Source of the DNA: a virus
IMG/VR virus record: IMGVR_UViG_3300033146_001765
Location: 1-42,932 of that record
Length of the DNA stretch: 42,932 bases
Direction: 5' to 3' (one strand)
The translations under genes were made by a program, and so were the position numbers. Positions 1 to 42,932 of this stretch are shown here, one piece after another; positions within the stretch are counted from its first letter, which is position 1, and every line of letters begins with the position of its first letter. Below the pieces are notes generated by a model that did no database searches, had not been told where the DNA came from, and saw nothing but the letters and a program-made list of their open reading frames with translations.

Positions 1-114
1 CAGCCGACGCAGAAGAGGCCCGACGAGCAGCCGGCGAGAGGTGCTGCGCAGTGCATACCCGTGCAGACCATGGGAGCGTCCTCGTGCGCGTGGGGAGAGG
101 GGTGGTCGACGTGG
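1..114. repeat. 114-bp terminal direct repeat, left copy
   Basis: These bases recur exactly at 42819-42932. A small gene and the start of the terminase operon read continuously only if the two ends are joined, so the repeat marks a circular or circularly permuted molecule of 42,818 bp. It may be no more than an assembly overlap. A true short terminal repeat packaged by the phage is less likely, because the repeat lies inside a gene. Confidence 0.95.
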
Positions 115-122
115 GGGATCAC
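1..122 (-). CDS. Cys-rich zinc-binding-like small protein, N-terminal part (continues at 42818)
   Basis: This is the first part of a 65-residue gene that crosses the contig ends; the rest lies at 42743-42818. It starts at a GTG (120-122) that overlaps the stop of the upstream 38-residue gene in a GTGA. The protein carries cysteines at about residues 20, 25, 32, 38 and 41, the last two as CVGC, so metal binding is plausible. Its stop overlaps the GTG start of the large terminase. An alternative start is the ATG at residue 18. I do not recognise the family. The unbroken chain of overlaps through the junction supports circularity. Confidence 0.75.
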   Translation of the reverse strand, partial: MIPHVDHPSPHAHEDAPMVCTGMHCAAPLAGCSSGLFCVG

Positions 123-235
123 TCCGGCTTCCTTGCCGCTGCTACGGCCATACAGACGAGCAGAATGATCAGCGCGGACCCTCCGACGACGAGCCCGATC
201 ACGTCCAGCTTGGTCAGCCATGGGAGTTCGCTCAC
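119..235 (-). CDS. 38-residue single-span membrane protein
   Basis: This very short gene starts at a GTG that overlaps the stop of the methyltransferase gene (GTGA, 232-235), and its stop overlaps the next start the same way. The protein has a polar N-terminus (about 11 residues), one hydrophobic stretch (residues about 12-34, rich in Val, Leu, Ile, Gly, Ala) and a basic tail ending RKPE. That is the layout of a single membrane span. No Shine-Dalgarno is visible, so translation is probably coupled to the upstream gene. The function is unknown; holin-like or envelope roles are possible but unproven. Confidence 0.65.
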   Translation of the reverse strand: MSELPWLTKLDVIGLVVGGSALIILLVCMAVAAARKPE

Positions 236-1629
236 AGCGCGTCCGGCCCTGGGTCGACGTCAGCGCTGCGAGCCCAGTCGCCCCACCGCTTACGGATCAC
301 GTCGCAGTAGGCTGGGCTGATCTCCATGCCGAGACAGCGTCTACCGTTCTTCGCTGCGGCGATCAGCGTCGTGCCAGAGCCGAGGAACGGATCAAAGATC
401 ACGTCGCCTTCGTCGCTGAACGCTTTGACGAAGAACTCTGGGAGCTTAACCGGAAACTCTGCGGTGTGGCCGCGCTCCGGGTCTGCTGCAGCGTTCCTAT
501 ACGCGAGCACATTGTTCGGCAGCGCGATACCTTCACGCGTCGGGGTGCGGCCACCGGCAATAAAGCCGCTCTGCGTCTTCGGGTTGTCGATCGAGTAGTC
601 AAAGCAGCCGTCTGACGCGTGGCCCACTCGGTAATGGTCGAGCTTGATCGCATTGTTCCGCGTGAAGTGGAACACCGGCTCCCAGCTGTTCTTGAACCGG
701 TTCGGCCACTTGCCGGGCACGCCCTGCCTGGTCCAAGCAAACTCGTCGACGAACAACCAGCCCCACTCGCGGACGTGCGCTAGCGTGAGATCCTTCACGT
801 AGAGCGACCGCTGCCCCTCCTCGCAGTGCTCCTTTATGTTGACGAAGAAGGATCCGTCGGCGGCGAGGTGTTGTGCGACGAGGGCCTGGAGCGGCTCCCA
901 CCACCGGACGTAGGCGTCGGGCTTAATCGGCTTGAACCCGCTCGACTCGTCATAATTCCGCTGGCTCGCGTAGGGCGGCGAGGTCACGCAGACGTTGACG
1001 CGATCCTCGCCAACGAGCGCGGCCCAGTCCTCCGGTTCGCGGCAGTCCCCACACATGAGCCGGTGCGGCCCCAGCGCGTAGACCTCGCCACGCTCGCTCA
1101 CAGGGTCTGCGGGAGGCTCGCCGCCGCCTGTGTCTTCGCCCTCTGGCAAGTCTTCTTCGTTGAGTTCGTCCACCCGCTCTTGGAGTTCGCCTAGGTAGGT
1201 CTCGTCCACGCCCAGCCCTGCTAGGTCGTCGCCCTCGAACTGGTCGAGAATGTCGAGCAGCTCGGCCTCGTCCCAGCCGCCTTGCTCGGTCAGCCGGTTG
1301 TGAGCGACGAGGAACGCTTCGGCCTCCTGGTCCGACCGCGAGGACCACCCGCGCTGCACGGGGAGGAGCCATGCGCCGTCCGCGTTGACTTCGATCCCGT
1401 CCGGCGCTGCCTGTCCTTCGCCGTGCATGGTTAGGAGGCGAGCCGTTCGCCCGTGCCCAGCGACGAGCCGGCCTGTGCGCTCGTCGAGGATCACGCCGTC
1501 AGCGAAGCCGAAGCGGTCGATCGCTGTCCCCAGCTCTGGGGAGTGCTTCTTGGGATTCCGCTCCGCTCCCTCGACCTCGCCCAAGGGCATGTATTCGATC
1601 CAGCGCGCGGCCTTCTTCTTCCGGGTCAT
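232..1629 (-). CDS. ParB-domain/DNA methyltransferase fusion (N6-A or N4-C)
   Basis: A 465-residue two-domain protein. Residues about 10-115 resemble the ParB nuclease-like fold, with the LVAGHGR signature near 55-61. After an acidic linker (about 150-178) comes a beta-class amino-methyltransferase: SPPY (motif IV) at 217-220, an H-x-A-x-FP segment near 389-393, then the AdoMet-binding motif DPFLGSGTT at 413-421 and GMEIS at 434-438. The motif order IV then I defines the beta class. It should methylate adenine N6 or cytosine N4 in phage DNA, probably against host restriction; the target base cannot be told from sequence. The ATG overlaps the upstream stop (ATGA). ParB-methylase fusions near terminase genes are known in phages. 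No partner endonuclease is seen. Confidence 0.9.
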   Translation of the reverse strand: MTRKKKAARWIEYMPLGEVEGAERNPKKHSPELGTAIDRFGFADGVILDERTGRLVAGHGRTARLLTMHGEGQAAPDGIEVNADGAWLLPVQRGWSSRSDQEAEAFLVAHNRLTEQGGWDEAELLDILDQFEGDDLAGLGVDETYLGELQERVDELNEEDLPEGEDTGGGEPPADPVSERGEVYALGPHRLMCGDCREPEDWAALVGEDRVNVCVTSPPYASQRNYDESSGFKPIKPDAYVRWWEPLQALVAQHLAADGSFFVNIKEHCEEGQRSLYVKDLTLAHVREWGWLFVDEFAWTRQGVPGKWPNRFKNSWEPVFHFTRNNAIKLDHYRVGHASDGCFDYSIDNPKTQSGFIAGGRTPTREGIALPNNVLAYRNAAADPERGHTAEFPVKLPEFFVKAFSDEGDVIFDPFLGSGTTLIAAAKNGRRCLGMEISPAYCDVIRKRWGDWARSADVDPGPDAL

Positions 1630-1811
1630 AGCGCCGGTCCGATCTCGCAGACGAGGCGAACGCGTAGCAGCGCGCCTTCGAGGGCTGTGACGACAATCGA
1701 GAGGTCGCGGGTCGTGGCCGGAGCCCCGCGCGGGTTCGCGGCGGCGATCATTTTGTCGGCCCTTGCGCGGCCGAGTGCCTCTTCGATCAATAGCCTTAGC
1801 TCTGTGCTCAA
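1626..1811 (-). CDS. small unknown protein (61 aa)
   Basis: I chose the TTG at 1809-1811: it overlaps the upstream stop as TTGA and has AGGAGG four bases before it. An upstream TTG at 1829 would add six residues and has no such site. The protein begins with an amphipathic helix (LRLLIEEALGRARADKM) followed by a strand-rich half (LSIVVTALEG). It has no cysteine cluster or membrane segment. It overlaps the methyltransferase start by ATGA, so the two are probably co-translated. I do not recognise the family. Confidence 0.6.
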   Translation of the reverse strand: MSTELRLLIEEALGRARADKMIAAANPRGAPATTRDLSIVVTALEGALLRVRLVCEIGPAL

Positions 1812-1960
1812 GGGCCCTCCTGTGGGCAATGGTCGACGGCTGGGGTCGTGTCGTCGTAGGCGTTGCGCTCGGCGTAGATCCCTGCGAGGTAGAAGCTCAC
1901 AGCGACAACGAGGAAGCAGATCACCTTTCCGGTCTTGGTCAGGCCTGCTTCTTTGCTCAC
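1808..1960 (-). CDS. 50-residue membrane protein
   Basis: GTG start at 1958-1960, overlapping the upstream stop as GTGA. The protein has a short basic N-terminus (SKEAGLTKTGK), one membrane span (about residues 12-29, ICFLVVAVSFYLAGIYA) and an acidic C-terminus. By the positive-inside rule the N-terminus is likely cytoplasmic. Nothing in the sequence gives a function. It is one of three single-span peptides under 60 residues in this genome; phage peptides of this kind include holins, antiholins and exclusion factors. Confidence 0.65.
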   Translation of the reverse strand: MSKEAGLTKTGKVICFLVVAVSFYLAGIYAERNAYDDTTPAVDHCPQEGP

Positions 1961-2631
1961 GCCTTCACCCACAGGATCTGCCCGTCGAAGCGCTCGTCGC
2001 CGACGTGGTGGAGCTTGACCTCGTGGCCTCGGAGGACGAGCCGTTGCATGAGCTCGTATGCGTGCTGGAAGGCTGAGATCGGGAAGGGGAGGCTGGTTTC
2101 GTCGCAGTCGCACTGATCCCGACATTGCACGCAGCCTACTACCTCCAACTCATAGCCGCCCTTCGATCCCTGCAGCTCTGCAAGGAGGTGATTCCAGAAC
2201 GGCTCGACGCTCAAGAGGTCGGCTTCTCGCTCGAGGATCGAGAACATGGACTTGACGAGCTCAGCGGGAAGCTCACGCATGGCCTTGGCTTCCCAGTGGT
2301 GAGCCTCGACGTCGTCGACGATCCCCATGGTGGTCTCTTCTTCCACGAGCAGCTCCTGCATGGGATTCTCGTCGCGCTCCCTCGCCTTTCTGCACGGCCC
2401 GCACTCTGTCCCGTCACCCTTGTGCCTTGCAGAATAGAGGAGTGGCGAACCGCACGCACAGGTCTTCCAGCATGGCTCCTCGTGAGGGTTCGTCGGCCTG
2501 CCGCATGGGCACGGCTTGTTCCCCGTCAGCACGTCCATGCACTCCTGCTCCTGGGATTCGGTCATGTTCGCCATGACGTCGCCGAGCGTCTTCTTCTTGA
2601 ACTCGTTCTCACCTAGTCGGTCTCCGCTCAC
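1957..2631 (-). CDS. Cys-rich protein with zinc-ribbon-like N-terminal half
   Basis: A 224-residue protein starting at GTG 2631, overlapped with the upstream stop (GTGA). The first half holds many paired cysteines: CPCG near residues 41-44, then CWKTCACG, then CGPC near 77-80. This is consistent with two treble-clef or ribbon-type metal sites. A second cluster lies near residues 167-175 (CVQCRDQCDC). The middle is helical and acidic, with the core ELVKSMFSILEREADLL. It could bind nucleic acid or act as an adaptor, but no known family is recognised. It sits in the early left operon between the UDG/HTH gene and the methyltransferase. Confidence 0.75.
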   Translation of the reverse strand: MSGDRLGENEFKKKTLGDVMANMTESQEQECMDVLTGNKPCPCGRPTNPHEEPCWKTCACGSPLLYSARHKGDGTECGPCRKARERDENPMQELLVEEETTMGIVDDVEAHHWEAKAMRELPAELVKSMFSILEREADLLSVEPFWNHLLAELQGSKGGYELEVVGCVQCRDQCDCDETSLPFPISAFQHAYELMQRLVLRGHEVKLHHVGDERFDGQILWVKA

Positions 2632-2831
2632 AGCAAGTCCTCAAGCGCGTTCGCTTCGTCTTTGAAATATTCTCCTCTTGCTGCCAGTCCATTCATGTAT
2701 TCAGCTGCGGCCACCTCAAGCGCCTGTGCCCTGCGTCGATAGAACAGGGCACGCATGACGACGCGCCTTGCCCATGACAACTTTATCCACGTTGGCCTCT
2801 TTACGGATTTGACCTCGACGAACCTACTCAC
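2628..2831 (-). CDS. small basic unknown protein (67 aa)
   Basis: GTG start at 2829-2831. It overlaps the end of the upstream reading frame by 8 bases and its own stop overlaps the next GTG (GTGA). The N-terminal half is strongly basic (KSVKRPTW, then RRVVMRALFYRRR) and the C-terminal half is helical and acidic. This could suit DNA or terminase-complex binding, but that is only inference from charge. No family is recognised. Confidence 0.6.
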   Translation of the reverse strand: MSRFVEVKSVKRPTWIKLSWARRVVMRALFYRRRAQALEVAAAEYMNGLAARGEYFKDEANALEDLL

Positions 2832-3120
2832 CGAACTGTTCTCCCATGACCCGCAGCGTCTCGCGCGCGAGCTCTTGCAACGGCATATTCGCGAGGCGGT
2901 CGCCGTCGGCCGTCAGACCTTCGATATCTGCGCCCTCGAGCGCGAGCGCGACGCGGGCCAGGGACTCGACCTCGCGCGGTGCTGGGTGGAGCGGGGTCGC
3001 TCCGTCGTCGCCTAGGGCCTGCTTCTTCGCTAGCTTCGCGATCGCGGTCGGCTCGCCTCGAGCAGCGAGCAGCCGCTCGACGACGTCCGTGATCCCGAGT
3101 TTCGTCGCGCGCCAGGCCAA
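2824..3120 (-). CDS. C-terminal fragment of the UDG-like/HTH (TerS-like) protein, out of frame
   Basis: As it stands this reading frame could begin only at a weak TTG (3120) without a ribosome site. The reading is much better explained as the end of the gene at 3030-4259. If one copy of the 11-bp tandem repeat at 3134-3155 is removed, the upstream frame runs through AKDLSDALSLAWRATK into this segment and the gene becomes 475 codons long. The sequence is helical: one block (about WRATKLG to LLAARGEP), a loop with TPLHPAP, then a second block (REVESLARVALALEG). That pattern is typical of the helical oligomerisation part of small terminase subunits. Confidence 0.7.
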   Translation of the reverse strand: MAWRATKLGITDVVERLLAARGEPTAIAKLAKKQALGDDGATPLHPAPREVESLARVALALEGADIEGLTADGDRLANMPLQELARETLRVMGEQFGE

Positions 3121-4259
3121 GGAGAGCGCGTCCGATAGATCCTTGATAGATCCTTCGCGACCTGCGCTTCCGCCTTCTGCTTCGCTACCTCGGTCACTCT
3201 GCGCTGGTGCTCGTCCCGCTCAGCCTGCCAATTTTCCGCAGCTGCGACGTATCGTACCTGATCGGTGCGGATCCCTGCGAGACGTCCGGCCTCCGCGAGC
3301 GAGCTAGCCTCGCCCATGACGTAGGCACGTCGAGCGGTCTCTCGCTTCACTGGGTCTATGGCCTTGTTCCCTGCGCCGGTCGTGACCTCGGCCTTGGCGC
3401 TCCTCGAGGACGACAGGTCGCGGATCGCGTAGGGCTCGCCGAGGACGGGGATCGAGGTGATGACGTGCTTGTGGAACTCCTCGACCCTCTCGCCGTCGTG
3501 CCATGGACCCAGCGGAACACCGGCCCTGAGGAACCGCTCGCCGTACCCGCGCACGTCCTCGGCGTGCTTATATTGACGGTGATACGCAGGCGAGCACACC
3601 TTGACGTGTTGGACCTTCGCAGCCTTGAGCACGTCGTGGGGCGCGTTGCCTAGGGCGACCCATTTAGTGTCCGGCCCAAAGGCCTTCGCGAGTTGGGCGA
3701 GTTCTCGGGTGTATCGCTTCCCTCGGACGCTGCGCCCGTTGCAGAGGTAGATCGAGAGCTCGTCATATCCAAGCGCCCGCAGCGCGAGGAAGAGCCACGT
3801 CCCGGCCTTGGAGGCAAAAGGTAGCTGGCCAAAGCGTTTGCACTGGTCCCCAACGAGAACGAGCTGAGGCCTCGGCGAGCCGTAGCCAATGCCAATCCGC
3901 CGGACCGTCGAGAGAGCCGGCCAGCAGTGCTCACGAGCTTCAGCGAAGTTTCCGTCCTGGGCAGCGACGAACCAGCCAGCAGCCTCTAGGCGGGCCCTTA
4001 TGGACGCCTCACGCACCCCTACGGCTACAGGCCCCGTGCTTGCTGCGATTAAACGCCTTACCAAAGAAGCACCCCACTGCTGACCAGACCTCGGGTCCGG
4101 CTCGGCGAGCAGATCGCAGACGTTCAGCGTGTTAACTAGGTGCCTGCCCGCATTCGCTACCTTCAAGCGGTTGTCGTAGGTCGGCAGCGCGTCGTCGTAG
4201 AGCGTGAGCGGAGGCATTTCATGGGGCCGAATGTCGTGCCGGGTGTCGCCGGTGCTCAC
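3030..4259 (-). CDS. UDG-like domain fused to terminase-small-subunit-like HTH; truncated by frameshift
   Basis: GTG start overlapping the upstream stop (GTGA). Residues about 120-245 look like the uracil-DNA-glycosylase superfamily: a VGDQ turn (136-139), PFASKAGTWLFLALRALGY (147-165) like the family's PF-x-G-x-AG helix, a strand ending CNG, then WVALG (200-204) and the SPAYH loop (223-227) like the HPS motif. Residues about 305-352 form an HTH ending in a W-x-x-(E/Q)R pattern, as in phage small terminase subunits. Catalysis is uncertain: the acidic residue would be D138 and the histidine H227. After residue about 371 the frame is broken by an 11-bp duplication, so the last 40 or so residues (Arg/Ser-rich) are out-of-frame sequence. 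The gene lies upstream of the large terminase on the same strand, which fits a TerS role. The UDG assignment is pattern-based and moderate. Confidence 0.65.
   Translation of the reverse strand: MSTGDTRHDIRPHEMPPLTLYDDALPTYDNRLKVANAGRHLVNTLNVCDLLAEPDPRSGQQWGASLVRRLIAASTGPVAVGVREASIRARLEAAGWFVAAQDGNFAEAREHCWPALSTVRRIGIGYGSPRPQLVLVGDQCKRFGQLPFASKAGTWLFLALRALGYDELSIYLCNGRSVRGKRYTRELAQLAKAFGPDTKWVALGNAPHDVLKAAKVQHVKVCSPAYHRQYKHAEDVRGYGERFLRAGVPLGPWHDGERVEEFHKHVITSIPVLGEPYAIRDLSSSRSAKAEVTTGAGNKAIDPVKRETARRAYVMGEASSLAEAGRLAGIRTDQVRYVAAAENWQAERDEHQRRVTEVAKQKAEAQVAKDLSRIYRTRSPWPGARRNSGSRTSSSGCSLLEASRPRSRS
3134..3155. repeat. 11-bp perfect tandem duplication causing a frameshift
   Basis: GATAGATCCTT occurs twice in a row (3134-3144 and 3145-3155). 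The gene span 2824-4259 is 1,436 bp, not a multiple of three; minus 11 it is 1,425 bp, exactly 475 codons. The duplication therefore splits the UDG-like/HTH gene. It may be a real slippage mutation or an assembly or read error. Confidence 0.9.
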
Positions 4260-4450
4260 GCAGGATCCCCAGCCGTGATAATCGAGGTGTCGCCATAGAG
4301 GGTGATCTCCTCCTGCGAAGTCTCGTCGATCGCTGCGAGGTGGAGCTCAAGCGCGACGATCTGCTTGTTGATCGCTTTCACGTCGCAGCGCAGCCGGTGG
4401 ATCTTGTCGGTCGTCCTCTGTCGCGCGAAATGCCTATCGTCGTGATTCAT
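4256..4450 (-). CDS. small coiled-coil protein (64 aa)
   Basis: ATG start overlapping the stop of the RHH gene (ATGA), and its stop overlaps the GTG of the next gene. A heptad-like helix (about residues 16-45, with Leu/Ile/Val at regular spacing) suggests a coiled coil. The C-terminal 15 residues are polar. It is the second gene after the RHH regulator and upstream of the TerS-like gene. I do not recognise the family; a small packaging or regulatory partner is possible. Confidence 0.6.
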   Translation of the reverse strand: MNHDDRHFARQRTTDKIHRLRCDVKAINKQIVALELHLAAIDETSQEEITLYGDTSIITAGDPA

Positions 4451-4665
4451 GCCAGAGCCTTCCCGTCGTTGTGATCGGTGCGAATGTCCTCGAGGTAGAG
4501 GTCGACGGCCTTGCGCAAAAACGAGGTGAGGGTCGGGATCTCCTCCTCGGCCTTGAATCTAATGATCGCGACCTGAACCTCGTCGAAGGCCTGGAGGTCG
4601 AGTCGGACGCCTACGACTCTAGTCAGCCCGTTGTCCCGCGCGCCGCCAGCTTGCTTTGCTCTCAT
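4447..4665 (-). CDS. ribbon-helix-helix DNA-binding protein
   Basis: A 72-residue protein with the RHH layout: a basic N-terminal arm, a strand (TRVVGVRL), helix A (about residues 24-39, DLQAFDEVQVAIIRFK) and helix B (SFLRKAVDLYLEDI). Such proteins dimerise through the strand and bind short direct repeats in promoters. It is the first gene of the lower left transcription unit. Two TTGCAG direct repeats 11 bp apart lie just upstream (4684-4700), inside its own predicted promoter, so autoregulation is a good hypothesis. It may set the timing of the packaging and late genes that follow. No paired toxin is recognised nearby. Confidence 0.75.
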   Translation of the reverse strand: MRAKQAGGARDNGLTRVVGVRLDLQAFDEVQVAIIRFKAEEEIPTLTSFLRKAVDLYLEDIRTDHNDGKALA

Positions 4666-4671
4666 ACTTCC

Positions 4672-4700
4672 ACGTTAACGGATCTGCAACAATCCTGCAA
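4672..4700 (-). promoter_or_regulatory. predicted promoter TTGCAG-N17-TAACGT with TTGCAG direct repeats
   Basis: On the minus strand TTGCAG (4695-4700) is followed by exactly 17 bases, then TAACGT (4672-4677), then six bases, then the ATG of the RHH gene. This geometry is identical to the promoter at 9797-9825. Transcription would begin at or within a base or two of the ATG, so the message may be leaderless. A second TTGCAG at 4684-4689 lies in the spacer, 11 bp from the first, and is a likely operator. Confidence 0.6.
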
Positions 4701-4890
4701 CACTGTGAGCAATTTGGTATATAGGCCAAAAACCGGCCACTGGCCCGGAGTTGAGCGCGTAAACGGGCACTGCTTCGCGAAGTGGAGACGGCGCAGTAGC
4801 AGGGGAGGGCGTCTGTTTCTTAGTCCTAGGCGCTGGGGCGAGGTGCCCGACCGGCGACCCTAGGCGGGATCGCCGTGCAGCGTTGAGGCG
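4701..4890. other. noncoding gap between primase stop and promoter
   Basis: About 190 bases without a convincing gene. On the minus strand it contains a TATATA box-like stretch (around 4719-4724), a 10-bp palindrome CTTCGCGAAG (near 4773-4782) and a GGCC-rich inverted repeat flanking five T residues (near 4723-4745). The last could act as a weak terminator for the primase unit. No tRNA fold was found here. Confidence 0.4.
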
Positions 4891-6948
4891 TCAGCCGTAG
4901 CGTGCCGCTAGGCCCTGGCTGCTCCTGCGTTCGTAGACGAAGTCAGCACGGGAGAGGACGCGAGGCGTGAATCCCAGATCGTAGCTTTGGACGAGCTCGA
5001 GGTATCGAGCGATCGAAACAGGGTGGCTCGAGATAGCGAGCGGGACGCCGTCGGGGGCTAGGGTCTCGTATCCGCCGACCTCCTCGAGCACCTCGCCGGA
5101 CTCCTCGCGGGCCTTGATCGCGAGGCCTTTGACGTGCTCCTGGCCCTCCGTCGTCGTCGCGAACCGTGGCGCGTTGGTCCCATTCCATACCCAGCGGGTC
5201 TTCTCGCGGTCAGCGAGGCGTGCTGCGACGTCGTCCGCCGTCCCTGCCCAGGTCCCAGAGTGAGAGGTCTCGATCGCTTCGAGCAGGAATGCTACGGCCT
5301 CGGCGCCCTTGAGGGTGTGCAGCGTCGCGCCGGCCTTGACGTGCTCTAGGCTGTCCCCTGCGTCGAGGATCCCCTCGTCGTAGCTGTAGAGCAGGGTTAA
5401 CGGCTTCCCTTTGCTGTCGTAGCCTCTGTGGACGCTTGCGCCGAGCAGGACCTCCTCGGTCTCGTAGGACCCTGGGATCATGCGCAGGATCGAGCGGTCG
5501 ACCTTCGAGCGGGTGTAATTCCAGGGGAAGCGCACGAAGTGGACCTCGCGCGTCTCGTCCTCTAGCAGAACCTTCGTCGCTTCGATCCGCTTCGCCATGC
5601 AGCGCGAGCAGTAGATCCGGTCACAGCTCGCGCGGTAAGCCCACAGCGTGTCCTGGGTCTCCGCGCCGAAGACCTCGCCGATCTTGCGCCCGCAGACGCA
5701 AGCCCTCGTGACCTGCTTGAACAGATCCTTCGACCCGGCGTCCTCTGCTGCAACCTGCAGTCCCCGCATATCGCGCGGCGTCCCGCGAGCGAGGCGCACC
5801 GGGTCGAGTTCGACCTCGGGGGCCACCTCCGCAGTCAGCGCGTTCAGCGCGATCTGGAAGGCCCGCACGGCTTTGGGGTCGCCGAACTTGCAGACCGTCC
5901 CGAACGTGATCCTTGTTGCGACGTGGCTGGATCGCTCGTAGAGCCTCGAGATATTCCCCTGGTCCGCGTAGCCAATGATCTGCAGGACCTTCTCTAGAGG
6001 CATTCCCTTATCGTTAACGAGGTAGTCAGTCAGCCCCATGCGGAACTCAGCGCGACGGTCGTGGCCCTCCCAGATCGCGCGCGCGGCCTTGCGGACGGGT
6101 GCGAGGTTCGCGTCCGTGTAGGCGATCGGGTCGACGTTCTCGAGGGTCCTGCGCGGAGCCCTGTGCTTCTGCTTGACGATCGGGACCTCGACGCCCGAGA
6201 CGTCCCAGACCGCCTGCTCATACTCCTGCTCGACGATCTCGACGGGTCGCCCGCTCGCGTGGAGGGATCCGGGGAGCCGCTTGAGTTGGTGGGGCCTGAA
6301 CCCAGCCGGATCGAACTTGATCGGGAAGACCCCGTTCCGCCAGACGCTCTGCGGGAACGTCGCCTTAACCTCGTCGAAGAGCCTCAGCCCCTCGAGCTCG
6401 CATTGCGCCTTGAGCCCCTCAAAGCTACTGGCCTGCGTCCTGAGGTGCAGTTGGTAGTTCCCAGAGCCCGTCGCGACCAGCCGACCGGCCTTGACCCTGT
6501 GGTAGAGCCTCGTCGCGAACGTCGTCGCTATCTCCCTGTAGGCCTTCGATCCCGTGTCGCCCCATGCCTCGTCGTCGTCGAGGTCGAAGAACAGGACCAT
6601 TCCGTCGGTCTCGTCAGCGTCCGCGAGCAGCGGCGCGCGCGAGCTCGCGTCCATGAACTTGGGCTGGCCCGAGGGGTCGCGCTGGAACCGCAGGGTCCGA
6701 AAGACGAGCGACTGAGCCCCGTTAACGTCAATCAAGGCTTGGGCTAGCCGCTCCGGTGCCCCCTCGCCCTTCCTGTTGACCTGCGTCATATAGGTCGAGT
6801 GGTCGCCTGGGTAGACCATAGCGGTCACCCAGTGCCCAGACCCGTCGAGGCCGCACCACCGGAGGTGCTCGGCCATGGTCGCTGCGTTGGCTTTTAGCAC
6901 TTGACCCGAACCGGGCCGTTTACTAGGATTTGGGGGTCGTGAGGTCAT
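4891..6948 (-). CDS. AEP-type primase/polymerase (PrimPol-like) with Cys cluster
   Basis: A 685-residue protein with the three archaeo-eukaryotic primase motifs in order: the metal-binding FFDLDDD at about 121-126, SGNYQLHL near 162-169, and RLPGSLH at about 224-230. A cysteine cluster (C417, C419, C442, C447, C450) follows and is probably a zinc site. The C-terminal 230 residues are unassigned and show no Walker motifs, so there is no fused helicase; an SNF2-like helicase lies upstream in the same operon. It should synthesise primers and perhaps longer DNA. No other DNA polymerase is seen in the genome. I chose the ATG at 6946-6948; a TTG at 6990 would add 14 residues. A tRNA gene lies just upstream. 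Confidence 0.82.
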   Translation of the reverse strand: MTSRPPNPSKRPGSGQVLKANAATMAEHLRWCGLDGSGHWVTAMVYPGDHSTYMTQVNRKGEGAPERLAQALIDVNGAQSLVFRTLRFQRDPSGQPKFMDASSRAPLLADADETDGMVLFFDLDDDEAWGDTGSKAYREIATTFATRLYHRVKAGRLVATGSGNYQLHLRTQASSFEGLKAQCELEGLRLFDEVKATFPQSVWRNGVFPIKFDPAGFRPHQLKRLPGSLHASGRPVEIVEQEYEQAVWDVSGVEVPIVKQKHRAPRRTLENVDPIAYTDANLAPVRKAARAIWEGHDRRAEFRMGLTDYLVNDKGMPLEKVLQIIGYADQGNISRLYERSSHVATRITFGTVCKFGDPKAVRAFQIALNALTAEVAPEVELDPVRLARGTPRDMRGLQVAAEDAGSKDLFKQVTRACVCGRKIGEVFGAETQDTLWAYRASCDRIYCSRCMAKRIEATKVLLEDETREVHFVRFPWNYTRSKVDRSILRMIPGSYETEEVLLGASVHRGYDSKGKPLTLLYSYDEGILDAGDSLEHVKAGATLHTLKGAEAVAFLLEAIETSHSGTWAGTADDVAARLADREKTRWVWNGTNAPRFATTTEGQEHVKGLAIKAREESGEVLEEVGGYETLAPDGVPLAISSHPVSIARYLELVQSYDLGFTPRVLSRADFVYERRSSQGLAARYG

Positions 6949-7066
6949 GGGCGTACGCTGCCTGTTGAGTTCGCTGAACAGGGCCGGCAAGCCCTACTGA
7001 GCGACGAGAGAAGGCGCCACGGGAAACCGAGGCGTCTTTCTTCTTTGGTTCAGACGTGTTCTTCAA

Positions 7067-7137
7067 TAGCGCTGCGGGGAGGCGAACCCCGTTCTCTGGC
7101 TTATGAGACCAGCGACTTACCCTTTGTCCTCAGCGCG
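7067..7137 (-). tRNA. tRNA-Met-like (anticodon CAT), atypical
   Basis: The minus strand folds into a full 71-nt cloverleaf. It has a 7-bp acceptor (first pair C-T mismatched), a 3-bp D stem with a 9-nt loop containing GGG, a 5-bp anticodon stem with loop CTCATAA (T33, anticodon CAT, A37), a 4-nt variable loop, and a 5-bp T stem with loop TTCGCCT. The discriminator is A and CCA is not encoded. Position 8 is A rather than U, and T-loop position 58 is C rather than A. The anticodon stem lacks the three G-C pairs of initiators, so elongator Met, or Ile if C34 is modified to lysidine, is more likely. Confidence 0.7.
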
Positions 7138-7150
7138 TCGACCAGTGACC

Positions 7151-7549
7151 CTAGACTATCTCGGGGCTCGAGGGAAGAGGTTTTTTTGCCCTCGCGCAGT
7201 GCCCGCAGGCGCGACGCGGCCACTGACTAGCGCCCGTGCTTGATTGGTGCGCTTCTCCTAGCGACGCGACGACGGTGCGCCCACAGGCTGCTACCAGAGC
7301 GACCCTGGTCTGCAGGACCCCACGCCGGCCTCCGATCTCTACGATCGTGTGGGACACCTTTGCCTCCCACGACGCGAGCTCGAAAGGCGGCTTGAGCGCG
7401 TTGTGCTGGTTCGTTAACTCGGCCGGAACCCTCGCTCGCTGCTCGGCGAAGACGGCCTCTCGCAGGGCGAGGAGTTCGTCGTCCGCGAGTTGCGAGAGGC
7501 CGCCCGAGGTCAGCGCCCGGAAGCCGCGACGGGCGTCGAGGTCGGTCAC
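7151..7549 (-). CDS. unknown early protein (132 aa)
   Basis: GTG start overlapping the upstream stop (GTGA at 7546-7549). The N-terminal 45 residues are helical (LSQLADDELLALREAVFAEQ) and the middle looks strand-rich (VSHTIVEIGG, then LQTRVALVAACG). The C-terminal 30 residues include CGHC and are basic and low in hydrophobic residues. The gene ends 13 bases before the tRNA 5' end, so tRNA and mRNA are probably processed from one transcript. The family is not recognised. Confidence 0.55.
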   Translation of the reverse strand: MTDLDARRGFRALTSGGLSQLADDELLALREAVFAEQRARVPAELTNQHNALKPPFELASWEAKVSHTIVEIGGRRGVLQTRVALVAACGRTVVASLGEAHQSSTGASQWPRRACGHCARAKKPLPSSPEIV

Positions 7550-7779
7550 CTAGCGTCCCCGTATTGCTCCATGAGATCGTCTATGCACTCCTTGACGCTG
7601 TCGAGCTTCATGTCGGTCTCGTCAACGGCTTCGATCGCCTCCTGAACGTCGAGCCAGACCTCGCACGCGAAGCACCCGCCTGCCGCGCCCGTTTCGCACG
7701 TGTTTGCGCACAGCTTCTCGCACTTGGTCTTGATCGCTTCAAGCTGAATCCTTAGATCGGGCTCTGCTTTGATCGTCAC
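7546..7779 (-). CDS. small acidic Cys-containing protein (77 aa)
   Basis: GTG start overlapping the helicase C-terminal frame (GTGA). The protein is acidic, with cysteines at about residues 19, 23, 27, 36 and 39 in the stretch CEKLCANTCE and CFAC, suggesting a small metal site or disulfide core. Helical segments flank it. It is one of a series of small Cys-rich proteins in the genome. No family is recognised. Confidence 0.6.
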   Translation of the reverse strand: MTIKAEPDLRIQLEAIKTKCEKLCANTCETGAAGGCFACEVWLDVQEAIEAVDETDMKLDSVKECIDDLMEQYGDAR

Positions 7780-8300
7780 TGCTGCCCCCTCGATAAGCTG
7801 TTGATCATTCGTGTCTTCCTAGCGTTTACACGCGCAACGTATTTGTCCACCTCGTGATCAGCGACGAGGCTCGTCACGAGACAGCCTCGGGTCTGGCCGC
7901 GCCTGTGGATCCTCTTGAGCGCCTGCGTGTTCGCCTCGGGGGTCCAGTCCCGATCGACGAAGAGCAGGAGCCTGCCCCGAGTGAGCGTGATCCCCTCGCT
8001 CGAGCCGCGGATCGTCCCGGAGACCCCCGCGAGCTCGCCGGCCTGGAACCTCGAGATAGTCCCCGTCCTCTTCGACGCGTTCCGCAGCGACACCCAGCCC
8101 GGCAGCCCCGCGAGGGCCTCGACCGGGGCGACGTGAGCAGAGAACGCGACGAGCGGCTCTTGTGCCTCGGCGCACTCCTGCGCGTACGCGAGCGCCGCGG
8201 GGATCTTCGCTAGGGCCAGCGCCTTGCGGAGCGTCGCGAGTTGGGGAGCAATGTCTGCCCAATCGCTCGTCGTGAGGACCGCCTCGAGCAGCTCCTGCAC
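7776..8300 (-). CDS. SNF2-like helicase, C-terminal RecA domain (separate frame)
   Basis: This frame carries the second half of a superfamily 2 helicase of the SNF2/SMARCAL1 type. The strand PLVAFSAH (about 49-56) corresponds to motif IV, SSEGITLT (100-107) to motif V, and QALKRIHRRGQ (126-136) to motif VI with its arginine fingers. The first half is the preceding gene, 8308-9369. Its own start would be the GTG at 8300, after a GAGG 3 bases away, 7 bases past the upstream TGA. The total span 7776-9369 is one base over a multiple of three. Either a 1-nt insertion or sequence error split one 530-residue helicase, or the two halves are made by re-initiation. The conserved linker helix (DEDVQELLEAVL) reads through upstream of the GTG, favouring one original protein. 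Confidence 0.8.
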   Translation of the reverse strand: MQELLEAVLTTSDWADIAPQLATLRKALALAKIPAALAYAQECAEAQEPLVAFSAHVAPVEALAGLPGWVSLRNASKRTGTISRFQAGELAGVSGTIRGSSEGITLTRGRLLLFVDRDWTPEANTQALKRIHRRGQTRGCLVTSLVADHEVDKYVARVNARKTRMINSLSRGQQ

Positions 8301-8307
8301 GTCCTCG

Positions 8308-9369
8308 TCAGTGCTCCTGCGCGACGCGCCGAGCGGCCAAGGCCTGGGATAGCGCCGCCTCGATCACTGCACGGGACTCGCGCGAGATCGGCACAATCCT
8401 CTCGTCGAAGCGTAACTCTGGCAACTGGAGCCCGACGACCTCCGCGGTCCTCCCCATTTCGACGCGGGCCCGCCGGTCTTCGAACACCTTCTCGATATGC
8501 TCTGGGGCCTGCTGCCAGTCGTCGTAGAACTTGGTCAGCGCGTTGAATTCGTCGATCCCGCCCGGGAAGGCAGCAGCGGCGAGCCCGAGGACCCTGTAGA
8601 GCGCCCAGAGTTCCCGCGGGTGGTTGAGGATCGGCGACGCAGAGAGCCCCCAGACCCGAGTCGCACCGGCAGCGAGCCAGCGGAAGCGCTTCGTCCGCGT
8701 CGCGCTCAGTGTCTTTAGCTTGTGGCACTCGTCAGCGATCAGCACGGTCCCAGGGAGCAGGCCGAGGACCTCAGCGACCTCTGCGGGATCAGGGACCGGA
8801 CAGCGGAAGGCGTCGCAGAGACAGTCGATCTCTTTGCACCCTTCGCTCTTGTTGTGGCGTGGGCCTGGGTGGGAGCACTCGGAGCAGTCGGAGAGGATCG
8901 GCGGGAGGATCGCGTAGTTGAGAATCACGGCCTCGTCGGGTCCTGGGGCCCGCCAGCCGTTGCGGCCGGTCAGAATTCGAGGCCTGAGCTTCGCGCCCCA
9001 GGTCGTAATCTCGCGATACCAGACCGCCTTGACCTGGCTGGGGCAGACGATCACAACCGGCGTCCCTGGCTCGAGCGCGAGAATGGCCTGAGCGGTCTTG
9101 CCGAGGCCCATGTGGTCGGAGAGGAGCGCGGCCCACCGCGAGCCTAGGAAGTTCGCGCCGGTCAGTTGGTAGGGCGATACGGTCCAGTCTCCGTAAGGGA
9201 GCGCGCAGCGAGCGACGACGTCCCCGAGGGGAGCGGTCGTGAGAGCGCAGCGAGCGCAGAGGACGTGGTCGGACCTCCAATAACCCTTCCGCGCAGCGAC
9301 GCGAGCGCCGCATGGGCACGTAGAGGGGATCGCGTTGCGGCGGTGGGGGATCATACAGACTCGGATCAT
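8308..9369 (-). CDS. SNF2-like helicase, N-terminal ATPase domain with Cys-rich insert
   Basis: A 353-residue frame with the first helicase lobe: Walker A MGLGKT (87-92), motif Ia-like strand VVIVCP (105-110), motif II DECH (213-216, in place of the usual DEAH/DEGH) and motif III GLSASP (241-246). An N-terminal zinc ribbon (C18, C20, C38, C41) precedes it. An unusual insert between motifs Ia and II contains six cysteines (C162, C165, C178, C183, C185, C190). It is ATP-dependent DNA-translocase machinery, probably for replication or fork remodelling with the primase. The ATG overlaps the upstream stop (ATGA). The frame ends just after PISRESRAVIEAAL, where the family continues into lobe 2; that lobe is found in the next frame. 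Confidence 0.85.
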   Translation of the reverse strand: MIRVCMIPHRRNAIPSTCPCGARVAARKGYWRSDHVLCARCALTTAPLGDVVARCALPYGDWTVSPYQLTGANFLGSRWAALLSDHMGLGKTAQAILALEPGTPVVIVCPSQVKAVWYREITTWGAKLRPRILTGRNGWRAPGPDEAVILNYAILPPILSDCSECSHPGPRHNKSEGCKEIDCLCDAFRCPVPDPAEVAEVLGLLPGTVLIADECHKLKTLSATRTKRFRWLAAGATRVWGLSASPILNHPRELWALYRVLGLAAAAFPGGIDEFNALTKFYDDWQQAPEHIEKVFEDRRARVEMGRTAEVVGLQLPELRFDERIVPISRESRAVIEAALSQALAARRVAQEH

Positions 9370-9557
9370 CGGTTGCGTTCGTCATGGTCGGTCTCCTCGG
9401 TGTTCGGTGTGAGGAGAGGCCGCACGGCCTTGGCGAGTTCTTCCTGCCGCTTGGCGAGGAGAGAGAGCGCGCGCCGCAGGTCCTCGCGGACGATCTTGAC
9501 TGCCTCCTTGGCTGCTATCACCTCTACGAGTATCCGTCGGTGCTCTTCAAGCGTCAT
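9366..9557 (-). CDS. small helical protein (63 aa)
   Basis: I chose the ATG at 9555-9557, which overlaps the upstream stop (ATGA); a longer version would overlap the upstream gene by 76 bases. Most of the protein is one long charged helix (residues 1-47, EEHRRILVEVIAAKEAVK onwards) with a coiled-coil look, then an acidic tail. Its stop overlaps the helicase ATG. The function is unknown; a helicase-associated role is only suggested by position. Confidence 0.6.
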   Translation of the reverse strand: MTLEEHRRILVEVIAAKEAVKIVREDLRRALSLLAKRQEELAKAVRPLLTPNTEETDHDERNR

Positions 9558-9790
9558 GCGTATTGCTCCAGGTTGAGCGCGAGGGTTGAGACAGGGCAGG
9601 CGCGATCGCGCACGAGGTAGGCCCGGCACTCGGCCTTGGTGCCGACGACGTGGATCCGGTCGACGCGACGGAGGAAGCGGACGTCTACAATGTCGTGAAG
9701 GCCCTCGGTGCAGTTGACGACCGCGAAGTCGCCATTCTTGCCGATCAGGGCTCCCCAGGCGAGTGAATGTATGTAGCGTTCGTTGCTCAT
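9554..9790 (-). CDS. first gene of the left early operon, unknown (78 aa)
   Basis: ATG at 9788-9790, six bases after the predicted -10 box of the left promoter. The protein alternates short strands (GDFAVVNC, HDIVDVRFLRRVDRIHVVG) and looks like a small beta-rich fold. There is no metal cluster or membrane span. As the first leftward gene it would be expressed immediately after infection, a common place for host-takeover or regulatory proteins. The family is not recognised. Confidence 0.6.
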   Translation of the reverse strand: MSNERYIHSLAWGALIGKNGDFAVVNCTEGLHDIVDVRFLRRVDRIHVVGTKAECRAYLVRDRACPVSTLALNLEQYA

Positions 9791-9796
9791 GCCCTC

Positions 9797-9825
9797 ACGT
9801 TAACACCCACCCACGACCCTCGCAA
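9797..9825 (-). promoter_or_regulatory. predicted left early promoter TTGCGA-N17-TAACGT
   Basis: On the minus strand TTGCGA (9820-9825) and TAACGT (9797-9802) are separated by exactly 17 bases, and the ATG of the first gene follows after six bases. The predicted start of transcription coincides with the ATG, as at 4672-4700. The shared core GTTAACGTG just before both starts could also be a protein-binding site. Confidence 0.6.
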
Positions 9826-9914
9826 GCGCTAACCGGGATCAGTGCCGTTGTATAGGTTTACGCACAATCGCTCCAGCCCTCGGATTTAGTAGTGGATTGT
9901 TAACGCGGGATCCG

Positions 9915-9920
9915 TATACT
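9915..9920 (+). promoter_or_regulatory. predicted -10 box (TATACT) of the right early operon
   Basis: CGTATACT lies 52 bases before the first rightward ATG. No good -35 hexamer is present at 16-18 bases upstream, so an activator may be needed. The same CGTATACT is found before the plus-strand gene at 31560, and GTATACT in the strong promoter at 16036-16064. A GTTAAC site at 9899-9904 lies in the -35/-10 spacer. Confidence 0.45.
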
Positions 9921-9971
9921 TGGGGGTGTAGACGAGACGCACGACGAACCCGAACACCGAGGAGACCGACA

Positions 9972-10229
9972 ATGACCAACGCTAGCACCTACCTGACGCG
10001 CTTCTTTAACGAAACGACCAAGGTCGATCACGACGACTTCTTCGAGGTCGACGTTGACGGGACCTGGAACCTCATGAGCTACGGCGTCGTCCTGGAGGCG
10101 CTCTTCGCAGCTAGCGAAGACGAGCAGCGACTCGCAGCGGACACGATTCGCAAGATCGACTTCATGGACGGAGACGTCTGCCACTTCCTCCGCCACCTCG
10201 GGGCCTGCATGGCAAGGCAGGCGGCATAA
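9972..10229 (+). CDS. first gene of the right operon, acidic unknown protein (85 aa)
   Basis: ATG at 9972 with AGGAG eight bases upstream; a further in-frame start upstream would lie in the promoter. The protein is acidic and mostly helical, beginning with TYLTRFFNETTK and having a short strand pair (FFEVDVDGTWNLMS) before helical EALFAASEDEQRLAAD. The stop overlaps the next ATG (TAATG). Its place as first gene suggests an early regulatory or host-directed role, but no family is recognised. Confidence 0.65.
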   Translation: MTNASTYLTRFFNETTKVDHDDFFEVDVDGTWNLMSYGVVLEALFAASEDEQRLAADTIRKIDFMDGDVCHFLRHLGACMARQAA

Positions 10230-10396
10230 TGCAGAGCCGAACGCTAACCCAGTTCGAGACGGCCCGCTGGGAGACCCACGAGTCCTTCCGCAAGGCTGTC
10301 CGATTCGGGCTTAACTGCGACTACACGATCCCCGGCACCTACATAGAGGTCTACTCCTTCGACGGGATCACGCTAGACGCATGGGTCGTCGAATGA
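10229..10396 (+). CDS. small unknown protein (55 aa)
   Basis: ATG at 10229 in a TAATG overlap and stop in an ATGA overlap with the next gene, so it is translationally coupled on both sides. The sequence has an amphipathic helix (FETARWETHESFRKAVRFG) and a beta-rich end (TYIEVYSFDG, then LDAWVVE). It has no known motif. Confidence rests on the coupled overlaps and amino-acid composition. Confidence 0.6.
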   Translation: MQSRTLTQFETARWETHESFRKAVRFGLNCDYTIPGTYIEVYSFDGITLDAWVVE

Positions 10397-10740
10397 CCCG
10401 CCACTGGCACGCCGACGACCTCGAGGCCCACCTAGCTGCAGAGCGCATGGAGAAGCGACGCATGACCCGACTCGAATGGACACCGACCTGCGACGCCTGC
10501 GGACGCGAGGGGATCGACAGAGACGAGGTCCTCTGCTCGAGCTGCAAGCCGAAGCCCCGCCTCGACCTCGTCGCGCATATCCGCGAGCAGATCGCAGCCG
10601 ACCCCCACGCCTACGCCAACGATCGGAAGCTCGAGGCCGTCGCGGACGCTTACATGCGATCCGAGGCCGAGCGCGACGTCTGCCCTCACGGGATCCCACA
10701 CCACGATTGCACCGAACACAACACCAAGGAGACCGAATAA
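10393..10740 (+). CDS. zinc-finger-like small protein (115 aa)
   Basis: The ATG at 10393 overlaps the upstream stop (ATGA), and the stop overlaps the recombinase ATG (TAATG). Residues about 31-49 hold CDACGRE then CSSC, a C-x2-C...C-x2-C zinc finger. A second Cys/His group occurs near the C-terminus (CPHGIPHHDC), where a metal could also bind. The middle is a helical segment (LVAHIREQIAADPHAYANDR). It precedes the annealing recombinase, so a DNA-binding helper role is plausible but unproven. Confidence 0.65.
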   Translation: MTRHWHADDLEAHLAAERMEKRRMTRLEWTPTCDACGREGIDRDEVLCSSCKPKPRLDLVAHIREQIAADPHAYANDRKLEAVADAYMRSEAERDVCPHGIPHHDCTEHNTKETE

Positions 10741-11816
10741 TGTCCACCCAGAAGCTCTACGCCGCGTTGATCGCGGCTCAACGCGAGGCCGCGACCGTCC
10801 CGAAGGACGGGAAGAACGATCACTTTGGCTTCAGCTACACCAAAGCGGACACCATGTATCGGTGCGGAAAACAGATCCTCAACAACCACGGGCTCGCTCT
10901 CATGCCACTCGGGCTGGAACTGAGCAGCCACGAAGCAACCGGAGTCGTCCTCGTCGGGAACCAGCGGCAGGTCGCGGACCTAACCGAGTATGACGTCACT
11001 AGGGACTTCCTGCTCGTCCACGAGCTCGGCGAGTCCGTTGAGTTCTCGATTCAGTGGCCCGTCGACCTCGCAGGAGGGAAGAAGAGCCGCGACAAGTCCG
11101 TTGCAGCTGCTGACACGACCCTGCTCAGCTACGCCTACAGAGACCTGCTCGCGCTGGGACGACTCGGCGAGGGAGAGGTCGACGCGTTGACGCCGGTCGC
11201 AGACGCGAAAGGAGCCGGCACGGAGCCGAGCCCGCAAGACGCGAAGGACCTAGAGGCGTTCATTCGCGAGCGAGCCTCCGCCGCAAGCCCGACCGAGTTC
11301 TTCGACAAGCGGAAGGCAGAGGGCGAGCGCACTTCATGGCGGATCGCCGAGGTCGACGCCAGAGCGGAGCGCGAGAAGGCAGACGCGAAGTCGGCGCAGA
11401 AGGCGAAGGCAGACCGGAGGGAGGCGCAGGAGCTCATGCTGCGCAGGGGCGCAGCGAAGGTCGAGGCCGAAGCAGAGCGCAAAGCGATCCAGGACCTAGC
11501 GAAAGCGGAGGAGATCGAGCACGCCCAGGAGGTGCTAGAGACCGTCCCGCTAGGCGCTGACGATCTCGAGGCCCGCGGCTGGGAGCCCGAGATCGCAGAG
11601 GAGATCGCAGCGATAGACGACGCGGAGCCTGTCGCTCGCGCCGTCGTCAACCACCTCGCGAAGCTCTGCACGTTCGCGCACGGGATCAAGGGTGCGCCCG
11701 CGAAGGCCCACCTCGTCAAAGGCTACGCCGAGGTCGGCGTCGACATTAAGATCAAGCAGACGCCGACAGGAACGCAACTCAAGCAGTGGGCCATGAGCGC
11801 CCTGCTGCCTTTCTAG
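10740..11816 (+). CDS. ERF-like single-strand annealing recombinase
   Basis: A 358-residue protein. I chose the ATG in the TAATG overlap at 10738-10742. The N-terminal 150 residues follow the ERF family: LYAALIAAQREAATVPKDGK, then HFGFSYTKADTMY, and the AAADTTLLSYAYRDLLALGRLG segment corresponding to the family's 'alpha-x-TYARRYALL' core. Such proteins anneal complementary single strands during recombination and genome circularisation. The middle (about 215-275) is a charged coiled coil (EREKADAKSAQ). The C-terminal 90 residues are a separate helical domain. It is followed by a likely ssDNA-binding protein and a RecB-like nuclease, a classical phage recombination module. Confidence 0.8.
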   Translation: MSTQKLYAALIAAQREAATVPKDGKNDHFGFSYTKADTMYRCGKQILNNHGLALMPLGLELSSHEATGVVLVGNQRQVADLTEYDVTRDFLLVHELGESVEFSIQWPVDLAGGKKSRDKSVAAADTTLLSYAYRDLLALGRLGEGEVDALTPVADAKGAGTEPSPQDAKDLEAFIRERASAASPTEFFDKRKAEGERTSWRIAEVDARAEREKADAKSAQKAKADRREAQELMLRRGAAKVEAEAERKAIQDLAKAEEIEHAQEVLETVPLGADDLEARGWEPEIAEEIAAIDDAEPVARAVVNHLAKLCTFAHGIKGAPAKAHLVKGYAEVGVDIKIKQTPTGTQLKQWAMSALLPF

Positions 11817-11855
11817 CCCAACCACCAACAGAACCACCGAAAACCGAGGAATACC

Positions 11856-12341
11856 ATGAGAGTCCCAGCAAAAGCCAAACGGCCCACCAAGGGCAACCGC
11901 AGCAACGTCAACTTCGACGACTACGACTGGAGCGTCGAGCCTGAGCCTGGCTGGAACGAAGGCGTAGTGATCAAGGCCGACGAGGGAACGTCAAAGGCCG
12001 GTAACGAAATGATCACGCTCGTCTTCGGCGTCGAGTCCCGCAGCGATCTGCCCGGCGCCGTCGGCGGTCGCGTGTCCTTCTGGGTGCACGACTACACGAT
12101 CGACGAGACCCTCGCCTCGCTCGCGCCCGACCAGAACGAGAACGAGGAGGCATTCGACCTCACGCCGAAGTCGCTCATGTTCAAGCGTTGCGCGCTGCTA
12201 ATCGAGGAGGACGTCGAGTATCAGCGCAGGGACGGCCGGAAGAGTTTCAAGGTCGCCAAGCTCGCGACGCTCGAGGCCGCTGCAGCAGAGATCGCAGCAG
12301 CCGGCGAAGGGTCCGACGACGCCGACGAGGACTTGATCTAA
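11856..12341 (+). CDS. probable ssDNA-binding protein (DUF669-like)
   Basis: A 161-residue protein with GAGGA before its ATG. It has a basic N-terminus (KAKRPTKGNRS), a beta-rich core (GVVIKADEG, EMITLVFGVESR, GRVSFWVHDYTID) and a C-terminal acidic tail ending SDDADEDLI. The strand pattern and the acidic tail resemble phage DUF669 and SSB-type proteins, which bind single-stranded DNA and recruit partners through the tail. It lies between the ERF recombinase and the nuclease, as such proteins often do. No canonical OB signature is certain. Confidence 0.6.
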   Translation: MRVPAKAKRPTKGNRSNVNFDDYDWSVEPEPGWNEGVVIKADEGTSKAGNEMITLVFGVESRSDLPGAVGGRVSFWVHDYTIDETLASLAPDQNENEEAFDLTPKSLMFKRCALLIEEDVEYQRRDGRKSFKVAKLATLEAAAAEIAAAGEGSDDADEDLI

Positions 12342-12911
12342 GTGGGATACTCTCTCACGATAGGCGAGTTCGAGTGCGAGGTCGTGCCAGAGGAGCGTTA
12401 CGCGTCCGTTGGCGCCGCAGGCGAGGAGGCCGACGGCGCACCGCTCAACTCCGGCGACGATCACTCGAACTCCGTGTCTCCGTCATATACGGGGTGGCAC
12501 GAGTTCTGCACCGCTGTAGGCCTGATCGGGCCATTCTACTCGCCCAAGTGTCACTGCAAGGTGTGCGAGGGCGTGCCCTACTTCGAGAAATGCGGCAAGC
12601 CTGACTGGTGGGAGCCGGAAGGGGAAGGCTCCGGCCGCGACGGGCTCTTGACCCGGCACCCAGGAGCGGCTGAACTACTTCCGGCGCACGCGCTGGCTTT
12701 CAGGCAGGCCAAGGAGCGGTATCTAGCCACAGCAGAGCCGCGCCGGGGGCTGCGGGAGTGGCAGAAGTGCCAAGATCAACAGCCGCCGCCGTGGGGGCGC
12801 GACCCGGACGCGGAGCCCGTGGACTACATTTTGCGCAGGCTGGACTGGTTGGTCTTCTGGGCGGACTGGGCCCTCGCCAACTGCAAACACCCAACGTTCG
12901 GAAACACGTAA
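12342..12911 (+). CDS. conserved phage protein of unknown function (NS-x-SPSY-x-x-W type)
   Basis: GTG start immediately after the upstream stop. Two features recall a protein found in many phages: SVSPSYTGWHEFCTAVGL near residues 44-61 and the C-terminal block RLDWLVFWADWALANC ending in KHP. From memory this family is common in phages of several hosts and has no known role. The middle holds cysteines (C70, C72, C75) in a CHCKVC stretch that may bind metal. The region between about residues 95 and 165 is helical. Its TAA overlaps the next ATG. Confidence 0.7.
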   Translation: MGYSLTIGEFECEVVPEERYASVGAAGEEADGAPLNSGDDHSNSVSPSYTGWHEFCTAVGLIGPFYSPKCHCKVCEGVPYFEKCGKPDWWEPEGEGSGRDGLLTRHPGAAELLPAHALAFRQAKERYLATAEPRRGLREWQKCQDQQPPPWGRDPDAEPVDYILRRLDWLVFWADWALANCKHPTFGNT

Positions 12912-14029
12912 TGGCCACCACCAAACTCCCCACCCTTTCGCCTTCCCGCCTGTCGTCCGCACTTATGTGCGGGCGTCAGGCCCGGCTGAACTCAGAAAAA
13001 GGCCAGGGCCCACCAGGCGATCCGGCCCTGATCGGTACGCTCGTCCACCGGGTGCTCGAGATCGCTGCCGAGTGCGGCGGAAAGGTCGGCCCCTCGACAT
13101 TCCTGCGGATCCTCGGAGCCGAAGGCCCGGGTTATGAGATTGGTGCCGCCGCGGGATTGATCCTCGCGGACATGGAGCCGATCGACTTCACCCATACGGT
13201 CGGGACCGAAGTTCGGTTCAAGGAGCACCTAAAATACGGGTTCCGCTACCGAGGGATCATTGACCGGATCGACCAGCGGACGCCGACGAAGATCAGGATC
13301 ACGGACTACAAGTCAGGCGCCTGCAAGACCCGCGCAGAGCTCGAGGGCGCTGCGCAGACCCTCGTCTACTTGTCGTGGGCGGTCGACGAGTATGGGACCG
13401 AGGACGTCACCATGGTCTACCACTACGTCTCTGCGGGGATCTCGATCAAGATCGGATACGACGAGGCGAAGGTCGAGGCAGGGCTCGCACGAGCCGCCGA
13501 GCTCTACAATGGGTTCCTCGCCGACCCCGACCCGCAGCCGACCATGGGCGATTCCTGCGCCTGGTGCTCGCACAAGGCCGGCTGCTCGATCGTCAAGGCG
13601 CAGCTCGAAGGCGTCGCGTATCCGAACCCTTGGGACGGCCTCGGAATGCCGGACCTGGTCGCGCTGCGACAGCAGGTCGCGGGGGACGCTAAAATGCTCG
13701 AGAGCGCCAGGAAGGGGATCGACCAGACGATCCTCGCCCAGCTCAACAAGGACGAGGTCGAATCGTGGGCCCCCGCGGGATCGCCCTACAGCGTCAAGAT
13801 CACGAGCCGCTCGTCGAAGAAGGTCCTGTCGTCTGCGTTAACGCCTATCTCTTCGGCCCTTGGGCTGCCTCTGCTCGAGCTTGTCGAGAAGTCGTGCGCG
13901 ATCTCCGCGCCGAAGCTGACGAAGCTCGTCAAGGGGAACGTCGCGGCAGAAGGCGCGCTGAGCCTGAATACGACGAAGCAGGCCGGCGCGAAGTTCCTCA
14001 AGGTGACGAGCAAGGGAGGGCTTCTGTGA
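12911..14029 (+). CDS. PD-(D/E)XK nuclease, RecB/Cas4-like with probable Fe-S cluster
   Basis: A 372-residue protein; start at the ATG in a TAATG overlap. The nuclease core shows H46 (GTLVHRVLE), E100, D118 (GIIDRID) and the D-x-K motif DYK at 132-134 (ITDYKSG), which together form the metal-binding active site. Four cysteines (C20, then C216, C219 and C225) fit the 4Fe-4S clasp of AddB/Cas4-type nucleases. It probably degrades or trims DNA ends in recombination with the ERF protein. The C-terminal 140 residues are helical and basic and may bind DNA or a partner. No CRISPR array is present, so a Cas4 role in spacer capture is not implied. Confidence 0.85.
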   Translation: MATTKLPTLSPSRLSSALMCGRQARLNSEKGQGPPGDPALIGTLVHRVLEIAAECGGKVGPSTFLRILGAEGPGYEIGAAAGLILADMEPIDFTHTVGTEVRFKEHLKYGFRYRGIIDRIDQRTPTKIRITDYKSGACKTRAELEGAAQTLVYLSWAVDEYGTEDVTMVYHYVSAGISIKIGYDEAKVEAGLARAAELYNGFLADPDPQPTMGDSCAWCSHKAGCSIVKAQLEGVAYPNPWDGLGMPDLVALRQQVAGDAKMLESARKGIDQTILAQLNKDEVESWAPAGSPYSVKITSRSSKKVLSSALTPISSALGLPLLELVEKSCAISAPKLTKLVKGNVAAEGALSLNTTKQAGAKFLKVTSKGGLL

Positions 14030-14223
14030 GCCTGCACGGATACCACGTCTCTCTAGAACTCAGTCGGCAAGACGTCCCGTTCTACGCGCTGATCATGGCT
14101 GCAATCAGGAAGGCCGACACGTCGAATACTGCCAAACTGAAGGCTGCATGGCCTGAGGTCTACGCAGAGTTCTCGATCCGATACAACGCACCCGGCGGAC
14201 TTCTGCAAAGCGAGGAGGCATGA
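14026..14223 (+). CDS. small conserved-looking phage protein (65 aa)
   Basis: GTG start in a GTGA overlap with the nuclease stop, and its TGA overlaps the next ATG. The sequence contains a helical half (FYALIMAAIRKAD) and KAAWPEVYAEF, ending with the motif RYNAPGG. Small proteins with a 'W-P-E-x-x-x-E-x-x-x-RYNAPGG' end are familiar from phages. The role is unknown; no catalytic motif is visible. Confidence 0.65.
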   Translation: MSLHGYHVSLELSRQDVPFYALIMAAIRKADTSNTAKLKAAWPEVYAEFSIRYNAPGGLLQSEEA

Positions 14224-14438
14224 GCGCCATGGGACGCGATCAGATCGAGGTCGGTGTGAACGTCGACGCCGTCGATCAGGCGGCCGACTACGCCGAGGTG
14301 ATCGCGTTCGTGATCCGTCAAGCCAAATGCAAGCCCTCCGTCGCCGAGGCGATCGTCGCAGAGGTCGCGGCGTGGCTCAACGCTAGCGAGGTCGCGGCGT
14401 GGCTCAACGCTAGCGAGTTGCAGAGGCGGGAGGCATGA
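14220..14438 (+). CDS. small acidic helical protein with internal 9-residue duplication
   Basis: ATG at 14220 in an ATGA overlap. The protein is acidic and mainly helical. It contains EVAAWLNAS twice in a row near its C-terminus, encoded by a 27-bp tandem repeat (14361-14414), so the duplication is in frame. The ancestral protein was probably 63 residues. Its stop overlaps the ATG of the next gene. The family is unknown; the recent duplication shows that length variation is tolerated there. Confidence 0.6.
   Translation: MSAMGRDQIEVGVNVDAVDQAADYAEVIAFVIRQAKCKPSVAEAIVAEVAAWLNASEVAAWLNASELQRREA
14361..14414. repeat. 27-bp perfect in-frame tandem duplication
   Basis: Copies at 14361-14387 and 14388-14414 are identical. 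Being 27 bp, the repeat adds nine residues to the small acidic protein without changing frame. It is the second recent-looking tandem duplication in this genome; the first, 11 bp at 3134-3155, is out of frame. Confidence 0.95.
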
Positions 14439-14941
14439 CCCTACGCTTCGTGGCTGGAGTCCTCAGGTCCAAGGCAATGGACTACAAGGAGAGGATCGCA
14501 CTCGCCGAAGACTTGGCGAAGATCATGGATAGGCGAGAGAGGCAAACTCAGTCTCAGCGCCGAGCCAGGCAAATGAGGCTTAATGAAGAGGCGACACCTC
14601 AGGAGGTCGCCGAGGCGAGGCACCAATCGAACTTACGCCTCGACTCCATGCGCAAGAAGATCGGATACACCCTCAGCATGGCCAAGGCCCACAGGCACAG
14701 CGACAAGGCCGAATTCTGCGTGCCTGAGATCAAAGCCACAGGGCACAAGGTGCGGATCCCCTGGTATCTGAAGCCGCCCAAGGGCAGCGACCGAAGACTA
14801 CCCCTCGCCGAGCGCCTCGACGGCGCACAGCTCGACTGGATACACGACATGGGTCTATTCGCTGCCAACGTCACCATGGCGTCGACCTCTGCAACGCGAC
14901 ACGGGCCGCGCGGTGAGTCATTGTATGAGGGCTGCGAGTGA
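14435..14941 (+). CDS. unknown basic protein with coiled-coil half (168 aa)
   Basis: ATG overlapping the upstream stop (ATGA). Residues about 10-80 form a long, highly charged helix or coiled coil (KERIALAEDLAKIMDRRER and onward). The rest contains a short beta/loop region (HKVRIPWYLKPPKG) and the end GPRGESLYEGCE. The protein is basic overall, so nucleic-acid binding is possible. No enzyme motif was found. Its stop overlaps the GTG of the following zinc-ribbon gene. Confidence 0.65.
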   Translation: MTLRFVAGVLRSKAMDYKERIALAEDLAKIMDRRERQTQSQRRARQMRLNEEATPQEVAEARHQSNLRLDSMRKKIGYTLSMAKAHRHSDKAEFCVPEIKATGHKVRIPWYLKPPKGSDRRLPLAERLDGAQLDWIHDMGLFAANVTMASTSATRHGPRGESLYEGCE

Positions 14942-15090
14942 ACCAGCACGCCAGAGAGACACCGAACAATAGCGCGACGGACAACCTCGTCCAGTGCCCA
15001 GGCTGCGGCGAGCTCAACAAGATCGGCGAGGGCTGCGAGACCTGCTGGCTGATCGGCCAGCATGACGAGAGAGAGACTGCAGGGACATGA
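14938..15090 (+). CDS. small zinc-ribbon protein (50 aa)
   Basis: GTG start in a GTGA overlap with the upstream gene. It contains CPGCG (residues 20-24) and CETC (about 34-37), a C-x2-C...C-x2-C zinc ribbon in a 50-residue protein. The ends are polar. Its TGA overlaps the ATG of a 15-codon reading frame that leads into the DUF1064-like nuclease. Several other small ribbons occur in this genome. Confidence 0.6.
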   Translation: MNQHARETPNNSATDNLVQCPGCGELNKIGEGCETCWLIGQHDERETAGT

Positions 15091-15134
15091 GAGGAGTCGA
15101 GACGCGCGATACTGCCTGGATCGTGACGAAGTGA
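15087..15134 (+). CDS. 15-residue overlapping reading frame (possible coupling peptide)
   Basis: An ATG inside the preceding stop (ATGA, 15087-15090) opens a 15-codon frame, MRGVETRDTAWIVTK, which stops within a GTGA at the start of the nuclease (15131-15134). Such a tiny frame could serve to carry ribosomes from one gene to the next. Nothing else supports a functional peptide. Confidence 0.3.
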   Translation: MRGVETRDTAWIVTK

Positions 15135-15547
15135 GCCGCCCTAGGGGGCGCTTTGCGAACGTCAACAGGGCGAAGGCCCGCCGGCCCAAGTCGGTCGGAA
15201 TGAACCGCACAGAGCAGGCATACGGGCGCGTGCTGGCGTCTAAGGTCGAGGACGGGTCGATACGCCGGTTCCTCTTCGAGGCCTGGCGGCTCAAACTGGC
15301 GTCTAATTGCTACTACCTCCCCGACTTCCTCGTGTTCGGGACCGACGACTCGGTACAGATCCACGAGGTGAAGGGGACGAGGGGATATCTCCTCGACCCG
15401 GTCGGCCGGGTCAAGCTCAAAGTCGCGGCGAACCTATATCCCGAGCTCGTCTTCTTCGGGTGCGTGCTCCAGCTGAAGCGCGACGGGGGAGGGTTCAAGG
15501 TCGAGGAGATCAAGCTTCCGGCCCAGTTCAACGAGGAGGCGGAATGA
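15131..15547 (+). CDS. DUF1064-like PD-(D/E)XK endonuclease
   Basis: A 138-residue protein starting at the GTG that overlaps the short frame's stop (GTGA); an ATG 23 codons later (SVGMNRTEQA) is an alternative. The motifs match the DUF1064 group of small phage nucleases: E28 (NRTEQAY), PD at 64-65 (YLPDFLVF), EVKG at 79-82 and a later K-x-K-V-A-A helix (95-100). PD...E-x-K is the metal-binding active site of the restriction-endonuclease fold. A role in Holliday-junction or branched-DNA processing is likely. It is the last gene of the rightward operon. Confidence 0.82.
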   Translation: MSRPRGRFANVNRAKARRPKSVGMNRTEQAYGRVLASKVEDGSIRRFLFEAWRLKLASNCYYLPDFLVFGTDDSVQIHEVKGTRGYLLDPVGRVKLKVAANLYPELVFFGCVLQLKRDGGGFKVEEIKLPAQFNEEAE

Positions 15548-15582
15548 CCTGCACAGGCAGGCCGCCGACATAGACACGAAAA

Positions 15583-15611
15583 GGCCCGGCGGGACTTCAC
15601 TTCGCCGGGCC
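15583..15611 (-). terminator. hairpin terminator between convergent operons
   Basis: A perfect 9-bp stem, GGCCCGGCG (15583-15591) pairing with 15603-15611, with an 11-base loop. On the minus strand four T follow the stem, so it should end the leftward transcript of the gene at 15635-15997. On the plus strand it follows the nuclease gene by 35 bases and may act there too. Confidence 0.75.
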
Positions 15612-15634
15612 AGTCCGTTAGCTCAGTGGAGAGC
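15612..15634 (+). other. tRNA 5'-half-like sequence
   Basis: GTCCGTTAGCTCAG (15613-15626) followed by TGGAGAGC is very close to the first 25 bases of common tRNA genes (acceptor strand plus D arm). No anticodon or T arm follows. It lies in the gap between convergent genes. It might be a relic of an attachment site or a captured tRNA fragment, but chance is possible. Confidence 0.4.
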
Positions 15635-15997
15635 TTATGCTTTTTTCTTCGCAGCTGCCTTCTCTGTGGCCTTTGCCGCGCGCTTCTCTTTGGTCGACGC
15701 TCGGCGCTTCTTGGTCGCTGACTCGGTCTTTGCTTCCTCGCCCCAGCTGAAGTATCGCGTCCCCTCCTCGTCGAAGATCTGGGACGAGGTCGGGATCGTG
15801 ACCCCGTGATCCTCGCCGATCAGCTTCAGCATTTCCTCCTCGTTGGCGTTCGCCGTCGCGGCGATCTCGTCGATACGCTTTTTGATCTCGTGGGACTGCT
15901 TGGAGAGCTCATTGATCTCGCCCTGGAGCTTCATACTGATCGCGCGGGTTGTCACGGATAGTTGGCGCTGGACTGCGGTGAGTTGAATCTTGGGCAT
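15635..15997 (-). CDS. coiled-coil protein with Lys/Ala-rich tail, own promoter
   Basis: A 120-residue protein with GAGGAG seven bases before its ATG. Residues about 12-60 are a heptad-patterned coiled coil (ISMKLQGEINELSKQSHEI). A short globular strand part follows (GVTIPTSSQIFDEEG). The last 30 residues are a Lys/Ala tail (KKRRASTKEKRAAKATEK, ending AAAKKKA) like the tails of histone H1-type proteins, which suggests DNA binding. It is separated from the tail-fibre gene by 75 bases holding a strong promoter, and is followed by a hairpin terminator. It is therefore a one-gene unit with independent, probably high expression. The family is unknown. Confidence 0.7.
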   Translation of the reverse strand: MPKIQLTAVQRQLSVTTRAISMKLQGEINELSKQSHEIKKRIDEIAATANANEEEMLKLIGEDHGVTIPTSSQIFDEEGTRYFSWGEEAKTESATKKRRASTKEKRAAKATEKAAAKKKA

Positions 15998-16035
15998 GGG
16001 AAGCTCCTCAGCTTGTAGCCGGATAGTGAGACCTG

Positions 16036-16064
16036 AGTATACAAACGATAACCGACCGCCTCAA
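16036..16064 (-). promoter_or_regulatory. strong sigma70-type promoter TTGAGG-N17-TATACT
   Basis: On the minus strand TTGAGG (16059-16064) is separated by exactly 17 bases from TATACT (16036-16041). It lies 38 bases before the ATG of the Lys/Ala-rich coiled-coil gene. It is the best match to the bacterial housekeeping promoter that I see in the window. Confidence 0.7.
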
Positions 16065-16072
16065 CCTCGAGC

Positions 16073-19000
16073 CTAGGCGCTGACGACTGAGAAGCTTGCT
16101 AGGAGTTCGTTTGATCCCCCAACGCTGAGGCCGCCCGTGCTGTTCTGGTATCCCTTGATCTCCACGTAGTCACTAGCCGCCAAGTAGAACAGACCTGAAA
16201 CCTCGCAAGCGGTCCCCAGCGTGCTCACCGCGAGCCTGGTGTTCTGGCGCTTTCCGACGCCGTTTATGAAGATCGCCAGGAACCGAGTCCCCGTAGTGTT
16301 GACCACATACGTCGCGTTGGAGTGGACGTGATACCAGCCGGCCGCGTCGACCGTGATCCGGGTTGGATTGACCAGGTTCGAGTGCCACCCTAGGTCGTCC
16401 ACTACCTCCGCTGTCCAGACCAGCGCTGTCGTGGTCGCGTTCGTCAGGAATTGGACTCCCGTCATTTTTACGGTCGTGCCGTTAGCCGTCGTGCCGCCGC
16501 CGCCGGTCAGGTCAATGTCCGTCGACCCGTCCCAGAAATAGATCTTGTCGTCGCCAGAGTCGACCCAGACCCCTCGGTTGCCGACGACGAACTCAGTAGG
16601 CCGAGCCGCTACGGCCTCGATCTCTACGCCTCGAGGATCCACCCAGTCGGCGGTGAGCTTCTGACACGTCAAGTCCTGGTGGAATTCGACGTTGCCGTTC
16701 GTGGTGTCAGTGCTGAAGTAGTCGTATGTGTCGTCAAAGCAACCGAACCCGCCTGGGAAGGATCTGAGGCTAGTTGTCTGCCCGCCTGCAGTGTCCGTGA
16801 AGTCAGCGCGAGCGCCGGATAGGTGGTGAGTCCCTGTGGTGTTCACGCCGAACTGCTGGGTCGTAGGCGTTCCGTCCGCATGAGGCTGGAAGATCATGCC
16901 GCCGTTTGTCGCCGAGGCCGTCAGCTTGACGCCGGTCCCCTGGACACCGACCCCGGTCATGGTCTGATTCGGCGTCCCGTAGTAGGTCGATCCGAGTCCC
17001 TCGGGATAGAAGCAACCAACGTCGTCGCGCGGGTGTACGTAGGTCCCGTTAAGGATCCCGTCAAGGTTGATCGGATCCGTGATCTCTGGTGGGCCGAACA
17101 TGACGCCGCCGCTTGAGGGCTTGCCCCCGGACTGCATTCCGCCCCAGGATCCGTCTCCTGATCCGATCGCAGTTAAGCCGCCGACAGCGCCAGCCCCGCC
17201 CGCTAGGTGAAGCTCGTTGTGCGAGAACCCGCCACCGGTGAAGTCTGTTTGTCCGTTCGTGTTCGCTGCGGGGAAGATCTGAATCCCACCCTGGAAGCCC
17301 ATGGTCTGAGTTGAGGTCGCGGTTGTTCCCGGTCCGTGGCCGCGTGCAGTCTGAAGCGCTGTCGAGTCGCCCACGCGAGGTGGCCTGGGCTGGATCGGTC
17401 GACCGAAGGCGTCCATGACCCCGGAGAGGTAGAGCCCGTCTAGAGTGGTATCTGAGAGGCCGCCAGCATAGCCAGTGGTCGTATAGGTTCCGGTGGGCTC
17501 GCCGGACCATGAGAATGTCTCCTTTTTGACGCCGTCTTGCCCCTTCTCCTTTCGTGCCTCCTCTGGTGAGAGGTGCCCTGTGTCGCCGCCTCGGTGGCCG
17601 GGTGCACCAGGGAAGTCGTCAAAGCCGTCATTGAGTGCGCCGACGCCGAGCGCTTCCGCGTCAGCTGCGGCGTTGGCTGCTGCCGCCGCGCTGCTAGCCG
17701 CTCCGTTGACGCCGCCCTCTGCCTGGCCTCCGTCGCCAACTCCTGCGCCGGACTGGTCGAGGCCGCCGGATACGAAGTCGAGGCCGCCGGGCGCACCGAC
17801 GAAACCGCCACCGGGCGGGACGTCTCCTAGGAGCTCTTCGAGCTCGTCGCTCTCGTCCGGCCCCTCTGCGTCGTCCCCAGTGCCACCACCACCAGGCGTG
17901 GTCTGGCAGTCCTTCGGATCTTCGTCGTCGTCGTCGTCGTCGTCTCCGCCACCTCCGCCCTTCGGTTTCTTCTTCTTCTTCTTTTTCTTCTTCCGCTTGG
18001 GTGGTGGATCCTCGTCATGCTTCGGTTTCGCGAAGTAGGCCTCGGCGACCCAGCGCCAGACGCCGCCGCTGATCGTCTGCTCGAAGACGAGGTGGCAGTC
18101 CGTGAGGTGAGGTGCGTTCTGAATGTTGTTTTCGTCGTAGAGGAGCGGCTCGAAGTTCAGAGGACCGTCGCCGAAACCGCCGACAGGGTGAGAATATAGG
18201 GCCTTGGTGCTTATGTGGACCGGCTCGACCCCCGAGGCGTTCCTGTGGTTCGGAGCCCCGGGAACAAAGAACGGCCCCCCGAGCTCGTGGGACATGGCTC
18301 CGATCACAGCCCTGGCGCCGACGCCGACAACGAAGCCGCTCGACTTATCGGCGACAAGGCCGCCTCCTGGGCGCCAGTCCCATACGAGTTGGCTATCGTG
18401 AATCGTCCAGAACGAGGCCAGGTTCGAGTTCGTCTTCGCGTCAAGCTCTGGATCGGTGACCCCGAAAAGCCCAGAGGTCCCCAGGACCGGAGTCGCAAAG
18501 AGCTGGATCTCTGGGCTTTTGCTCCCAGAGAATGCCGAAGTTTTCAGACTCGAGCCGCCGCCGCCGCCCATGGGGAAGCCGATCAGCTTCTGTTCGTCGT
18601 CGTCTGATCCAGCCATGACGAGCAGCATGTCGCCCGGAGCGACCTCGCCGGCGCCCGGTGGGAGAGTGACGTCGGTGACCTTGTATCCTCGATCGACCTT
18701 TAGCGAAGCGTCGACAGCTGGCAGCACGCCGACCGTGCGTCCGGCCGAGTCGAATGCGTCCTGCTGAGACAGAGTGCGCGAGCCTGTCCCTGTGTCCGCT
18801 GTCTGTGAGACGGTCTGCGCGACTGCAGGCATGGCGAAGAACCAAGAGCCGAAGGGCCGCTCGCCCTCTGGCGCTGCAGGGATCTGAAACCCAGACTTGA
18901 GGTTTCCTGAGGACTTCTCCTGCTCGTCACTGTGAGCGTGACCCTTGATCCCGTAGAGCCCGGAGTCGAGACGCCGGTCGATCGTCCCAGCCATAACGCA

Positions 19001-19081
19001 GGCGCGGTTAGCAAGCGGGACTTCCTTTCGGTCGTCACGAAGTGGGAGGAGCCCGAGGACTCGATACTCTGCGACTCTCAT
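16073..19081 (-). CDS. tail fibre/receptor-binding protein with C1q-like C-terminus
   Basis: A 1,002-residue protein; ATG 19079-19081 overlaps the upstream stop (ATGA). The N-terminal 350 residues look like a virion-attachment part with repeated Gly-rich loops. Residues about 364-386 are an extreme charge block: nine Lys, then a short Gly-rich linker, then seven Asp. Residues about 400-540 are Gly/Ala/Asp-rich and low complexity. The last 125 residues form a beta jelly roll of C1q/TNF type (WYHVHSNATYVV, GTRFLAIFINGVGKR, SGLFYLAASDYVEIKGYQN), common at the tips of phage fibres where it trimerises and binds the host. It is the last gene of the late operon. It could be a fibre or a baseplate-bound adhesin. 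Confidence 0.8.
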   Translation of the reverse strand: MRVAEYRVLGLLPLRDDRKEVPLANRACVMAGTIDRRLDSGLYGIKGHAHSDEQEKSSGNLKSGFQIPAAPEGERPFGSWFFAMPAVAQTVSQTADTGTGSRTLSQQDAFDSAGRTVGVLPAVDASLKVDRGYKVTDVTLPPGAGEVAPGDMLLVMAGSDDDEQKLIGFPMGGGGGSSLKTSAFSGSKSPEIQLFATPVLGTSGLFGVTDPELDAKTNSNLASFWTIHDSQLVWDWRPGGGLVADKSSGFVVGVGARAVIGAMSHELGGPFFVPGAPNHRNASGVEPVHISTKALYSHPVGGFGDGPLNFEPLLYDENNIQNAPHLTDCHLVFEQTISGGVWRWVAEAYFAKPKHDEDPPPKRKKKKKKKKKPKGGGGGDDDDDDDEDPKDCQTTPGGGGTGDDAEGPDESDELEELLGDVPPGGGFVGAPGGLDFVSGGLDQSGAGVGDGGQAEGGVNGAASSAAAAANAAADAEALGVGALNDGFDDFPGAPGHRGGDTGHLSPEEARKEKGQDGVKKETFSWSGEPTGTYTTTGYAGGLSDTTLDGLYLSGVMDAFGRPIQPRPPRVGDSTALQTARGHGPGTTATSTQTMGFQGGIQIFPAANTNGQTDFTGGGFSHNELHLAGGAGAVGGLTAIGSGDGSWGGMQSGGKPSSGGVMFGPPEITDPINLDGILNGTYVHPRDDVGCFYPEGLGSTYYGTPNQTMTGVGVQGTGVKLTASATNGGMIFQPHADGTPTTQQFGVNTTGTHHLSGARADFTDTAGGQTTSLRSFPGGFGCFDDTYDYFSTDTTNGNVEFHQDLTCQKLTADWVDPRGVEIEAVAARPTEFVVGNRGVWVDSGDDKIYFWDGSTDIDLTGGGGTTANGTTVKMTGVQFLTNATTTALVWTAEVVDDLGWHSNLVNPTRITVDAAGWYHVHSNATYVVNTTGTRFLAIFINGVGKRQNTRLAVSTLGTACEVSGLFYLAASDYVEIKGYQNSTGGLSVGGSNELLASFSVVSA
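17924..17992. repeat. microsatellites encoding Lys9 and Asp7
   Basis: A run of TTC/TTT triplets (about 17966-17992) and a run of seven GTC triplets (17924-17944) encode nine lysines and seven aspartates on the minus strand. Both are triplet repeats, so slippage would change length without breaking frame. Confidence 0.85.
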
Positions 19082-19725
19082 GCAGTGACCCGTTTTCTCG
19101 TCCAGAACCCGCGCGCGCGGAGGACTTCCGTGTGGATTTGACCCTGTATTGTATCCGCCCGGACTTCCCCAGGCTCCCACGCGATCATAGAGTCGGCCCG
19201 ATCGACGGCCATGCTGGGACTCCAGCACGGGTGGTCGTAGCTGTAGCGAATGAGCGGTCGACGTGTGCGTGATCCAGGACTCTGATTCGTGGCGACGATC
19301 AGCCGGCGCAACGGTCGCAAGCTCGAGAGCCCGTCGCGATCCCAGGCCTCGGCGATATCGGAGACGTCATCTGACGGCGCGACAAGGACGCCCTCGGCCC
19401 GTGTTAGCTCGAGGGGCCAGGACGCGCGCCGGCGCCAGATCAGATCAGGCGGAGCGCAGACCACAAACTCAAAGCCGAGGTCGCGTGCAGCTCGGCCTGC
19501 GTGCGCGAAGACAGAGGCCGCGCTGCAGCTGGGGACTTTGGCGACAAGACACCCCTCCTCGGCCATTCGCTTGAACTCTGGTTCCAGGGTGCCTGAGCCG
19601 TGGACGAGAATTAGCGGATAGACTCGTTGCTTCTGCATACACGAGTAGACCGCCACAGAGGCACGCCAGGCCCCGTGGTAGTCGTTGTGGGCAGAGATCG
19701 AGACCAAGTGCCTATTGGGGCTCAA
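19078..19725 (-). CDS. possible glycosyltransferase-like protein (215 aa)
   Basis: TTG start at 19725 with GAGGG five bases upstream, overlapping the end of the upstream tail gene by 14 bases. The protein begins HLVSISAHNDYHGAWRASV and continues with a Rossmann-like alternation of strands and helices (VYPLILVHGSG, FEFVVCAPPDLIW, GVLVAPSDDVSD). This recalls GT-A glycosyltransferases, where a strand ends in an acidic metal site; here CAPPDLIW stands in that place, so the assignment is weak. It lies between the baseplate and receptor-binding genes, a place where fibre-modifying enzymes or chaperones occur. It might instead be an unknown virion protein. Confidence 0.4.
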   Translation of the reverse strand: MSPNRHLVSISAHNDYHGAWRASVAVYSCMQKQRVYPLILVHGSGTLEPEFKRMAEEGCLVAKVPSCSAASVFAHAGRAARDLGFEFVVCAPPDLIWRRRASWPLELTRAEGVLVAPSDDVSDIAEAWDRDGLSSLRPLRRLIVATNQSPGSRTRRPLIRYSYDHPCWSPSMAVDRADSMIAWEPGEVRADTIQGQIHTEVLRARGFWTRKRVTA

Positions 19726-21952
19726 CGAAGCCCTCGATCACCCTGCGGACGTCTGGCGGCATGAGCGCGAGGACGTCGAGGCCGGGCAGGCTCGGGTTGA
19801 GCTCCACGGTCGTCGTAGCCCCCCCCTGATCGCCGGGTGCCAGGTCGTGGGTGATCCTCGACATATTCCCGCGGATCCGCGCGAACGGGCGGTAGGTCGT
19901 CGTGAGCGTTCCCTCGTAGTGATCCTCAAACCTGGTGAACTCGCGCTCTGCGAACGCTTTCGCGATCCTCCAGCACTCCGCGTCGTTCAGCGGAACGTCG
20001 CTGACGCCTATAGGCGTGATCGGGCTCCCTGCGTCTTCGTTCTCGGGGACCTTTCCCTTGAAGCGGTCGAGGATTGGGCTAACTGTGTTTATCTCTCCGC
20101 CTTCGCTGGCCACTGTGTCGATCCATGCGAAGCGCGCGACCGCTCGAGGGAGCCCGACGCGCAGCTCTAGCATGGGACCTTCGCCGGTTCCTTTGCCTGC
20201 GGCCCCTCTGAACCTGGGGTTTTTGGTGTCGTCCACGAATTTTAAATCCGACTGGAACACGTCCACGGCGTAGAATCGCCGCTTGTCGTTCGGCGCCCCC
20301 ATGGCGCAGGTCACGACAAAGCTCGCCTCGAAGCCGGGCTGCAGCGACGTTTCCTGAATGAGAATCTTGTCTTCTTTGAAGTCCGCATAACCGCCTTCGC
20401 GATCCTTGCACGCCGATCTAATGTAGCGGTCGGCTAGCCCCGTGAAGTCGGTGGCCAATGACCACTGAACGACGCCGAGGTCTTGGTCTATAACTCGCAG
20501 TGTCGCGGGCGCCGGGATCAGGTCGAAGGTCTGCGTCTTGATTATGTCCCCGCCGGTGTTGGGGTCGGCCCTAGAGTTTGCATACTGGTTTTGGACCAGC
20601 TTATAGACTTCCTTATCCGTAACGTCTTCTTTGAGCGCTTGAGGTTTCCACGAGTGGATCATGCAGTAGTCCTGGTAGACCGGCGACGGCGCGCGCGAGC
20701 CCGTCGTCGGATCCTCGACCGAGACGAGGTTAGGGAAAATATGCCGGATCCGATCGCGCCAGAACTCGTTGATCTGGTAGGTCCTGCGGTAGTGTTCGAG
20801 AACGTAGCCGATCCGCTTACGCCAGACCCCGCCGCGGTCGAGTTCGTTGCTTGCATAGGCGAAGAGCGCTGGCGACAGCCACGCAACTTGGATTCGCGCC
20901 TTTGTCAACGGGAGCTTGGCGGCATATAGGGAACCCGCTGGGTTCGCAGCGCAGAACGCGAGGAATGTGTCGAAGGTAACCCACGTCCCTTCGATCAACT
21001 TCCTGTCGCCCAGCGTGCCGTCCTCTGGCATGGGAATGACGTTTACCGCACGAAGCCGCTCGTCTCCAGCCTTCTCCTCGCCCTCCTGCACGTCAAATCG
21101 GATCTCGACCTGCCTCTCAAAGAGGACGCGGACGCGCTGCGGACGCTCGCGACGTCGATTCTGACGCGCGACGAAGCCAGATCCGACGAGGGGAGAAAGC
21201 GCCAGGATCTTGTTCTCGTTGGCCTCTTTGAACCCAAGCTCGAGGACCTCCGCCTGGTCGTGGGTCTGGTAGACGATCGTCTTTCCGGCCTGGTTCACGT
21301 AGCAGTCGATCCCGCCGCCCATGTAGGACCAGAGCTTCGCAATCGCCGCGTCACCCTGCAGGTTGAACTCCCAGCCCTCGACTGGGACCGTGTTCAGGCC
21401 GATCGGCTCGCTCTCGTCCTCCTCCCAGTTGCCGGTCCCGATAACAATGTCGAGAACGTCCTTCGCGATATCCTCGGAGGTCCAGACCTTTCCGTTATTC
21501 AGCGACCAGTTGGCGTAGGTGATCCGCGCCGCGACTCCTGTGCTCTGCGTCTGTGCGTCGGCACGGTTGCTCTCTGCGGAGGTGCCCGCCGAGTCACTTA
21601 CGCGCGTCCGGTGCGGAGACTTGCGGCGCACGTTGTATCGCCGAGCCACGAAGCGGTAGGGCCAGGTGTATCGGTTGTCAACGACCGTGATAAGCAGCGT
21701 GCCAGGGTTCGCAGTCGGAGACGTCGAGAGCAGCGTTAGCTTCTCGAAGGTCTGCACATTCACGCCGTCGTCGATCGTGAGGGTAGACCCCCCGATCTTC
21801 GCGCGGACGCCTGCGCCTTCGTCCTCGAGCAACGCCTCCGCGCCCTCGCGGTCGATCTCGATCTGTATCGCTGCGGGTGCGACTCCGGGGACGAGCGCCC
21901 AGGAGACGCCGGACTCAACTTCGAGACGGTAGCTGTCGAGTGTTGCGCGCAT
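19712..21952 (-). CDS. large tail tip/baseplate protein
   Basis: A 746-residue protein with an ATG four bases after the upstream stop. It is rich in strand segments and has a basic patch (RRRERPQRVRVLFERQVEIRFD, about residues 267-288). It is positioned after the probable tape measure and a 476-residue tail protein, and before the receptor-binding gene, where phages encode the hub or tail tip. Phrases such as ITYANWSLNNGKVWTSEDIA occur in tail proteins I recall, but the exact family is not certain. It carries no visible peptidoglycan-hydrolase motif. Confidence 0.6.
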   Translation of the reverse strand: MRATLDSYRLEVESGVSWALVPGVAPAAIQIEIDREGAEALLEDEGAGVRAKIGGSTLTIDDGVNVQTFEKLTLLSTSPTANPGTLLITVVDNRYTWPYRFVARRYNVRRKSPHRTRVSDSAGTSAESNRADAQTQSTGVAARITYANWSLNNGKVWTSEDIAKDVLDIVIGTGNWEEDESEPIGLNTVPVEGWEFNLQGDAAIAKLWSYMGGGIDCYVNQAGKTIVYQTHDQAEVLELGFKEANENKILALSPLVGSGFVARQNRRRERPQRVRVLFERQVEIRFDVQEGEEKAGDERLRAVNVIPMPEDGTLGDRKLIEGTWVTFDTFLAFCAANPAGSLYAAKLPLTKARIQVAWLSPALFAYASNELDRGGVWRKRIGYVLEHYRRTYQINEFWRDRIRHIFPNLVSVEDPTTGSRAPSPVYQDYCMIHSWKPQALKEDVTDKEVYKLVQNQYANSRADPNTGGDIIKTQTFDLIPAPATLRVIDQDLGVVQWSLATDFTGLADRYIRSACKDREGGYADFKEDKILIQETSLQPGFEASFVVTCAMGAPNDKRRFYAVDVFQSDLKFVDDTKNPRFRGAAGKGTGEGPMLELRVGLPRAVARFAWIDTVASEGGEINTVSPILDRFKGKVPENEDAGSPITPIGVSDVPLNDAECWRIAKAFAEREFTRFEDHYEGTLTTTYRPFARIRGNMSRITHDLAPGDQGGATTTVELNPSLPGLDVLALMPPDVRRVIEGFVEPQ

Positions 21953-21955
21953 GGC

Positions 21956-23386
21956 TTAGACGCTCGTGATCAGGCGAACGATCTCGAAGACCTCGATCGT
22001 CTCCCTTGTGCTGATCTTTAGTTGATTGCCGCGGAAGCCAACGAAGCGCTTGCTTGTTTTCGTCGAGCGCGTCCTAAGGATAGCCGCTCCGTCTACAGGG
22101 ATCTCTACGTTTAACTGGTCTCCTGAACCCCCACGCCTGACGGTGAACGTCCCGCCCAGCGATAGCGGGCCGAGCGCGAAGCCCACTCCCACGGAAGAGC
22201 TCTCCGACGCGCTAGGAGCTGGATCGCCTAGGTTTTCGGTCGTTGTCGTGACCCTGCGAATGAATTTCTTGTTCGCCTGGTAGACGTAGGCAGGCGTAGG
22301 CTCGTCCGCAGTCTCGTCCGCGAGAGGCCAGATATAACGGATAACCACCCCCGTATCGAGGTCGTCTTGAAACTCCACCGCGCGGGACAGTAGCGTCCCG
22401 CCAGCAGCGGAAACAGCCTCGAATCGCGCCTGAATCGTGTTCTCGTCGAAGTTGTAACCGGGCTCGATCAATGTCATTGCCATAGATCCGCCGGCGACGG
22501 CGGCCATTTTTGCGGTTACATAAGGGAGGACTATATTGTTGAACACGTCGACGAGGTCTCTGCCCTGCTCGAAGTCCACGGCTGCGTTGTAGTCGCAGAC
22601 GATCTGTCGCAGGGGCGAGGCCAGTGGGTCAGTAGACGTCGCCGGTACGCCAACCTTAATAGCCATGACTGGGTCAACAATGAATGTGCTAGAGAGGACA
22701 TTCAGCTCTTGATCAAAAACTATCTGCCTATAAGCGTGCTCGAAGTCTGCCTCTGTGTCGCCCTCGTTCGGCGTTTCGCGCTGCGAGACGATCTCGACAG
22801 TCCACCCCAGCGCCAGCGCGATCGTTGCGACTCGGGCTGGAATGTTCGCCGCGATCTGCGCTCGAGCCAGAACGATTGGAGGGCCTGGCGTCGCGGTAGC
22901 GGTGCCCTTGATCACGATCCCGCCGCGGCGCGCGGAGGTGTATGAGACGTCGTAGGAGAACTCTCGGATCCCCTCGTCTGTCGGGGCCGCCGCGTCAACC
23001 TTCGCCGGTAGCCCTGCGCTGATAGATATCTCGTAGAGCCTGGAGAGGTTGGTGTCGAAGCGGGGGTCAGCCTCGCCGACCTTTGTGATTAGCGGCGTAA
23101 CGTCGAAGGCGTTGGCGAGGGTCTCGTCGAGGTCGAATGACTGGTTCCCCGCGAGTTGGACGTTGAGGATCCCGTACTTCGTCGAGAACAAGTCCTCGAG
23201 AGCCTCCGCAGCCGCCGCGAGGATCGTCGTCGTGGACGCCTCGACGACGAACGAGAAGACACACTCGGCAGCGTCGAAGCCTCGGAATAGCCTGTGGATC
23301 CCGTGGAGGTGGAGGTTCGCGCCTGCGATCGTGCCGCCGATCACCTGGCCCGCGTAAGTCACCGTCATTAGTCTTGGCGCTGTCAT
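21956..23386 (-). CDS. tail structural protein, unknown family (476 aa)
   Basis: An ATG start three bases after the upstream stop region, with the next gene starting three bases past its own stop. The protein is beta-rich with many Ala/Thr/Val strands (TVTYAGQVIGGTIAG, GGIVIKGTATATPGPPIVLA). It shows an internal change of style near residue 210 (QRETPNEGDTE), suggesting two domains. It is between the short tape-measure-like protein and the baseplate hub. Candidates are a distal tail or baseplate wedge protein. A contractile sheath cannot be excluded by size, but no sheath motif was recognised. Confidence 0.55.
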   Translation of the reverse strand: MTAPRLMTVTYAGQVIGGTIAGANLHLHGIHRLFRGFDAAECVFSFVVEASTTTILAAAAEALEDLFSTKYGILNVQLAGNQSFDLDETLANAFDVTPLITKVGEADPRFDTNLSRLYEISISAGLPAKVDAAAPTDEGIREFSYDVSYTSARRGGIVIKGTATATPGPPIVLARAQIAANIPARVATIALALGWTVEIVSQRETPNEGDTEADFEHAYRQIVFDQELNVLSSTFIVDPVMAIKVGVPATSTDPLASPLRQIVCDYNAAVDFEQGRDLVDVFNNIVLPYVTAKMAAVAGGSMAMTLIEPGYNFDENTIQARFEAVSAAGGTLLSRAVEFQDDLDTGVVIRYIWPLADETADEPTPAYVYQANKKFIRRVTTTTENLGDPAPSASESSSVGVGFALGPLSLGGTFTVRRGGSGDQLNVEIPVDGAAILRTRSTKTSKRFVGFRGNQLKISTRETIEVFEIVRLITSV

Positions 23387-23389
23387 GGC

Positions 23390-24241
23390 TTAGCCTCCCA
23401 GAAATCGTTCGATCATTTCCTTATATACTTTAGAGCCGTACTTGACCAACGGCTCTAACCGCCTGTTCCTGCGCTCTCGCTCGCGACGCTCCTCGATCAC
23501 CCGACGCTGCCTAGCGCGCTCGAAGACGCGCCCCAGGTCGCCCCCCGCAAGCTCTTTGATCACAGTCCCGCTGTCGTCGTTGTTTAGCCCGATCACTTCG
23601 GCGAGTGCCACGAAACCTTGGCCGCGTCCAACCTGGAGCTTTTTGTCTAGAAATTGCCCTTCCACAAATTCTTCTGAGGTAGAGGTCAAATTGTCGATAT
23701 TACGTCGTAGTTCTCGTGGGTTAAGACCAATCTTCGCCAGGACTGAAAACGGATCCGGCACCTTTAGCGCTATGAGTGCCCCATACAGAGAACGGTTGAC
23801 GACGTTCGCGATACCCCTAGCAATTGGCCTGGAGAACGCCCGAGCCGTACTGGCTATATCTGGAATGCCGCCGCGTTCTGTTCCTGTTAATTGGCGTGCA
23901 CCGGCAACGAATGCCATGACGCGCTTCTGCGCGATCTCTACGGGGTTGACAGCCTGCAAGGTCTCGCCCAACGCGAGGAGCGCTCGAATCCGTGGATCCT
24001 TTATCAGTTGATTGATCGCGCCAGAGCTCGCCTTGCCGCCCGGACGAGTGACCCCGCCGGCTCTGCGGATCGAGCGGCCAGGGAAGCTCGCGCCCCCGAA
24101 GACCCGCGAGGTCGCGGACCCGCCGCCAGCCTGCGACCCCTGCGCGCGCTCGGACTCCTGCATACGCCGAAGCAGGTCGCGGGCCTGCGCCTCCGCCTGA
24201 CGGGTGTCTAGGACGATCTCGACCTCTGCGCGATCAGCCAC
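23390..24241 (-). CDS. probable short tape measure protein (283 aa)
   Basis: GTG start overlapping the upstream TAG by one base. The N-terminus (EVEIVLDTRQAEAQARDLLRRM) matches the usual beginning of tape measure proteins, followed by Gly-rich and helical parts. The protein is basic and ends with a charged helix (ERARQRRVIEERRERERRNR). It is only 283 residues. At about 0.15 nm per residue this would specify a tail near 42 nm, unusually short. No long hydrophobic spans typical of larger tape measures are obvious. It could instead be a tail-associated linker; no other candidate longer than this with helical character is present. Confidence 0.5.
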   Translation of the reverse strand: MADRAEVEIVLDTRQAEAQARDLLRRMQESERAQGSQAGGGSATSRVFGGASFPGRSIRRAGGVTRPGGKASSGAINQLIKDPRIRALLALGETLQAVNPVEIAQKRVMAFVAGARQLTGTERGGIPDIASTARAFSRPIARGIANVVNRSLYGALIALKVPDPFSVLAKIGLNPRELRRNIDNLTSTSEEFVEGQFLDKKLQVGRGQGFVALAEVIGLNNDDSGTVIKELAGGDLGRVFERARQRRVIEERRERERRNRRLEPLVKYGSKVYKEMIERFLGG

Positions 24242-24735
24242 TAGGGGCTCGACCCTGCGCCGGTCCAGGCGCTCCAGGTGTAAGACCTCTGTGCCACGTA
24301 GCCTATCTCGCCGTCGAGCTCTGCCGAGATCGCTGACGCACTGATCAGTTGAATGTTGATCCCGTCCGTCGTCGCGAGGAGCGCCATGGTGTCGAAAAGG
24401 ATCTGTTCAAGCTCGAGGATCCCGCGGCCCTTCGAGGTCAGCCCGCCGGCAGGGCCAGCGCCGCCAAGGATCACGGCCTCTCCCCAGGTGTCATTCGCGA
24501 CGGACTGGGCGATCAGGATCTGAAACTTCTGCGTTACGAGGTCGGGCTCCTCCTCGTCGACCTCCATGGAGTCGGGTAGCACGAGGCAGAAGGGCCAGCG
24601 AAGCATTGATCGGGTGCGCTCGACGTTGACCCCGGCCGTTACGAGGACCGTGCCGAACGCCTTCTCCCCACCAGGCCAGACCGCTGCGGCCAGTTTGGCC
24701 TTGATCGCGGTCGCAACTGTGAATGAGGTGCTCAC
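24241..24735 (-). CDS. tail-terminator-like or tail assembly protein (164 aa)
   Basis: GTG start in a GTGA overlap. Helix (TVATAIKAKLAAAV), then alternating strands (GTVLVTAGVNVERT, WPFCLVLPDS, KFQILIAQS), helix (ILELEQILFDTMALL) and strands to the end resemble tail terminator folds that cap the tail tube. Its position before the tape-measure-like gene would also suit the second tail assembly chaperone. If a ribosome slipped by -1 at the A5 run in the preceding gene (CGTAAAAAG), this frame would be fused to it. I give the terminator-like reading as tentative. Confidence 0.4.
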   Translation of the reverse strand: MSTSFTVATAIKAKLAAAVWPGGEKAFGTVLVTAGVNVERTRSMLRWPFCLVLPDSMEVDEEEPDLVTQKFQILIAQSVANDTWGEAVILGGAGPAGGLTSKGRGILELEQILFDTMALLATTDGINIQLISASAISAELDGEIGYVAQRSYTWSAWTGAGSSP

Positions 24736-25001
24736 TTTTTACGCGCCATGAACTCTGCCAGGACTTCCTCTGGGTGAGGGGGTGGCGCGGGGTCTTTGGC
24801 CAGTGGGCCAGAGTGGACCGCCGCGAGTACCGCGCGCTCTGTCAGGGAAAGCTGGGCGAAGTCTGCGAGCGTGATCGAGCCGCCGCAGCGGACAAACTGG
24901 GCCGCACCGGCAGCTAGGGCCTCGAGCCGATCAGGCGCGACCTCGGCCGACCACTCGTCAGGGTTGCCGTAGAGCTTCAACGCTTCAGCTAGAGTCCCCA
25001 T
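24732..25001 (-). CDS. small tail assembly chaperone-like protein (89 aa)
   Basis: The start is the ATG at 24999-25001, which overlaps the upstream tail protein by 13 bases. The sequence is mostly helical (TLAEALKLYGNPDEWS, ERAVLAAVHSG) and ends RKK followed at once by the stop. It lies directly after a tube-like protein and before the terminator- and tape-measure-like genes, the usual place of the phage tail assembly chaperone gpG. The end carries an A5 run and a -1 overlap with the next gene, but the canonical slippery heptamer is not present. Confidence 0.5.
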   Translation of the reverse strand: MGTLAEALKLYGNPDEWSAEVAPDRLEALAAGAAQFVRCGGSITLADFAQLSLTERAVLAAVHSGPLAKDPAPPPHPEEVLAEFMARKK

Positions 25002-25459
25002 GTAACGGCCCCCGACCCGGCCCTGATCGCCGTGAACTCGACCAAGAGCAAGTGCTCGGTTCGTGCCTGATAGGCGACCTCTTGAACCTCGGCAGCGCGA
25101 GGGATCGCGGAGTCGAAGGTGAACGAGGGGTGTGCTGTGTCCGTCGGCGTGAAGATCAGCTCGGCAGCACCGGCCGCCCGGAACGTCCCGGGCTCGACCG
25201 ATCCAGGCCAAGTGATCTCGTCCGCTGTCACGTTCGGATAGATCGCCTGAATGGAGGCTGTGGTCCAGCCGCGGAGCGCGAGCCCGACCCTGTATACGAC
25301 GCGGACCAAGACCTCGTCGACGGGTTCGCCGCCGTATTCCTCTCCCTCTACGGGCGTCTGCACGGCGTCGCGGAGGAGCATTACGTCGCGGATCAGACCA
25401 AGAGAGACCCCGCCGAACGTGATCGAGCCTGGTACCTTCAGTGCGTTGAGTGCGCTCAT
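24989..25459 (-). CDS. tail tube-like protein (156 aa)
   Basis: ATG start overlapping the upstream stop (ATGA). It is beta-rich throughout, opening with VPGSITFGGVSLGLIRDVML, then VLVRVVYRVGLALRGWTTASI, and closing strands (HLLLVEFTAIRAG). This follows the pattern of phage tail tube proteins: an N-terminal strand, a loop with Gly, and a long beta sandwich. It follows the tail completion protein and precedes the chaperone-like gene, which supports the call. The exact family is not identified. Confidence 0.55.
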   Translation of the reverse strand: MSALNALKVPGSITFGGVSLGLIRDVMLLRDAVQTPVEGEEYGGEPVDEVLVRVVYRVGLALRGWTTASIQAIYPNVTADEITWPGSVEPGTFRAAGAAELIFTPTDTAHPSFTFDSAIPRAAEVQEVAYQARTEHLLLVEFTAIRAGSGAVTWGL

Positions 25460-26052
25460 GGGGTGCGTAGGCTCCTTGCGATCGCCTCTTCGACGGTCTT
25501 CTTCGCTATTCTACGTTCCTCTGGGCCGATCTCTATGAAGGTTCTCTTGCGGACGTTGATCGAGAAGGTCGGTCTCGAGAAGAGCCAGCCCAGACTAAGC
25601 TTGTCTGGGTCGCGGGCGCCTTTCCGCTCTCTCCGGAGCCATAGCTTAAGCTTCTCACGCCCGAGCCCCGTCAAAGTCACCGTGGACTCGCCGCCTTCGT
25701 TGTGGATCGCCGCATAACTGGTGGTCGTGCCTACCTTCACCTTATCGCCCGAGACCTGGAACGTGATCGAGCGCCGAAGCTGTCCAGTGTCAACGAGTGC
25801 CTGCCCAGGGGTGAAGCGCCTAGCCTTGGGATTCCCCCCAGCGTTTAGATCCTTAACGATTCCGGGCACGTTCGGGGTCATGCGCTCGCCCCATGACTCG
25901 CCGGACGGCGAGGCCTGCAAGCGCCAGGACTTTTGGAACCGGGCCACGAGCAGAGCGCCGACGGAGTCCAGGGCATCCGCGCGAGCCTTCCCGCGCAGGC
26001 CTGACCCGAGGATCTCTAACTGCTTACGGGTGATCTTGACCTTGACGGTCAC
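25456..26052 (-). CDS. Mu gpG/P2 gpS-like virion morphogenesis (tail completion) protein
   Basis: A 198-residue protein with a GTG start overlapping upstream (GTGA). It fits the phage virion morphogenesis family: a helix up to F-Q-K-S-W, SPSGESWGERMTP (about 48-60), then ALVDTGQLRRSITFQ, then KVGTTTSYAAIHNEGG (about 107-122), and near the end RPTFSINVRKRTFIEIG. These are the family's 'P-x-G-x-x-W', 'L-x-x-x-G-x-L-x-x-S' and 'YA-x-I-H-x-x-G' points. It joins head and tail. The position after the gp36-like connector matches Mu. Confidence 0.8.
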   Translation of the reverse strand: MTVKVKITRKQLEILGSGLRGKARADALDSVGALLVARFQKSWRLQASPSGESWGERMTPNVPGIVKDLNAGGNPKARRFTPGQALVDTGQLRRSITFQVSGDKVKVGTTTSYAAIHNEGGESTVTLTGLGREKLKLWLRRERKGARDPDKLSLGWLFSRPTFSINVRKRTFIEIGPEERRIAKKTVEEAIARSLRTP

Positions 26053-26516
26053 AGGCCAAGTCCTAGCCGCCCGTCTGATTGATCCGCGCCGGCCGAGTCG
26101 GGGACGAAGTCCTGCCAGCGTCGACGATCATAGTCAGGCCTGGCGTCCTGATTCTCTTCGCTAGGCTCGAGCACAGAGTTCGAGGTCGGTAGGAGTCGCC
26201 GCTCAGAACCGGTTGTCTGGGCGATCCTGATCAGCATTTTTCTGTATCGGGACGTCAACTGCTCGGTATTCCGACCAGTGATCCCCGAGTATTCCATGAG
26301 CTTCACGACGACGCCTTGTGACGCTGCCGCGACGTGAAGCGCCACAGTCTCGTCATAGGCCAGGCCGGTCTCCACCTCGAACTCTGCCTCGACGTCTGCA
26401 GCTGCATAGCCGAGCTTCGTCAGGTCAACAGAGGTCGCTGCGGGAAGACCTTGATTGGTCAGCTCTAGCAGGAGCTGGGTCGCGATCCGTTCCTGAACTC
26501 GATCGGCTAGTGCCAT
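26049..26516 (-). CDS. gp36-like (DUF1320-type) head-tail connector
   Basis: A 155-residue protein, ATG start, stop overlapping the next GTG. The helical part (ADRVQERIATQLLLELTNQG, then AADVEAEFEVETGLAYDETVALHVAAASQGVVVKL) resembles the head-tail joining proteins of the Mu gp36 kind. The C-terminal third is acidic and disordered (EPSEENQDARPDYDRRRWQD). Gene order capsid, structural proteins, then this and the gpG-like protein matches Mu-type connector regions. The call rests partly on order. Confidence 0.55.
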   Translation of the reverse strand: MALADRVQERIATQLLLELTNQGLPAATSVDLTKLGYAAADVEAEFEVETGLAYDETVALHVAAASQGVVVKLMEYSGITGRNTEQLTSRYRKMLIRIAQTTGSERRLLPTSNSVLEPSEENQDARPDYDRRRWQDFVPDSAGADQSDGRLGLGL

Positions 26517-26519
26517 GGT

Positions 26520-27803
26520 CTATGGGTCCGTAACGGTCGGAGAACCTGCATGAGGGAGCATTCGCGCGTAGAGCCGCCAGAGCCATTTCTGGATCTTGCT
26601 GTCTGATACTGTGAATGTGTCCGCGACGGCTATTGAATCGTCGGTCAGGAACTTAGCAGCGATCGCGCAGGAAGGGTGCCACCAAGTGCCGTCGAAGGCC
26701 TCCATGGGCCCGAAGAACTGCTCGTCAAGGAAGACTTCGTCGTCATGGCTGGCGATCGTTATCGAGATCACCGCGTCTTCCTCGTTGAACGCAAGGGGCC
26801 ACATGTCGAGGTCACGGTCCGGGACGAGCTCGCGCCATGTGTCCTGGTCAGCAACCGATAGCGTGAAGGCCTGCGACTTTGACCCCCAAGTGATCGTGAC
26901 CGTGCCAGCCGTGATCGCGGAGCCTCCGCGGATCCAGATCGACGGGAGGTGAGGGAAAGCAGGGTTAAGCGAGAGCCGGTTAACGCTGAATGCCTGCGTG
27001 AGGATCCGCGTCCCGCCTGTAAGGGCCACCAGGGACGTCGGGTTCGTATCGCCAACAATGTCCCTCGCAAACTCATTGCGATCCAGGGCGAAGCCCACAG
27101 GTGCGTTTAAGGCCCAATCGGTGACAGTGTCCAGCGCAGCCATGACGTATCGGCCAGCCGTGAACGTCCCGCCGATCGAGAACTGAGAAAATGAAGCGTT
27201 TGAGAGGAGGGACGACCCGGAGTCCTTCGCGCGCACGTTGCGCCGGACGGCACCCGAGGAGTCCGAGTCAAGAGCGTCAACGCCCGCGTTCCCACCAATA
27301 AACTCGAAGACCTCCCGGAAGCGCTCGGCGCCGGTGTTCTCGTCCTGCAAGACCGTGAAGGTCTTGGTCTCTACGAACTCGTTCTCGAGGTCGTAGCCGT
27401 CCTCGTTCTCCGTCAGTCGGTATAGCAGGCCTTTGCCTGCGCCGAAACTCGGGATCGCGCCATAGGTGATCCCGCGCGACTTGACGGTCTTGGAGTTGTC
27501 GACGAAGTATTTATAGATCCGATCTATGGCGCGCTGAGCGGATCGCTCGGGGAGGTCAACAATGTGGTGCGTGTATGCCGTAAGGATAGGCGTAATTACG
27601 GGTTGGCCCGTAAGGAGACTGGTGGACACCGTCGCGCGGAACCTCCGAGCGCCCGAGGACTGAGAGGAGGCGAAATCAGACTCAATGATCTGATTGTATG
27701 CGTCCTCGTCAGCCACAACGGTCTGCTGATCCAGAAGATTGTCAAGCAGAAGGATCCCAGCCTTAAGCTGGTTGTCCATTTCCGTTTCGGTCGGATTCGC
27801 CAT
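26520..27803 (-). CDS. virion structural protein, unknown family (427 aa)
   Basis: ATG start with the gene tightly packed between two head/connector genes. Helical N-terminus (QLKAGILLLDNLLDQQ), then a largely beta protein with Trp- and Thr-rich strands (GTVTITWGSKSQAFTLS, WWHPSCAIAA). I see no enzyme motif or transmembrane segment. It may be a head or tail surface protein. Because the usual sheath or tube genes are missing from the order here, a structural role in the tail is possible too. Confidence 0.5.
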   Translation of the reverse strand: MANPTETEMDNQLKAGILLLDNLLDQQTVVADEDAYNQIIESDFASSQSSGARRFRATVSTSLLTGQPVITPILTAYTHHIVDLPERSAQRAIDRIYKYFVDNSKTVKSRGITYGAIPSFGAGKGLLYRLTENEDGYDLENEFVETKTFTVLQDENTGAERFREVFEFIGGNAGVDALDSDSSGAVRRNVRAKDSGSSLLSNASFSQFSIGGTFTAGRYVMAALDTVTDWALNAPVGFALDRNEFARDIVGDTNPTSLVALTGGTRILTQAFSVNRLSLNPAFPHLPSIWIRGGSAITAGTVTITWGSKSQAFTLSVADQDTWRELVPDRDLDMWPLAFNEEDAVISITIASHDDEVFLDEQFFGPMEAFDGTWWHPSCAIAAKFLTDDSIAVADTFTVSDSKIQKWLWRLYARMLPHAGSPTVTDP

Positions 27804-27812
27804 TGCTTCCCC

Positions 27813-28424
27813 TTATGAGGTTGAGGAGTCTTTTTTACCGCGCCTGCGGGAGCGAGGTGCAGAAGCTTGCTTTTCCTTCGAGAAGTCGGCCGGCGCGCCG
27901 GCTGGAACCTTAGGGTTCGGGTCGACGTGGTTCTTCGCGCCGGACGCGTCGAGTTTGGGCCAGCCCGCGGCTTCCTTCTCGGCCTTGTCGTGGGCCTCGA
28001 CTATTTCCCTCGTCTTCTCACCGTGAGTGGTAGACAGAGTTGGGTAGGCCGCGCCTGCGTATGGGTTGGCGAGGGTCTCGAGCTCGATCGCATACATGTA
28101 GTCGAGGACGGGTTTATCGTCGGCCATTTTCCGATAGTTCCGCGAGCGAGTGTCGTAGATCCTAGCGCGCGACTTGCGGCCCTTCGTGGATCTGATCACC
28201 TTGAACTTCGCGGACAACAGACACGCGTCCAGGCCGCCTACGGCCATGCGGACGACGGACCCCTTCATTTTGTCGCGTTGAGTCTCGGAGCCGTAGCCTG
28301 AGACCTTCTCTGAGTAGCGCGCGAAGCACTGACCCCCTGCGAAGATTTGGTGAACGGGACAATCGGCATTGACGCCGATACGGAAGAGCTTTTCGCCCTC
28401 GATTAGTGGGACTGCTGGGGCCAT
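27813..28424 (-). CDS. unknown head-proximal protein (203 aa)
   Basis: I chose the ATG at 28422-28424, with GGAG about 10 bases upstream; a longer version would extend 21 residues into a terminator hairpin. The protein has a strand-rich middle with KVIRSTKGRKSRARIYDTRS (basic) and a C-terminal acidic/basic disordered tail (KNHVDPNPKVPAGAPADF, then SRRRGKKDSS). Located just after the major capsid gene and its hairpin, it may be a minor head or completion protein. The family is not recognised. Confidence 0.55.
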   Translation of the reverse strand: MAPAVPLIEGEKLFRIGVNADCPVHQIFAGGQCFARYSEKVSGYGSETQRDKMKGSVVRMAVGGLDACLLSAKFKVIRSTKGRKSRARIYDTRSRNYRKMADDKPVLDYMYAIELETLANPYAGAAYPTLSTTHGEKTREIVEAHDKAEKEAAGWPKLDASGAKNHVDPNPKVPAGAPADFSKEKQASAPRSRRRGKKDSSTS

Positions 28425-28462
28425 TTGGCTACTCCAAAAGTTCGAGACAAAAGAAGCGACCC

Positions 28463-28517
28463 GCCCGAAATGGACGGGCCGCAACAACTAGCAAAAGGGG
28501 GAAGTAACTAGTTGTTG
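28463..28517 (-). terminator. double hairpin after the major capsid gene
   Basis: CAACAACTAG (28482-28491) pairs perfectly with CTAGTTGTTG (28508-28517); the latter includes the capsid stop codon. A second 5-bp GCCCG/CGGGC stem (28463-28467 with 28475-28479) follows on the minus strand. The only nearby U-rich stretch is four T in a later position. A partial or attenuating terminator that raises capsid output is the likely function. Confidence 0.5.
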
Positions 28518-29515
28518 ATTTTCACCGTCCCGTATGCGGCGTTGACTCCGTAGCCGGCGCGCATGTCGAGCAGGGTCGCGAGGATCCGGTAGCGACGAGC
28601 GCGCTCGGAGTTCTCGCGGGTCTCGTCGATCATGCGAGGCGCGCGGCGCATGGTCTCGAAGATCGGCTTCGGCTCGACACCCTGGAAGAAAATGTGGATA
28701 TCGTCGCCGGTGATCCGCTGGGTCGACCAGAGGTTGATCGCCATGCCGGACTCGAGGATCGTGTTCGAGACGCCGGCAACTCCACCAGTATCCGTGGTCG
28801 CGGTGCCCGCGCGGACCTGCATGGTCGTCCCTTGCAGAAAGGCCTCCCGCATTACCTCTTCATTTTGAACTCCAAACAATACGGTTACGCCCTGATCAAT
28901 GTCGCCCTCGTTGAGGAGGGGCTCGCCTTCGGTGTCCTGGAACTGCTTGGCCTGCTCGATCGCGTTCCAGAAGTCGGACCGAACCGCGCCGGCGGTCGCG
29001 ACGCCTGTCCCGGTTAGAAGGTTGCCACTCGCAACGCCGAAGCGGGCAGCGCCGCCAGCGGTCGTGGCGTAGAGCGCAGCGCCGTCGGGGGCAGTGGGGA
29101 TTGACTTGAGGAGCGCCGCGTCAGCGGTGCCCTGAAGGATCTGGAAGAAGACCTGCTCGGGGAGCTGGGCCGCGCGGATCGCGAGTCGGCGAGCAACTTC
29201 GCGAATATCGCCAAGCTGCAAATCTTCAAGATCCTCCTCGTGGAAGCCCAGGGCTTTTCCCCAAGTGAGACTGGTTACAGAGTACGAAATTGCGCGGAAT
29301 GCGTCCTCTACGATCGCTTCGCCGCGGTCGATTCGCTCGATCGTGGGAGGCGACTCGAAGTAGCCGAAGCGCTCGGTTCGCTTGCTCGAAGAGATCCCGA
29401 GACGCATGGCGTCAGCCAAGCGGGGGTGACGGCCGACCGTGTCGCGGTAGGTCGAGAGAAAGGTCGCGTTGATATCGCGAAACAGGTCGCTGGACGTGAT
29501 TACCGCTTCAGCCAT
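28508..29515 (-). CDS. major capsid protein, Mu gpT-like
   Basis: A 335-residue protein with AAAGGAG before its ATG. It has the order of the Mu gpT major head subunit group: an N-terminal arm (SDLFRDINATFLSTYRD), GRHPRLADAMRLGISSSKR, the GYFESPPTIERIDRGEAIVEDAF motif and LQLGDIREVARRLAIRAAQLPEQVFFQIL, where the helical spine of an HK97-type fold would lie. It ends with a beta C-terminus (GTVKINN). A double hairpin follows the stop. It is preceded by the decoration and protease/scaffold genes, the Mu order. Confidence 0.82.
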   Translation of the reverse strand: MAEAVITSSDLFRDINATFLSTYRDTVGRHPRLADAMRLGISSSKRTERFGYFESPPTIERIDRGEAIVEDAFRAISYSVTSLTWGKALGFHEEDLEDLQLGDIREVARRLAIRAAQLPEQVFFQILQGTADAALLKSIPTAPDGAALYATTAGGAARFGVASGNLLTGTGVATAGAVRSDFWNAIEQAKQFQDTEGEPLLNEGDIDQGVTVLFGVQNEEVMREAFLQGTTMQVRAGTATTDTGGVAGVSNTILESGMAINLWSTQRITGDDIHIFFQGVEPKPIFETMRRAPRMIDETRENSERARRYRILATLLDMRAGYGVNAAYGTVKINN

Positions 29516-29602
29516 GGTGTTACTCCTTTGAGTGGTCTGCTACTGCCTCAAGCCCGCGGGCCACCATGGCGCGCGAGCGAGAGGCAAGGGCGAGCGTTTG
29601 AG

Positions 29603-30139
29603 TTACGCGATCCCGACGTTTGTTCCGTAAGAGGCGACCGCGATATTCGGCGTGGTGCCAGAGAAGAGCGAGTTGCCGAACAGGCCGAGAATGAACTGAG
29701 CCTCCATGCTGAACATGTAGACGTCAGCCTCTGCCGTGCTGGTGACGTTGACAATCACGCCTAGGGGGGCAGTCGTGCCCGGATCGGTGAGCACGAGGGG
29801 AGGACCGCCGTCGGCCGCCCAGACGCACTTGCCCAGGTCGGTCGCCGTGTTGGTGACGCCGGTTACGGCGATACGCTTGAGCACGCCGCCGTTTCCATTC
29901 CAGTTGTTCTCGATCGTGCCGTCGCCAACGGTCTCGTCGGACAGTTGCCCGCCGAGCAAGCATTGCCCTTGCAGCCCTGCATAAGCGACGAGGTACCCGT
30001 CACCGGCCGCAGCGCCAGCGAGCGCGAAGGCAGCGAAGGCGCCTGCGAATAGGCTGGTGCCTGAGAGTACCTCATGTCCGAGACGGACCTCAGGACCGGG
30101 CGAGATCTTGAGCGGGTTAGAAGCTGTTGGGTTGGTCAC
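29603..30139 (-). CDS. head decoration/stabilising-like protein (178 aa)
   Basis: GTG start with GGAG upstream. A small protein dominated by short beta strands, Gly and Ala (FAALAGAAAGDGY, then KRIAVTGVTNT, APLGVIVNVTSTAEADVYMF). Its location between the scaffold-protease and the capsid is where phages encode decoration proteins, which trimerise on the expanded capsid. A homologous family was not identified; function is by position and composition. Confidence 0.55.
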   Translation of the reverse strand: MTNPTASNPLKISPGPEVRLGHEVLSGTSLFAGAFAAFALAGAAAGDGYLVAYAGLQGQCLLGGQLSDETVGDGTIENNWNGNGGVLKRIAVTGVTNTATDLGKCVWAADGGPPLVLTDPGTTAPLGVIVNVTSTAEADVYMFSMEAQFILGLFGNSLFSGTTPNIAVASYGTNVGIA

Positions 30140-30195
30140 GAGGACTCCTGGTTGTGTTGCTCTTCGAGGTCGGTCGAGGTCAGAGGTCGAGGGAA

Positions 30196-31482
30196 CTAGC
30201 TGCGGGACATTCCGCAGTAGGAGTCGGGGTCAGTGTTGATCGCGACGTAATCGTTGAAGTCGACGGGGGACTCGCTGCGTTTCCAGGACGCGTGAAGGTC
30301 GCGCGCACGGGAGAGGGCCTCGGGCCCCTGAGCCGCAAAGGCAGCGATCTCAGGTGCGTCGACGACGCCTCCGTCTCCGCCGGCCTGCTCGCCGGTCCAG
30401 TGTGAGGGGGGGTCGCTTGGGCCGACGCGCTGCATACCAGCGGCGTAGGCATTGGCGGCCTCGAGCCCGTGCTCAGAAGCGCGGGCGCGGAAAGCTTTAA
30501 CCTGATCGTCGTCAAATCCAGCGCTGGCGAGCTCGGCGGACTTCGAAGCAACCGCGCGCTCGGCCCTGAGGGAGTTGATCTCTTTTTCCATGTTCGCCAT
30601 ACGGGACTCCATGGCGGCATTTGCGCCGTCAGCCTCGTTCTTGGCCGTGTCGCCGACAGCGGTGGCGGGAGGAAGAACCGCAACGGGCGCAGTAAAGGCA
30701 GCGAGAGGGTGCGCCGGTGCTGCGGGTGCAGCAACGGGAGCGGGCTGTTCTGCAGGGACTGGGGCTGCTGGGGCCTCGGGCTCGCCTTCGCCCATGAACT
30801 GCTTCAGGAGCTGGAACATTTGCGCGAGGACTTGCTCTGCGCTAGCGGCCTTCTGCGTGGGGTTGGTCGCGGGCGCGCTTCCGGTCTTGGGCTCAGTCAC
30901 TGGTGTTGACTCCTGAAAGTTGAAGAGTGCACGCGACGCGTGGCCGCTTTGCGAGTAGGCGAGGACAGGGCCACCCTGCGCGAGGGTCACGCGGGCAGTG
31001 TCTGGGTGTTGACCATTCTGGTCAGCGACCCGGAGAAGCGGGAAGCGGAAGAATGGGGTCTCGTGATCGAGGAGGGCCAGGCTGTCAATTTCGGGCTTGT
31101 CGACGTCGAGGATCTCAACGGACCTATAGACCAGCTCGCCCTTGGCAATGCGCTCGAAGATCTCGGGCTTGACGTTCACGAGGTCAGCGAAGATCGTCTT
31201 GACCTTCTTGCCGTCGTGGACGACGTCGGCAACGTGGGTCATGCGGAACTGTCCGGCGCCCTTGACTTCAGATCCTGATCCGTGGTGAGACACGTGGAGA
31301 GGGGCCATGTATCCCTCGTCCTGGCGCTTGATCGCCTGCTTCACAGCCGAGCTCAACCAGCGGGCGTTGAACTCACGATCTCCACCGGACCGCTCCTCGA
31401 CGTGAGCCGAGAAGATAGGAACGCTAAAGATCGTGAAGTTGCCGTTAGGCTGCTCTTCGTGTCTGTAGATTGGAGGCGCCAT
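30196..31482 (-). CDS. Mu gpI-like capsid protease fused to scaffold domain
   Basis: A 428-residue protein. The N-terminal 165 residues match the Mu gpI-type head maturation protease: NFTIFSVPIFSAHVEE, then YMAPLHVSHHGSGSEV (about 58-73) with its two histidines, a strand segment KKVKTIFADLVNV and LVYRSVEIL. An Ala/Pro-rich linker (about 215-285) follows, then a charged coiled-coil scaffold (MANMEKEINSLRAERAVASK, about 296-315) and an acidic C-terminus. Protease cleavage removes the scaffold from the head. The catalytic serine and histidine are only inferred. A GTG or ATG choice is not in doubt; AGGGA sits directly before the ATG. Confidence 0.75.
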   Translation of the reverse strand: MAPPIYRHEEQPNGNFTIFSVPIFSAHVEERSGGDREFNARWLSSAVKQAIKRQDEGYMAPLHVSHHGSGSEVKGAGQFRMTHVADVVHDGKKVKTIFADLVNVKPEIFERIAKGELVYRSVEILDVDKPEIDSLALLDHETPFFRFPLLRVADQNGQHPDTARVTLAQGGPVLAYSQSGHASRALFNFQESTPVTEPKTGSAPATNPTQKAASAEQVLAQMFQLLKQFMGEGEPEAPAAPVPAEQPAPVAAPAAPAHPLAAFTAPVAVLPPATAVGDTAKNEADGANAAMESRMANMEKEINSLRAERAVASKSAELASAGFDDDQVKAFRARASEHGLEAANAYAAGMQRVGPSDPPSHWTGEQAGGDGGVVDAPEIAAFAAQGPEALSRARDLHASWKRSESPVDFNDYVAINTDPDSYCGMSRS

Positions 31483-31520
31483 TCCCTGGAAATTAGGGAT
31501 CTGCCGTCACCGGGTCAACG

Positions 31521-31526
31521 TATACT
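31521..31526 (+). promoter_or_regulatory. predicted -10 box (TATACT) of the plus-strand RHH gene
   Basis: CGTATACT is found 34 bases before the RHH ATG in the 77-base gap facing the scaffold gene. It is identical to the -10 of the right early operon; a clear -35 is absent. GTATAC is a palindrome, so this site may serve divergent transcription. An imperfect inverted repeat TCCCT/AGGGA (31483-31499) could be an operator. Confidence 0.45.
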
Positions 31527-31559
31527 AAAAACACTTCGTTTACACATTTGGGAGGACCT

Positions 31560-31739
31560 ATGCACGAAGACGACGAGCCTCGATCTGAGTTGATTTGCTT
31601 CCGCGCGACCATGGCGACAAAGCTCGCCGTTCAGCGCCTAGCGCGAGCGGACGACCGCCGGTCTGTTAGCGCGTGGGTCCGCTCCCGCGTAGAGCGCGCG
31701 CTCGAGGACGAAGACGTGGACGAGAGTGACCCCAGCTGA
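31560..31739 (+). CDS. plus-strand ribbon-helix-helix protein (59 aa)
   Basis: ATG with GGAGG six bases before it. The protein has an N-terminal acidic arm, a strand (SELICFRAT), helix A (about ATKLAVQRLARADDR) and helix B (SVSAWVRSRVERALE), the RHH/CopG layout. It is one of only two plus-strand genes inside the leftward late block and has its own promoter-like element, as expected of a moron or antitoxin-type module. It should repress its own promoter and perhaps the facing protease/scaffold gene. A 33-residue membrane peptide overlaps its end. Confidence 0.7.
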   Translation: MHEDDEPRSELICFRATMATKLAVQRLARADDRRSVSAWVRSRVERALEDEDVDESDPS

Positions 31740-31827
31740 GGCTGTATGGCTCGCGACAAGCGCTGGCCTTGGGCTCTACATGATCCTGCTCTGGGTCGCG
31801 TCAAACTGGAACCGGGACGAGGGCTGA
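31726..31827 (+). CDS. 33-residue membrane peptide downstream of RHH
   Basis: A GTG at 31726, 14 bases before the RHH stop, opens a 33-codon frame. It has a short polar start, one hydrophobic span (about residues 6-25, VWLATSAGLGLYMILLWVAS), and a charged end (NWNRDEG). The overlap suggests translational coupling to the RHH gene. The pair resembles regulator plus small membrane toxin or exclusion factor arrangements, but no family is recognised and the start is uncertain. Confidence 0.45.
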   Translation: MTPAEAVWLATSAGLGLYMILLWVASNWNRDEG

Positions 31828-31843
31828 GTCCGGGGATCTCCCG

Positions 31844-32188
31844 CTAGAGAACGCCGCCCTTGACGATAGAGACTGTAAGGAACAGGGTTCCGCCCACGCT
31901 TACCTCGAAGTCTATGACGTCCCCTATTTTAGCTTCCCACACCAAAGCGGTGCATTGATCCGCGACCAAAGCATGTAGCAGGAGATTCCTAGAAGCAGCG
32001 ACACCCCTAGTGTGCTCAATGGTTAGATTTGCTGCTACCGAATGACTGACCGAGATCCGCAACGCCGCCGACTGCGGCATAGTCAACGGGCCCGCTGGGG
32101 TGCCCAGGTTAGCGAATACAGGTTGACCCGCCACCGCGGTCACCTCGAACAGTTCGCCGAGCGTGACCAGACTTTGAAGGTTACTCAT
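31844..32188 (-). CDS. small beta-rich structural-like protein (114 aa)
   Basis: ATG overlapping the upstream stop (ATGA). It is rich in beta strands (FEVTAVAGQPVFAN, AALRISVSHSVAANLTIEH, VIDFEVSVGGTLFLTVSIV). The style is like the 125-residue protein at 40901-41278, which also follows an adhesin. Both may be small tail or head accessory proteins. No known motif is present. Confidence 0.55.
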   Translation of the reverse strand: MSNLQSLVTLGELFEVTAVAGQPVFANLGTPAGPLTMPQSAALRISVSHSVAANLTIEHTRGVAASRNLLLHALVADQCTALVWEAKIGDVIDFEVSVGGTLFLTVSIVKGGVL

Positions 32189-32628
32189 AGGCTACTCCTG
32201 CCGTGTGATATGGCGTGGATCTCTGCATGTGCTTTGCCCAGGGCCTCTGTGCTCCCGTCTGCCAGTTTAAGGAATACTGCCCGGCCTTCGACTTTCAGCT
32301 TGTTGATTATCCGAACAGCAGGCGCTGACTTAGACGACCCCTCGCGGAGCTCCCGCACGCAAACAGCGTCTGCGCCCCATGTCGGAAGGAACACAGGCGA
32401 CAGTCCCCGATCCACTATCACGCCCGAAAGGTCTGGGCGGTCGCCCTCTCCCAGCTCGCCCTCTAGCCAGAGACAGCGATAGGGCCTGCAGCCCTGAGGT
32501 CGGTCGGCGTAGATCCCGCAGCCGCCCTCTGTTAGCTGGTGCTCGCATGGTGTCCCGGCTGGCGAGTTGACAGAGAGGACCTCTAGCACTGTACAGCACG
32601 AGGAGCAGGGGCCGCACTCGCGGGTCAC
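32185..32628 (-). CDS. YkgJ-type cysteine cluster protein (CxxCxxCC)
   Basis: A 147-residue protein with a GTG start overlapping the upstream spike gene (GTGA). It shows the hallmark of the YkgJ/UPF0153 metal-chelating cysteine cluster: CGPCSSCC at about residues 5-12, then CEHQLTEGGCGIYADRP and CRPYRC near 47-52, matching 'GC-x-IY-x-x-RP-x-x-CR-x-x-x-C'. These bind Zn or Fe. The role in phages is unknown. The C-terminal half is a small alpha/beta region. It sits among structural genes. Confidence 0.8.
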   Translation of the reverse strand: MTRECGPCSSCCTVLEVLSVNSPAGTPCEHQLTEGGCGIYADRPQGCRPYRCLWLEGELGEGDRPDLSGVIVDRGLSPVFLPTWGADAVCVRELREGSSKSAPAVRIINKLKVEGRAVFLKLADGSTEALGKAHAEIHAISHGRSSL

Positions 32629-34877
32629 AGCCTCCCGCCCGTGGTGAAGCGGATTCCGCTAACGGCCAGCGTCCAAATGGCCAGGTCTTGAGCGGGAGTC
32701 CCCTGGGTGTCCAGCTCGAGGTAGCAAACCAACGCGTCACCTTCGTAGTGGCTGGACACGTCATAAGGGCCGAAATCCATGGACAGAAGCCGATCTGTCA
32801 CCGCGCCCGTGTCCGTCGCTACGGTGATTGCTGTCGCGGCCTTGGACGTGAATACCTCAGCTGCTGTCGCGGCTCGCGCGACGGGATCTATCCCGCCCGC
32901 TGAATCGGCGATCAGCACGCCACCGACGCCCAGGACCAGCGCGGAAAAGATTACGTCAGGTGCTGCCGTGACTGGGCTGCCTCCGTCGAGGCTGTACACC
33001 AGCGTGAACCGGATCGGAAATGCCGTGCAGATTCCGTCTGGGAGGAGGAACTGAATCGAGACAGAATCAGCTGCGGTATCTAGTAGGCCCTTCTTCAGTT
33101 TTGCATTCCAGCCGGTTGGAATTCCGCCAGACCCAACGGCAACGTCGGCGTCCTTGGCGCCAGAGCCGGTTACCTCTTGGTATGTCCCGCCGACCGCGTA
33201 GAGGAGCGAGCGCCATTGCGCGAGCCCGCGAGCTTCGATTTGCCCTCGGGCGTTAGTCGCGACGTGACTCGGGATCAGGCGCATGCGCTCGAACACCGGA
33301 GCGGTCGTGATCGTCGAGGCGATCCGCACGCGAAGCCAGTGGCCGAGCGTCCCTGATATCGTAGTCGCGGCCCATGTCGTGTCGTCGTCGATCCCTGCCC
33401 TAATCGTTTCTTCGCTTGAAGCGCGCAGAAACACGGCGTCCGCGTAGCGGAACTGGCTAGCCACCGACACGGCCATAGGGGATATCTCCACCCATGTATT
33501 GGCGGCAGTTTGAATCTCCCAGATAAACGAGCCGCCTCCCAGGACCGCCGCCGTGGACTGGGCTATTTCAATCCCCCACGTCTTGAGCGGGGTACCGCCT
33601 GCGTCTGTGCGATCCGTGCACCACAGGATCGAGTTCCCCGCGGCTACTCCCTGAAACGTGAATGTGCTCGACGACTTGCTCTTAGCGGCTGCAGATACGT
33701 CGGTCAGTGTCCCGCCGTCGCTGCTGGGACTGCTGGTTGAGTCGGCGGTTAGGACAATCTGCCCGTCGCTGTAGGGGGACCCCTCGCCAACAGCCAGGCC
33801 AGACCCGAGCTCGGGGAAGCCCGTCGTTAGCTCAGCGCCGACCGAGCGGACCTCTGCGTTTCGGGTGCTGGTCGACTCCTGGTGGAACGAGGCGCTAAGC
33901 GCCATGGTTGTGATCGCGCCAGACGGAAAGCTGAACAACGGCTGCACAGTGGTCCCGGCAACGGTGAGCGTGGTCCCCACTCCGGTAAGTGCCGGGTCGA
34001 CCAACAAGCTCGCAACGGTTGCGTCTACTCTTCCGCCCACAATGGTTACGGTCACGCCGTCAGAGACTATATGTCCTCCGACCGGGACGTTGAACCAGTT
34101 CGGCGAGTAGACAATGCACGTAGACGTCCCCGCGACGTGAATGCAGTCGGTGACGTTTGAATTCCCCGCGTTGACTCCCTGCCCCTGGAAGCGTCCGCTT
34201 CCCTCCGTGAGTATCACGTTCGCAATCGCGCCTGCGGACTGTGGTGCGTGCACGTCGTCCAGAGCGAGGACCGCCGCCGAAACTCGAATGAGATTTGTCA
34301 TGCCGCCCAGGCTGCAGCGGATATTGCCGCCTACGATCTTTCCGGCGCCTGTCTTTAGGAGCCCGTCGCCCAGGCCCGTCGCTCCGTCGCCTTTGAAATC
34401 GAGGTCGTAGACCGTGCCGGTGCCCGCTGCGTGAGCCACACCGGCCAGGTTCACCGTCGAGGGGACAAGGATCGCGAATCCCTGGAGGTAGCTACCGTCT
34501 GACAGCGTAATGATATCCGCGACAGCTGCAGTGATCCCTACGGTTGTCACGCGAAATCCGCTCTCCGCGATCAGCGCGACCCCTGTGGGAACGGTCAGCC
34601 CCGACTCTGCGTAGGTTCCAGGCCGCACCATTACTGCGTCACCGGACGAGGAAGCCACGAGCGCCGCGCCGATCGTTAGATAGGGAAGGTCTGCCCGGTC
34701 AGGTAGCGCGGTACCGTCGTTGCCGGCCTTGTCGACCCAATTGGTCCCAGTCCATGTGAGCGCTGCAGACGCCGTTACTGTGGGATTCGGATAGGTTCCG
34801 CCCAGGTCTCCCCCGGCAGGACCCGTGGGTGGACCGCCGCCGCCGCCGCCGCCGCCTTGTGGTGGATCCCAGCCCAT
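32625..34877 (-). CDS. tail spike/adhesin with GDL-GTYPNP motif and beta-helix
   Basis: A 750-residue protein. It begins with a Gly8 stretch in a Pro/Gly arm and the GDLGGTYPNPTV phrase common at phage fibre N-termini. Residues about 60-330 have the pattern of a right-handed beta-helix (short repeats such as GDAVMVRPGTYAESGLTVPTG and VALIAESG), as in tail spikes that bind or cleave surface sugars. Catalytic residues cannot be assigned. The C-terminal half is beta-sandwich-like. Finding it between MuF and the protease, away from the tail genes, is unusual. It may be an extra adhesin. Confidence 0.7.
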   Translation of the reverse strand: MGWDPPQGGGGGGGGPPTGPAGGDLGGTYPNPTVTASAALTWTGTNWVDKAGNDGTALPDRADLPYLTIGAALVASSSGDAVMVRPGTYAESGLTVPTGVALIAESGFRVTTVGITAAVADIITLSDGSYLQGFAILVPSTVNLAGVAHAAGTGTVYDLDFKGDGATGLGDGLLKTGAGKIVGGNIRCSLGGMTNLIRVSAAVLALDDVHAPQSAGAIANVILTEGSGRFQGQGVNAGNSNVTDCIHVAGTSTCIVYSPNWFNVPVGGHIVSDGVTVTIVGGRVDATVASLLVDPALTGVGTTLTVAGTTVQPLFSFPSGAITTMALSASFHQESTSTRNAEVRSVGAELTTGFPELGSGLAVGEGSPYSDGQIVLTADSTSSPSSDGGTLTDVSAAAKSKSSSTFTFQGVAAGNSILWCTDRTDAGGTPLKTWGIEIAQSTAAVLGGGSFIWEIQTAANTWVEISPMAVSVASQFRYADAVFLRASSEETIRAGIDDDTTWAATTISGTLGHWLRVRIASTITTAPVFERMRLIPSHVATNARGQIEARGLAQWRSLLYAVGGTYQEVTGSGAKDADVAVGSGGIPTGWNAKLKKGLLDTAADSVSIQFLLPDGICTAFPIRFTLVYSLDGGSPVTAAPDVIFSALVLGVGGVLIADSAGGIDPVARAATAAEVFTSKAATAITVATDTGAVTDRLLSMDFGPYDVSSHYEGDALVCYLELDTQGTPAQDLAIWTLAVSGIRFTTGGRL

Positions 34878-34893
34878 AAACTACTCCTTCGCG

Positions 34894-35757
34894 CTAGGGT
34901 AGCAGGCCACGACGACCGGCAAAACCCGAATCTGGAACAAATCCGATCGGAGCTTTTACTGGGTGGGTCATTCCGCCTTCTGGCGTAGCGAGCCCGAGCT
35001 CGACCATTTCTGAGGTCGGAACGATCTCGAGCGCGCACCTGCAATTGTATCCGTTGGGTGGGGAGTGAACGGTCCAGACCTCGTCCTCGACGTGAGCTAT
35101 GAAGTTGTCTCCCGCGATATGGGTCTTGCGGACGTCGGGATCATGGGTCGCGACGTAGCGCCAACCACACGCAGCTCGTCGCACTCCCGGCCGACGTGCC
35201 TGCTCTTTCCTGCCCTCCGAGTAGGCCGTAGAGACTACCGTCCTGAAGACCGTGTCCGCATAGGCCCGCGTGATTGATCCCGCGGACGTCTGCAGCTGAC
35301 TGCGGATCGCCTCGGTCGTCTCGATCTCAGTCATTCCCCCGCGCATGAATCGCAAGAATGTGCCTCTGACCTTCCTGGTCATAACCTCTGTAGTCGACTT
35401 GGCGAGTGCGAACCCTCCGCGAAGCCATGCCTCGCGCGTTGCCTTCCAGCCCTCTGCGAGCTCGGGCGTCCTCGCGAGGATCGACTCGACGGCCTCGAGG
35501 AATGGAACCTTCGCGACAAAGAGGGCCTTGTCAGGTTTGACGCCGGCGCCCTTCATTTCGAGGAGGAACCGACGCCGCCCCAGGAGGTCTGCTGCTGCCA
35601 GCATTTCCCCGAGGTCTCGCCCTAGCTTCGCCTCGAGCTTCGCCGCCCGATCGAAGTCAGACCGTATCCGAGCAATCTGAATCTCATTCATGGTCGCGGA
35701 CAGCGCCAGGGTCGAGCGTTCGTGTAGTCGGTCAAGCTCTTCGTGAGGGTCAAGCAT
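34894..35757 (-). CDS. MuF-like minor head protein
   Basis: A 287-residue protein. I chose the ATG at 35755-35757, which overlaps the zinc-ribbon stop (TAATG); an earlier start would overlap that gene. The C-terminal signature THDPDVRKTHIAGDN (204-218), then VHSPPNGYNCRC (about 230-241), identifies the phage Mu gpF family of portal-associated minor head proteins. The upstream part is helical (DRAAKLEAKLGRDLGEMLA). The protein links the portal and capsid and may travel with DNA. It lies close to the portal gene, as expected. Confidence 0.85.
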   Translation of the reverse strand: MLDPHEELDRLHERSTLALSATMNEIQIARIRSDFDRAAKLEAKLGRDLGEMLAAADLLGRRRFLLEMKGAGVKPDKALFVAKVPFLEAVESILARTPELAEGWKATREAWLRGGFALAKSTTEVMTRKVRGTFLRFMRGGMTEIETTEAIRSQLQTSAGSITRAYADTVFRTVVSTAYSEGRKEQARRPGVRRAACGWRYVATHDPDVRKTHIAGDNFIAHVEDEVWTVHSPPNGYNCRCALEIVPTSEMVELGLATPEGGMTHPVKAPIGFVPDSGFAGRRGLLP

Positions 35758-35891
35758 TAGTCGTCCCGCGGCGACAGGTGCCGCGCCTTCGAGGAGCCGC
35801 AGCGGGGGCACTTGCATTTCCCACACTGAAAGCTGTCCTGTGAGGTCGTGTAACGAGTTCCACAAACAGCGCAGGCTACCGAATAGTTCAC
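35757..35891 (-). CDS. small zinc-ribbon protein (44 aa)
   Basis: GTG start two bases after the upstream stop, ending in a TAATG overlap with MuF. It carries C7, C10, then C23, C26, C28 and C31 in CAVCGT and CGKCKCPRCG, a dense C-x2-C...C-x2-C ribbon of the type seen in small transcription- or com-like translation regulators. Phage Mu has a com-like zinc-finger regulator (Com), but the resemblance here is only in size and Cys spacing. The product may bind nucleic acid. Confidence 0.65.
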   Translation of the reverse strand: MNYSVACAVCGTRYTTSQDSFQCGKCKCPRCGSSKARHLSPRDD

Positions 35892-35892
35892 G

Positions 35893-36315
35893 CTACGCCG
35901 CCATGATCAGGAGGGGGATCACCTTGATAGCGATCTGCCCGAGGTCTTGGACGAGCTCGCGGACCTCGAGCCAGTAGGCTTCCCGGTTGAGGCGCTCACG
36001 GACCACGCCGTCAGTCGACGCGTCTTGAGCGTCTAGGACTTCCTGGAAGGTGGGCTCTGATCCGAGGAACGACGCCTTAGCCCCCTCTGTGTTCCCGAGG
36101 TGGAACTGGGCAAGCAGCGCGACGAGACCGCCGGCGCCGAGGTGCCCCAGGGCTTCCGAGGAGTCCCCAAGGCGATCAAGGGCGCGCTTCGCCATGTCCC
36201 GCTCTGGACCGTTTAGGTGCTCACTCGCGAGGTCTCGAGCATTGCCTACGAGCCGTTCGATCACGTCCGGAGACTTCTCCTCGGCGAGAGTCGTCAGCTT
36301 GTCGATCAGGCTCAC
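35893..36315 (-). CDS. unknown protein (140 aa), possible virion or lysis-region gene
   Basis: GTG start at 36313-36315, overlapping the upstream stop (GTGA). The sequence is helical and acidic in the middle (ERDMAKRALDRLGDSSEAL, then FQEVLDAQDAS), with a hydrophobic end (LGQIAIKVIPLLIMAA, last 16 residues) that could be membrane-seeking. The N-terminal VSLIDKLTTLAEEKSPDVIERL is also helical. It follows two membrane-protein genes. No family is recognised; membrane association of the end is inferred only from hydrophobicity. Confidence 0.5.
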   Translation of the reverse strand: MSLIDKLTTLAEEKSPDVIERLVGNARDLASEHLNGPERDMAKRALDRLGDSSEALGHLGAGGLVALLAQFHLGNTEGAKASFLGSEPTFQEVLDAQDASTDGVVRERLNREAYWLEVRELVQDLGQIAIKVIPLLIMAA

Positions 36316-36899
36316 TTGTAGTCCTTTGGCAAACGGTCTTGCTTGCGGAGACGATCCTCGACGTCCTTTGGTAGCTTCGTGCCGTCGAGGTTGTAGCGCT
36401 GGGCCGCCCATGCGTCAGCGTTCTTCACTGCGATCAGCCTGGACTCCATGGGCAGGGTCTCATTGTTCCAGTGATAGGTGTTGAGCTTCTGCTGGTCGAC
36501 GCACTGCTGTATTGCTGCGGGGGACACGCACCCGAGGAATAGCGCGCAAGCCACGAGGACCAAGAGTATGTCCTTCTTCAGCTTGCCCGTGTGCCTCTTC
36601 ACGTCGTCGTTGAGACCCTCTAGTCCGAGCTTGGAAGTCTCAATCCCTAGCTTAGTGGCCTTGTCACGGACGATCGTCTTCGCGAGCCTGACGGCCTCGG
36701 GGTGGGCCTCTTGAACTTCCTCCCAGGCCTCGACTACAACCTTGACCTTCTCGCCGTTACGGATCCGCCCCTTGCGCTGGCGTAGTGCCTCGAGGAATGC
36801 CGCCAGGGCTCCAAGCAGCATGACCCACTCCGGGATCGTGAGGCCGAACGCTCGAGCCGGATCGACGGCTTCGGCGATTGCCTGTGCGAGTTGGATCAT
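36312..36899 (-). CDS. two-span membrane protein with internal lipobox-like site
   Basis: A 195-residue protein with an ATG overlapping the upstream stop. A membrane span lies near residues 24-42 (PEWVMLLGALAAFLEAL). A basic/charged helix follows. Then KKDILLVLVACALFLGCVS (about 110-128) has the features of a lipoprotein signal: Lys before a hydrophobic core and a terminal L-x-G-C. A GTG 10 codons before it might give an internal start (VKRHTGKLKK...). Such an arrangement suggests a spanin-like or holin-like lysis function. It lies between MuF and the portal, an unusual place. Purely structural roles remain possible. Confidence 0.45.
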   Translation of the reverse strand: MIQLAQAIAEAVDPARAFGLTIPEWVMLLGALAAFLEALRQRKGRIRNGEKVKVVVEAWEEVQEAHPEAVRLAKTIVRDKATKLGIETSKLGLEGLNDDVKRHTGKLKKDILLVLVACALFLGCVSPAAIQQCVDQQKLNTYHWNNETLPMESRLIAVKNADAWAAQRYNLDGTKLPKDVEDRLRKQDRLPKDYK

Positions 36900-37309
36900 A
36901 TTCGTCGTTCTCCTGAAGGCCCTAGACGCTCAAGCATGAGGATCTGACCCCGCTCAATCTTCTCGATCCGCCTGTCCTGGCGCTCGAGGAGGTCGAGCTG
37001 TCGCCCCGAAAGGGCCTTCAGTTCGCCGCACGTCGAAACGATTGAGTGCAGAATCTTGACCCACTCCCTGGGAGTGTACCAGCGCAGGACCCCGTCCTCG
37101 TCCCTTGCGGCGGGGCCGAGGTGTATATCCCACGTCTCGTGAATCTCTGGGACCATTTTTTCAAGAATATCCTTGATCACAGTGAGTGGGTCCTTTCCAT
37201 TCTTTGCAGCACGAGCAGCCGCGCGCGCGTCGTAGACCTTCTCTAAGACCTTCAGGATCGCGAGGGACACGACGACAAGCCCTGCGGTAGCCGTCATGTC
37301 GGGATTCAT
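36896..37309 (-). CDS. N-anchored membrane protein with coiled-coil tail (137 aa)
   Basis: ATG overlapping the upstream stop. One span near residues 8-23 (AGLVVVSLAILKVLEKVY), then a basic part (DARAAARAAKNGK) and a long helical region ending in a charged coiled coil (LLERQDRRIEKIERGQ). This single-anchor/coiled-coil layout is that of inner-membrane spanins or holin-like proteins. Together with the next gene it may form a lysis pair. No sequence family supports this directly. Confidence 0.45.
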   Translation of the reverse strand: MNPDMTATAGLVVVSLAILKVLEKVYDARAAARAAKNGKDPLTVIKDILEKMVPEIHETWDIHLGPAARDEDGVLRWYTPREWVKILHSIVSTCGELKALSGRQLDLLERQDRRIEKIERGQILMLERLGPSGERRI

Positions 37310-38784
37310 ACGGGGAAACTCGCTGAGAGTTGCTGCATGAGATCAAGGCCTGAGTTCTGAAGCATGGGCCCAGGAGCCGGGCTGCCGTTCGTGGGTGCGG
37401 GGGGTGCGACTGGAGCCGCGGGGACTGGGGGCGTCCTCGTCGGCATGTCCAAGCCCAGGTCCATTCCCAGAGACGCCAACGTCTCAGTGTCGTCTGACAC
37501 TGCCTGCCCTCCACCAATAAGGTCGTCGCCAGGAAGAGGCGCCGTGAATCCGACCTTTTCGTAAACTTCCTTCGCGCGCAGGGTCACGCCTGCGGCCAGC
37601 AGTTTCGCGATCAGTTCGGCCGCCTCGACCGGGCTTTCCTTCTTGCGCTGATCGACAGCGAGCTTCGGCATGTTGCACACGCCGCACTGCGCCATGATCT
37701 GATTCCTGTTCCGTCGCCAGACCAGCCCGACTAGGTCGCGCGTGAGGTGGTCAGCCAAGCGCTGGCGGTCGGCCTGCACGAGCGCCTCGGTTGAGTTCTC
37801 TTGGACTTCGCCCAGCGCGCGGGATCCGCCGTCACCCTCGAGCGTTGGCAGCGTCGAGCCAAGGACGGTCGTCACGAGCGCATTGTCGAGGTAGTTGAGG
37901 CACCACTGCAAAAGCTGCCAGCCTTCGCCAAGCCCGTTGTGGACTTGGAGCTCGTCTCTCTTGTCGTGGACGAGAATGTGACGAGCCTTCTGCTTGGCGA
38001 GCTCTCGCTGCCAGGCAGCTGCAACGGACTCGCTCGAGCGATCGCCCGCGACGGGTCGGCCGTCTGCGCCACGCATGTTCTCGATCGCAATGCTGATAAA
38101 TCCTTGGCCGAAGCGCTCCGTCGCTGCCAGTAGATCCTGTAGCGCGCGAGCCTTGGCTGACTGGAAAAAATAGAGCGTGTCGAGCAGCCCCCGGCCGTAC
38201 CCCAGTGTCGACTCTGAGGCCTCGTGGGTCGAGCGGACAAACCACTCCGGGTGCATGAGCTTCTCCCACTTCCTGCGATCGACGCTCCACAGCTGCCAGC
38301 CCTCTTTAGGCGTCAGGCGGAAGCGCCGGCGGTCAATGTCCGTGAGCTTCTCAGGCACCCACCAGTTGAGAGGGACTGGATCCTCGCCACCCTGGACGAC
38401 GCCAGCGATCATGTTGCGGCGTTTCCCAAGGATCATGGCGTAGGCCGACCCGCGGAAGATCGCGTCCGCGAGGCTGATCCGAGCGTCCGTGAACCCAATG
38501 ATCTCCTTTAACAAGTCCTCGACGACCTTCGCCGCGGCCTCGTCTGCGGGCCGCTCGCTCGCAGCCACGACGCGTATCGCCGCGCCAGCCACGAGGTGCT
38601 TACGGAACCGGATCGCGTGAGCCGTTACCGGGTCTCGTAGAACCTTCGCGTAGATCTCTGAATCAGAGTGCAGCGCGTAGGACGGGTCATAGATCCAGTC
38701 GCGATTCTTGATCGCGTCCGAAAGGGACTCGACGTATCGGCTGTAGGCGTCTTGGGAGCCGGTTGGGAAGGGTTGGATTGCCAT
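37306..38784 (-). CDS. portal protein, DUF935/Mu gp29-like
   Basis: A 492-residue protein with an ATG overlapping the upstream stop in ATGA. It resembles the Mu gp29/DUF935 portal family: HSDSEIYAKVLRDPVTAHAIRFRK near residues 39-62, LADAIFRGSAYAMI, a WWVPEKLTDID segment and later GQGFISIAIENMRGADGRP. The C-terminal 100 residues are Pro-rich and disordered (PTRTPPVPAAPVAPPAPTN). The protein forms the dodecameric ring through which DNA enters and leaves the head. Gene order portal, then MuF, is typical of Mu heads, although two membrane-protein genes are inserted between. Confidence 0.82.
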   Translation of the reverse strand: MAIQPFPTGSQDAYSRYVESLSDAIKNRDWIYDPSYALHSDSEIYAKVLRDPVTAHAIRFRKHLVAGAAIRVVAASERPADEAAAKVVEDLLKEIIGFTDARISLADAIFRGSAYAMILGKRRNMIAGVVQGGEDPVPLNWWVPEKLTDIDRRRFRLTPKEGWQLWSVDRRKWEKLMHPEWFVRSTHEASESTLGYGRGLLDTLYFFQSAKARALQDLLAATERFGQGFISIAIENMRGADGRPVAGDRSSESVAAAWQRELAKQKARHILVHDKRDELQVHNGLGEGWQLLQWCLNYLDNALVTTVLGSTLPTLEGDGGSRALGEVQENSTEALVQADRQRLADHLTRDLVGLVWRRNRNQIMAQCGVCNMPKLAVDQRKKESPVEAAELIAKLLAAGVTLRAKEVYEKVGFTAPLPGDDLIGGGQAVSDDTETLASLGMDLGLDMPTRTPPVPAAPVAPPAPTNGSPAPGPMLQNSGLDLMQQLSASFPV

Positions 38785-38797
38785 TACTTACCGCCTG

Positions 38798-39067
38798 TTA
38801 GAGAGCCTGATTTACAGCGATCTTGCCTGTCCACTTCCCGTCAGGTCCCTTTTCCATGTGGAGCTCGGTGACCGTGGCAGGGAAGTCTGATAGGGAGAGG
38901 ACGTTGGCACAGGCGATCTGCGCCTGCACAAAGCATACGTCTCGGCACTTCTCGGATTCGACCCTCAAGGATTCAAATCTCGTGACGGCTGTTTGGCCAG
39001 ACTCTGCACGGGCAAGCAAGTCCCCGACGGCTGCCTGTTCGCCTTCGCTTAGTCTGTATTCGGGCAT
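38798..39067 (-). CDS. small unknown protein (89 aa)
   Basis: ATG start between the fibre and portal genes, 13 bases before the portal start. It has helical DLLARAESGQTAVTRF, then two cysteines close together (CRDVC), and a beta end (TVTELHMEKGPDGKWTGKIAV). It might be a small head-proximal or fibre-attachment protein. The family is not recognised. Confidence 0.5.
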   Translation of the reverse strand: MPEYRLSEGEQAAVGDLLARAESGQTAVTRFESLRVESEKCRDVCFVQAQIACANVLSLSDFPATVTELHMEKGPDGKWTGKIAVNQAL

Positions 39068-39076
39068 TTCAATCTC

Positions 39077-40900
39077 CTAGGAAACGATCGCTCGGTCGGT
39101 AGACCGGCGCCAGTCTGTGCCGTCAGAGAAGGCTAGCACGGCGCCGCCTGTCTCGTCGCTCACGTATATGGTTCTGGCGGCAACCGCTGCAGAGGGGAGG
39201 GTCCCGACCGTGAACGAGGCCAAACCTACCGGGCTGGTGAATGTGCTCGAGGATTCGTTCAGCGTCAGGCGAGCGACCGCGGTCTGGGTCGTCGTGCCCG
39301 TCGTCAGGACGTCTGGCGTCTTGAAGATCATGTCGGTCACGGCGCCTGAGCCCGTCGAGAGACCCGACTGGAAGACGAGGTCTGTGGCGTGAATGTCGGT
39401 GCCGACACCGTTGGTGGTCGTGAACAGGAGCTGTGCCGAGGGAGTTGCGTGCGAGACATTCTTCCCGATCATTACCTCTGTTATCTCTGCGTCAGTACCG
39501 CCAATGACCAACTGGTTCGCTTTGGTGGAGGCAATGTCCCGGCCAATGGCTATCGCGCCAAGGTGGTTCGACTCGCTGCTGTAGCCAATGGCAATACCGT
39601 TACCGGCAGTGGCTGTTGCCACGGCCCCGAGAACCGTTGAGGTTTGCCCACCAGTGATCGCTGCGCCCTGGCCCACGACCACGCATAGGGGGTCTGCGGA
39701 AGAAGCACCCGAGCCAATGACGACGCAGTTGTTCTGAGCAGCAGTTGCACCAGCACCAACCGCAGTGGCGGCTGCACCCGACGCGATAGCTCCAGCGCCG
39801 AACTGCTCGCTGTCCGCGCCCGTGCCAGGTGCACTCACTGTTCCGTCAGAGAGGATCGTGAGACGGATCGCCGCGACCTGCTGAGCGGTCCCGCTGACTA
39901 GCGCTGTGGGCGTCTTCCACTCGAAAGTTGTGGGAGTCGCCGAGCCAGTGCCGAGGCCGGATTGAAGAATGATATTCGTTCCGCGAACGTCGGTCTCTGT
40001 CGTAGCCGTGTTCGTGGTAGTCCACAGGGTCTGAGGGATAGGGCTTGCGTTGCTGACGCCCTCGCCAATGACCATTTCGCTTATCTCTGTGCTCTGTGCA
40101 CCAATAACCAACTGATTCGCTTTCGTCGTGGTGGCTTGATAGCCAATCGCAACGCTCGCGGGGTATGCCGCGTCTGAGGTTGAACCGATCGCTGTTGACG
40201 AGGCTGCCGTGGCCTGAGCCACAATCCCGACTGCCACGCTGTTAGACCCCGCGTCTGCGCTGTATCCAACAGCAACGCTAGCCCCGGTAGACGTCGTTAG
40301 ATATCCGACTGCCACCCCGTTATTACCGGACACTGACGAGTTGTATCCAATAGAAACCCCCCGCTGAATCGTCGTGCCGATAGTGGCAGACGAGCCGATT
40401 ACAACATTAAGATCGCCCGTCCCAGAAGACGCGTCCTTGCCGACTACCACGACGTCTATCCCGGCCGCTGTGGCATTCGCACCAACCACCGTTGTGCTCT
40501 GACCAGCAGCGGAAGCGCCAGCTCCAAATTGCTCGCTGTCCGCGCCTGACCCTGGGACGCTTATCGACCCGCCGCCGACGCCGACGACCCCGACCAAGAC
40601 GAGGCCTGACTCGGAAACCGACATGAGCCGCGGACCGACGCCTGGAGTCCCCGAGTTGTGCTCGACGGCCCAGACCTCGGTGGTCGAGTCGTCGTCGGTG
40701 TCGATCAGCTCGAAGACTGAAGTCGAGGACTGACCGCCTGGAACAACGAACTCGAGCCCCGACGCTGCAGCGTTCACGCGGACTTCGCGGAGCGCTTGGC
40801 CAGCGAACGACGCTGGGCAATCGGTGAGACCCAGGAAAGTAGAAGTGCCACCAGTCCCGCCGTTGGCAAGTTGTGGAGTCGCCCAGCCTCCCCAGCCCAC
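39077..40900 (-). CDS. YadA-head-like fibre/adhesin with internal duplication
   Basis: A 607-residue protein from a GTG start. Short repeats of the 'A-x-A-x-G-x-x-A' and 'GYxS' kind (GVAVGYLTTSTG, SVAIGYQATTTK) resemble the YadA head left-handed parallel beta-roll of trimeric adhesins. Two similar modules of about 200 residues follow one another: each begins GADSEQFGAGA..., passes an ANQLVIG...E(I/V)(S/T)E(M/V)(V/M)IG block and ends LQSGL-T-GS. The end GGAVLAFSDGTDWRRSTDR is a familiar fibre C-terminal motif. It is next to the portal and terminase genes, not the tail, which is unusual. Confidence 0.7.
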   Translation of the reverse strand: MGWGGWATPQLANGGTGGTSTFLGLTDCPASFAGQALREVRVNAAASGLEFVVPGGQSSTSVFELIDTDDDSTTEVWAVEHNSGTPGVGPRLMSVSESGLVLVGVVGVGGGSISVPGSGADSEQFGAGASAAGQSTTVVGANATAAGIDVVVVGKDASSGTGDLNVVIGSSATIGTTIQRGVSIGYNSSVSGNNGVAVGYLTTSTGASVAVGYSADAGSNSVAVGIVAQATAASSTAIGSTSDAAYPASVAIGYQATTTKANQLVIGAQSTEISEMVIGEGVSNASPIPQTLWTTTNTATTETDVRGTNIILQSGLGTGSATPTTFEWKTPTALVSGTAQQVAAIRLTILSDGTVSAPGTGADSEQFGAGAIASGAAATAVGAGATAAQNNCVVIGSGASSADPLCVVVGQGAAITGGQTSTVLGAVATATAGNGIAIGYSSESNHLGAIAIGRDIASTKANQLVIGGTDAEITEVMIGKNVSHATPSAQLLFTTTNGVGTDIHATDLVFQSGLSTGSGAVTDMIFKTPDVLTTGTTTQTAVARLTLNESSSTFTSPVGLASFTVGTLPSAAVAARTIYVSDETGGAVLAFSDGTDWRRSTDRAIVS

Positions 40901-41278
40901 TTAGGCCACTGCCCCGAGGACGAGGTTGGGAAAGATCGAGACGGTCGTTGAGCCGTCAAAGCTTAGGTCGAAGGTCGCGCCGCGAGGGATATCGGTCACG
41001 AAGCCCGACAGGCCTCCAGCTATCAGCACCGTGTCGCCGTTGACGACGCCCGAGGCGAGCGTCCCGCCCTCGGGCGTGACGTGTACGGTCACCTTGACCG
41101 CGGCGGAGGAGTAGATCGAGAACCGAATGGCCCCGCCCTGCTTAGCGGCCTTGAGTGGCGCTGCCACTGCGGTCGCGCCAACTGGTAGCGAGTTTGCGCC
41201 GTGGACCTCGTAGACCTTCTGACCGGCCGTAACGGCTTGGGCACTAAGAATCCGGAAGGCGAAGAGGGAATGGCTCAT
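40901..41278 (-). CDS. beta-rich structural-like protein (125 aa)
   Basis: I chose the ATG at 41276-41278, with AGGTG about nine bases upstream; a further in-frame start 13 codons earlier has no such site. The protein alternates strands (GATAVAAPLKAAKQGGAIRFS, VKVTVHVTPEGG, STTVSIFPNLVLGAVA) and resembles the small protein at 31844-32188 in style. It is the first gene after the large terminase. A minor structural or fibre-attachment role is possible. Confidence 0.5.
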   Translation of the reverse strand: MSHSLFAFRILSAQAVTAGQKVYEVHGANSLPVGATAVAAPLKAAKQGGAIRFSIYSSAAVKVTVHVTPEGGTLASGVVNGDTVLIAGGLSGFVTDIPRGATFDLSFDGSTTVSIFPNLVLGAVA

Positions 41279-41328
41279 GGATACACCTATGGCGAACCTA
41301 ACACTACCGTCCGTCAAGCGTCAAGCCG

Positions 41329-42414
41329 CTATTCGTCCTCGCCGCCGTCAGGCCAGGCGAGCGTCAGCGCGTTGTCCTGCCTCCATGGCTCGTCGAGGGC
41401 CCCTGGGGGTAGCGGCGGTCCTCCTCTCGCCGCTTCGTAGCCTGTGATCATGTAGCGGAGCGAGTCGCAGGCGTGATCGTTCTCCTTTACCGGCTCGTCC
41501 TTCGGATCGGCGCTGCCCTCTTTGTGCTGCCGGTAGTGATAGTTGTCGATCTCTTCCTGCAAGACCTTCGTGTCGCAGAGGCCAAAGAACGGGTCGAGGG
41601 CCTCGGGATCGGTCACGAAGAGGAGCGCCGGGTGATCGTCGCCGCACTTGCGGACGAGCATTCGAGAGACGGCCTCGAGCCCTGCGTTGACGTCCGACTT
41701 CTTGGCCGCCTGGGTCGGGACGCCTTCATGCTCGAACTCAGCGCGCGCGAACGAGTCATGATCTGCCCAGGGTATCGACGCGAGCTCGGGGAGGGTTTCC
41801 TTCATTCGCCAGCCCCACTCCGACGCGCGGACGCCCGAGGAGTAGTAGACCCGATAGACGATCAGCCGCTCGTGGAATGGATCCTCTGCCGCGAGACAGA
41901 TCGCTGTTGGGTTGTTGAAACCGAAGTCGATCGCAGAGAACCGCCGCCAGGACTTGGGGATCGGCCAGGGGAACATGCTGTCCTCGCCGAGCCATAGACG
42001 GCCCTCGCGGACGACCAGCTCGTGAGTCCCGCGCGTGAACTCGGGCCAGACCGCACCTTGAAGCGCGACGTGATCGCCCTCGATCCTGACCCTGCGCTGG
42101 CGCTCGGGCATGTTCGCTGCGATCTGGAGCGTGGCCTCGAGGTCGACGGTCCCGGCCTTCGCCGCGTCGAGGGTCGAGGCCTGAACGCTGAACGTGTCTG
42201 CTTCCTTCTCGAGCCTCGAGACCCAGCGCTCGCGCCGGATTGGCGTCAACGTCACTGAGAGATAGCCCGCGAAGTCGAGGAGCCTCATTCGGCACTCTTC
42301 GATAATGTCGGGTGGGTGCTCCTCGTCGATCCAGATCCCGTGCAGGCGCGCGCCCTGATACTTGACGCGGGTCTGCTCGACGGACTTGAAGACGACCGTA
42401 GACCCGTTCTTCAT
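41329..42414 (-). CDS. large terminase, C-terminal part (nuclease and Walker B), out of frame with start
   Basis: This is the open frame from the first ATG; coding sense continues upstream to about 42640 (LALHLCGWHPYTKF, then GPVHWWASAVS). It carries the ATPase Walker B segment GIWIDEEHP (about 26-34) and the nuclease domain: AIDFGFNNPTA with the first catalytic Asp, ALLFVTDPEALDP, and NDHACDSLRYMITGYE with the last Asp. These mark the large terminase, which pumps and cuts DNA. The first part of the gene lies in another frame at 42414-42746. Walker A (usually 'GGNxxxGKT') is not found in either frame. Confidence 0.85.
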   Translation of the reverse strand: MKNGSTVVFKSVEQTRVKYQGARLHGIWIDEEHPPDIIEECRMRLLDFAGYLSVTLTPIRRERWVSRLEKEADTFSVQASTLDAAKAGTVDLEATLQIAANMPERQRRVRIEGDHVALQGAVWPEFTRGTHELVVREGRLWLGEDSMFPWPIPKSWRRFSAIDFGFNNPTAICLAAEDPFHERLIVYRVYYSSGVRASEWGWRMKETLPELASIPWADHDSFARAEFEHEGVPTQAAKKSDVNAGLEAVSRMLVRKCGDDHPALLFVTDPEALDPFFGLCDTKVLQEEIDNYHYRQHKEGSADPKDEPVKENDHACDSLRYMITGYEAARGGPPLPPGALDEPWRQDNALTLAWPDGGEDE

Positions 42415-42746
42415 TACGAGGCTAGTCGGGGTCTCGGGCTCGCTCTTCTGATACCACGCGATCGAGCGTATCTCTGACGCCGGGAGGAACTGCTTGAGCG
42501 CAGGCCAGAGGACGGCCCCGATCCCGTCGCGGAAGGATACCGCCGAGGCCCACCAATGAACCGGCCCCGTGAACTTCGTGTATGGGTGCCAGCCGCATAG
42601 GTGCAGCGCGAGATCGAAGCCGCCCGGGTCCTGTGCTTCGCTGCAGCCTTGACGAAGTCACGCTGGGGAGAGTTCCCGTCGAGGACCCATGGCCTGAACT
42701 TGCTCAGGGGGGAGGCGAGGTAGCGACGGAGTTGGTCGGGGTTCAC
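42414..42746 (-). CDS. large terminase, N-terminal part (frameshifted)
   Basis: GTG start overlapping the stop of the Cys-rich gene (GTGA, 42743-42746). The first 35 residues are the terminase N-terminus with a Q-motif-like LDGNSPQRDFVKAAAKHR (about 23-40). Family members continue with about a dozen residues that end in Walker A. Here the frame goes wrong at 42618-42635: the continuation GGFDLALHLC is found in the next frame. The deletion is probably about 37 bases or a multiple of three plus one. After residue about 40 this reading frame is Arg/Ser-rich nonsense. It may be an assembly mistake. Confidence 0.75.
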   Translation of the reverse strand: MNPDQLRRYLASPLSKFRPWVLDGNSPQRDFVKAAAKHRTRAASISRCTYAAGTHTRSSRGRFIGGPRRYPSATGSGPSSGLRSSSSSRRQRYARSRGIRRASPRPRLAS

Positions 42747-42932
42747 GCTGGGACGTAGTAGATCGACGGCTTGAGGTCTGCGTATCCCCACCGCTCCTTC
42801 GCGACGTGCCTCTGCCCGCAGCCGACGCAGAAGAGGCCCGACGAGCAGCCGGCGAGAGGTGCTGCGCAGTGCATACCCGTGCAGACCATGGGAGCGTCCT
42901 CGTGCGCGTGGGGAGAGGGGTGGTCGACGTGG
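42743..42932 (-). CDS. Cys-rich small protein, C-terminal part (continues to position 122)
   Basis: This is the part of the 65-residue gene at the right end of the window; the gene starts at 122 after wrapping. It includes the CVGCG ribbon-like pair and the C-terminus YYVPA. Its stop overlaps the terminase GTG. The last 114 bases duplicate 1-114. Confidence 0.75.
   Translation of the reverse strand, partial: HVDHPSPHAHEDAPMVCTGMHCAAPLAGCSSGLFCVGCGQRHVAKERWGYADLKPSIYYVPA
42819..42932. repeat. 114-bp terminal direct repeat, right copy
   Basis: Identical to positions 1-114 base for base. It allows a closed circle of 42,818 bp. Size and position inside a gene suggest assembly overlap or circular permutation rather than a physical terminal repeat. 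Confidence 0.95.

Follow-up and report, generated by a model that had tools for sequence, protein, structure and literature searches.

Probable leaderless early promoters and a putative regulator site, GTTAAC, across their -10 boxes in an uncultivated high-GC phage

Two leftward leaders of an uncultivated phage carry the same arrangement of promoter boxes running down to the start codon, which raises the question of whether the genes behind them are expressed from messages without a leader, and whether the bases that the two arrangements share also serve as the site of a regulator. The stretch of DNA in which we addressed this question, hereafter the window, is the IMG/VR virus record IMGVR_UViG_3300033146_001765, of 42,932 bases. 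The window begins and ends with the same 114 bases, and a relative (L004) reads across the join, from which we take the map to be complete and circularly closed, at about 42.8 kb. The phage encodes a terminase, a portal and a major head protein; an Erf-like annealing protein and a PD-(D/E)XK exonuclease are encoded rightwards, and a helicase of the SNF2 type leftwards. This helicase, which distantly resembles its counterparts in Gordonia and Microbacterium phages, is split over two frames of the minus strand (8308-9369 and 7776-8300, with the shift near 8300), which could reflect a programmed frameshift, overlapping genes or a sequencing error.

The initial annotation had described two layouts of the form TTGC(G/A)(A/G)-17-TAACGT-6-ATG, and both are indeed present on the minus strand where it had placed them (Table 1). 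We refer to them as PL, for which the ATG lies at 9790-9788 and follows TAACGT by the six bases GAGGGC, and P2, for which the ATG lies at 4665-4663 and follows by GGAAGT. The combination GTTAACGTG-N5-ATG occurs exactly twice, at these two places. Each ATG belongs to the gene that opens a transcription unit. As read from the sequence, no other start codon lies between it and the in-frame TAA within GTTAAC, 12 bases upstream. Compared by eye with the E. coli consensus, the hexamers are weak (7/12 for PL and 6/12 for P2), and a sigma-70 scan of the sequence listed neither promoter; the boxes retain the most conserved positions, TTG and TAnnnT. At P2 the choice of the -35 box carries the caveat that several copies of TTGC lie near that position. 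Directly upstream of the P2 -10 box, GTTGCAG occurs twice, 11 bp apart (4680-4705, minus strand), a possible second binding element. The terminator-like hairpin at 4728-4750, which separates the left operon from P2, is weak, with a z-score of -0.2, and no RNA structure was found around the P2 start.

Table 1 Coordinates in the window of the promoter elements, first genes and intragenic palindromes discussed in the text
Feature	Position	Strand	Remark
PL -35 box TTGCGA	9820-9825	minus	17 bases before TAACGT
PL GTTAACGTG	9796-9804	minus	-10 box TAACGT at 9797-9802, overlapped by GTTAAC palindrome at 9799-9804
P2 -35 box TTGCAG	4695-4700	minus	17 bases to TAACGT
P2 GTTAACGTG	4671-4679	minus	-10 box TAACGT at 4672-4677, overlapped by GTTAAC at 4674-4679
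PR GTTAACGCG	9899-9907	plus	upstream of PR -10 box; identical in L056, positions 8-16
PR -10 box TATACT	9915-9920	plus	CATACT in L056; then Shine-Dalgarno leader (GAGGAG) to ATG at 9972
Third leaderless-type promoter, -35 box TTGACC	31513-31518	minus	from relaxed layout search
Third leaderless-type promoter, -10 box TAATTT	31490-31495	minus	7 bases before ATG at 31482-31480
First left-operon gene, 78 aa, orphan	9554-9790	minus	4-bp ATGA overlap with next gene
P2 gene, 72 aa	4447-4665	minus	ATGA overlap with next gene; codon score 0.40 in frame
Intragenic GTTAAC	4131-4136	palindrome, strandless	left-operon gene
Intragenic GTTAAC	5396-5401	palindrome, strandless	left-operon gene
Intragenic GTTAAC	6013-6018	palindrome, strandless	left-operon gene
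Intragenic GTTAAC	6721-6726	palindrome, strandless	left-operon gene
Intragenic GTTAAC	7413-7418	palindrome, strandless	left-operon gene

The first left-operon gene has a codon score of 0.28 in frame, against -0.30 and -0.61 in the other frames; its protein gave no family or phage match and its structure model was uninformative. Since both this frame and that of the P2 gene show genome-like codon usage in frame only, and both overlap the next gene through ATGA, they are probably real genes, even though neither has known relatives.

Could two GC-rich leaders simply happen to share a 9-mer? The initial annotation had held that the shared core is unlikely to be due to chance, which for the 9-mer taken by itself was too strong: for 52 gene starts, about 31% of random position sets include a pair that agrees over nine bases at a single offset, and with a P of about 0.3 among all gene starts we dropped the argument from the shared 9-mer alone. 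The composite layout is a different matter. TTGnnn-17-TAnnnT-6-ATG is found twice in the genome, counting both strands, and only at PL and P2, where 0.02-0.03 occurrences are expected, and in none of 300 simulated genomes (150 from order-2 and 150 from order-3 Markov models) did it appear twice. The case therefore rests on this composite layout, together with the rarity and clustering of GTTAAC described below. As both copies precede the gene that opens a transcription unit, and the enrichment of GTTAAC is independent evidence, we regard a chance resemblance as very improbable.

The layout agrees with what is known of leaderless genes. In high-GC bacteria such genes are marked by TAnnnT about 6-7 bp before the open reading frame (PMC12340547, PMC3160421), and leaderless phage messages have long been known from lambda and from phage P2 (cited in PMC4633059). 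Here TAnnnT stands 6-7 bp before the start codon and TTG 17 bp from TAnnnT, within the expected 17 ± 1 bp, at PL, at P2 and at a third promoter described below. A well-placed Shine-Dalgarno sequence, which many other genes of this genome possess, is absent from the PL and P2 starts, where the purines before the ATG would form weak duplexes (-6.2 kcal/mol for GTGAGGG and -3.3 kcal/mol for GTGGAAG) and lie too close to it. As promoters of the host sigma-70 type, PL and P2 would place TAACGT six bases before the start codon, and RNA polymerase would start on the ATG or within about a base, giving leaderless messages that the ribosome would read from the 5' AUG. The start points and the mode of translation are thus predicted from the layout, and on this basis the PL and P2 early genes probably have messages without a leader.

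The same purines allow another interpretation, in which GTTAACGTG is an operator or a start-associated element, the true promoters lie further upstream, and the messages are leadered and translated through the purines before the ATG. Purine-rich bases do precede all three ATGs (GAGGG, GGAAG and AGGGA) and could be poorly spaced Shine-Dalgarno sequences, GTGAGGG and GTGGAAG resemble weak ones, and Cluster K mycobacteriophages carry Start-Associated Sequences 3-7 bp before their start codons (PMC3203893). The distance from such a sequence to the ATG would, however, be only about 1-2 bases; no better promoter is seen upstream, where TATACA or TATATA occurs without a -35 box, and it would be left unexplained why both leaders have TTG at a distance of exactly 17 bases. 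We consider this interpretation improbable. The Cluster K element is comparable in being a short repeat a few bases before start codons, but it has the sequence GGGATAGGAGCCC and adjoins the starts, whereas GTTAACGTG overlaps a -10 box and GTTAAC is also found inside genes.

A relaxed search returned one further case of the layout, TTGACC-17-TAATTT-7-ATG (31518-31480), preceding a late gene of 428 aa, which follows a gap of 360 bp. A relative with 70% protein identity in this gene (L005) has TTGACG-17-TAATTT-7-ATG, keeping 11 of the 12 box bases and six of the seven gap bases, with 6 of the 17 spacer bases identical. Conserved boxes and spacings around a diverged spacer fit selection on a promoter that ends at the start codon. 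Two more distant relatives (L006 and L007, 48% identity) show TGGACA-18-TACGGT-6-ATG at the aligned place. Conservation of the box spacing in related genomes, which the initial annotation had named as a test of its proposal, is thus seen at the promoter at 31518, and for PL and P2 no relative was found that covers them. In blastn against phages no phage record matched the region at the DNA level; tblastn of the left and late proteins returned distant helicase matches and no relative of the left leaders; scans of IMG/VR with the 661-aa, helicase and 409-aa proteins, as well as scans of genomes, gave no relative covering these leaders; and none of the relatives found covers 2.3-9.89 kb of the window. 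With its start-specific and non-random layout, the lack of a well-placed Shine-Dalgarno sequence and the conserved spacing at the third promoter, the earlier proposal of leaderless starts is well supported at the level of sequence.

The third promoter lacks GTTAAC, and TAACGT fits TAnnnT by itself. One could therefore suppose that only the leaderless promoters are meaningful, that the match in GTTAACGTG is a shared or duplicated -10 region, and that the other copies of GTTAAC have no regulatory role. Two observations argue against this, and leave it a possible but doubtful explanation: GTTAAC is in excess inside the left genes beyond coding need, and the copy at the divergent right promoter, PR, does not occupy the -10 position and is conserved in a relative.

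At PR, GTTAAC (9899) lies outside the -10 box, and it is conserved in L056, whose first 85 bases align at 92%. Because the PR copy is no -10 box, the element common to PL, P2 and PR is more than TAACGT. A pattern scan for the right promoter returned the known relative only, plus three unrelated chance matches. Elsewhere, at 16036-16064 on the minus strand, there is a conserved promoter with a Shine-Dalgarno leader, TTGAGG-17-TATACT; in L056 the counterpart is TTGGCT-18-TAGACT, whose spacer contains GTTAACG in place of the GTTATCG of the window. As GTTAACG is present in the L056 spacer only, we found this too thin and did not use it in support of GTTAAC. Around PR there is also an inverted repeat of 33 nt with 94% identity (9375-9407 and 9950-9982), corresponding to the Shine-Dalgarno leader and opening codons of the first gene in the right operon (CCGAACACCGAGGAGACCGACaATGACcAACGC); the minus-strand copy of CCGAACACCGAGGAGACCGACaATGACcAACGC lies at a possible start (9385) shortly ahead of the helicase gene and in a frame that differs from that of the helicase. 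A perfect tandem duplication of 27 nt (14361-14414) lies inside a right-operon gene.

GTTAAC occurs 10 times in the window against 2.7 expected, and 8 of the 10 copies fall within 5.8 kb (4131-9904). Among 423 six-mers of similar abundance it is the only one to cluster in this way, and none of 1,728 six-mers surpasses it in regional enrichment (P 4e-6). Synonymous shuffling, which holds the proteins and the codon usage fixed, predicts 0.66 copies inside the left-operon genes, where five are found (no shuffle in 2000 reached five); for the late genes the corresponding figures are 2.5 expected and one found. The flanks of the sites revealed no significant extended consensus (P 0.095), and since they add so little, a site of 6-8 bp is short for a specific regulator. 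Among other elements of this region, a tRNA at 7067-7137 (minus strand; 48 bits with Rfam, CAT anticodon by eye) was missed by ARAGORN, and a promoter-like TTGACC-17-TAGGAT (6901-6929, plus strand) occupies the gap separating the tRNA from the 661-aa gene, in antisense orientation to the left operon, and the TTGGGGGT that comes after it closely resembles the TGGGGGT downstream of the PR -10 box.

Clustering of this kind could in principle mark a function other than transcription, with GTTAAC serving as the target of the phage's own DNA methyltransferase or, in the left operon, for replication or partition. An N6/N4 methyltransferase whose N-terminus is ParB-like is indeed encoded at 232-1629, and the six successive sites from 4131 to 7413 are regularly spaced (543, 722, 617, 708 and 692 bp; post hoc P 0.0002). 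The regularity is nevertheless lost when all eight left-region sites are included (P 0.51), a methylase target need not cluster, and three of the sites lie in promoters; we give such a function a slim chance.

We therefore favour, with a probability of about 0.58, the combined reading that PL and P2 are leaderless promoters, of a form that recurs before the late gene at 31482, with their -10 boxes under a phage regulator's site, GTTAAC, most simply a repressor site. The clustering of GTTAAC, its intragenic excess and the PR copy conserved in L056 lend weight to the possible regulator site of the initial annotation, and GTTAAC is probably a regulator site overlapping the PL and P2 -10 boxes. 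The regulator itself and its repressing sign are presumed from the position of the sites. GTTAAC would form the core of its putative binding site. With the regulator in place at PL, P2 and PR, RNA polymerase would be blocked, and the copies inside genes may act by slowing elongation or by retaining the protein. A single palindrome does accompany the divergent early promoters and overlaps promoter elements (9799 at PL, 9899 at PR and 4674 at P2), as in an operator circuit. No lysogeny gene, such as an integrase, was recognised among the genes scanned, many of which gave no match at all.

A candidate for the regulator is the P2 product. It looks like a ribbon-helix-helix protein, with a VRLD strand followed by two helices; the low-confidence single-sequence model (pLDDT 60) places helices at 24-40 and 46-68 after an extended stretch, and no HMM match above the cut-off or significant fold match was obtained. 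One could speculate that this small protein, expressed from a leaderless promoter, governs the early left operon in a stoperator-like manner through GTTAAC at the PL and P2 -10 boxes, at PR and in coding sequence every ~0.5-0.7 kb, a scheme that we think unlikely as a whole.

Parts of the arrangement have known counterparts. The leaderless promoters of Actinobacteria and Deinococcus-Thermus, and the lambda and phage P2 messages, likewise have TAnnnT 6-7 bp from the start and a -35 box at 17 bp, and they have no Shine-Dalgarno sequence, where PL and P2 show at most weak, too-close purines (PMC12340547, PMC3160421, PMC4633059); here, in contrast, a palindrome common to two of the three predicted promoters covers their -10 boxes. 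The immunity region of mycobacteriophage BPs (gp33 repressor, OR and ORep) is similar in having palindromic sites at divergent promoters and more of them elsewhere in the genome; in PR its operator separates the -35 box from the -10 box, and at the divergent promoter the start site is overlapped by a related sequence (PMC4557955). In BPs, however, the half site of the operator, CGACATATGTCG, is palindromic and 12 bp long, the sites are intergenic and the repressor is known, whereas here the site is GTTAAC, five copies are intragenic and no integrase was recognised among the genes scanned. The stoperators of Cluster A phages (L5, TipsytheTRex), which are thought to block both initiation and elongation, are also many short sites, placed at early promoters and dispersed (PMC9283540). 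For the intragenic copies they offer the nearest idea, although they differ in two defining features: stoperators are 13-bp, asymmetric and oriented with transcription, whereas GTTAAC is a 6-bp palindrome without a significant asymmetric extended consensus, and stoperators lie mainly in short intergenic gaps, whereas five of the eight left-region sites are intragenic.

PL and P2 with their GTTAAC sites thus add a further case to familiar modes of turning genes on and off. They present a case, read from sequence, of an uncultivated high-GC phage whose early and late genes alike have predicted leaderless promoters, one of them backed by comparison with relatives, and of a dispersed palindromic site as a probable control element of an early operon. 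If GTTAAC is a regulator site, its copies within coding sequence would widen the stoperator idea.
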